Positions 1 through 30,166 of a stretch of 30,166 bases of DNA are shown here, in pieces. Positions within the stretch are counted from its first letter, which is position 1; the number at the start of each line of letters is the position of its first letter. The DNA is from a virus, in the IMG/VR virus record IMGVR_UViG_3300028388_002122, positions 1 through 30,166 of that record. One strand, 5' to 3'. The position numbers and the translations under genes were made by a program. The notes beneath the pieces were generated by a model that was not told the origin of the DNA, ran no database searches, and was given only the letters and a program-made list of their open reading frames with translations.

Positions 1-162
1 GATGGCAACGAAGTTGCTGAGGAAGATGCTAAGTATTTTCGCTGGGACAAGGGTCCTAATGACACAAGCCACTTTGATTCAGAGGGATACAAGAAAGAAA
101 GTGGGCGTATCGCTAACGGGTTTAGACTGTTTGGTAAATACTATCAAGGGCTGTGGTCATGA
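1..162 (+). CDS. 3' end of an unknown phage gene (5' truncated by the window)
   Basis: The frame starting at base 1 is open to the TGA at 160-162 and gives 53 residues ending in GKYYQGLWS. It is charged and aromatic (KYFRWDKG, HFDSEGYKK), as expected of a real soluble protein; the alternative ATG at base 2 reads a Leu/Arg-rich product typical of a wrong frame. The stop overlaps an ATG at 159 that opens only a 12-codon frame. I do not recognise the family. Function unknown; it belongs to the block of small early genes that follows. Confidence 0.6.
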   Translation, partial: DGNEVAEEDAKYFRWDKGPNDTSHFDSEGYKKESGRIANGFRLFGKYYQGLWS

Positions 163-206
163 CTTACAGCGTTCGTTATGGTTTCTATAGAAGTTAGGAG
201 ATTGTT

Positions 207-281
207 ATGATGTATATTGAAGAGAGTTTTGAGACTCTAGAGAAAATAGATTATGAAGGCTTGACTCTAGAGAGTGATTAG
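207..281 (+). CDS. 24-residue mini-ORF, copy of the C-terminus of the 1045-1503 protein
   Basis: ATG at 207 follows an AGGAG at 196-200 with 6-base spacing, so it could be translated. The product begins MMYIEESFE and ends EGLTLESD; 21 of 24 residues equal the last 24 residues of the 1045-1503 protein. Either it is a truncated paralogue remnant that kept a start, or a real small peptide. Several silent differences from copy B argue that the amino acid sequence has been under selection at least for part of its history. Function unknown. Confidence 0.4.
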   Translation: MMYIEESFETLEKIDYEGLTLESD

Positions 282-290
282 ATATATAAT
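261..290 (+). promoter_or_regulatory. Sigma-70-type promoter inside repeat A
   Basis: The -35 box TTGACT (261-266) and the perfect -10 box TATAAT (285-290) are separated by 18 bases. Transcription would start near 297 and run into the small genes from 406 onward. The -35 box lies inside the mini-ORF 207-281 and the -10 box just after its stop. Confidence 0.7.
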
Positions 291-304
291 AGATTCGAAG
301 TTAA

Positions 305-406
305 GAGTTTTACCTAGGGTCAAATGATGTTAGTTATCTGATTCGTAGTGCGAGTGCTGATGAATTGCCTGCTGACTGTCAACATCGTATTGTGGAGGAA
401 GTGTAA
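305..406 (+). pseudogene. Possible orphan C-terminal gene fragment
   Basis: The frame between the TAA at 302-304 and the TAA at 404-406 encodes 33 residues with a protein-like composition (SYLIRSASADELPADC, ending HRIVEEV). No ATG, GTG or TTG start lies in frame. It sits directly after promoter copy A, so it looks like the tail of a gene whose front was replaced by the repeat. It also carries the Shine-Dalgarno (GGAGGAAG, 393-400) of the next gene. Could be chance; low confidence. Confidence 0.25.
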
Positions 407-582
407 TGTCTGACGAAGCACACGATGTATATGAACGAATCTGGCAACACCTGCATTATATGCTGGACATTGAACTCATGAACGAGGAGCAATCAACCAG
501 AGAGTATGTGACTGAGATGTTACAAGAGAATTTTAGGTTTACCGATCATATGTTTATTAAAAATGTATCGGATAGGAGTTGA
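406..582 (+). CDS. Small unknown phage protein (58 aa)
   Basis: ATG at 406 has a strong Shine-Dalgarno, GGAGGAAG at 393-400. The product begins MSDEAHDVYERIWQH and ends FIKNVSDRS. It is acidic and mostly helical in appearance with no cysteines and no membrane segment. The frame closes at TGA 580-582, three bases before the next start, so the two genes are probably co-transcribed from the promoter at 261-290. I do not recognise a family. Confidence 0.65.
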   Translation: MSDEAHDVYERIWQHLHYMLDIELMNEEQSTREYVTEMLQENFRFTDHMFIKNVSDRS

Positions 583-585
583 GTG

Positions 586-813
586 ATGAACACACTATAC
601 ACACTGAGAAAAGTTCGCAAAGATGACACCTTGTACGGTGCCAGTCACGGTGCCGACCACGATGGGATGACCTTGTGTGGACAAGAAGTCAATGATAAGT
701 GGTGGATCACCAACAACACTTATGACGGTGAGATTACTTGTAAACAATGTTTACAAGTGTTGACAGAATACCCCTCAATTCCGGAGTGTATGAGTTATGA
801 ACGAACGAATTAA
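586..813 (+). CDS. Small unknown protein with a likely metal-binding Cys/His set
   Basis: ATG at 586 is preferred over the GTG at 583, because AGGAG at 574-578 then has 7-base spacing. The 75-residue product starts MNTLYTLRKVRKDD. It has HGADHDG, then LCG, then a CKQC pair. One Cys, the CxxC and nearby His residues could bind zinc, as in many small phage proteins. It overlaps the following gene by 17 bases. No family name can be given. Confidence 0.65.
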   Translation: MNTLYTLRKVRKDDTLYGASHGADHDGMTLCGQEVNDKWWITNNTYDGEITCKQCLQVLTEYPSIPECMSYERTN

Positions 814-1048
814 AGAACTTGCTGTACAGGCTGGAATGACTGATGACAAATTTGGTATGTTCTTTGCTTTAGACAAGCACAATGAAGATGGCGTTGATCT
901 GGAAAAGTTCGCCGAGTTGATTGTTAGGGAATGTGCTGATTTATGTTTGAAACACGAAACCCTTCAGGGCCCATTTGAGACAATGGAGTATCGTAAAGGA
1001 AGGCATTTTAGCACTATGATGAAAAACCATTTCGGAGTTGAACAATGA
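797..1048 (+). CDS. Unknown phage protein with MNERIKEL N-terminus (83 aa)
   Basis: The start at 797 lies inside the end of the previous gene, with a GGAGTG ribosome-binding sequence at about 782-787. The product begins MNERIKELAVQAGMTDD and contains LEKFAELIVRECADLCLKH, a pattern common in small proteins of tailed phages. The first 23 bases are nearly identical to the start of the next gene (1045), so the two share a 5' module. Its TGA overlaps the next ATG (ATGA), indicating coupled translation. Function unknown. Confidence 0.65.
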   Translation: MNERIKELAVQAGMTDDKFGMFFALDKHNEDGVDLEKFAELIVRECADLCLKHETLQGPFETMEYRKGRHFSTMMKNHFGVEQ

Positions 1049-1503
1049 ATGAACGAATTAAAGAACTACTCGAAAGCGCACCCGAGTTTGGAATGATATC
1101 ATACAGCACAAACTGGATGGGTCCAATCAACCAACAATGGATCGAAGAACACGGTGATTGTTGGAGTGCTGGACGCATCGACATTTACGGCGTGCCTGGT
1201 GAGGATTATCCACTAGAATACAGCTTGCCTACTATGCACACCGAAGATTGGAACGCTTTAAGTGTTTTTCTTTTGGATTTAATAACACCAGAGAAATTAT
1301 CGTACGATGAACTTGTTTATATGTTTGAATACGAGTATGGCCGTAACCCAAAGAAGTATCCTCGTGTACCTAAAGCAGTGCGAGAAGAAGCGAGTCGTCT
1401 ATTAAAACATCATCCTTCTCAGTTCGATATGATGTATATTGATGAGAGTTTTGAACCTCTAGAAAAAATAGACTACGAAGGGTTGACATCAGAAAGTGAT
1501 TAG
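1045..1503 (+). CDS. Unknown phage protein (152 aa), mosaic ends
   Basis: Starts in an ATGA overlap with the preceding gene. Its first eight residues (MNERIKEL) repeat those of that gene, and its last 24 residues repeat the mini-ORF at 207-281. The middle (about residues 12-125) is unique: acidic, tryptophan-rich (STNWMG, DCWSAGR, EDWNAL) and helical after residue 80. The C-terminal codons also carry a near-perfect promoter (-35 at 1483-1488). No known domain recognised. Confidence 0.65.
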   Translation: MNERIKELLESAPEFGMISYSTNWMGPINQQWIEEHGDCWSAGRIDIYGVPGEDYPLEYSLPTMHTEDWNALSVFLLDLITPEKLSYDELVYMFEYEYGRNPKKYPRVPKAVREEASRLLKHHPSQFDMMYIDESFEPLEKIDYEGLTSESD

Positions 1504-1526
1504 ATATATAATAGATTCATAAGTTA
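1429..1526 (+). repeat. Direct repeat copy B, abutting the tRNA gene
   Basis: Second copy of the segment at 207-303. It covers the last 24 codons of the 1045-1503 gene, its TAG, and the promoter -10 box, and stops two bases before the tRNA-Thr 5' end at 1528. Confidence 0.85.
1483..1512 (+). promoter_or_regulatory. Near-consensus sigma-70 promoter upstream of the tRNA
   Basis: Perfect -35 TTGACA (1483-1488) and perfect -10 TATAAT (1507-1512) with an 18-base spacer. Start of transcription would be near 1519, giving a leader of only about 9 bases before the tRNA at 1528. It probably also drives the SleB-type hydrolase, thyX and the genes behind them. The -35 box is inside coding sequence of the upstream gene. 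Confidence 0.8.
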
Positions 1527-1527
1527 T

Positions 1528-1603
1528 GCCGGTATAGCTCAGACGGTAGAGCAGCGTCCTTGTAAGTCGAAGGTCCGGGGTTCGATTCCTCGTGCCGGCA
1601 CCA
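1528..1603 (+). tRNA. tRNA-Thr (anticodon UGU)
   Basis: 76 bases with an encoded CCA end. The acceptor stem GCCGGTA/TGCCGGC pairs fully (one G-U). The D arm GCTC/GAGC and T arm CGGGG/CCTCG with TTCGATT loop are canonical. The anticodon loop CTTGTAA (1559-1565) gives UGU at 1561-1563, reading ACA. The anticodon stem GCGTC/GTCGA is weak: positions 27-43 (G-A) and 30-40 (U-U) do not pair. It follows a strong promoter closely. Confidence 0.9.
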
Positions 1604-1620
1604 AATTAAGGGTCAGTGTT

Positions 1621-2226
1621 ATGATTATCTCACAAGGTAAGTTCATAGTTTTAACATTGATCGCATATGTAGTTCTAGCGTTCTTTGCTGGTTTTGATAC
1701 ACCTCACAAAGAGCCCGAAGTTAAGCCGAGTATTCCTCTGGAGCAGCCGCTTTCTCCTCCTCTCTCCTCAGTAAGTGCTGCTCCAGAGGACCCTATCTAC
1801 GATGAGCGTGAGATCGAATGTCTCGCGCTCAATTCTTATTTCGAAGCCCGCAATCAATCCCTTGCTGGTCAAATTGCAGTGGCTCAGGTAGTGCTGAATC
1901 GTGTGCGAAGCAGAGACTATCCAGACACCATATGTGAAGTGATACAGCAGGGACCTACCTACGAAAACTGGAAGGGCAACATTCTTCCAGTTCGCAATCA
2001 GTGTCACTTCTCTTGGTGGTGTGACGGCAAAAGTGACATTCCACAGGACGAAGAAACTTATCAAAACATATTAAACCTCGTAACTCAAATAATAAAAGAC
2101 AGACCTATTGACATTACAGAAGGAAGTCTGTATTATCATGCAGACTATGTAACACCATATTGGACACCAACTGTAGAACAGACACTAGTAATCGATAATC
2201 ATATTTTTTATAAAAACATTTTGTGA
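1621..2226 (+). CDS. Membrane-anchored cell wall hydrolase, SleB/Hydrolase_2 family
   Basis: 201 residues. Residues about 8-25 form one hydrophobic segment (IVLTLIAYVVLAFFAG), followed by a Pro-rich linker (about 28-58) and a C-terminal domain (about 62-201). That domain has the hallmarks of the SleB-type Hydrolase_2 family: ECLALNSYFEARNQS, with the likely catalytic Glu75, then a VAQVVLNRV helix and QCHFSWWCDG. Members cleave peptidoglycan glycan strands. The N-terminal segment would export the enzyme or hold it in the inner membrane with the enzyme domain in the periplasm, which suits an endolysin or a wall-modifying enzyme. It follows the tRNA and precedes thyX by 8 bases; a sigma-70 promoter rather than a late element is upstream. 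Family call is firm, role inferred. Confidence 0.8.
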   Translation: MIISQGKFIVLTLIAYVVLAFFAGFDTPHKEPEVKPSIPLEQPLSPPLSSVSAAPEDPIYDEREIECLALNSYFEARNQSLAGQIAVAQVVLNRVRSRDYPDTICEVIQQGPTYENWKGNILPVRNQCHFSWWCDGKSDIPQDEETYQNILNLVTQIIKDRPIDITEGSLYYHADYVTPYWTPTVEQTLVIDNHIFYKNIL

Positions 2227-2234
2227 GGTAAACC

Positions 2235-2885
2235 ATGAGTGAAGTGAATCTAATTGCGCTAAGCAAGCCTAGCGCGATCACGGGCTGTCATACTGCAGAA
2301 GAACTTGTTGCATATGCTGCGCGCGTGAGCAACCCTGGCAATCAGAACAATGCAAAGACTGCGCCCAAGTTGCTGAAGTATCTGATTCAAAACGAGCATT
2401 GGTCGCCTCTTGAGATGGTGCACATCACCATGGAGATCAAAACCACACGCGACATCTCACGGCAGGTATTGCGGCACAGGAGTTTTTCCTTTCAAGAGTT
2501 TAGTCAGCGCTATGCTGTATCGGAAAACTTCACCACGCGCGAATCTCGGCTTCAGGACACTAAGAACCGACAGAACTCCATTGAGACTGACGACAAGCAC
2601 CTTGCTGAGCAGTGGAATATGCTTCAGCAAAATGTAATCAATCATGCTAAAAACGCCTATCAGTGGGCACTGATGAACGGCATTGCCAAAGAGCAAGCAC
2701 GAGCAGTACTACCCGAAGGCAACACTGAGACGACTCTGTATATGGCTGGATCGCTTCGCTCCTGGGTTCACTACTGCCAGTTGCGTATGGCAAACGGCAC
2801 TCAGAAAGAGCATATGGAAGTGGCTCGCAAGTGTTGGAATATTATCGTTGGTCACTTTCCTGCAGTTGAGGAGGCTTTGAAATGA
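2235..2885 (+). CDS. thyX: FAD-dependent thymidylate synthase ThyX
   Basis: 216 residues, the usual ThyX length. The signature RHRSFSFQEFSQRY at residues 80-93 matches the ThyX motif RHRxxSxxExSxRY. The later stretch ARAVLPEGNTETTLYMAGSL and LRSWVHYCQLR matches the second conserved block that binds dUMP. The enzyme makes dTMP from dUMP using methylenetetrahydrofolate, with FAD and NADPH, and supplies nucleotides for phage DNA synthesis; T4 itself uses the unrelated ThyA type (gene td). RBS GAGGTAAACC lies before the ATG. Its TGA overlaps the next start. Confidence 0.92.
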   Translation: MSEVNLIALSKPSAITGCHTAEELVAYAARVSNPGNQNNAKTAPKLLKYLIQNEHWSPLEMVHITMEIKTTRDISRQVLRHRSFSFQEFSQRYAVSENFTTRESRLQDTKNRQNSIETDDKHLAEQWNMLQQNVINHAKNAYQWALMNGIAKEQARAVLPEGNTETTLYMAGSLRSWVHYCQLRMANGTQKEHMEVARKCWNIIVGHFPAVEEALK

Positions 2886-3031
2886 ACGCAAAGAAAGCAA
2901 AACTTCTACGCAAAGTGGGCAAGGTTGCGCGCAAGGATAAAAAACTGTATAATAGCCTTTCACATCAAGAAAAAGAAATTCTTGGTGATGTATACAAAAT
3001 TGCCATTGCGAGAAAGAATGATTCAAAATGA
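2882..3031 (+). CDS. Small basic unknown protein (49 aa)
   Basis: ATGA overlaps link it to thyX upstream (2882-2885) and to the next gene downstream (3028-3031), so it belongs to a coupled chain. The product starts MNAKKAKLLRKVGKVARK and is very rich in Lys/Arg in the first half, ending with a short helix (EILGDVYKIAIARK). It could bind nucleic acid, but no family is recognised. Confidence 0.65.
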   Translation: MNAKKAKLLRKVGKVARKDKKLYNSLSHQEKEILGDVYKIAIARKNDSK

Positions 3032-3594
3032 ATGTATTTTATCTGCACGAAAATCCTACTGTTTGTGCTGAGCAGCATTGCGATAAGCATGTTGTGAAGA
3101 TGACGGTTGAGTATGCACAGTTACTTTCTACTGCGCATCGGGTTCTTGATGGTCAATTGTGGTATGGTCGTTCGACTAGCGGAAGAAAGATTGCCCGATA
3201 CTTTCATTCTGATACTGCGATGAATCAAGAACTATATAAGGCATGTCATATCAATCATCCTTCGGCGGTGTGGGTTCGTCAATCAGTAGAGAACTATAAC
3301 TGGCTGCAAGCGTTATGGACTGCACTTGCAAATGAGTATCAATATAGATATGGTCGTGTCCACGAATCATATCGCAAGTTAGAGTATTTTCTACTGCTGC
3401 CTCCTACCAACGCAAAGAAAACAGGTTTTACTCAACCGACGCCTGCAATGGCGCAGTATCCTCAATGCATTGTCGAAGGTGATTCATTGACTTCATACAG
3501 ACAATTCTATTGGGCAGACAAACAACCGTTTGCTAAATGGAGTAAGAGAGAACCTCCAAAATGGTGGCAAGAATATGAACGGAAAGGGCAGTAA
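3028..3594 (+). CDS. Conserved phage protein of unknown function (188 aa)
   Basis: Begins MNVFYLHENPTVCAEQHC and continues DKHVVKMTVEYAQLLSTAHR; later it has HINHPSAVWVRQSVENYNWL, YRYGRVHESY and near the end YRQFYWADK and FAKWSKREPPKWW. I recall proteins with this set of motifs from many large marine phages, always without known function. The conserved His, Cys, Asp and Tyr/Trp residues suggest an enzyme or metal site, but that is inference. It overlaps both neighbours (ATGA at 3028; its end covers the start of the next gene at 3575). Confidence 0.75.
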   Translation: MNVFYLHENPTVCAEQHCDKHVVKMTVEYAQLLSTAHRVLDGQLWYGRSTSGRKIARYFHSDTAMNQELYKACHINHPSAVWVRQSVENYNWLQALWTALANEYQYRYGRVHESYRKLEYFLLLPPTNAKKTGFTQPTPAMAQYPQCIVEGDSLTSYRQFYWADKQPFAKWSKREPPKWWQEYERKGQ

Positions 3595-3904
3595 ACCAAG
3601 ACCTTTATCGGTCGATAGAAAAACTTTTGAAAATAACTGGGATCGAATCTTCGGTAAAAAGACTCCTGAGAAGATCGAACTGAGTAGTTACTGGTCAGAC
3701 GACGGTGAATACGAAGCAATTGTTCTCAAAGAGAATGGTGCTTTTATCGTCGAAATTTATCAAAACTGCGTTTTCTTTGACAGGCTAACAAAAGGCATTA
3801 TTGATCGAAAAGATGCTGAAATGAAAGCCGAGGCTGCAGTTACTGAAAAATGGTGGTTAGAGGACAAATATGCCGGCGAAGAAAAAACGGAGTTTTACTC
3901 CTAA
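3575..3904 (+). CDS. Conserved phage protein of unknown function (109 aa), MNGKGSKPRPLS type
   Basis: The start at 3575 is chosen over upstream in-frame ATG 3530 because the product then begins MNGKGSKPRPLSVDRKTF, followed by NNWDRIFGKK, an N-terminus I recognise from many marine phage and bacterial small proteins. The rest is a predicted alpha/beta region (EYEAIVLKENGAFIVEIYQ) with an acidic helix at the end. The start lies 20 bases inside the previous gene and has only a weak ribosome-binding sequence, so it may rely on coupling. Function unknown. Confidence 0.7.
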   Translation: MNGKGSKPRPLSVDRKTFENNWDRIFGKKTPEKIELSSYWSDDGEYEAIVLKENGAFIVEIYQNCVFFDRLTKGIIDRKDAEMKAEAAVTEKWWLEDKYAGEEKTEFYS

Positions 3905-4592
3905 ACCCAAGAAGACCTTAACCCCTGCGCCTAATTGGGCTCAACTAGAAAAAGCAAAGACCGAAGAAGAGCGCCTTGCTGCATGGCAAGAGTGTGATTT
4001 TTTCGTACATACCGAAGTCACGGATCGCGAGTATCTCCATTCTACGAAGAAGTGGATTCGCAATCATAGTGGCTGGGATGTGAATGACGAAGTTGCAAAG
4101 ATTCCTGATGTGCATCTTGCCACGATTGGTAAGCACGGATGGAAAGCAATTCGGCTTGGCTACATGCCCGAGAAAGTGCAAGAGTTGTTCAAGCAACAAC
4201 TGTTTGAACTTATCGATAATCTTGAGAATCTTCGCGAAGGCATGGGCTATGAACCGCCTATTCATCCTTCGCTTGAAGACCTTGACGAAGATGCTGAACT
4301 TCACCCAAAGAAAGTGAAGCAATGGATTGAGTATTGGAAAAAGTTTCTTGCATCTTCTAAAAAGAAAGATGAGGTCACTCGTGAGCAGACTATCGCGCAG
4401 ACTTATGTCTATAACATGCAGATTTATCTGAAGAGCGGTGTGTGGCTCGACTCACACTTTGGTGAGCGAAGAGACAAGAAGATGGTTCCAGTGTGCTTAA
4501 CACCAGCATACGACAAGAACGGACTAATCAAAAGATCAGTCGGTGTTTACTACAGAGACATTAAGCGTGTCTGGGAAAAGGAGTACGAATGA
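3870..4592 (+). CDS. Unknown phage protein (240 aa)
   Basis: ATG at 3870 follows AGAGGA with suitable spacing and overlaps the previous gene by 35 bases. The N-terminus is very basic (MPAKKKRSFTPKPKKTL), like a nucleic-acid- or surface-binding tail. The body is helical and charged, with many Trp (WQECDFFVH, KKWIRNHSGWDV) and a central acidic stretch (LEDLDEDAELHPKK), ending VGVYYRDIKRVWEKEYE. It directly precedes gp33 with an ATGA overlap and supplies that gene's strong RBS. No family recognised; the position beside replication/transcription genes gives only a weak hint. Confidence 0.7.
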   Translation: MPAKKKRSFTPKPKKTLTPAPNWAQLEKAKTEEERLAAWQECDFFVHTEVTDREYLHSTKKWIRNHSGWDVNDEVAKIPDVHLATIGKHGWKAIRLGYMPEKVQELFKQQLFELIDNLENLREGMGYEPPIHPSLEDLDEDAELHPKKVKQWIEYWKKFLASSKKKDEVTREQTIAQTYVYNMQIYLKSGVWLDSHFGERRDKKMVPVCLTPAYDKNGLIKRSVGVYYRDIKRVWEKEYE

Positions 4593-4822
4593 CACTTAAC
4601 ACAATGATGATGACGAAAAATAAATTCTCAAAAACGATTGAAGATATCGTTCGCGAGAAGAATCTGACATATATAGATGCAATATTATATTTCTGTGAGA
4701 CCAATAATGTAGACGAGGAGGATGTAAAAAAGTATGTTTCAGGCCCAATTAAAAGTAAGGTCGAGGCTGAAGCAATGAAACTAAACTTTTTACCTAGATG
4801 TAATGAACTACCTTTCGAATAA
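4589..4822 (+). CDS. 33: gp33-like late promoter transcription co-activator
   Basis: 77 residues. The core TYIDAILYFCETNNVDEEDV and then KSKVEAEAMKLNFLPRC matches the gp33 family pattern (DAIxxYCE...E...K...EAxxLNFL). In T4, gp33 bridges RNA polymerase and the gp45 sliding clamp, and acts with gp55 at late promoters. Start at 4589 is set by AAAGGAG at 4577-4583 with 5-base spacing; the ATGA overlaps the previous stop. The product is shorter than T4 gp33 (112 aa), like marine homologues. T4 also has gene 33 near 59 and 32. The TATAAATA elements elsewhere in the window are its expected targets. Confidence 0.75.
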   Translation: MTLNTMMMTKNKFSKTIEDIVREKNLTYIDAILYFCETNNVDEEDVKKYVSGPIKSKVEAEAMKLNFLPRCNELPFE

Positions 4823-4827
4823 GTCCA

Positions 4828-5004
4828 ATGATTGAACACGCCCGTTACAGTTTTACTCCCGAAATCGGTAAGGTTTATTATCTCTACCGAATTGAAAGTG
4901 GTTGTCTTATAATGAGCGCTTTGAAACCCACTGCATTCAGAAAAGAGTTTCTAGGATCATATGAGTACACTGAAAACTCTGATTGGAAAAAGGTTGATCA
5001 GTAG
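4828..5004 (+). CDS. Small unknown protein between gp33 and gp32 (58 aa)
   Basis: ATG 4828 to TAG 5002-5004. The product begins MIEHARYSFTPEIGKVYYLY and ends ENSDWKKVDQ. The pattern, a short beta-rich domain with YYLYRIESG followed by KPTAFRKEFLGSYEY and a closing W-K, looks like a small family seen in T4-like phages, but I cannot name it. In T4 the helicase loader gp59 (217 aa) is at this position next to gene 32; this product is far too short to be gp59. Confidence 0.6.
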   Translation: MIEHARYSFTPEIGKVYYLYRIESGCLIMSALKPTAFRKEFLGSYEYTENSDWKKVDQ

Positions 5005-5022
5005 AAAAGTTTGTGATACTAT
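4994..5022 (+). promoter_or_regulatory. 32: Weak candidate promoter upstream of gp32
   Basis: TTGATC (4994-4999) and TACTAT (5017-5022) are 17 bases apart, each matching 4 of 6 consensus positions. An alternative -10, TATTAT, is at 5032-5037. The 119 bases between 5004 and the gp32 start are AT-rich and otherwise unaccounted for, so a separate promoter is expected here, but this exact assignment is uncertain. Confidence 0.3.
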
Positions 5023-5082
5023 ATACTTCTATATTATGAATACTGTGGATAAAACTAAAATACTCTGTTTATACAAAAAGAA

Positions 5083-5103
5083 ACACAAAGATATTTTTTG
5101 TGT
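5083..5103 (+). promoter_or_regulatory. 32: Hairpin in the gp32 mRNA leader, possible autoregulatory operator
   Basis: ACACAAA (5083-5089) and TTTGTGT (5097-5103) form a perfect 7-bp stem with a 7-base loop, ending 6 bases before the AAGGAAA ribosome-binding sequence (5110-5116). Part of the loop (ATAT) could pair with the ATAT just before the start codon. T4 gene 32 is known to repress its own translation from a leader pseudoknot followed by unstructured AT-rich RNA; the position here is comparable. Confidence 0.4.
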
Positions 5104-5123
5104 ACATACAAGGAAACATATAT

Positions 5124-6029
5124 ATGTCTTTTGCAAATCTCAAGCGTAATCGCAACTCTATCTCCGATCTAGTATCCGCTGCAAGCGCAGACAATGGACC
5201 CAAAGACACCAAGTCTTATGTTGACGAGCGTCAATGGAAGCCCACTGTCGATAAGGCTGGTAACGGCTATGCTGTGATTCGTTTTCTCCCCGCCGCTGAA
5301 GGTAATGAACTGCCCTGGGTTCGTTACTGGGATCACGGCTTTAAAGGTCCGACCGGTCAATGGTACATTGAGCGCTCGCTCACTTCTATCGGTCAGCAAG
5401 ATCCTGTCTCTGAAGCAAACTCTAAACTTTGGAACAGCGGTAATGAAGACGACAAACAAACTGTGCGTGAGCGCAAGCGTCGTCTGCACTATGTTGCAAA
5501 CATTCTGGTCGAATCTGATCCTGCAAATCCTGCAAACGAAGGTAAGGTGTTTCTTTACACCTTCGGTAAGAAAATCTTTGACAAGATCATGGATGTAATG
5601 CAGCCTCAGTTTGCTGACGAAGCGCCTGTAAATCCCTTTGACTTCTGGGAAGGTGCGTCGTTCAAACTGAAGATTCGTAATGTCGAAGGTTATCGTAATT
5701 ACGACAAGTCTGAGTTTGCGTCGCAGTCTGCTCTATTCGGCGGTGATGATTCACAACTTGAGCAAGTCTATGAAGGGCTGCACGATCTAAACGAGTTTAC
5801 GGATCCTGCGAACTACAAGACCTATGATGAACTGAAAGCCCGTCTTGCATTGGTGCTCGGTGAGTCTGCTCCTCGTACAGTTCGCGAACAAATCAGCATG
5901 GAGACTCAAAGCGATCCTGCACCTATGCGCGCAGCGCCAGCACCTGCAGTACCTGCTGTTGATCAAGGTGAAGACATGGAAGAGGAAGATACGCTTTCTT
6001 ACTTTGCTAAACTTGCTGCTGAAGACTAA
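5124..6029 (+). CDS. 32: gp32 single-stranded DNA-binding protein
   Basis: 301 residues. The start at 5124 (MSFANLKRNR) is chosen over the upstream in-frame GTG at 5100, because AAGGAAA lies 8 bases before it and the short basic N-terminus matches gp32's cooperativity domain. The core has IRFLPAAEGNELPWVRYWDHGF, LTSIGQQDPVSEANSKLWN and VFLYTFGKKIFDKI, hallmarks of marine gp32. The C-terminus is acidic (GEDMEEEDTLSYFAKLAAED), the partner-binding tail. The protein has no cysteine, so the zinc site of T4 gp32 (one His, three Cys) is absent. It coats ssDNA in replication, recombination and repair. A strong terminator follows directly. Confidence 0.92.
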   Translation: MSFANLKRNRNSISDLVSAASADNGPKDTKSYVDERQWKPTVDKAGNGYAVIRFLPAAEGNELPWVRYWDHGFKGPTGQWYIERSLTSIGQQDPVSEANSKLWNSGNEDDKQTVRERKRRLHYVANILVESDPANPANEGKVFLYTFGKKIFDKIMDVMQPQFADEAPVNPFDFWEGASFKLKIRNVEGYRNYDKSEFASQSALFGGDDSQLEQVYEGLHDLNEFTDPANYKTYDELKARLALVLGESAPRTVREQISMETQSDPAPMRAAPAPAVPAVDQGEDMEEEDTLSYFAKLAAED

Positions 6030-6042
6030 TTCAGTTTACGCG

Positions 6043-6069
6043 AAAAGGGCGCTTCGGCGCCCTTTTTTT
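6043..6069. terminator. Rho-independent terminator shared by gp32 and the opposing late operon
   Basis: AAAAGGGCGC (6043-6052), a TTCG tetraloop (6053-6056) and GCGCCC followed by seven T (6057-6069). The GC-rich stem with a UUCG-type loop is very stable. In the + direction the U tract is ideal. In the - direction the stem is followed by four U, so it can also stop the operon ending at 6068. The stop codon of the - strand gene lies within the T tract. Confidence 0.9.
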
Positions 6070-7639
6070 ATGCTCCAGAATAAGCGTCTGCGCGCGTACC
6101 GTTAGAGTTTGTTGGTGATGGCATTGCGCCATTGTCAATCGTGCTTGTCTGGTTGCTGACGGTTGTCGGTGCGTTCGTATTGTTCACGATGGTAACATTA
6201 CCACCGCCTGCTGCACCAGCAGCATCCATAGTCCCTCTTTCAATCGCTTGCCCGATAGGAATTTCTGCGACTTGACTCATTGCACTGCTAATCTGTGAGA
6301 TAGGTGCTGCCTTGAGCCCTTGCCCAAAATCTACCTCATCATAGCCGTCAAAGAATCCTTCGCCAATCTTACCACCATTCCACATCTTATCAAAGATAGG
6401 AATTGCAAACGCAACTGCTTTTCCTAGTTCTTCGATATTATCTTTGAAGTCGTCCATGTCTGCATTGGCAATTTTGTCAATGCCGTCGCCAAGTTGAAAC
6501 AGAGAGGTTGACAAAGCATCAAAGCCAGCAAGGTTTGCAATATCAATTTCAGAGAGAAGTTTTAGATCATCTGCGATTCTTTCGAAAACGCTAGGTGCAT
6601 TATCGTCAGTGAAGATACTAGAAATGAAGTTGCCTAGATTGCCTACAAACTCGCCTGCGGTGAGTGCTGCAATGCCGGCGGCGACAGAAGCAGCAGCAGG
6701 GCCAAATCCAACCAGTTTCATCATGTCAATGTCGTCGCTTGACAACGCAGCCAATCCTGTGCCAAGATTGACCATAATGTCTCGCATTCCCGAGCCGTCT
6801 GCTCCTATTGCACTTGCAAGTGCACCAAAGCCAGCAAACGCAGTGAAGAATGCGCCCAAGCCAACACCGAGTAAGCCAAGCCCTGTCGCTGCAGGTCCTG
6901 CTAAGCCTGTGGCTCCTAGTATCCCACCTGCTGCTAACAAGCCACCAAACGCCGCCAGATCGCGCCCAGCGAACGCTCCGAGACCTTCTGCTATGTTGAC
7001 CATGATATTTTTTAACGCGACACCATCAGCATTCAGATAACTTGCTGCAGCATCACCCGCTGCTAGTCCTGCAAAGAACCCACCAATGCCTGCGCCTAGT
7101 GCAAACATACCGAAGCCCGCTTTCATAGAACGCCCTGGTCCAAACAGCGCACCCATAGCACCACCAGCCGCTAGAAGCCCACCTACTTTTAGAAGACCTT
7201 CAGTGTTCATTTCAGCAAAGCCGTCGGTCAATGTTTTCATAACACTGGTAAGTTTTGTGAGGTCAGTGTCCATCCATGTCAGTGCTTTATCGCCTGCTGC
7301 TAGCCCTGCAAAGAATCCACCAATACCAAAACCCAGTGCAGCCATACCGACGCCAATGCCAGCGCCAGTACCTGCTATTTTGCCAAACGAACTTGCGAAA
7401 CTTCCTTCTTGAGGAGCAATCGCAGATGCGGGATCATCTGGTCCAGGTATGGGCGCTCTCGACTCTCTACGGGCTTCTTCTTCTCTTGCTCTTTGTCGGC
7501 GCATTTCAATAAAGAAATCACGAAACCTTTGATTGGTATCAATCTCGGTTGCGTACTGTTCTTTTTGTAATGCTTGAATATCCTGAAGATACTCAGCATT
7601 GAGTAGATTGGATTCTACAATGTCATCCAGAGTTGCCAT
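6068..7639 (-). CDS. Probable tail tape-measure/hub protein (gp29-like role)
   Basis: 523 residues. Residues 1-80 are charged and helical (QRFRDFFIEMRRQRAREEE). From about 87 to 335 the protein is Gly/Ala-rich and hydrophobic with imperfect repeats of about 75-80 residues: GIGGFFAGLAAGD occurs at 105-117 and 184-196, with a related GLGAFFTAFAG near 260, and GGLLAAGG occurs twice. The C-terminus is Asn/Thr/Ser-rich (NVTIVNNTNAPTTVS). Such glycine-rich hydrophobic middle parts are typical of tape measures, and the length is near T4 gp29 (590 aa). It follows gp26 and a gp51-like frame, which in T4 are neighbours of gene 29. The start overlaps the gp51-like frame by 17 bases. Assignment by context and composition, not by sequence match. 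Confidence 0.6.
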   Translation of the reverse strand: MATLDDIVESNLLNAEYLQDIQALQKEQYATEIDTNQRFRDFFIEMRRQRAREEEARRESRAPIPGPDDPASAIAPQEGSFASSFGKIAGTGAGIGVGMAALGFGIGGFFAGLAAGDKALTWMDTDLTKLTSVMKTLTDGFAEMNTEGLLKVGGLLAAGGAMGALFGPGRSMKAGFGMFALGAGIGGFFAGLAAGDAAASYLNADGVALKNIMVNIAEGLGAFAGRDLAAFGGLLAAGGILGATGLAGPAATGLGLLGVGLGAFFTAFAGFGALASAIGADGSGMRDIMVNLGTGLAALSSDDIDMMKLVGFGPAAASVAAGIAALTAGEFVGNLGNFISSIFTDDNAPSVFERIADDLKLLSEIDIANLAGFDALSTSLFQLGDGIDKIANADMDDFKDNIEELGKAVAFAIPIFDKMWNGGKIGEGFFDGYDEVDFGQGLKAAPISQISSAMSQVAEIPIGQAIERGTMDAAGAAGGGNVTIVNNTNAPTTVSNQTSTIDNGAMPSPTNSNGTRADAYSGA

Positions 7640-7814
7640 GCGATTCTCTCAGTTGCTTCTCTTCTTCTAGCGCTTGTAAGAGCAAGATTAGATGAACCTC
7701 TTTCTCCCAAGGCATCATCATTTCTAGTTCTGTTAATGAGTATTTATGATGCCTCGACAACAAAAAACTCGTTTTATAATGATTCGCTAGAGTTTCATGT
7801 GAGAGGCATACTAA
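7623..7814 (-). CDS. gp51-like -1 frame extension of gp26 (tail assembly chaperone)
   Basis: In the -1 frame relative to gp26, the reading frame from the gp26 stop region stays open for 63 codons to TGA 7623-7625. It encodes KYSLTELEMMMPWEKEVHLI followed by LLLQALEEEKQ. This Y-S-L-x-E-L-E-x-M-x-P-W-E pattern and Glu-rich end are typical of the downstream partner in phage tail-assembly chaperone pairs and of small gp51-like proteins. There is no ATG before the conserved part; the only ATGs are the three Met codons inside it, so normal initiation would remove the conserved front (a TTG is possible). Expression by frameshift from gp26 would give a product of about 293 residues. It overlaps the tape-measure-like start. 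Confidence 0.55.
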   Translation of the reverse strand, partial: LVCLSHETLANHYKTSFLLSRHHKYSLTELEMMMPWEKEVHLILLLQALEEEKQLRESHGNSG

Positions 7815-7820
7815 AAAAAA
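7765..7820 (-). other. Candidate -1 frameshift signal: T7 slippery run plus downstream hairpin
   Basis: On the - strand gp26 ends GAT TTT TTT TAG. The heptamer T TTT TTT (7820-7814) fits the X XXY YYZ rule, and a slip of -1 enters the gp51-like frame at TTA. About 18 bases further, AAACTC (7795-7790) can pair with GAGTTT (7770-7765), a 6-bp stem with a 19-base loop that could stimulate slipping. The stop codon directly after the run is also typical of such sites. Confidence 0.5.
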
Positions 7821-8503
7821 TCTTGAATGCCTCTTAGTTCAATGTGCGTATGCTCACCACACTTAGTACAGTCGAAGTCAATATCACAAGCAACCTTAGG
7901 AATGTCGAACAGAAAACTGCTGACCTTCTTGAACTGCTCACGCGTCATCGACTCTAAGAATCTACGGATACTGTCTTCTGTTTCGTCTTCGATATCAATT
8001 CTTTCTTCGTCTACGAAGACTGCTTCAAGGCTGCTTGCAAGAATGTTGAAGCCCATTTCACCTTCGTCGTCAACATCTTTTAAATCCATGTAACTGGGAT
8101 AGCGCATCTGCACAGAAATCTTTTCATCAAGGTCGATGATGTTATTGCGAGGTGCGGATTCACATCTGATATCATCAAGATTCAATTCGTATGGGTTTTC
8201 ATGCTCACAAGATTTGCACTTGATATTAAGATTAGCCTTCTCACCAACAGACTTTGCGCGCAGTTTGATGAAAAGATATTCTAGATCAAAGGTAGTGAGT
8301 TTCGAAACATCAACATTATTGCTTACGCATGCACTGACAGTATCTATGACCGCATCCATAATCTGCACAGTGTCTTTGGACTCTGCAGCCATCATGAGAA
8401 CTTTTTCTTCTTTTACCAGATAGGGGCGAAACTTAATTTTCTTACCCGTAGATGGTAGGGTCAATTCATACTTCGGCAATTCATTCAAAGTCGGTAAAGA
8501 CAT
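7811..8503 (-). CDS. 26: gp26-like baseplate hub / tail assembly protein
   Basis: 230 residues. It starts MSLPTLNELPKYELTLPSTG, continues KKIKFRPYLVKEEKVLMMA and has a Cys pair CKSCEHENPY, a second pair CTKCGEHTHIELRG, and ends IQDFF. This arrangement, an N-terminal strand region followed by KEEKxLxxA and paired CxxC zinc ribbons, is that of the T4 gp26 family (T4_baseplate). In T4, gp26 takes part in hub assembly. RBS TGGAG precedes the start. The last codons form a run of eight T, see the frameshift entry. It lies directly upstream of the gp51-like frame and the tape-measure-like gene. Confidence 0.8.
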   Translation of the reverse strand: MSLPTLNELPKYELTLPSTGKKIKFRPYLVKEEKVLMMAAESKDTVQIMDAVIDTVSACVSNNVDVSKLTTFDLEYLFIKLRAKSVGEKANLNIKCKSCEHENPYELNLDDIRCESAPRNNIIDLDEKISVQMRYPSYMDLKDVDDEGEMGFNILASSLEAVFVDEERIDIEDETEDSIRRFLESMTREQFKKVSSFLFDIPKVACDIDFDCTKCGEHTHIELRGIQDFF

Positions 8504-8516
8504 TATTTAATCTCCA

Positions 8517-9200
8517 TTAAATATTAGCGGCTACTGCTCCAACAATTCCTGCTAGTGCATTCTTAACTTTGTTCAGAGGTGTTAGTTTTTCACCTGTCCA
8601 ATGCTGATACGAAAACTCTACAGTAATAGTGCTGATTTCGTTTGTAGCACCATCAGAAAATGTTTCGTTTGTTACACTGATAGGATATGCTCTATCCAGA
8701 ATCCAACGATAGTTTTTTTGAAGTTGTGTTCCTATATCTAAGTCGAAACTTAAATTAATAGGACCAAAGTTGATATCTTTGTTATAAACCGGATAACTCA
8801 CGCCCTTTTCAAGTTGATAGATTTCAATCTTTCGGCAGTACGAATCTGGATAACTTGCTTCATAACGCCCTTCAATATCATCATAGCGATTGAGCGCTGC
8901 TCGCTGCCATGCTTCGAAATACTCTCTCGCACCCTGGTCGTTCAACACACGAAAAGTCATACTGATCGAAGGGTTGACAAATCCATAAACCACATCTTGC
9001 TTGACAACGCCTAGTTCACGCTGTACAGTAGAAAGTTGTCTTGACGGTAAAGTCACGCTGGTGCATAACACACCATACTCATACGCATTCTGTTCTCTAA
9101 GAATAGAAGGCAGATACACATAGTAAAGATTTGTGCGAGCAAGCCCACGCCCATTTGTGACAATTGACTTTAACTCTTCTACTGTTCCTGACCTAAGCAT
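8517..9200 (-). CDS. Tail tube-like protein (gp19/gp54 family)
   Basis: 227 residues. It contains LCTSVTLPSRQLSTVQRELG and later VVKQDVVYGFVNPSISMTFR, then FEAWQRAALN. Polarised strands at the end (STITVEFSYQHWTGE) complete a tail-tube fold. T4 gp19 (tube) and gp54 (tube initiator on the baseplate) share this fold; which one this gene replaces is not certain. The position between hub assembly genes favours a baseplate-associated tube protein (gp54-like) over the main tube, which usually lies beside the sheath gene. Its start overlaps the previous stop by 8 bases, with GGAG upstream. Confidence 0.6.
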   Translation of the reverse strand: MLRSGTVEELKSIVTNGRGLARTNLYYVYLPSILREQNAYEYGVLCTSVTLPSRQLSTVQRELGVVKQDVVYGFVNPSISMTFRVLNDQGAREYFEAWQRAALNRYDDIEGRYEASYPDSYCRKIEIYQLEKGVSYPVYNKDINFGPINLSFDLDIGTQLQKNYRWILDRAYPISVTNETFSDGATNEISTITVEFSYQHWTGEKLTPLNKVKNALAGIVGAVAANI

Positions 9201-9783
9201 TCATTATTCTCCGAGAGTCTTTATAAACTTGAGAAGCAGTTCCTTTTTGCCATTGAGCAACAGGCAAGAATGTTGCAATCTCCCACTCAGGTGGTGGAAT
9301 GTATGCAAGTCGCCCTTCGACCTGACTAGTCAAGTAATGCTTAAAACAGGGCTTGAAGTATTTGAACTTTGCTGCTCTGTTCAAAAACTCATATGAGACT
9401 TCGAACTTAGTAGTCTCATTATACTTCTTGTTGTTTGTAATATCGATTAAATTGTCGAGAAACTTAGCGCGAAGAGGTATGGGCAGATAGTGTACATTCA
9501 TACCATAGAAACCTTTCGGCGCTGGACCGATGGCGATGATCAACGGAAACGCATCCCAATAAGGCAGTGTGTCACGATGCTTCGCATCATAGAAAAACAT
9601 GTACATCGAACCAGAAGCAGAGCGTGCTTTTTTCTGAATGGGATCTTCATTCATCAATGCGCGACGATTGATGTTACGCATGTTCTGTACTTTACGACGA
9701 AACCACTCGCGCGACTCTCTAGTCCGCGGTGTAATACCAGCACGGAATGCTTCTAGTTCTACTGTCTGAAAAAGATTGCTCAT
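9193..9783 (-). CDS. Conserved T4-like phage protein, probable virion assembly role
   Basis: 196 residues, starting MSNLFQTVELEAFRAGITPR. Motifs: SREWFRRKVQNMRNINRRAL, SGSMYMFFYDAKHRDTLPYW, FPLIIAIG, GFYGMNVHYLPIPLRAKFLD and FKYFKPCFKHYLTSQVEGR, ending PPEWEIATFLPVAQWQKGT. I recall this architecture from T4-like cyanophages and pelagiphages, where it occurs near tail and head-completion genes without a proven function. Very basic and aromatic, so DNA or protein binding in the virion is possible. No Shine-Dalgarno is evident. Not assigned to a T4 gene. Confidence 0.6.
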   Translation of the reverse strand: MSNLFQTVELEAFRAGITPRTRESREWFRRKVQNMRNINRRALMNEDPIQKKARSASGSMYMFFYDAKHRDTLPYWDAFPLIIAIGPAPKGFYGMNVHYLPIPLRAKFLDNLIDITNNKKYNETTKFEVSYEFLNRAAKFKYFKPCFKHYLTSQVEGRLAYIPPPEWEIATFLPVAQWQKGTASQVYKDSRRIMNA

Positions 9784-9792
9784 GATTTTTAT

Positions 9793-10506
9793 TTATCTAA
9801 ATTTTCTTTGTTCAATTGTTTTTCTAATCCTTTCTTTTTGCTCTTCGGTTCGATTTATTGAAATGCCACCAACAAAAACTCTGAACGACTCTGCTTGCGT
9901 ATAATTGTGATTCTTAATATACACATCAGGAAATGCTTGAAACCACCCATTCTCACAAGGCTGTAATAATCTCTTTTCGTATAGTTCGAAAACTCTAGGA
10001 GAAGAAAATAGGTGTCTTTTATGAAAAATTAACAGGTCCGCTAATTGATTATTGGTCATTGTCTTTTCGATTTTATTTTTCCAATAAGAATTATCGCCTA
10101 TTTCAGCATCACCACAACTTATTCCAAAAACAAAATTTCTTTCGTAACATTTTTTAACTTCTGAAATCCAATCAATCTCGGTATTAATAGTCACATCATA
10201 TCTGCATCTAACTATCATGTCATATTCTTTTGGAACATCAAGCGTTAGTTGTAGAGCGTGACCAATTATTTGTTTATATCCTTGCCTTGTTTTTTCTTTT
10301 ATCCACTCATACTTTATACTGTTCGCACCTCGTTCCAAATAATCAGATTCTGGCTCTTGGTAGATAGTATATTTTTCGCCCTCTATTTCATGACCTCGCC
10401 ATGTGCTGAAAAAGAAATCATAATCGGGGAAAACTTTACGATATTCCGCTATATTTTCTTTGTAATTGCCGCGAGGCAGACCAGAAAAACATACAGCGAC
10501 TTTCAT
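9793..10506 (-). CDS. Putative glycosyltransferase-like protein, probably acquired
   Basis: 237 residues. It begins MKVAVCFSGLPRGNYKENI, and has DYDFFFSTWRG, then EYDMIVRCRYDVTIN. A start of the type VCxSGxPR plus a (I/V)RxRYD motif is typical of a group of glycosyltransferase-like enzymes in surface polysaccharide loci and in phages; the RYD aspartate may serve in nucleotide-sugar binding. Its DNA is visibly more AT-rich than the structural genes beside it and it has no structural-protein features, so it looks like a moron gene inserted between gp4 and the tail genes. It overlaps gp4 (ATGA). Target could be the phage particle or the host surface. Confidence 0.45.
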   Translation of the reverse strand: MKVAVCFSGLPRGNYKENIAEYRKVFPDYDFFFSTWRGHEIEGEKYTIYQEPESDYLERGANSIKYEWIKEKTRQGYKQIIGHALQLTLDVPKEYDMIVRCRYDVTINTEIDWISEVKKCYERNFVFGISCGDAEIGDNSYWKNKIEKTMTNNQLADLLIFHKRHLFSSPRVFELYEKRLLQPCENGWFQAFPDVYIKNHNYTQAESFRVFVGGISINRTEEQKERIRKTIEQRKFR

Positions 10507-10979
10507 ATTTTTTTTCTACGAAAAGGTTTTAATGGCTTGATAGATTTAGGCATGATGCCCTTGCTCTCAAGTTCTTTTTCTGTCCAAATCTCAAAGCCCC
10601 AACCCTGATCTTTCGCATATTCTTTAGCGGCTTCCCATTTATTTATATTCTTAATGTAGGTATAACCTTCAACAATGTAGCGTTTTGTTCTACGATTACC
10701 AGTCGGTGGTGACAACTCTTTTGCTGGTTTGATTTCGACAAGCACAGTCTCACCCGATTCATACACAATTTTTAAATCCACGAAATATCGATGAATCTTC
10801 TTATCGACTTCATATAGATATGGTATGACGACCTCTTCGCTAGACCAGTATTTCACTTTAGGGTTTTCATCACACCACTTGAAGCAGTGCCTCTCCCACA
10901 TAGAACGGTAGATCACATTACGAGGATCGCCTTTATACTTGGCTGGATTCTTAACTTTGTATTTGCCTTTGTATGTCAT
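10503..10979 (-). CDS. 4: gp4-like head completion protein
   Basis: 158 residues. It starts MTYKGKYKVKNPAKYKGDPR, continues NVIYRSMWERHCFKWCDENP, then EEVVIPY, HRYFVDLKI and VLVEIKPAKE. This is the T4 gp4 (gp50/gp65) head completion family, which has a TnsA/restriction-like nuclease fold; candidate active-site residues are Glu29, Asp68 and Glu82-x-Lys84, all present. It acts on filled heads before tail joining. First gene of the - strand late operon, 33 bases behind the expected start of a late transcript. It ends in a Lys/Arg-rich tail. Confidence 0.88.
   Translation of the reverse strand: MTYKGKYKVKNPAKYKGDPRNVIYRSMWERHCFKWCDENPKVKYWSSEEVVIPYLYEVDKKIHRYFVDLKIVYESGETVLVEIKPAKELSPPTGNRRTKRYIVEGYTYIKNINKWEAAKEYAKDQGWGFEIWTEKELESKGIMPKSIKPLKPFRRKKI
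10640..10647 (-). promoter_or_regulatory. Internal late promoter candidate in gp4
   Basis: On the - strand an exact TATAAATA occurs inside gp4, about 134 bases before the start of the glycosyltransferase-like gene. It matches the T4-type late element used before several + strand genes here, and could boost the downstream genes. Its place in mid-gene makes a chance match possible. Confidence 0.35.
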
Positions 10980-10988
10980 GAAAAACTC

Positions 10989-10996
10989 TATAAATA
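10989..10996 (+). promoter_or_regulatory. T4-type late promoter for gp48 and the baseplate operon
   Basis: Exact TATAAATA. By T4 spacing, transcription starts near 11002, leaving a 32-base leader to the gp48 ATG at 11034. It lies in the divergent gap and is transcribed through by the opposing late promoter. Confidence 0.75.
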
Positions 10997-11017
10997 AAGA
11001 AACAATGATTCACCAAT

Positions 11018-11025
11018 TATTTAGA
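11018..11025 (-). promoter_or_regulatory. Late promoter for the - strand operon (gp4 to tape measure)
   Basis: TCTAAATA on the - strand, 7 of 8 matches to the late element. Expected start near 11012, with a leader of about 33 bases to the gp4 ATG at 10979, almost the same as the 32-base leader on the other strand. Confidence 0.5.
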
Positions 11026-11033
11026 GTGTTCTT

Positions 11034-12212
11034 ATGTCAAGTATTACAACCAACCTTCCTGATCAGGAGCCAGCAACGGCGACTGAAGAAAGAGAAATTG
11101 CTAATCGCAGAATTCCTGACAATGAGAATGTTGACGCAACAAGCCCTTCTCAAGAAGTTGTTGAAGAGGCAAGAAACTATCGTTATCCTCTGACGCTTTC
11201 AAAAAGTTATCCTGCTAGAATTATTTTCAAAGTGGTTAAAGTCGAAGGGGTAGATATTGCAGAAAAGATAGGCGATACTTATAAATCTGTTAGCGAAGGC
11301 TTTAAATCTCTTGTTGCTGAGATTCCTGGAGCAGATGAATTTGCACAGAAAATTACAGGCGAATCACTTACTGCATCTGTTTCTGACAAAAAGGTTGATG
11401 CGAAGACAAAGAAAGAAATAGAAAAAACTGAGAGCCAAGTAAAGCCTGTCCTTCAGTCTTATGAGAATCGTCAAGGTGGTATAACAATAGGCACTGTAAC
11501 TTTACCTCTCCAGCGCGATTTAAGATTTAGTGACAACGCACAGTACGAAACAGCGAATCTTGGTACCGTTGGCGGCGCGTTAGAGCAAGCGCTACAGGGT
11601 CAGAATCCATTTGCGGGCTTTAATTCAAATGGTCAGTTTGCAAGAACTGCATCCGCTCTCGCAGCATCTGCTGTAGCAAAGGGTGCGGGTGAAGTTGCTG
11701 GTGCTGCTATCGGTTCTGCGTTTGGTACCGCAGGTGCTGTTGTCGGTGCGTCTGCTCTAGGTGGTACACTAGAAGGTCTGTCTCCTGCAGTGCGAAACGC
11801 AACGCGAATTGCTACAGCACCTAATCAGCGCACACTCTTTCAACAAGTACAGATTCGTAGTTTTGCGTTTACTTTTAAAATGATTGCAAACAACCGTGAC
11901 GAAGCAAACGAAATTAAAAATATCGTAAAGTTCTTTCGTCAAGAATTATATCCCGAAAAGATTGTGCTAGGCGAATCTGGTCTTCCTCTTGCGTATAAAT
12001 TTCCGAACATGTTTGAGATTGATATTCGTAATCGATACGACGAAAATCCTTCGTTCAAGATCCAACGCTGCTACCTGCGCGATATTCAAACATCGTTCAA
12101 CTCAACCGCATCGGGCATGTACAGCGATGGTAATTTTGTCGAAGTTGACATTTCGCTTTCGTTCCAAGAAATCGTCGCCCTTGACAAACAGAAAGTGAGA
12201 GATGGTTACTAA
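11034..12212 (+). CDS. 48: gp48-like baseplate tail tube cap
   Basis: 392 residues. The N-terminus is acidic and flexible (1-50), followed by YPLTLSKSYPARIIFKVVKV. The middle is Ala/Gly-rich (about 190-255). The C-terminus holds FAFTFKMIANNRDEANEIKN, FFRQELYPEK, KFPNMFEIDI and QRCYLRDIQTSFNSTASGMY, then FVEVDISLSFQE. This C-terminal tube-like domain is characteristic of marine gp48, which caps the baseplate hub and starts the tail tube together with gp54. First gene behind a late promoter; its TAA shares a base with the ATG of gp53. Confidence 0.78.
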   Translation: MSSITTNLPDQEPATATEEREIANRRIPDNENVDATSPSQEVVEEARNYRYPLTLSKSYPARIIFKVVKVEGVDIAEKIGDTYKSVSEGFKSLVAEIPGADEFAQKITGESLTASVSDKKVDAKTKKEIEKTESQVKPVLQSYENRQGGITIGTVTLPLQRDLRFSDNAQYETANLGTVGGALEQALQGQNPFAGFNSNGQFARTASALAASAVAKGAGEVAGAAIGSAFGTAGAVVGASALGGTLEGLSPAVRNATRIATAPNQRTLFQQVQIRSFAFTFKMIANNRDEANEIKNIVKFFRQELYPEKIVLGESGLPLAYKFPNMFEIDIRNRYDENPSFKIQRCYLRDIQTSFNSTASGMYSDGNFVEVDISLSFQEIVALDKQKVRDGY

Positions 12213-12955
12213 TGTCTAATTATTTTGAAAACTTTCCTAAGGTTCTATATCTTTTTGGTAACGAAGAGCAGCCAGTTCTCTTTCAACAACTGACTAAGTA
12301 TGTTGATTTGGTCGATCAGTTAAAAGAAGATGCTGGCGCATATATTGAGTATGAGATCCGAGACGGAGATCGCCCTGATACACTTTCATACCGTCTGTAT
12401 GGTAAGAGCGAATACGACTGGACTTTCTTCTTGATGAACGAAAGACTGCGCGAAGTTGGATGGCCAAAAACGCTTGGGCAGTTGTATACATACGCACAGT
12501 CTACACTTTTTCCGAACTACACTGCGAAACTTGATGTTACAGCAGCAGACAGTGCGACGGTGCGTGGGCTTGCAGACAAATATCCTATCGGGCAAGCAGT
12601 GCTTGTGCAAGGTAGCAACGGGATTGTAATTCGTAAAAATCTGAATGTTGGTGAAATTACTCTTTCTTCTGATAGCGATATCACTGGCAAAACTGCAATG
12701 ACATACGACGACAGCGCGAATCTAAATCTTCTTGCGCTTGGCAATATCGTCTATGAATATCAAGGCACACACCACTACGAAAACGATTCAGGTGATTGGG
12801 TGGATTATTTTTATAGCAATGATCAAAAAATTCCTATCACAAACCTTGATTTTCTTATTGCTCAGAATGATGAAGCAAAACGAATCCGGATTATCAAGAA
12901 AGAATACATTGAAAAGGTTGTGGGTGAATTTAAGCGATTGCTTGAGAGGACTTAA
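12212..12955 (+). CDS. 53: gp53-like baseplate wedge protein
   Basis: 247 residues. The N-terminus (MSNYFENFPKVLYLF) and the block YEIRDGDRPDTLSYRLYG, then YDWTFFLMNERLREVGWP, are the gp53 signature, which contains a LysM-like fold. In T4, gp53 joins wedges to the hub and to neighbouring wedges. The C-terminal half (about 110-230) is beta-rich, with KIPITNLDFLIAQNDEAKRI near the end. Overlaps the gp48 stop and the next start by one base each (TAATG type), so translation is coupled. Confidence 0.85.
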   Translation: MSNYFENFPKVLYLFGNEEQPVLFQQLTKYVDLVDQLKEDAGAYIEYEIRDGDRPDTLSYRLYGKSEYDWTFFLMNERLREVGWPKTLGQLYTYAQSTLFPNYTAKLDVTAADSATVRGLADKYPIGQAVLVQGSNGIVIRKNLNVGEITLSSDSDITGKTAMTYDDSANLNLLALGNIVYEYQGTHHYENDSGDWVDYFYSNDQKIPITNLDFLIAQNDEAKRIRIIKKEYIEKVVGEFKRLLERT

Positions 12956-14319
12956 TGGCTCAGAACCAGTCACAGTTTGGTATACTTGAAGCGTCAATAA
13001 TCACATCTTCTACGAATAACGAAGACCGTGTTGTAGATGTTCGCGGTAATGTTTTAGAAGTTGTCTTCTATGAGAATCTTTACAAGCCCTATATTGACGC
13101 AACAATTGCAATCATCGACGACTTTGGTCTGCGCGACGCTTTATCCATTCAGGGCACAGAAAGATTAAAACTGGTTCTTGGGGATGCAGAAAAGCCCGAA
13201 GAGCCTGTTGCAGTAAAGTATTTCTTTTTCTCTAGAATTGCTGATGTTCAGCGCATGAACGAAAGATCAGAACTTCTTTTGATCAATCTGGTAGAAGAGC
13301 ATGTTTACATCGATTCGGTCAAGCAGTTTAGCCGTTCGTACACTGGCGAACTTGAAGATATCATTTCTACTATATCTGCGAACGAACTTGGCAAACAAGT
13401 TCAACAAGTCAACTTTGAAGGCTCGGTTCAAGGCACTCGCAAAATTATTGTACCATACATGAGCCCTCTTGAGTCTATACAGTGGCTGCGTGATCGTGCG
13501 ACAACGCGCACGGGTTCACCAATCTTTTTGTACAGTTCTCTTTACAGTGATAATCTGTTTATGTCTGATTTGGATTCTTTGTTAAAAGAACCTGTATTCA
13601 ATAATAAACTGCCGTTGAGATACACCAGCGCAACCGCAAGTGCAAGTGAGACAGAAGAGAATCTTCGCCCCTACTATGAAATTATTTCGTTCAAGCAAAC
13701 AAACTCAGAAGATACTCAAAGTCTATATGAGAATGGTGCAATAGGTTCGTACTATGCGAGCATTGATGCAGGAACAGGAACTGTGTCAGGCAGTCATATC
13801 TCTGTCCGAGATTTGATCGACGAGTTTTATACAAACGAACTTATTTCGCCCGACACTGTACAAACCATCTTTGATCCGTCGCTAGAAATTGACGGCAGAC
13901 TTTCGGATGAGTATAACTCTTTACATATTCATCAAGTGGTGTCTAGTGGAACCTACAATCAATTCAAAAGTTATCATGACGAAACTTCACTCTTAGATGC
14001 AAGCAACTCTGTGATTGAATCGCGTCTTAAGGTAAAGAATAAATTGATTCGTATGCTTTTGAAAAGAAATGTAATCGACATAGGCATGAACGGCTCTTTG
14101 TTCTTTGAAGGCAAGATGCCAGTGGGCAGAAGAATTCGTGTTCTGTTTCTGAATTCAAATGTTGAAGGCGATCTAAAAGACCCTACGAAGCAAATTGATC
14201 GTAGAAAGTCCGGCGACTATCTCGTGTTGGCAATTAATCATAGATTAGTTCAAGAAAAGCACACTGCTATTTTACGCATGAGCAAGTTAGGTGAACTACC
14301 AAAGGACTTTAGACTATGA
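12955..14319 (+). CDS. Baseplate hub protein, gp27-like
   Basis: 454 residues. It begins MAQNQSQFGILEASIITSST, then NVLEVVFYENLYKPYIDATI, typical of hub proteins whose first domain is a tube-like barrel. Other blocks: YMSPLESIQWLRDRAT, SPIFLYSSLY and, at the end, RRKSGDYLVLAINHRLVQEK. A hub protein of this size directly before a gp5-type OB-fold gene fits the gp27-gp5 pair of T4 (gp27 is 391 aa). I infer a trimeric hub ring. No close match to T4 gp27 is visible by eye, so the name rests on domain order and context. Overlaps the next gene by ATGA. Confidence 0.65.
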   Translation: MAQNQSQFGILEASIITSSTNNEDRVVDVRGNVLEVVFYENLYKPYIDATIAIIDDFGLRDALSIQGTERLKLVLGDAEKPEEPVAVKYFFFSRIADVQRMNERSELLLINLVEEHVYIDSVKQFSRSYTGELEDIISTISANELGKQVQQVNFEGSVQGTRKIIVPYMSPLESIQWLRDRATTRTGSPIFLYSSLYSDNLFMSDLDSLLKEPVFNNKLPLRYTSATASASETEENLRPYYEIISFKQTNSEDTQSLYENGAIGSYYASIDAGTGTVSGSHISVRDLIDEFYTNELISPDTVQTIFDPSLEIDGRLSDEYNSLHIHQVVSSGTYNQFKSYHDETSLLDASNSVIESRLKVKNKLIRMLLKRNVIDIGMNGSLFFEGKMPVGRRIRVLFLNSNVEGDLKDPTKQIDRRKSGDYLVLAINHRLVQEKHTAILRMSKLGELPKDFRL

Positions 14320-15185
14320 ATGTTTTAAGACCAATTCAAAAAGAATTTTATGGTGATGATTATCGTTGGTTCTTTGGCACCGTAGTTAATTCGCATCCGC
14401 CAGCAGGGCTTGAGGGTCGCGTAAAAGTTCGCATCTATGGTGTACACAATCCCGTCACAAATGAAATACCCGAGAAAGACTTGCCATGGGCTCAAGTGCT
14501 ACTACCTACAACTGAAGGGGGCGCGTCAGGCATCGGTCGTATTCCTCAGTTGATGGCTGGTGCATTTGTGTTCGGTGTATTTCTTGATGGTGTATCTTCA
14601 CAAACTCCTCTGATATTAGGCTCTTTGCCTCGTATCGAATTTCCCACTGCCATTCAAACTGGTCGTAATGTTTCGTTTCAAGATAAGTTTGAGTATGATC
14701 AAGAGCGTTTGCAAAATGTAGTGGCGCTTAAATTTAAAGACGATAAAGAAGCAAGCGCTAGTGTAGGTCTTCGCCGTCAGCAAGCGATGAAATTCTTTAT
14801 TGACAATGGGTATGAGTTGATTCAAGCCGCTGCATTGACTGGCGCAATTGAAGGTGTGTCTGGCTTTCAGACATACGACACTGAAGGCTCTGTAGATACC
14901 GTCGGCATTGTCAAGTGGAAAAACACCACTGCAGTCGGTAGTAGATTCGCCGAACTGCTACAATTTGCTGCACAGTATTCACCAAACTCTGACTGGAGAC
15001 TGTATTCGATCCAGTTGCAGTTTGTTGTTTTCGAATTACGCAATCGATTCAATCTGGTAAATAGCAAACTGATTGCCAGCACGGATATAAAAAGCGCAAG
15101 TGCAATCGTGAATCGTGAATATGTGAAGGGAACTAACCAGACAGACAATCTTGCTCTCAGAGCATACGAAGAGGTTCTTTCATAA
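14316..15185 (+). CDS. gp5-like hub protein: OB fold plus tail lysozyme-like domain
   Basis: 289 residues. Residues about 16-105 match the T4 gp5 OB fold: YRWFFGTVV, GRVKVRIYGVHNP, LPWAQVLLPTTEGGASGIGR, FVFGVFLDG and PLILGSLP. In place of T4 lysozyme, residues about 150-275 resemble the phage tail lysozyme fold (phi29 gp13 type): RQQAMKFFIDNGYELIQAAA, GAIEGVSGF, GIVKW, then QLQFVVFELRNRF. The usual catalytic Glu in GNxxxES is Val181 here (GAIEGVSG), with Glu179 two residues before, so activity is doubtful. No beta-helix is attached; that part is a separate gene (17086-18549). The OB fold should sit on the hub and lead the spike. Confidence 0.7.
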   Translation: MNVLRPIQKEFYGDDYRWFFGTVVNSHPPAGLEGRVKVRIYGVHNPVTNEIPEKDLPWAQVLLPTTEGGASGIGRIPQLMAGAFVFGVFLDGVSSQTPLILGSLPRIEFPTAIQTGRNVSFQDKFEYDQERLQNVVALKFKDDKEASASVGLRRQQAMKFFIDNGYELIQAAALTGAIEGVSGFQTYDTEGSVDTVGIVKWKNTTAVGSRFAELLQFAAQYSPNSDWRLYSIQLQFVVFELRNRFNLVNSKLIASTDIKSASAIVNREYVKGTNQTDNLALRAYEEVLS

Positions 15186-17089
15186 TGGCAAAGACTGAAT
15201 CACAGAAATTACAAGACACAGTAAAAGATGCGGCGACTTCTGTTGACACAAGCCAAATAGAATCTACTGCTACACAAGCACAAGACGCGCTAAAGAATTC
15301 TGTTGAGACAACCGTAGGTTCTGTCGCAGGGCAGGTAGAAGGCGGTGTTCAAAGTTTAACACAGAAGTTTGACAAGTATCAAGAAAAACTGAGCAATCTC
15401 ACCACAGAAGGTTTGATTGACGAAGGCGTTGAAAGCCTTGAAAACATGGCTACTGATTTTGTACAGCAGCAGGTCACAGGGCTTTTGTCCAAGTTTGGTT
15501 CTGCGGTCAATGTTACATTTAGCGAACCAGACTCAAACGGGATTGTTTATCCTATTGCAGCATCTCTTGACGAAGAAGGTGGTGTAAGTGGAACTGTCGC
15601 TGCAGTACTGCAGTTAATCACTGGTCTAGGCGTTGACACGGGCAATCTACAGAAGGCAATCGTCGAAGGTAGCCCACAAGGGATCATCGATGCAGGCAAA
15701 GATGTTCTGTCCGGTAAGATGGGCGCGTTCGACGGTGCAACTGCAATCAAGTCCCTTACAGAAACTGCGGTCACAAGCGTTACGGATGAACTTGAAACTA
15801 CTGTATCACAAGCGCTTGCGTCAAGTCAAAATGTAAACACAATTGTTAATAGCATTTCTGCTGTCAATGTTGATGGTGCTGGTAACCTTTTACTAACCAG
15901 AACACCTGTCACCTCTTCTCGCATTACTGATGGAAACACAGACAGCGCAGAGTTTAATACAGCGATTGCAAAGAACAAGACGAATCCTCTGAGCGATTTA
16001 AACTCTATTATTACTGACGCAAGAAATATTAAGCAGAATCTTAAAAAAGCAGAATCTGATTTAGAAAATCTAACTGGTGGCAAGAACGGTGCTGCAGTTC
16101 TTAATTCTGTTACGGGTGCAGCAAATGCTCGCACAGAATACACACAGAAAGGTGATGAATATCGTTCTTTGATTAAAAATCGTGTAGCAAAGGGTTCTGA
16201 AACTGGTATCATTCAAGGTATTAGCACAGAAGTTTTGACAGATGTTAAGAAACAGATTCGCGACTTTGCGCCTAGACTGACGGGTGAACAAGTTAATCAG
16301 GTCATCAATCTTGCTCAAGGTGATGCTGCTGATATTTCTACTGCAGTGCGTTTGCTGTTCGATGCAACAGGCAAACCTTTTGACACCATTCGCCAATTCG
16401 TCAAATCGATTGATACGACGATTGACAACGCAACGCGAGTATCACCAAACGAAGCAATCTTTGCTGAACCTTATGTTATAGGTTCTTTTCAAAACGAATG
16501 GCAGCAAGGTCAAGGCAATCCTGTGTTTCCTTATATTTCATCTATCGAAGAACTACAAGCAGAACTTCGTAATGTGGATCGCGAAGTCACAGAAGTTGTG
16601 GTACACTGGACAGAAACACACACAGACAAGAACATTGGTTCAGAAGAAATCAATAAATATCACCTAGACTTGGGGTTGAATGGCATTGGTTATCATTATG
16701 TCATTCGTCGCGATGGTTCTTTACAGCGAGGGCGCCCAATCAATATTGCAGGGCAACATGCACCCACCAACAATCACGATACGAGAAGTATTGGTATTGT
16801 GTTTGTAGGCGGTATTAATGTTCCGTCGGGTACGCCAAATCCAGGAAACTTTCTGTCGGTGCAGTCACTCACACGAAGCCAGTTGAATACCTTTGATCAC
16901 TTCTGTCGCTCTTTCTATGCAGTGTTCCCGGGTGGTCAGATTGTTGGTCACAGTGAGATTGACGAAGACGAAGTGGATCCAGGCTTTGAAGTTATTGACT
17001 ATGTTGCGAGCGTCTTTGGCAAAACATCTAAGTTTACAGACATACTGAATCAATCACCGTTGACGGTTGAAGAGATACTACAACAATGA
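15185..17089 (+). CDS. Tail-associated N-acetylmuramoyl-L-alanine amidase with long N-terminal structural part
   Basis: 634 residues. Residues 1-440 are Ala/Ser/Thr/Val-rich, helical, without membrane segments, probably a virion-assembly part. Residues about 460-625 form an Amidase_2 (T7 lysozyme/PGRP-like) domain: EVVVHWTET with His474, GYHYVIRRDGSLQRGRP, GQHAP (His525), RSIGIVFVGG, VGHSEID with His589 and VDPGF with Asp598. His474, His589 and Asp598 fit the zinc ligands of AmpD-type amidases. The enzyme would cut the bond between muramic acid and L-Ala during DNA injection. Placed between the OB-fold and beta-helix genes, with one-base and ATGA overlaps, it is likely a hub component that takes over wall opening. 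Start MAKTESQKLQDTVKDAATS. Confidence 0.82.
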   Translation: MAKTESQKLQDTVKDAATSVDTSQIESTATQAQDALKNSVETTVGSVAGQVEGGVQSLTQKFDKYQEKLSNLTTEGLIDEGVESLENMATDFVQQQVTGLLSKFGSAVNVTFSEPDSNGIVYPIAASLDEEGGVSGTVAAVLQLITGLGVDTGNLQKAIVEGSPQGIIDAGKDVLSGKMGAFDGATAIKSLTETAVTSVTDELETTVSQALASSQNVNTIVNSISAVNVDGAGNLLLTRTPVTSSRITDGNTDSAEFNTAIAKNKTNPLSDLNSIITDARNIKQNLKKAESDLENLTGGKNGAAVLNSVTGAANARTEYTQKGDEYRSLIKNRVAKGSETGIIQGISTEVLTDVKKQIRDFAPRLTGEQVNQVINLAQGDAADISTAVRLLFDATGKPFDTIRQFVKSIDTTIDNATRVSPNEAIFAEPYVIGSFQNEWQQGQGNPVFPYISSIEELQAELRNVDREVTEVVVHWTETHTDKNIGSEEINKYHLDLGLNGIGYHYVIRRDGSLQRGRPINIAGQHAPTNNHDTRSIGIVFVGGINVPSGTPNPGNFLSVQSLTRSQLNTFDHFCRSFYAVFPGGQIVGHSEIDEDEVDPGFEVIDYVASVFGKTSKFTDILNQSPLTVEEILQQ

Positions 17090-18549
17090 CAAATAAATTA
17101 GACGATCTAAAAGGTAGAGTCGATAATTTTGGCGAAGGGCAAGAAGAGACCGTTGGTGTACCTAACGAAGGCTTTGCTGACGCATCTGGCGAGTATCCGA
17201 ATCGTGATTACTTTTTTGGCACTAGCATCAACAAGGCAGCGCGTGGCGAGAAAGTAAACAAACTTGATCTAGGAGGCGGCGACTATGGCATACCTCTAGA
17301 TGTTCCTGATCAAAAGCCTTCGAAGTATCCCTATAATCAGGTCTCTGAATCACCTTCGGGTCATGTGATTGAGATTGATGATACGCCTGGCGCTGAGCGT
17401 GTATTGATCAAGCATCGAACAGGTGCGGGCGTAGAAATGCGCGCTGACGGTTCTGTGGTAATTGCATCGAAGAATCAGCGCATCGAAGTAACTGGCGGTG
17501 ATCAAACTACTATTGTTGAAGGAGAAGGTAATCTTGTTTACAAAGGAAATCTTAACCTTACCGTTACTGGCGATTTCAATTTGGATGTCGGTGGTAATTA
17601 TAATGTTAGTGTTGCCGGAGATAAATCTGAGGAAATCAAGGGACGACACACAAAAATAGTCGACCGTGATCAAAACTATACGATTCGTGGTGCGCGTGGT
17701 GAGCAGGTGGTCGGAATGGCGACCTCTACAGTGCTTGGCGACCAGAATCTAATTACAGCGGGCAATCTAAATCAGTTCACTCAAGGCAACACAGAAATTC
17801 TTGCGGGTGGTAATCTTATCACTACTGCAGTAAATGAATGGGTTGCGGCTGCGTCTACTGCGAATGTCACAGCGCGCCATGTAAGTGTGATTGGTCACAA
17901 GGGTACGATTGGTGGACCATTGATCGACCATTACGGAAAATCGTACGGAGGTTTTCCTGCAGGTATTACAAATCTTGCGACTTTCTACGGATCGCTTGTG
18001 GGTAAAGCAGCAGAGGCAATTCACGCAGACTATTCTATGTTTGCAGCACAGTCTGGTTTTGCAGTGAGTGCGGGTGCTGCTACGACAGCGCTAAGCGCCG
18101 GCAATCTTGGCGCAACTAAGCCGCCTATTGTCGTTCCTCCAGTGCCTGGGGTGATGCCGTTCATTCCCATTCCGCCAACTGCGCCAATTCCTAATCCTGG
18201 TATTGTCGAACTACAATTGTCGTCAAGCAACTACGGTATTCGAAATGTGTCTGTCGATCCAAAACTGAAGACTAAGATTCTTAAGTCTGATGACTACAGC
18301 GATCTATTCAACTTCGATCCTACCATTCATGAGATTCGTTCGAAGTTGCGCGATCCGCAACACTTTGCTAACGGCGGCTTTACAAGTTATCTTGTGTCCG
18401 AAGGTAAGTTGAACAAAGACTTTAAGAAGAACATGCCTAAGAATATTGGGCGCTCTGCATCAAAGACTGGTACGATTCGTTTTGGTGTAAATCTACTTGG
18501 TAATAATCCTGCTGACAATCGCAGCAAGCGCTTCAAGGTGAACAAATGA
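17086..18549 (+). CDS. gp5 C-terminal-like / VgrG-like beta-helix spike
   Basis: 487 residues. Residues about 84-126 contain VSESPSGHVIEIDDTPGAER and VLIKH, then AGVEMRADGSVVI, the strand pattern found where gp5 and VgrG spikes enter their triple beta-helix. Residues about 130-260 carry short repeats with VxG/GxxN steps (GNLNLTVTGDFNLDVGGNYN), as in the gp5C needle. A Pro-rich stretch (PPIVVPPVPGVMPFIPIPP) follows near 345-373 and a basic C-terminus ends KRFKVNK. It would form the membrane-piercing spike under the OB-fold protein. Overlaps both neighbours (ATGA). Confidence 0.82.
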   Translation: MTNKLDDLKGRVDNFGEGQEETVGVPNEGFADASGEYPNRDYFFGTSINKAARGEKVNKLDLGGGDYGIPLDVPDQKPSKYPYNQVSESPSGHVIEIDDTPGAERVLIKHRTGAGVEMRADGSVVIASKNQRIEVTGGDQTTIVEGEGNLVYKGNLNLTVTGDFNLDVGGNYNVSVAGDKSEEIKGRHTKIVDRDQNYTIRGARGEQVVGMATSTVLGDQNLITAGNLNQFTQGNTEILAGGNLITTAVNEWVAAASTANVTARHVSVIGHKGTIGGPLIDHYGKSYGGFPAGITNLATFYGSLVGKAAEAIHADYSMFAAQSGFAVSAGAATTALSAGNLGATKPPIVVPPVPGVMPFIPIPPTAPIPNPGIVELQLSSSNYGIRNVSVDPKLKTKILKSDDYSDLFNFDPTIHEIRSKLRDPQHFANGGFTSYLVSEGKLNKDFKKNMPKNIGRSASKTGTIRFGVNLLGNNPADNRSKRFKVNK

Positions 18550-19283
18550 GAATTCTAGTTGATCCAGAATATAATCCCGAGTTTCAATCTACGATTACTT
18601 CTGCTACGAAACTCGGTCCTGGTATTACATGTGCTAAGTTTCTTGGTGCAAGAGGATCGCGTACACAGTTCGAAAAACTGTATGCAGCAAACTTCTTTGG
18701 TGCACCTGATCTAAAACAGATTGCAAGAAATTTGGTCGTGCATGCAAACGCTATGAAAACAGTCATTGGCAATCCTACATTTTCTCAGCATCGTCTGGTT
18801 GTGTCAGAAGGTATCTACGAGCCTAACCCTAAGTTTGAAGTGCAAGAAGTTCCTGCAGGTTCTAAAGAAGCAGCAAAAAGATTAGCGAAAGCAAACCCGG
18901 GTGGTTCCTATGGAAACAGTTCGGATGGATGGGTCGCACGAATCCCTTTGTACATAGGTGAAAGACCGTCGAGTGGCGGTGTAAATGATTTAAGAAGAAC
19001 AGGACGCGCTATTGTTTATCAGTTGATTGACAAGAACGGTAAGACTGATCCGCGCAAAACATTTGATCTTGCGGTGTTCTGGAAAGACTATATCGATTAT
19101 GATCGATTGACTCTGGACTACGATACCTTTGATCCAAGCGGTGAATTGACTTGCCAAATCGTTTTGGAAATACCTGAAGTACCTGCTAGTTATGAAGTAC
19201 AGTTTGCATACAATCTGCAGACCACATACAACGGCGAACTTCAAACTAAAAATGAACTGCTAGAAATCCTTCCCGACGATTGA
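18546..19283 (+). CDS. Unknown baseplate-operon protein (245 aa)
   Basis: Starts MRILVDPEYNPEFQSTITSA with an ATGA overlap with the spike gene. It contains LGARGSRTQFEKLYAANFFG, a SSDGWVARIPLYIGERPSSG loop, and a beta-rich C-terminus (DLAVFWKDYIDYDRLTLDYD, LTCQIVLEIPEVPASYEVQF). No signal peptide or enzyme motif. The place between spike and gp25 suggests a hub or wedge component or an assembly factor. Family not recognised. The next late promoter starts directly after its stop codon. Confidence 0.65.
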   Translation: MRILVDPEYNPEFQSTITSATKLGPGITCAKFLGARGSRTQFEKLYAANFFGAPDLKQIARNLVVHANAMKTVIGNPTFSQHRLVVSEGIYEPNPKFEVQEVPAGSKEAAKRLAKANPGGSYGNSSDGWVARIPLYIGERPSSGGVNDLRRTGRAIVYQLIDKNGKTDPRKTFDLAVFWKDYIDYDRLTLDYDTFDPSGELTCQIVLEIPEVPASYEVQFAYNLQTTYNGELQTKNELLEILPDD

Positions 19284-19291
19284 TATAAATA
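19284..19291 (+). promoter_or_regulatory. T4-type late promoter before gp25
   Basis: Exact TATAAATA immediately after the stop codon of the upstream gene. Expected start near 19297, leader about 19 bases to the gp25 ATG at 19316. Only a weak AAGG precedes that start. Confidence 0.75.
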
Positions 19292-19315
19292 AAAAGAAAA
19301 GGTTTTACTACTTCT

Positions 19316-20080
19316 ATGTCCAAAATTTTCTCTACAGAAGATGGCAATCTAAACAGCAGTATTCGCGTCGTAAAAGAGCGCGTTTACTCTGATGTCGATT
19401 TGTCTTTGGATGCGAGAACATCTACCGATGGTGATGTTTTTCGAAAGACTGATGCTGCTTCTGTAAAGCAAGCGGTTAAGAACCTATTGCTTACAAATAG
19501 ATACGAAAAGCCTTATCGCCCACAGTACGGAGCAAATCTTCATGGGCTTTTGTTCGAACTTATGGACGATGATATTGGCGACGAAATCATCGACAGAGTT
19601 ACAAGTACAATCGAAAGATACGAGCCTAGAGCAAAAGTTCTGGGAGTTAAAGTTACAGCAACGCCAGATTTTAATGCAGTTACTGTAACAATTGAATTTA
19701 GAATTATTAGCACAAATGTTGTCGAGACGCTGAAGGTATCGTTAAACCCAACATTTGAATCTGCAGCAGCCGAAGACATTCCTACACTTCCTTTGGCTAC
19801 TACAGATGTTATTGTATATCAGGATATTATTCGTACAGAAACAAAACCTGAAGGTGAGAGACTTGCGACATTCAGAGGCGATTTGATTCGTCGCGACTTG
19901 CTGATTCCACCAGACGATGCGCTGCTAACAGATCCAGACGAAGATATGATTCAGTCTTTGTTCAATGGGCTTTTCGAAGGCGTATTACTTGTTGATGTAA
20001 ATGAGCCAGAAGGTCTTGTCACAGAGCCTGATGAGGATCAACTATTCTTGCAGTCTGGCACTGACTTCCTTGCAGCATAA
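19316..20080 (+). CDS. 25: gp25-like baseplate wedge protein with a C-terminal extension
   Basis: 254 residues. Residues about 25-145 are a gp25 domain: YSDVDLSLDARTSTDGDVFR, KQAVKNLLLTNRYEKPYRPQ, YGANLHGLLFE and the conserved RYEPRAKV, then VTVTIEFRI. In T4, gp25 (132 aa) sits in the wedge core and helps start sheath assembly. Residues about 150-254 are an extra acidic part not found in T4, with two like elements, LLTDPDED (203-210) and LVTEPDED (234-241). It is followed 15 bases later by gp6. Confidence 0.85.
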   Translation: MSKIFSTEDGNLNSSIRVVKERVYSDVDLSLDARTSTDGDVFRKTDAASVKQAVKNLLLTNRYEKPYRPQYGANLHGLLFELMDDDIGDEIIDRVTSTIERYEPRAKVLGVKVTATPDFNAVTVTIEFRIISTNVVETLKVSLNPTFESAAAEDIPTLPLATTDVIVYQDIIRTETKPEGERLATFRGDLIRRDLLIPPDDALLTDPDEDMIQSLFNGLFEGVLLVDVNEPEGLVTEPDEDQLFLQSGTDFLAA

Positions 20081-20095
20081 TTATCGGAGTAAAAA

Positions 20096-21883
20096 ATGGC
20101 AACAACCATTAAATCAACAGAGTTAGATTTTAATACGATTAAAAATAATCTAAAACTGTTTCTTGCACAGAAGCCAGAGTTCGCTGACTATAACTTTGAA
20201 GCATCTGGTCTTTCTAACCTGTTGGATGTGCTTGCATATAATACTCACTATAATGCGCTGCTTGCCAACTTTGCACTGAATGAATCTTTTCTTAGCACTG
20301 CACAGTTAAGATCCTCGCTTGTGGGTCTAGCAGGAAGTTTGGGTTACACTGTAGGCTCTAGAAAAGCAGCATTTGCTGTGGTCAATCTAAGCGTTACAAA
20401 CAGCGATAATCCTTCTAGCATGACAATGCCTGCAGGCACCAAGTTTACTACGATTATCAACAACAAGTCGTATACTTTTCAGACAAGAGACACACTGACC
20501 GCAGTAAATGATGGTGCAAATGTATACAATTTTACTCTGAATGGCAATCGAAATGTTCCTATCTACGAAGGAGTTTCGAAAACTAAAACATTCATTGCAG
20601 GACCTGCGAGCGAAGACGATACTTATGTTATTCCTGTCACGAATCTCGACCTTGATACAGTGATTGTCAAAGTTTATTCTAGCGTAGCATCCAACGATTA
20701 TAATCTTTATACGAACATCATTAATGCAACAAGTATTAACGAAGACTCTAGAATTTATGTTATGAAAGAATCGCCGAACGGTTATTATGAACTGACATTT
20801 GGTAACGGGGTCCGTCTTGGTCAAAGCCCAAAGGCAGGCGATAAGATCGAAGTATCATACACAACTGTGGCGGGTCCTGAAGCAAACGGTGCGCGCAGTT
20901 TCACACCAACAGGAACACTTGACGGCAAGACGATTGTAAGCACTACAGTATCTGTATCAACAAACGGCTCGTACAAAGAAGAAATCGAATCAATTCGTAA
21001 AAACGCACCGTTTCAGTGGGCTGCACAGAATCGAATGGTCACAGCACAAGACTATGCTGCGCTTACGCTGCGCAACTTCTCAAATGTAATCAGCGATATT
21101 CAGACATGGGGTGGCGAGGAAAACACCACACCAAAATATGGTACAGTGTTTATGTCAATCGTATTTGACACGGATGATCCTGTTGTCATCGAAAACACAA
21201 AAAGTTCGATTACTTCTCTTGGCAAAGATTTGTCTGTTGCGTCCTTTGATATTGAATTTGTCGATCCTGTCGAAACCTTTATTGAAGTTTCGACGGTCTT
21301 TCAATTTAACCCAACTCTAACTTCATTGTCAAGAACTGCAGTAGAAGACGCAGTAAAAGCGACCATGCAAAATTACTTTGACACAAGCGTTGGTGGATTT
21401 AATCAGTCTTTCCGTAGATCGAATCTTCTTACAGACATTGACGCAACTGATGACGCGATTCTGTCAAGCCGTGCAGATATTAAGATGCAGAATCGATTTG
21501 TTCCGGACGCACTTGCACCAGTTCAGACAATTTATTTTCCTGCTGCAATCTCAGCACCAGATGATGTGAACTATACTATTCAGTCAGAAGCATTCTACTA
21601 CAACGGTAAGGTGTGCGTACTCAAAAACAAACTTGAATCAAATATTCTTCAAGTCATCGAAGTAGCAACAGGTCTACCGATTGTGGATAATGTTGGTACA
21701 TTTACACAGACAACAGGCGTGGTAAATCTAGTCAACTTTGCAGCAACTTTGATCACTGGTGAATACTTCAAAATTACTGCAATTCCTGCAAATCCGTCGG
21801 TGATCAATCCTTTGAGAAACAATATTCTTACTTATGATGCACAGGCGTCGAAAGCAAGAGCAGTTCTTACAGACACGGTATAA
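20096..21883 (+). CDS. 6: gp6-like baseplate wedge protein (Baseplate_J type)
   Basis: 595 residues (T4 gp6: 660). The N-terminus MATTIKSTELDFNTIKNNLK is followed by SGLSNLLDVLAYNTHYNALL and NESFLSTAQLRSSLVGLAGS, the gp6 signature. Middle: YYELTFGNGVRLGQSPKAGD and the Baseplate_J-like region with FQWAAQNRMVTAQDYAALTL. C-terminus beta-rich. gp6 dimers link the wedges into the ring of the baseplate. GGAG at the proper spacing precedes the ATG. The next late promoter overlaps the stop codon. Confidence 0.92.
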   Translation: MATTIKSTELDFNTIKNNLKLFLAQKPEFADYNFEASGLSNLLDVLAYNTHYNALLANFALNESFLSTAQLRSSLVGLAGSLGYTVGSRKAAFAVVNLSVTNSDNPSSMTMPAGTKFTTIINNKSYTFQTRDTLTAVNDGANVYNFTLNGNRNVPIYEGVSKTKTFIAGPASEDDTYVIPVTNLDLDTVIVKVYSSVASNDYNLYTNIINATSINEDSRIYVMKESPNGYYELTFGNGVRLGQSPKAGDKIEVSYTTVAGPEANGARSFTPTGTLDGKTIVSTTVSVSTNGSYKEEIESIRKNAPFQWAAQNRMVTAQDYAALTLRNFSNVISDIQTWGGEENTTPKYGTVFMSIVFDTDDPVVIENTKSSITSLGKDLSVASFDIEFVDPVETFIEVSTVFQFNPTLTSLSRTAVEDAVKATMQNYFDTSVGGFNQSFRRSNLLTDIDATDDAILSSRADIKMQNRFVPDALAPVQTIYFPAAISAPDDVNYTIQSEAFYYNGKVCVLKNKLESNILQVIEVATGLPIVDNVGTFTQTTGVVNLVNFAATLITGEYFKITAIPANPSVINPLRNNILTYDAQASKARAVLTDTV

Positions 21884-21886
21884 ATA
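21879..21886 (+). promoter_or_regulatory. T4-type late promoter before gp8
   Basis: Exact TATAAATA overlapping the TAA stop of gp6. Expected start near 21892, leader about 22 bases to the gp8 ATG at 21914. Confidence 0.75.
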
Positions 21887-21913
21887 TTTTAACTTTAGAA
21901 AGAGAATTGAACT

Positions 21914-23269
21914 ATGACCTCATCTGTCACCAATAGCCTAAGATCGTATCTGTTGGATCTTTTTAAGAAAGATATCGACAGCGATGGAGTGGGCTATTAC
22001 ATTGGTATTTCTAGATCAGAGCCATACACGGCCGATGATGGCATTAATACGACCACTGTAGGATCTTTGGATAATCAGTTAAACTTTCGACATAATCTCC
22101 ATGCAGTTAAAATTCTGAGCAACGCTTCGTTTGTTGTGCCTACGGTCGTTTGGACCTCAGGTGATATCTACGAAGCATATGACAATAAGAAACCTTTTCA
22201 GACTAATTTCTATGTAGAAAATTCTCTTCGTGAAGTGTTTGTATGTGTTCAACAAGGAAGAAGATCAAACGGTAGTGCTGAACCCGCATTTGATGAACCT
22301 CGTGCAATCACTGCAAACGAAGACGCAAAGACTTTTAGAACGCTAGACGGCTATCATTGGAAGTATATGTTCAAGCATAGCAATCTAGCATACGGAACTT
22401 TTCGCACAAATTCTTACATGCCTGTTAAGCGTATTACAAATCTTGACACTACGATTCCTGAAGAAATCGAACAGATTCGTTTGCAAGACAGTGCGGTCGG
22501 TGGTGAAATTCTAAACATTGCAATTGATAGTGGTGGGACGAACTATAGCAGCCCCACAATTACAATTACTGGTAACGGTTTTGGTGCAAAATTTACTGCA
22601 GATGTTGTAGACGAAAGAATCGTAAATGTTCGCTGCGACTCAAACGGGGTCGGTGGATTCTCACATGGCGTTGGTTATGATTATGCTAAGGTAAATGTGA
22701 CTGACCCGAGCGGCGGTGTCGGTGCTAAACTTCGTGCAGTTATTTCACCGAAACTTGGTGCTACATATGATCCAGTAGAGACACTAAAGTCTCGCCAACT
22801 GATGATACAGACAGACTTTATTGGTACAGAAAACTCTGCGATCATTGCAAATGATACAGAATTTTATTCTGTTGGCATTATCAAAGGGCTGCAGAAATTT
22901 GGAGTTGATTCTGACTTCACTGGTAGTTCTGCAATTGCACTGAAGAAACTTCGCATTACTTCTGTGCTTGGTGATTGGTTCGATGATGCTACCTTTAGCA
23001 ATGCACTACAGACAGTAACAGCGAAGATTTTCCATCTTGATGGATTTGATCTATATTATTATCAAGACGATGAAACTGGCTTTGGTAGTTTCACGATTGG
23101 AGAAGATATTATAAACGAAGACGGCGGTACTGCTGATGTTTTGGCAATAACAAATCCTACGGTTGATGCTTATTCAGGTGATATTTTATACATAAATACA
23201 CTTGACACGGCGATTACTCGCGAAGCGACTCAAACCGAAGACATTCGAATAGTTATTCAGTTAGGATAA
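21914..23269 (+). CDS. 8: gp8-like baseplate wedge protein
   Basis: 451 residues (T4 gp8: 334). The N-terminal half matches marine gp8: VGYYIGISRSEPYTADDG, RHNLHAVKILSNASFVVPTV, WTSGDIYEAYDN, NFYVENSLREVFVCVQQGRR and LDGYHWKYMFKHS. The C-terminal part (about 190-451) adds beta-rich segments, including a SGGTNYSSPTITITGNGFGA motif common in phage fibre and baseplate proteins. gp8 is a peripheral wedge dimer near gp10 and gp7. It precedes the giant protein by 3 bases. Confidence 0.82.
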   Translation: MTSSVTNSLRSYLLDLFKKDIDSDGVGYYIGISRSEPYTADDGINTTTVGSLDNQLNFRHNLHAVKILSNASFVVPTVVWTSGDIYEAYDNKKPFQTNFYVENSLREVFVCVQQGRRSNGSAEPAFDEPRAITANEDAKTFRTLDGYHWKYMFKHSNLAYGTFRTNSYMPVKRITNLDTTIPEEIEQIRLQDSAVGGEILNIAIDSGGTNYSSPTITITGNGFGAKFTADVVDERIVNVRCDSNGVGGFSHGVGYDYAKVNVTDPSGGVGAKLRAVISPKLGATYDPVETLKSRQLMIQTDFIGTENSAIIANDTEFYSVGIIKGLQKFGVDSDFTGSSAIALKKLRITSVLGDWFDDATFSNALQTVTAKIFHLDGFDLYYYQDDETGFGSFTIGEDIINEDGGTADVLAITNPTVDAYSGDILYINTLDTAITREATQTEDIRIVIQLG

Positions 23270-23272
23270 AAC

Positions 23273-26200
23273 ATGGCGACACAATTTACCTCTAATACAT
23301 TATCTGGTCTTTACGACGACGACTTCAATGAAGCAGATAATTATCATCACATTCTTTTCAATAATGGAAGAGCGCTGCAGGCAAGAGAACTGACGCAACT
23401 CCAGACCATTATTTTTAGAGAACTTGCAAGACTTGGAAAGAATATTTTCAAAGAGGGTGCCGTTCTTTCTGCGGGTGGCTTTGCAGTCAACGCAGACTAC
23501 GAGTATGTTAAAATTTCTGCAACAAATGCTGGCGGTGCGTTTGCTAACATTCCTGTCGGCACAGTATTCAAGAATCCTCTGACGGGTGTCGAAGCAAGAG
23601 TTCTTGAAGTAAAGCCTCGCGACGGAACTGATTTTATTCTTGATACGCTGTATGTTCAGTATATCAATAGCGGTGCTGACACCATCGGTGCTACGCCGAC
23701 TCGTTTTGGTGACGAAGAAGTATTGTTTGATCAGTCAGGCGGTGGTTATCAATTAACAACAGAAACACCTAATGCTTCAGGTAAAGGCGTCCGATTTACT
23801 GTAGGCGAAGGCGACTTCTTTGTGCTTGGTCACTTTGTACATGCTGCTGAGCAGTCTATTGTTCTTTCGCCCGATTCTCAGATTGCAAACGCGACCGTAG
23901 GCTTCAAGGTTGTACAAGAAGTTATTACTGTTAATGACGATAACGATCTCTTTGATAACGCAAACGGCATCGTAAACACAGCGTCTCCTGGTGCTGACCG
24001 ATATCGCATTCGTCTAGAACTTACTACACAAGACAAGATTGCATCCGATGAAACTTTTGTTTTTCTTGCGACTGTCGAAAACTCTAAGATTACAGAAGAA
24101 ATTGAAGAGTCTGATGCATACAATAAGATTGAAGAATTTGTTGCTCTAAGAACAAAAGAAGAGTCTGGCAATTATGTTGTCAACCCCTTTGTTGTTAATT
24201 TGCAAGATGCTGTAGCGGGCGATTCTAGTCTTGAACTAATTGTATCACCAGGTCTTGCATATATTAATGGCTATAGAGTAGAGAAAACTTCTCCTACCAA
24301 ACTGCTTGTTCCTCGCCCACAAGAAACAGAAACTGTTACGAATGATGTAATTCCTGTTGTCTACGGCAATTATTTCTTGTCTGACAGTAATCTTGGCATT
24401 ACTGATCTGAACGCTGCTATTTCTACTTTGTATGATGATTTTGGTGGTACAGGAAATATCATTGGTACTACAAGAGTTCGCGCAGTTGAAAATTCAGGAA
24501 GTCAACAAAGGGTTTATGTTTTTGATTTAAATGTTGACTCGGACAAAAGTCTACATGATGTAAGAAGTATTAAAGCACCAACTTCGGTTGTGTTCAATCT
24601 TGCGAGTGAAGCAGGTAAAACGAGAATTTACGGAACAACAGATAATGACTTGTTGTTCCCAACTTCTCGCCCACGCCCAGAATCCTTTGCTGACATTACA
24701 CTGACTAAGCAGGTCTTTGATGGACCTCATACTGCAGACGGCGGCGGCGCGATCACATTAACAACTTTGCCGGCAGGGCAATCGTACACAGACACAACGC
24801 TCTGGATTGTTGCTGCTGATGACGAACCTGCAATTGCACACACCGTTGGTGCTCCTACAAACGGTGGGCGTGATGTTCAAATCACTGGCTTGACTCCCGG
24901 TCAAACTTACAATGTCTATGCATATGTTCAAAAGACTGCTACAAGAAAGTCTAAGACACTTACCACGGCAACTGCAACACTTGCGAGACAAATTGACACC
25001 ACAAACAATGTAACTTATTATGAGTTCACTGTACCTGATATCTACGAAGTTGATTCTGCAAAAGCAAACTCTTCTTCGGGTATCAACATGCTGCCTAGTT
25101 TACAACTTGACGACGGGCAACGCGACAACTTCTATGCAAAGGGTCGCTTGATTCTAAACGCTGCTGACAGTGCACCGCCGAATCTGTATGTTAACTATCA
25201 GTATTTTGCGCGTGGTGCTGGCGGCGACTTCTATGATGCCACCTCTTATGGTAATGTGCCCGTAGCATACAAAGACATTCCAAATCATGTGCTGAAAGAT
25301 GGCACGATTGTCAATCTGAGAAACTATCTTGACTTCCGTCCTGACGAAACGAACTTTGGCACTTCGGATATCTTTGGTCTTCCTCGCAACGGCACAAACA
25401 TTACTGCTGATGTGAGTTACTACCTGCCTCGCGCGGACAAGTTGCTTCTTACTCAAGAGGGTGAGATTCAGTTGTTACTCGGGCAGCAAGCAGGCAATCC
25501 ACAGTACAAGCCTACACCTAATCACGCACTAGAATTGTATAAGATTCTTCTTAATGCAAATACACTTGACGAAAACGATTTGCGCGTGACTCCCATTGAG
25601 CATAAGCATTATACAATGGCTGACATTGCAAAGATTGAGGCTAAACTTGATGACCTTGAAGAGTATACAACTCTAAGCATCCTTGAACTTGAGCAGAAGT
25701 TAAACCCTGCACTTGACAGCGACGGTATTGAAAGAGCAGAGAGTGGTTCACAGGTCGATGATTTCGCTGATCAGACTGGTGCTGATACTAGAAATGGCGA
25801 TTATGCTGCGTCTATTGATCCAGAAAGCAAACTCATTCGCCCAATGCTTGACGAAGATAACATTCGTCTAGTCATTGACAATACTTTGTCTTCAAATGTT
25901 GTGAAGAAAGGCGACAATGCTTATATCAACTATGATTCTGCTGAGTGGGCTGTTCAATCCCTTGCTTCTCGTTTTGTTAAAATTAATCCGTTTGGTCTTG
26001 TAGATAATGTTGGTACAATTAAACTTTCGCCTACCTCTGACGAATGGAAAGAGTCTGTTCAAGAAGCAGAGAAAGCAGTTTCTGGTTCGGGCAAATTGGA
26101 TGGCAAGCAAGCGCTTCTGTGGAACAACTGGTCTTGGAACTGGTTTGGTCGCAGTCTTGAAGACATCGAGATTGACCATTCACAGATTCGTTCGCCCAAT

Positions 26201-28660
26201 CCAAGAATTCGTCAACGCGCGCTTCTAGACCTTCGCGAACAATACTCTTCAAGTTACACTCTTCTGAAGAGAGAAAACTCTAACGGCGGTCGTTTTGTTT
26301 CGCGTGTCGCGCCTTCTGATACGCTTCGTCAGACTGTAGGCAAGCGTATCGTCGATCTTGCACTAATTCCATGGATTCGTTCTAGAAAGATTTATTTCCA
26401 TGCTAAGGGTCTCAAGCCGAACACCAAGTTCACGCCGTTCTTTGATGGAGAAAAAGTGACGCAATGGTGTCGTCAAGAGGTCGCTTTTGTTCAGTATTCT
26501 GATCGCACAGACGATAACGGCAATCAGCGTACACACCAGGCAGTCACCGCACACCCAAGTGGATTTACCGAACTTATCTCTGATGAAAATGGTGAAATTG
26601 TTGGCTCTTTCTTTGTGCCTAATATTCGCCCTCAGTATTATCTGCCTAAAGTGAATCAGAAAGCAAGGCTGAAAGGACAAGGCGAAAGATATCGCTCTGG
26701 TATTCGTGAGTTTAAACTACTTGACATTGATACCAATGACTGGGCTGCAGCAGGCAGTAAAGCATTTGCTTACTACTCTGCAAACGGCACTGTCTGGAAT
26801 CAATTGACCAACACTCGCCCGAACCAATACAATTGGCCTATTCCTTATTGGGCAAACTTCCCGCAAGCATATAGTTCGAAAGAACTGCAAGACTATGTAA
26901 ACCAAGTGCGTGAAGCAAATGTTAAACTTGTCGATCCTAAACTAGCAGGTAAGTATGGTCCTGGTGCTGCTGGCTTGTCTGTTGCAGCACTGCGCGGGCT
27001 TGACAATACTGGTCAAATGTCACAAGTTCTTTCGGACTACATCGATGTAGACCAGAATCAATTTGCATCTAACATTGTTTCGACAATGACCGCACCTCAG
27101 AATCCTATGGCGCAGACATTCTATGTTGACAATCAGTTCGGTGTTGTACTGACAAGCGTTCAACTTTACTTCAGAGCAAAAGATACTGGTAATCTGCCCG
27201 TATCGATCCATCTACGCCCTGTTGTAAATGGTCGCCCATCGAATCATGAGATTGTCCCTGACTCTCATGTGTACTTGAATCCTGGTGATGTGACTGCGAT
27301 TGGTTTGAATCCGACGCTTTCTGTAATTCAAGAAAGTCCGACGACATTTACCTTTGACGAGCCTGTTTATCTGAGCCCTTGGACTCACTATGCGATTGTG
27401 GTTTCTTCGCAGTCTACTGAGTACGAACTGTTCAGTGCAAAGACTCAAGAGCCTGTATACGGTTCTACTTCAAAGATTGTGTCAACGCAACCTGCTCCTG
27501 GTTCTCTATTCTTGCCTCAGAACGGCATGTTCTGGGTTGAGACTAAAGACCAAGACCTGATGTACAAGTTGAAGAGAGCGACTTTCGAAACTGGTGGTGC
27601 AAGTTTGATTCTTAAGAATGCAAATCTGCCTGCTAAACTGTTGAAAGAAAATCCTCTACAAACTTATGCTGGCACAAAGAAAGTCTATGTGCATCATATG
27701 TGTCACGGTTTTGAGCCTGGTGATTTAGCGTTCATTGATAGTGCAGATGATGTTGGTGGTATTACGGCAGGAACATGGCTTAATGGCAGTCATGTGGTAG
27801 ACTCTGCGGACATTCACGGATTTACTTTCAGATATGATTCTGCCGGTGGATCTGCGCCTAATGCTACTTCGTCTTCAATTGGCGGTGGTTCTAGAGTTCT
27901 ATCTCGCAGAAATGCTATCTTTAATGTTGTCAATCCATACATTGAATCCATCATTCCTAATAATACTTCGATTGATGTGTCTGCTAAATTCACTGAAGGC
28001 AAGAATATCTCTAGCGCAAGAATTAGCGCTGCAGGGCGTTGGACTCAAGACGAAGAGTACTCACGCATTACTCCTAAGCAGAATGTGGAGTTTGCTACGC
28101 CAAAAGCAGTATACAATGTCGCTGCAGAAACTTTGAATCTTGGTGCTGGTGTTGCATCTTCTTATGTAAAAGTGGATCTAAAGACAGCGAACGATTATGT
28201 TTCTCCGATCATCGATCTACAAAGAGCGTCGCTTGTCATGGTTGGTTTCTGTCAAGACAATCCTGATGTGACTCCTCACATTAATGCGGTCGATGAAACA
28301 CAGCCTTCGGGTGGTACCACAGGTTCTAAGCATATCACAACACCTGTGTTCCTTGAGCAGGCTGCAGTAGGTATTGAAGCGCGCGCGTTAATCAATATTC
28401 CTGATGCTTCTGCTATTGAAATGTACTATCGTACTGCAACTTCTGATGAAAACATTTATGAGAAGTACTGGACGCGTCAACCTGCTGTCGATGACATTCC
28501 TTATGATAACAGCGCAAGATATCGTGATGCACAGTGGCTTGCTGGCGGTAAAGGCGGTAATCTAAAGCCTTTCAATCAAGTTCAAGTCAAGTTCGTTATG
28601 AAGGGCGCTGATGCTGCACCTTCTATGAGAAATCTGAGACTTCGTTATCTGGCGGTGTAA
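23273..28660 (+). CDS. Giant baseplate protein with DUF4815-like N-terminus (1795 aa)
   Basis: The N-terminus (about 10-70) has DDDFNEADNYHHILFNNGRA, LQARELTQLQTIIFRELARL and GKNIFKEGAVLSAG, as in the DUF4815 proteins of T4-like cyanophages. Around 480-570 a Fn3-like strand region is seen (ITGLTPGQTYNVYAYVQKTA). Around 945-970 lies a Trp-rich stretch (WNNWSWNWFGRSLED). The C-terminal third is beta-rich (QNPMAQTFYVDNQFGVVLTS, WTHYAIVVSSQS). Phages of this branch lack clear gp7/gp10, and this protein, next to gp8, probably takes their place as outer wedge and fibre anchor. That role is inference. RBS AGGAT is present. By far the largest gene here. Confidence 0.72.
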   Translation: MATQFTSNTLSGLYDDDFNEADNYHHILFNNGRALQARELTQLQTIIFRELARLGKNIFKEGAVLSAGGFAVNADYEYVKISATNAGGAFANIPVGTVFKNPLTGVEARVLEVKPRDGTDFILDTLYVQYINSGADTIGATPTRFGDEEVLFDQSGGGYQLTTETPNASGKGVRFTVGEGDFFVLGHFVHAAEQSIVLSPDSQIANATVGFKVVQEVITVNDDNDLFDNANGIVNTASPGADRYRIRLELTTQDKIASDETFVFLATVENSKITEEIEESDAYNKIEEFVALRTKEESGNYVVNPFVVNLQDAVAGDSSLELIVSPGLAYINGYRVEKTSPTKLLVPRPQETETVTNDVIPVVYGNYFLSDSNLGITDLNAAISTLYDDFGGTGNIIGTTRVRAVENSGSQQRVYVFDLNVDSDKSLHDVRSIKAPTSVVFNLASEAGKTRIYGTTDNDLLFPTSRPRPESFADITLTKQVFDGPHTADGGGAITLTTLPAGQSYTDTTLWIVAADDEPAIAHTVGAPTNGGRDVQITGLTPGQTYNVYAYVQKTATRKSKTLTTATATLARQIDTTNNVTYYEFTVPDIYEVDSAKANSSSGINMLPSLQLDDGQRDNFYAKGRLILNAADSAPPNLYVNYQYFARGAGGDFYDATSYGNVPVAYKDIPNHVLKDGTIVNLRNYLDFRPDETNFGTSDIFGLPRNGTNITADVSYYLPRADKLLLTQEGEIQLLLGQQAGNPQYKPTPNHALELYKILLNANTLDENDLRVTPIEHKHYTMADIAKIEAKLDDLEEYTTLSILELEQKLNPALDSDGIERAESGSQVDDFADQTGADTRNGDYAASIDPESKLIRPMLDEDNIRLVIDNTLSSNVVKKGDNAYINYDSAEWAVQSLASRFVKINPFGLVDNVGTIKLSPTSDEWKESVQEAEKAVSGSGKLDGKQALLWNNWSWNWFGRSLEDIEIDHSQIRSPNPRIRQRALLDLREQYSSSYTLLKRENSNGGRFVSRVAPSDTLRQTVGKRIVDLALIPWIRSRKIYFHAKGLKPNTKFTPFFDGEKVTQWCRQEVAFVQYSDRTDDNGNQRTHQAVTAHPSGFTELISDENGEIVGSFFVPNIRPQYYLPKVNQKARLKGQGERYRSGIREFKLLDIDTNDWAAAGSKAFAYYSANGTVWNQLTNTRPNQYNWPIPYWANFPQAYSSKELQDYVNQVREANVKLVDPKLAGKYGPGAAGLSVAALRGLDNTGQMSQVLSDYIDVDQNQFASNIVSTMTAPQNPMAQTFYVDNQFGVVLTSVQLYFRAKDTGNLPVSIHLRPVVNGRPSNHEIVPDSHVYLNPGDVTAIGLNPTLSVIQESPTTFTFDEPVYLSPWTHYAIVVSSQSTEYELFSAKTQEPVYGSTSKIVSTQPAPGSLFLPQNGMFWVETKDQDLMYKLKRATFETGGASLILKNANLPAKLLKENPLQTYAGTKKVYVHHMCHGFEPGDLAFIDSADDVGGITAGTWLNGSHVVDSADIHGFTFRYDSAGGSAPNATSSSIGGGSRVLSRRNAIFNVVNPYIESIIPNNTSIDVSAKFTEGKNISSARISAAGRWTQDEEYSRITPKQNVEFATPKAVYNVAAETLNLGAGVASSYVKVDLKTANDYVSPIIDLQRASLVMVGFCQDNPDVTPHINAVDETQPSGGTTGSKHITTPVFLEQAAVGIEARALINIPDASAIEMYYRTATSDENIYEKYWTRQPAVDDIPYDNSARYRDAQWLAGGKGGNLKPFNQVQVKFVMKGADAAPSMRNLRLRYLAV

Positions 28661-28888
28661 ATGTCAAAGTATGTTCCGGTGAAAGGGCACTCTGGCTTAG
28701 TTCGTGACACAGAATCAAATGCACTCATTAACACAAGTGCTACTGAGATCGAACAAGCCAGAGAGCGCAAAAGACTTAAACTCCAGAAAAAACAGGAAGA
28801 AGAGAGCCTTAAGCGCAAAGTGGAAATGATAGAGAATGATGTGGCTGAGATAAAGTGCTTGTTGAAAAATCTTATAAATAAGATATAA
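28661..28888 (+). CDS. Small coiled-coil virion-operon protein (75 aa)
   Basis: Starts right after the stop of the giant gene. N-terminus MSKYVPVKGHSGLVRDTES followed by NALINTSATEIEQARERKRL, then a highly charged heptad-rich helix to the end (KKQEEESLKRKVEMIENDVA, LLKNLINKI). A short conserved head plus coiled coil of this kind is common between baseplate genes in marine T4-like phages; function unknown, perhaps an assembly factor or trimerising linker. A late promoter lies inside its last codons. Confidence 0.7.
   Translation: MSKYVPVKGHSGLVRDTESNALINTSATEIEQARERKRLKLQKKQEEESLKRKVEMIENDVAEIKCLLKNLINKI
28873..28880 (+). promoter_or_regulatory. T4-type late promoter before the last gene
   Basis: Exact TATAAATA inside the last codons of the small coiled-coil gene. 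Expected start near 28886, leader about 28 bases to the ATG at 28914. Confidence 0.7.
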
Positions 28889-28913
28889 TTGCCTTTGAAC
28901 TGCTGAGAAATTA

Positions 28914-30166
28914 ATGTCATTACGCCCTATCAAACATCTAGGCACAGGCGCCTTCAAGGAACTTCTCACTTCAGAAGAAGATTACCTTGCATATCGCGCT
29001 GGCGTTCATTTAGGAAAAATGACGACCAGCGACTTGTCTGCGCTTTCGATAAACGATCAGGCAACATTAGTTGGTAGATACGAAGATACCTATCATACCG
29101 GAGGCACTGAAACACCCGCGGAAAGAGTTATTTCAAGAAACTTCGAAGTAATTCTGTCTTCAAATCCTAGCGGTTCTACTCATAGCACAACCTTTGACGA
29201 CCTTTATATTCCTCTTCCGTCCGTTGTTTATGTAGGTGACACACTTGTAATTGGTCTTATTGGTAATGCGATCAGCACTGGAACTGGGCTTAGCGAGATT
29301 GAGTTTCAATTAGGTTTATCTGGTAATGCTGACTATACCATACGCCAAACAACTGCTGATCCTGTCTCTGCAAACATTATTGGTTTACAAACAAGTTGGG
29401 AAGACTATAGCACAAATGCTTTAAACGGTATTCATTCAACATTTTATACGATTGAATTTACTGACACTGGCGTCTTGAATTTTAATCTAAACGCAACTTC
29501 TACTGACAACACCAATACTCTGTCAACTTCTACTGATAGTATTGAGTTCAACTCTATTCGTGTTGAACCTCAAGAAAGACCAATTACTACAGAAGATGTT
29601 TATGAATTATATCAGAACGATGGTTCGGTAGCAAGCGCTAGCACAGACACCACATTCAAGAAAAATCCATTCTACTGGGATCGTACTCAAAGCCCGCCTG
29701 GCTTGAAAGAAATGAACGATGCCGAATTGGATGCTGTCTGTCTTAGATTGTTGCAGGCAGTTTTTACCAACGAATATCCTGGTAACTTTAGACTTGCATC
29801 TGTTGCACCAGGTGATGAGTGGCGCGAATTCATTCCTGAAATTTTCACAGACACTCGCGGTGATGGATCAACTCTTACTTATTCTATCTGGGTTAAATCT
29901 TTTAATCAGATAATTCCTAGTAAAGTTGCGCCCGTTTATCCTGCGCGTGTCAACGGTGAGTTCGCTGGTATTCGCGAACTAAGCGACGCTGAAGTAGAAT
30001 TTACCTTTGGCGAAAGAATGAAGAGTCTGATTCAATCAAGTGGGATTGGAACATATCAACTCCGCTCTTCACTACAAGGTCCTCCTACAGAGGCTGGCGT
30101 GTGGGAGAGCAGAGGCTCTGCTGTTGACACTACACAATCTTTCAAAGAGGCTGAGTCATACATTGG
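28914..30166 (+). CDS. Virion structural (baseplate/fibre) protein, 3' truncated by the window
   Basis: ATG at 28914 and open for 417 codons to the window end. It begins MSLRPIKHLGTGAFKELLTS, then EEDYLAYRAGVHLG, and VGRYEDTYHTGG. Residues about 60-220 are Ser/Thr/Asn-rich and beta-like. A second part has NPFYWDRTQSPPGLKEMNDA, ELDAVCLRLLQAVFTNEYPG, SIWVKSFNQIIPS and RELSDAEVEFTFGERMKSLI. I recall proteins with this start and the FYWDR block from marine T4-like phages, where they are listed as structural; the exact role is not known. The coupled late promoter and position suit a tail fibre or baseplate edge protein. No clear RBS (GAGAAA only). Confidence 0.65.
   Translation, partial: MSLRPIKHLGTGAFKELLTSEEDYLAYRAGVHLGKMTTSDLSALSINDQATLVGRYEDTYHTGGTETPAERVISRNFEVILSSNPSGSTHSTTFDDLYIPLPSVVYVGDTLVIGLIGNAISTGTGLSEIEFQLGLSGNADYTIRQTTADPVSANIIGLQTSWEDYSTNALNGIHSTFYTIEFTDTGVLNFNLNATSTDNTNTLSTSTDSIEFNSIRVEPQERPITTEDVYELYQNDGSVASASTDTTFKKNPFYWDRTQSPPGLKEMNDAELDAVCLRLLQAVFTNEYPGNFRLASVAPGDEWREFIPEIFTDTRGDGSTLTYSIWVKSFNQIIPSKVAPVYPARVNGEFAGIRELSDAEVEFTFGERMKSLIQSSGIGTYQLRSSLQGPPTEAGVWESRGSAVDTTQSFKEAESYI

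Follow-up and report, generated by a model that had tools for sequence, protein, structure and literature searches.

The 30,166-base window studied here (IMG/VR record IMGVR_UViG_3300028388_002122, positions 1 to 30,166) carries a gp26-like gene whose 3′ end reads ...GGC ATT CAA GAT TTT TTT TAG. Is this TAG the end of the only product, or do some ribosomes slip back one base on the run of Ts and continue into a gp51-like frame, as an earlier note on this DNA had proposed? Sequence comparison shows that the slip site is real and conserved, and that a programmed −1 frameshift very probably functions there. We are highly confident that the locus encodes a TAC-N/TAC-NC pair of tail assembly chaperones by −1 frameshifting in a T4-like (Kyanoviridae-like) marine phage.

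Gene layout and protein identity

The features of the locus and of its surroundings are as follows.

7811..8503, minus strand: gp26-like gene, short form (TAC-N), 230 aa; Pfam T4_baseplate / PHROG 150
7830..7835, minus strand: AAGAGG, SD-like element and probable stimulator, 9 nt upstream of the heptamer
7814..7820, minus strand: slippery heptamer T TTT TTT, in phase with gp26; the eighth T is part of the TAG stop
7623..7814, minus strand: −1 frame extension (TAC-C, gp51-like), 63 codons plus stop; base 7814 would be re-read after the slip
7803..7809, minus strand: 5′ arm of the outer stem of the downstream hairpin, ATGCCTC; begins 4 nt past the heptamer
7749..7755, minus strand: 3′ arm of the same outer stem, GAGGCAT
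7789..7795, minus strand: 5′ arm of the inner helix (the stem of the earlier note); pairs with 7764-7770
7764..7770, minus strand: 3′ arm of the inner helix; pairs with 7789-7795
6068..7639, minus strand: tape-measure-like gene, 523 aa, so called from position and composition
8517-9200: tail tube (PHROG match)
9193-9783: DNA end protector (PHROG match)
10503-10979: head closure (PHROG match)
11034-12212: baseplate tail tube cap (PHROG match)
12212-12955: baseplate wedge subunit (PHROG match)
14316-15185: hub/tail lysozyme (PHROG match)

Slipping by −1 at T TTT TTT (7820-7814), a ribosome would enter a 63-codon open frame whose stop ends at 7623, and the product would be 293 residues long, that is, the 230 residues of gp26 followed by the extension. 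All of these values reproduce those given in the earlier note. The −1 frame of the extension encodes KYSLTELEMMMPWEKE, and the peptide spanning the junction would be GIQDFFLVCLSHE. The ATG of the tape-measure-like gene, at 7639, lies within the end of the extension, and the two overlap by 17 nt, in line with the overlap previously reported. We call this next gene tape-measure-like only by its place and its composition, with Gly/Ala-rich hydrophobic stretches; the ORF (6068-7639) matched no family in PHROG or NCBIfam.

Both parts of the predicted long form have counterparts in T4. The window gp26 matches Pfam PF12322 T4_baseplate (E 1.4e-61) and PHROG 150 "baseplate hub" (E 8e-63), and shares 24% identity with T4 gp26 (BLASTP E 3e-15). 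The 63-aa extension matches PHROG 634 "baseplate hub assembly catalyst" (gp51; E 6e-20), and hhalign aligns it with the C-terminus of T4-type gp51 over 39 columns (E 5.4e-06). By these comparisons, the short form is homologous to T4 gp26 and the extension to the C-terminus of T4 gp51. No NCBIfam family was matched, and a profile search of solved structures returned no relevant match. The AlphaFold model of gp26 has a mean pLDDT of 85, and the second-ranked PDB structure in a fold search with it is the HK97 tail assembly chaperone 2ob9, a weak match (E 1.0, probability 0.60; 2.4 Å over 53 columns) that gives only a hint of a tie between the gp26 fold and tail chaperones. The same search with a model of T4-type gp51 yielded no chaperone and nothing else relevant among PDB structures.

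Conservation of the slip site and of the −1 frame

We compared the window with 80 gp26-related loci from IMG/VR whose genes are 40–86% identical to its own. An in-phase T TTT TTN is present at the end of gp26 in all 81 sequences, the last base being T in 35, A in 25, C in 13, and G in 8. Beyond the slip, the −1 frame is open in each of the 80 related loci, and among 46 complete distinct examples the extension spans 60–69 codons. Its conserved residues, LSHDxLVNHYKTNF, start three codons after the slip and belong to a block that reads roughly LIxLSHDxLVNHYKTNFxLMQHHxYSLTEIExMMPWEREIY. The alignment across relatives proposed in the earlier note thus brought out the slippery run in 80 of 80 loci, together with an extension that has no conserved start codon ahead of this block.

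Away from the gene end, slippery pairs are rare. Among the 51 distinct gp26 genes, the slippery form occurs at only 2 of 45 other Phe-Phe or Phe-Leu pairs; from codon usage alone, XXT-TTT in 51 of 51 genes would be expected with a log10 P of about −15.7, a value that treats these related sequences as independent. The coding frame also switches at this point. When the sequences are aligned without gaps relative to the heptamer, variability peaks at the third position of zero-frame codons before it (1.52 bits) and at the third position of −1-frame codons after it (1.17 bits, vs 0.77 and 0.47 bits at the other two positions). This displacement of the peak indicates selection on the zero frame upstream and on the −1 frame downstream of the heptamer. 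The conserved heptamer and the frame switch support the proposal that gp26 is fused to a gp51-like tail by a −1 frameshift, a shift whose occurrence and efficiency we infer.

The site extends to isolated phages, T TTT TTN being found at the gp26 end in 11 of the 14 named phages tested. It is accompanied by a matching −1 extension in the Kyanoviridae cyanophages S-SRM01, S-8S53, P-SSM2, and S-CRM01, in Methylophilales phage Melnitz-1, in phiM12 (Sinorhizobium), in Astolliot and Milchi (Pseudomonas), in Mendera (Stenotrophomonas), and in Ahp1 (Aeromonas) and VS2 (Vibrio, Schizotequatrovirus). The extension is matched in 248 phage records. No slippery heptamer is present at the end of T4 gene 26 (GAG TTC TTT GAG TTA CTA TAA) or at the gene end of the remotely matching Erwinia phage Hallingskeid. 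Two Ackermannviridae, AV101 (L092:2300-2460) and Det7 (L093:2300-2465), keep the −1 extension without the heptamer; in AV101 an ATG overlaps the gp26 stop, and Det7 has ATT at that spot.

Candidate stimulators and rival explanations

Most relatives carry an SD-like element upstream of the heptamer. Across 51 genes, the median anti-SD pairing energy 6–20 nt upstream of the heptamer is −5.4 vs −0.9 kcal/mol for the background, and the AAGAGG of the window reaches −5.8 kcal/mol, exceeding every background window within the gene. This element is not independent proof of frameshifting, because the Gly codon that supplies the GG is conserved in the protein; from its sequence and position, it probably stimulates the shift.

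Downstream of the heptamer, the window can form a hairpin of −18 kcal/mol (z −3.2), the outer stem of which starts 4 nt past the heptamer. The 6-bp stem that the earlier note had placed 18 bases downstream does exist (7789-7795/7764-7770), as no more than the inner portion of this larger hairpin. In six distinct sequences of the window's clade (L002-L012), 90.5% of the outer stem is paired; one A-U to G-C double change is seen, a level of covariation that was matched by 79 of 500 shuffles and is not significant. For the whole family, RNAalifold found no common RNA structure, and individual z-scores of the downstream region average −1.1. Given this null result, the weak z-scores, and a hairpin limited to the window's clade, we rejected a downstream RNA structure conserved across the family. 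Within the window's clade, the hairpin may stimulate frameshifting.

Could the two frames be a single gene split by a miscounted homopolymer or an assembly error? Homopolymers are prone to such errors, and the earlier note had itself named a miscount as an outcome that would overturn its proposal. However, the last base of the heptamer is A, C, or G in 46 of the 81 sequences, and the two-frame layout is kept where one of these bases breaks the T-run; it is also repeated in the 80 other contigs and in many finished isolate genomes. We therefore rejected this explanation, whose probability we consider negligible: on the sequence comparisons, the slip site is neither a product of chance nor a sequencing error. 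The same substitutions bear on slippage of RNA polymerase, rather than of the ribosome, on the T8 run. Long homopolymers can cause transcriptional slippage, and the window has eight consecutive Ts, but those 46 sequences are limited to TTTTTTA/C/G, and what stays constant throughout is the X XXY YYZ phase of a ribosomal slip site, not the length of the run. The SD-like element, moreover, lies upstream at close to the spacing found at bacterial ribosomal −1 sites, of which dnaX, with such an element at a comparable distance, is an example. Polymerase slippage is thus a very unlikely origin of the long form.

Just as improbable in our estimate is a separate small gp51, translated from its own start near the gp26 stop by translational coupling, with the T-run being incidental. 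Annotators do list gp51 as its own gene; an ATG lies very close to the gp26 stop, within a few codons, in S-SRM01, S-8S53, P-SSM2, VS2, and Mendera, and an in-frame ATG occurs at codons 17–19 in 38 of 48 distinct complete extensions. All five of these phages nevertheless have the slip site, T TTT TTN is kept in 80 of 80 loci, and the ATGs at codons 17–19 fall downstream of the strongly conserved LSHDxLVNHYKTNF. The window itself lacks the codon 17–19 ATG and has none ahead of the conserved part, as the earlier note had observed: ahead of KYSL, nothing resembles a start codon except TTG TTG at extension codons 17–18. Since no start codon is conserved ahead of it across the relatives, the conserved N-terminal half of the extension is not explained by a start of its own, and the T4 equivalent is a fused long protein. 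In phages with an ATG near the gp26 stop or at codons 17–19, the extension might also be made separately. S-SRM01 (L083:3644-3665), S-8S53 (L084:3664-3680), and P-SSM2 (L085:1490-1512) combine the slip site with an ATG that comes a few codons after entry to the −1 frame, an arrangement with which three products (short form, long form, and extension alone) are possible.

According to the frameshift model, most ribosomes would stop at the TAG and release the 230-residue short form (TAC-N, "gp26"), and some would shift by −1 on T TTT TTT to make the 293-residue long form (TAC-NC), composed of the gp26 domain and the gp51-like extension. By analogy with lambda G/GT, from which we infer chaperone action on the tape measure, the short and long forms may together coat the tape-measure protein, whose gene would be the next one downstream, and guide it.

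T4 genes 26 and 51 and other tail chaperone loci

The earlier note had described T4 gp26 and gp51 as separate hub assembly factors. They are indeed encoded by separate genes, but they are not unrelated, since gp51 carries a gp26-type domain: of its 249 aa, residues 1–201 match Pfam T4_baseplate (E 3.9e-52), PHROG 150 covers positions 3–248, and PHROG 634 covers 147–246 (E 1.2e-23). On the basis of these matches, T4 gp51 is a gp26-type domain with a C-terminal extension like the marine one, a naturally fused long form, and T4 gene 26 is the short form. It follows that the marine "gp51" ORF corresponds to the C-terminal domain only; the gp51-like part in the window has no gp26-like domain of its own. 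In T4, the two forms are separate, divergently transcribed genes (L082:3803-5229), whereas in the window a single gp26 domain is followed by a −1 extension that would be joined to it by frameshifting. An earlier study gives the length of cyanophage gp51 as about 20% of that of other gp51 proteins, the first ~200 residues being missing (Sullivan et al. 2010; PMC3037559). Cyanophage gp51 would be short because these residues come from gp26 through the frameshift.

T4 gp26 and gp51 show weak similarity to each other (BLASTP E 2e-06). The tree places the clades of T4 genes 26 and 51 as sisters, separately from the frameshifting genes; support for this is moderate (87/77), and long branches call for caution. 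We lean slightly toward the view that the T4 genes represent a resolved frameshift, in which an ancestral slip gene was duplicated, one copy losing the slip (26) and the other fusing the frames (51), while the marine, Vibrio, Aeromonas, rhizobial, and pseudomonad T4-like phages would have kept the ancestral frameshift. The tree fits this scenario without proving it. The abstract of the 2022 report by Vladimirov and coworkers is said to describe frameshifting as apparently conserved in several T4-like groups, the T4 group having separate genes.

The locus follows the lambda G/GT gene plan, as the earlier note had suggested. The gene lies just upstream of a tape-measure-like ORF, where gpG/gpGT has the tape measure, and, like gpG/gpGT, it has a −1 frameshift site near its 3′ end and is predicted to give a short and a C-terminally extended form. 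The slip sequence differs, being T TTT TTN in the window family and G GGA AAG in lambda G. We found no sequence similarity between the window proteins and lambda gpG/gpGT, and the fold link, through 2ob9, is weak. A poly-T −1 shift is also found, in different phage families, at the TAC locus of Vandenendeviridae and Andersonviridae, for which PMC12846349 describes a conserved −1 frameshift at the poly-T motif GTTTTT, a −1 frame open in every genome, and a downstream ORF annotated as a separate gene.

Contrary to the statement in the earlier note that such a frameshift was not described for T4-like phages, the tail assembly chaperone genes of this group were identified by Vladimirov, Gautam & Davidson (2022, Virology 566:9-15). 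Later papers credit that study with −1 slip signals of the poly-T type in the TAC-N genes of T4-like phages (PMC12846349) and with the finding that some T4-like phages instead carry a short gene and a fused long gene (PMC10885494). The general idea of frameshifted T4-like tail chaperones was already published in 2022. Among the papers searched, no frameshift report names cyanophage gp26/gp51. The window represents an uncultivated marine member; this member, the probable SD-like element, and the clade-specific stem are new here, although the last two may be included in Vladimirov et al. (2022). The frameshift reading corrects the annotation of marine T4-like genomes, in which "gp51" usually appears as a small gene of its own, and the relatives supply many naturally occurring, alignable versions of a poly-U slip site, useful for testing the determinants of frameshift efficiency.

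By their PHROG matches, the neighbours of gp26 in the window are those expected for a T4-like phage. Inside this head/tail block, a 237-aa ORF beginning MKVAVCFSGLPRGN... (9793-10506) separates the DNA end protector gene from the head closure gene; by eye, it looks like a cargo gene and possibly encodes a glycosyltransferase. Farther away, the ORF at 2235-2885 contains, also by eye, a RHRSFSFQEFSQRY motif typical of the flavin-dependent thymidylate synthase ThyX.
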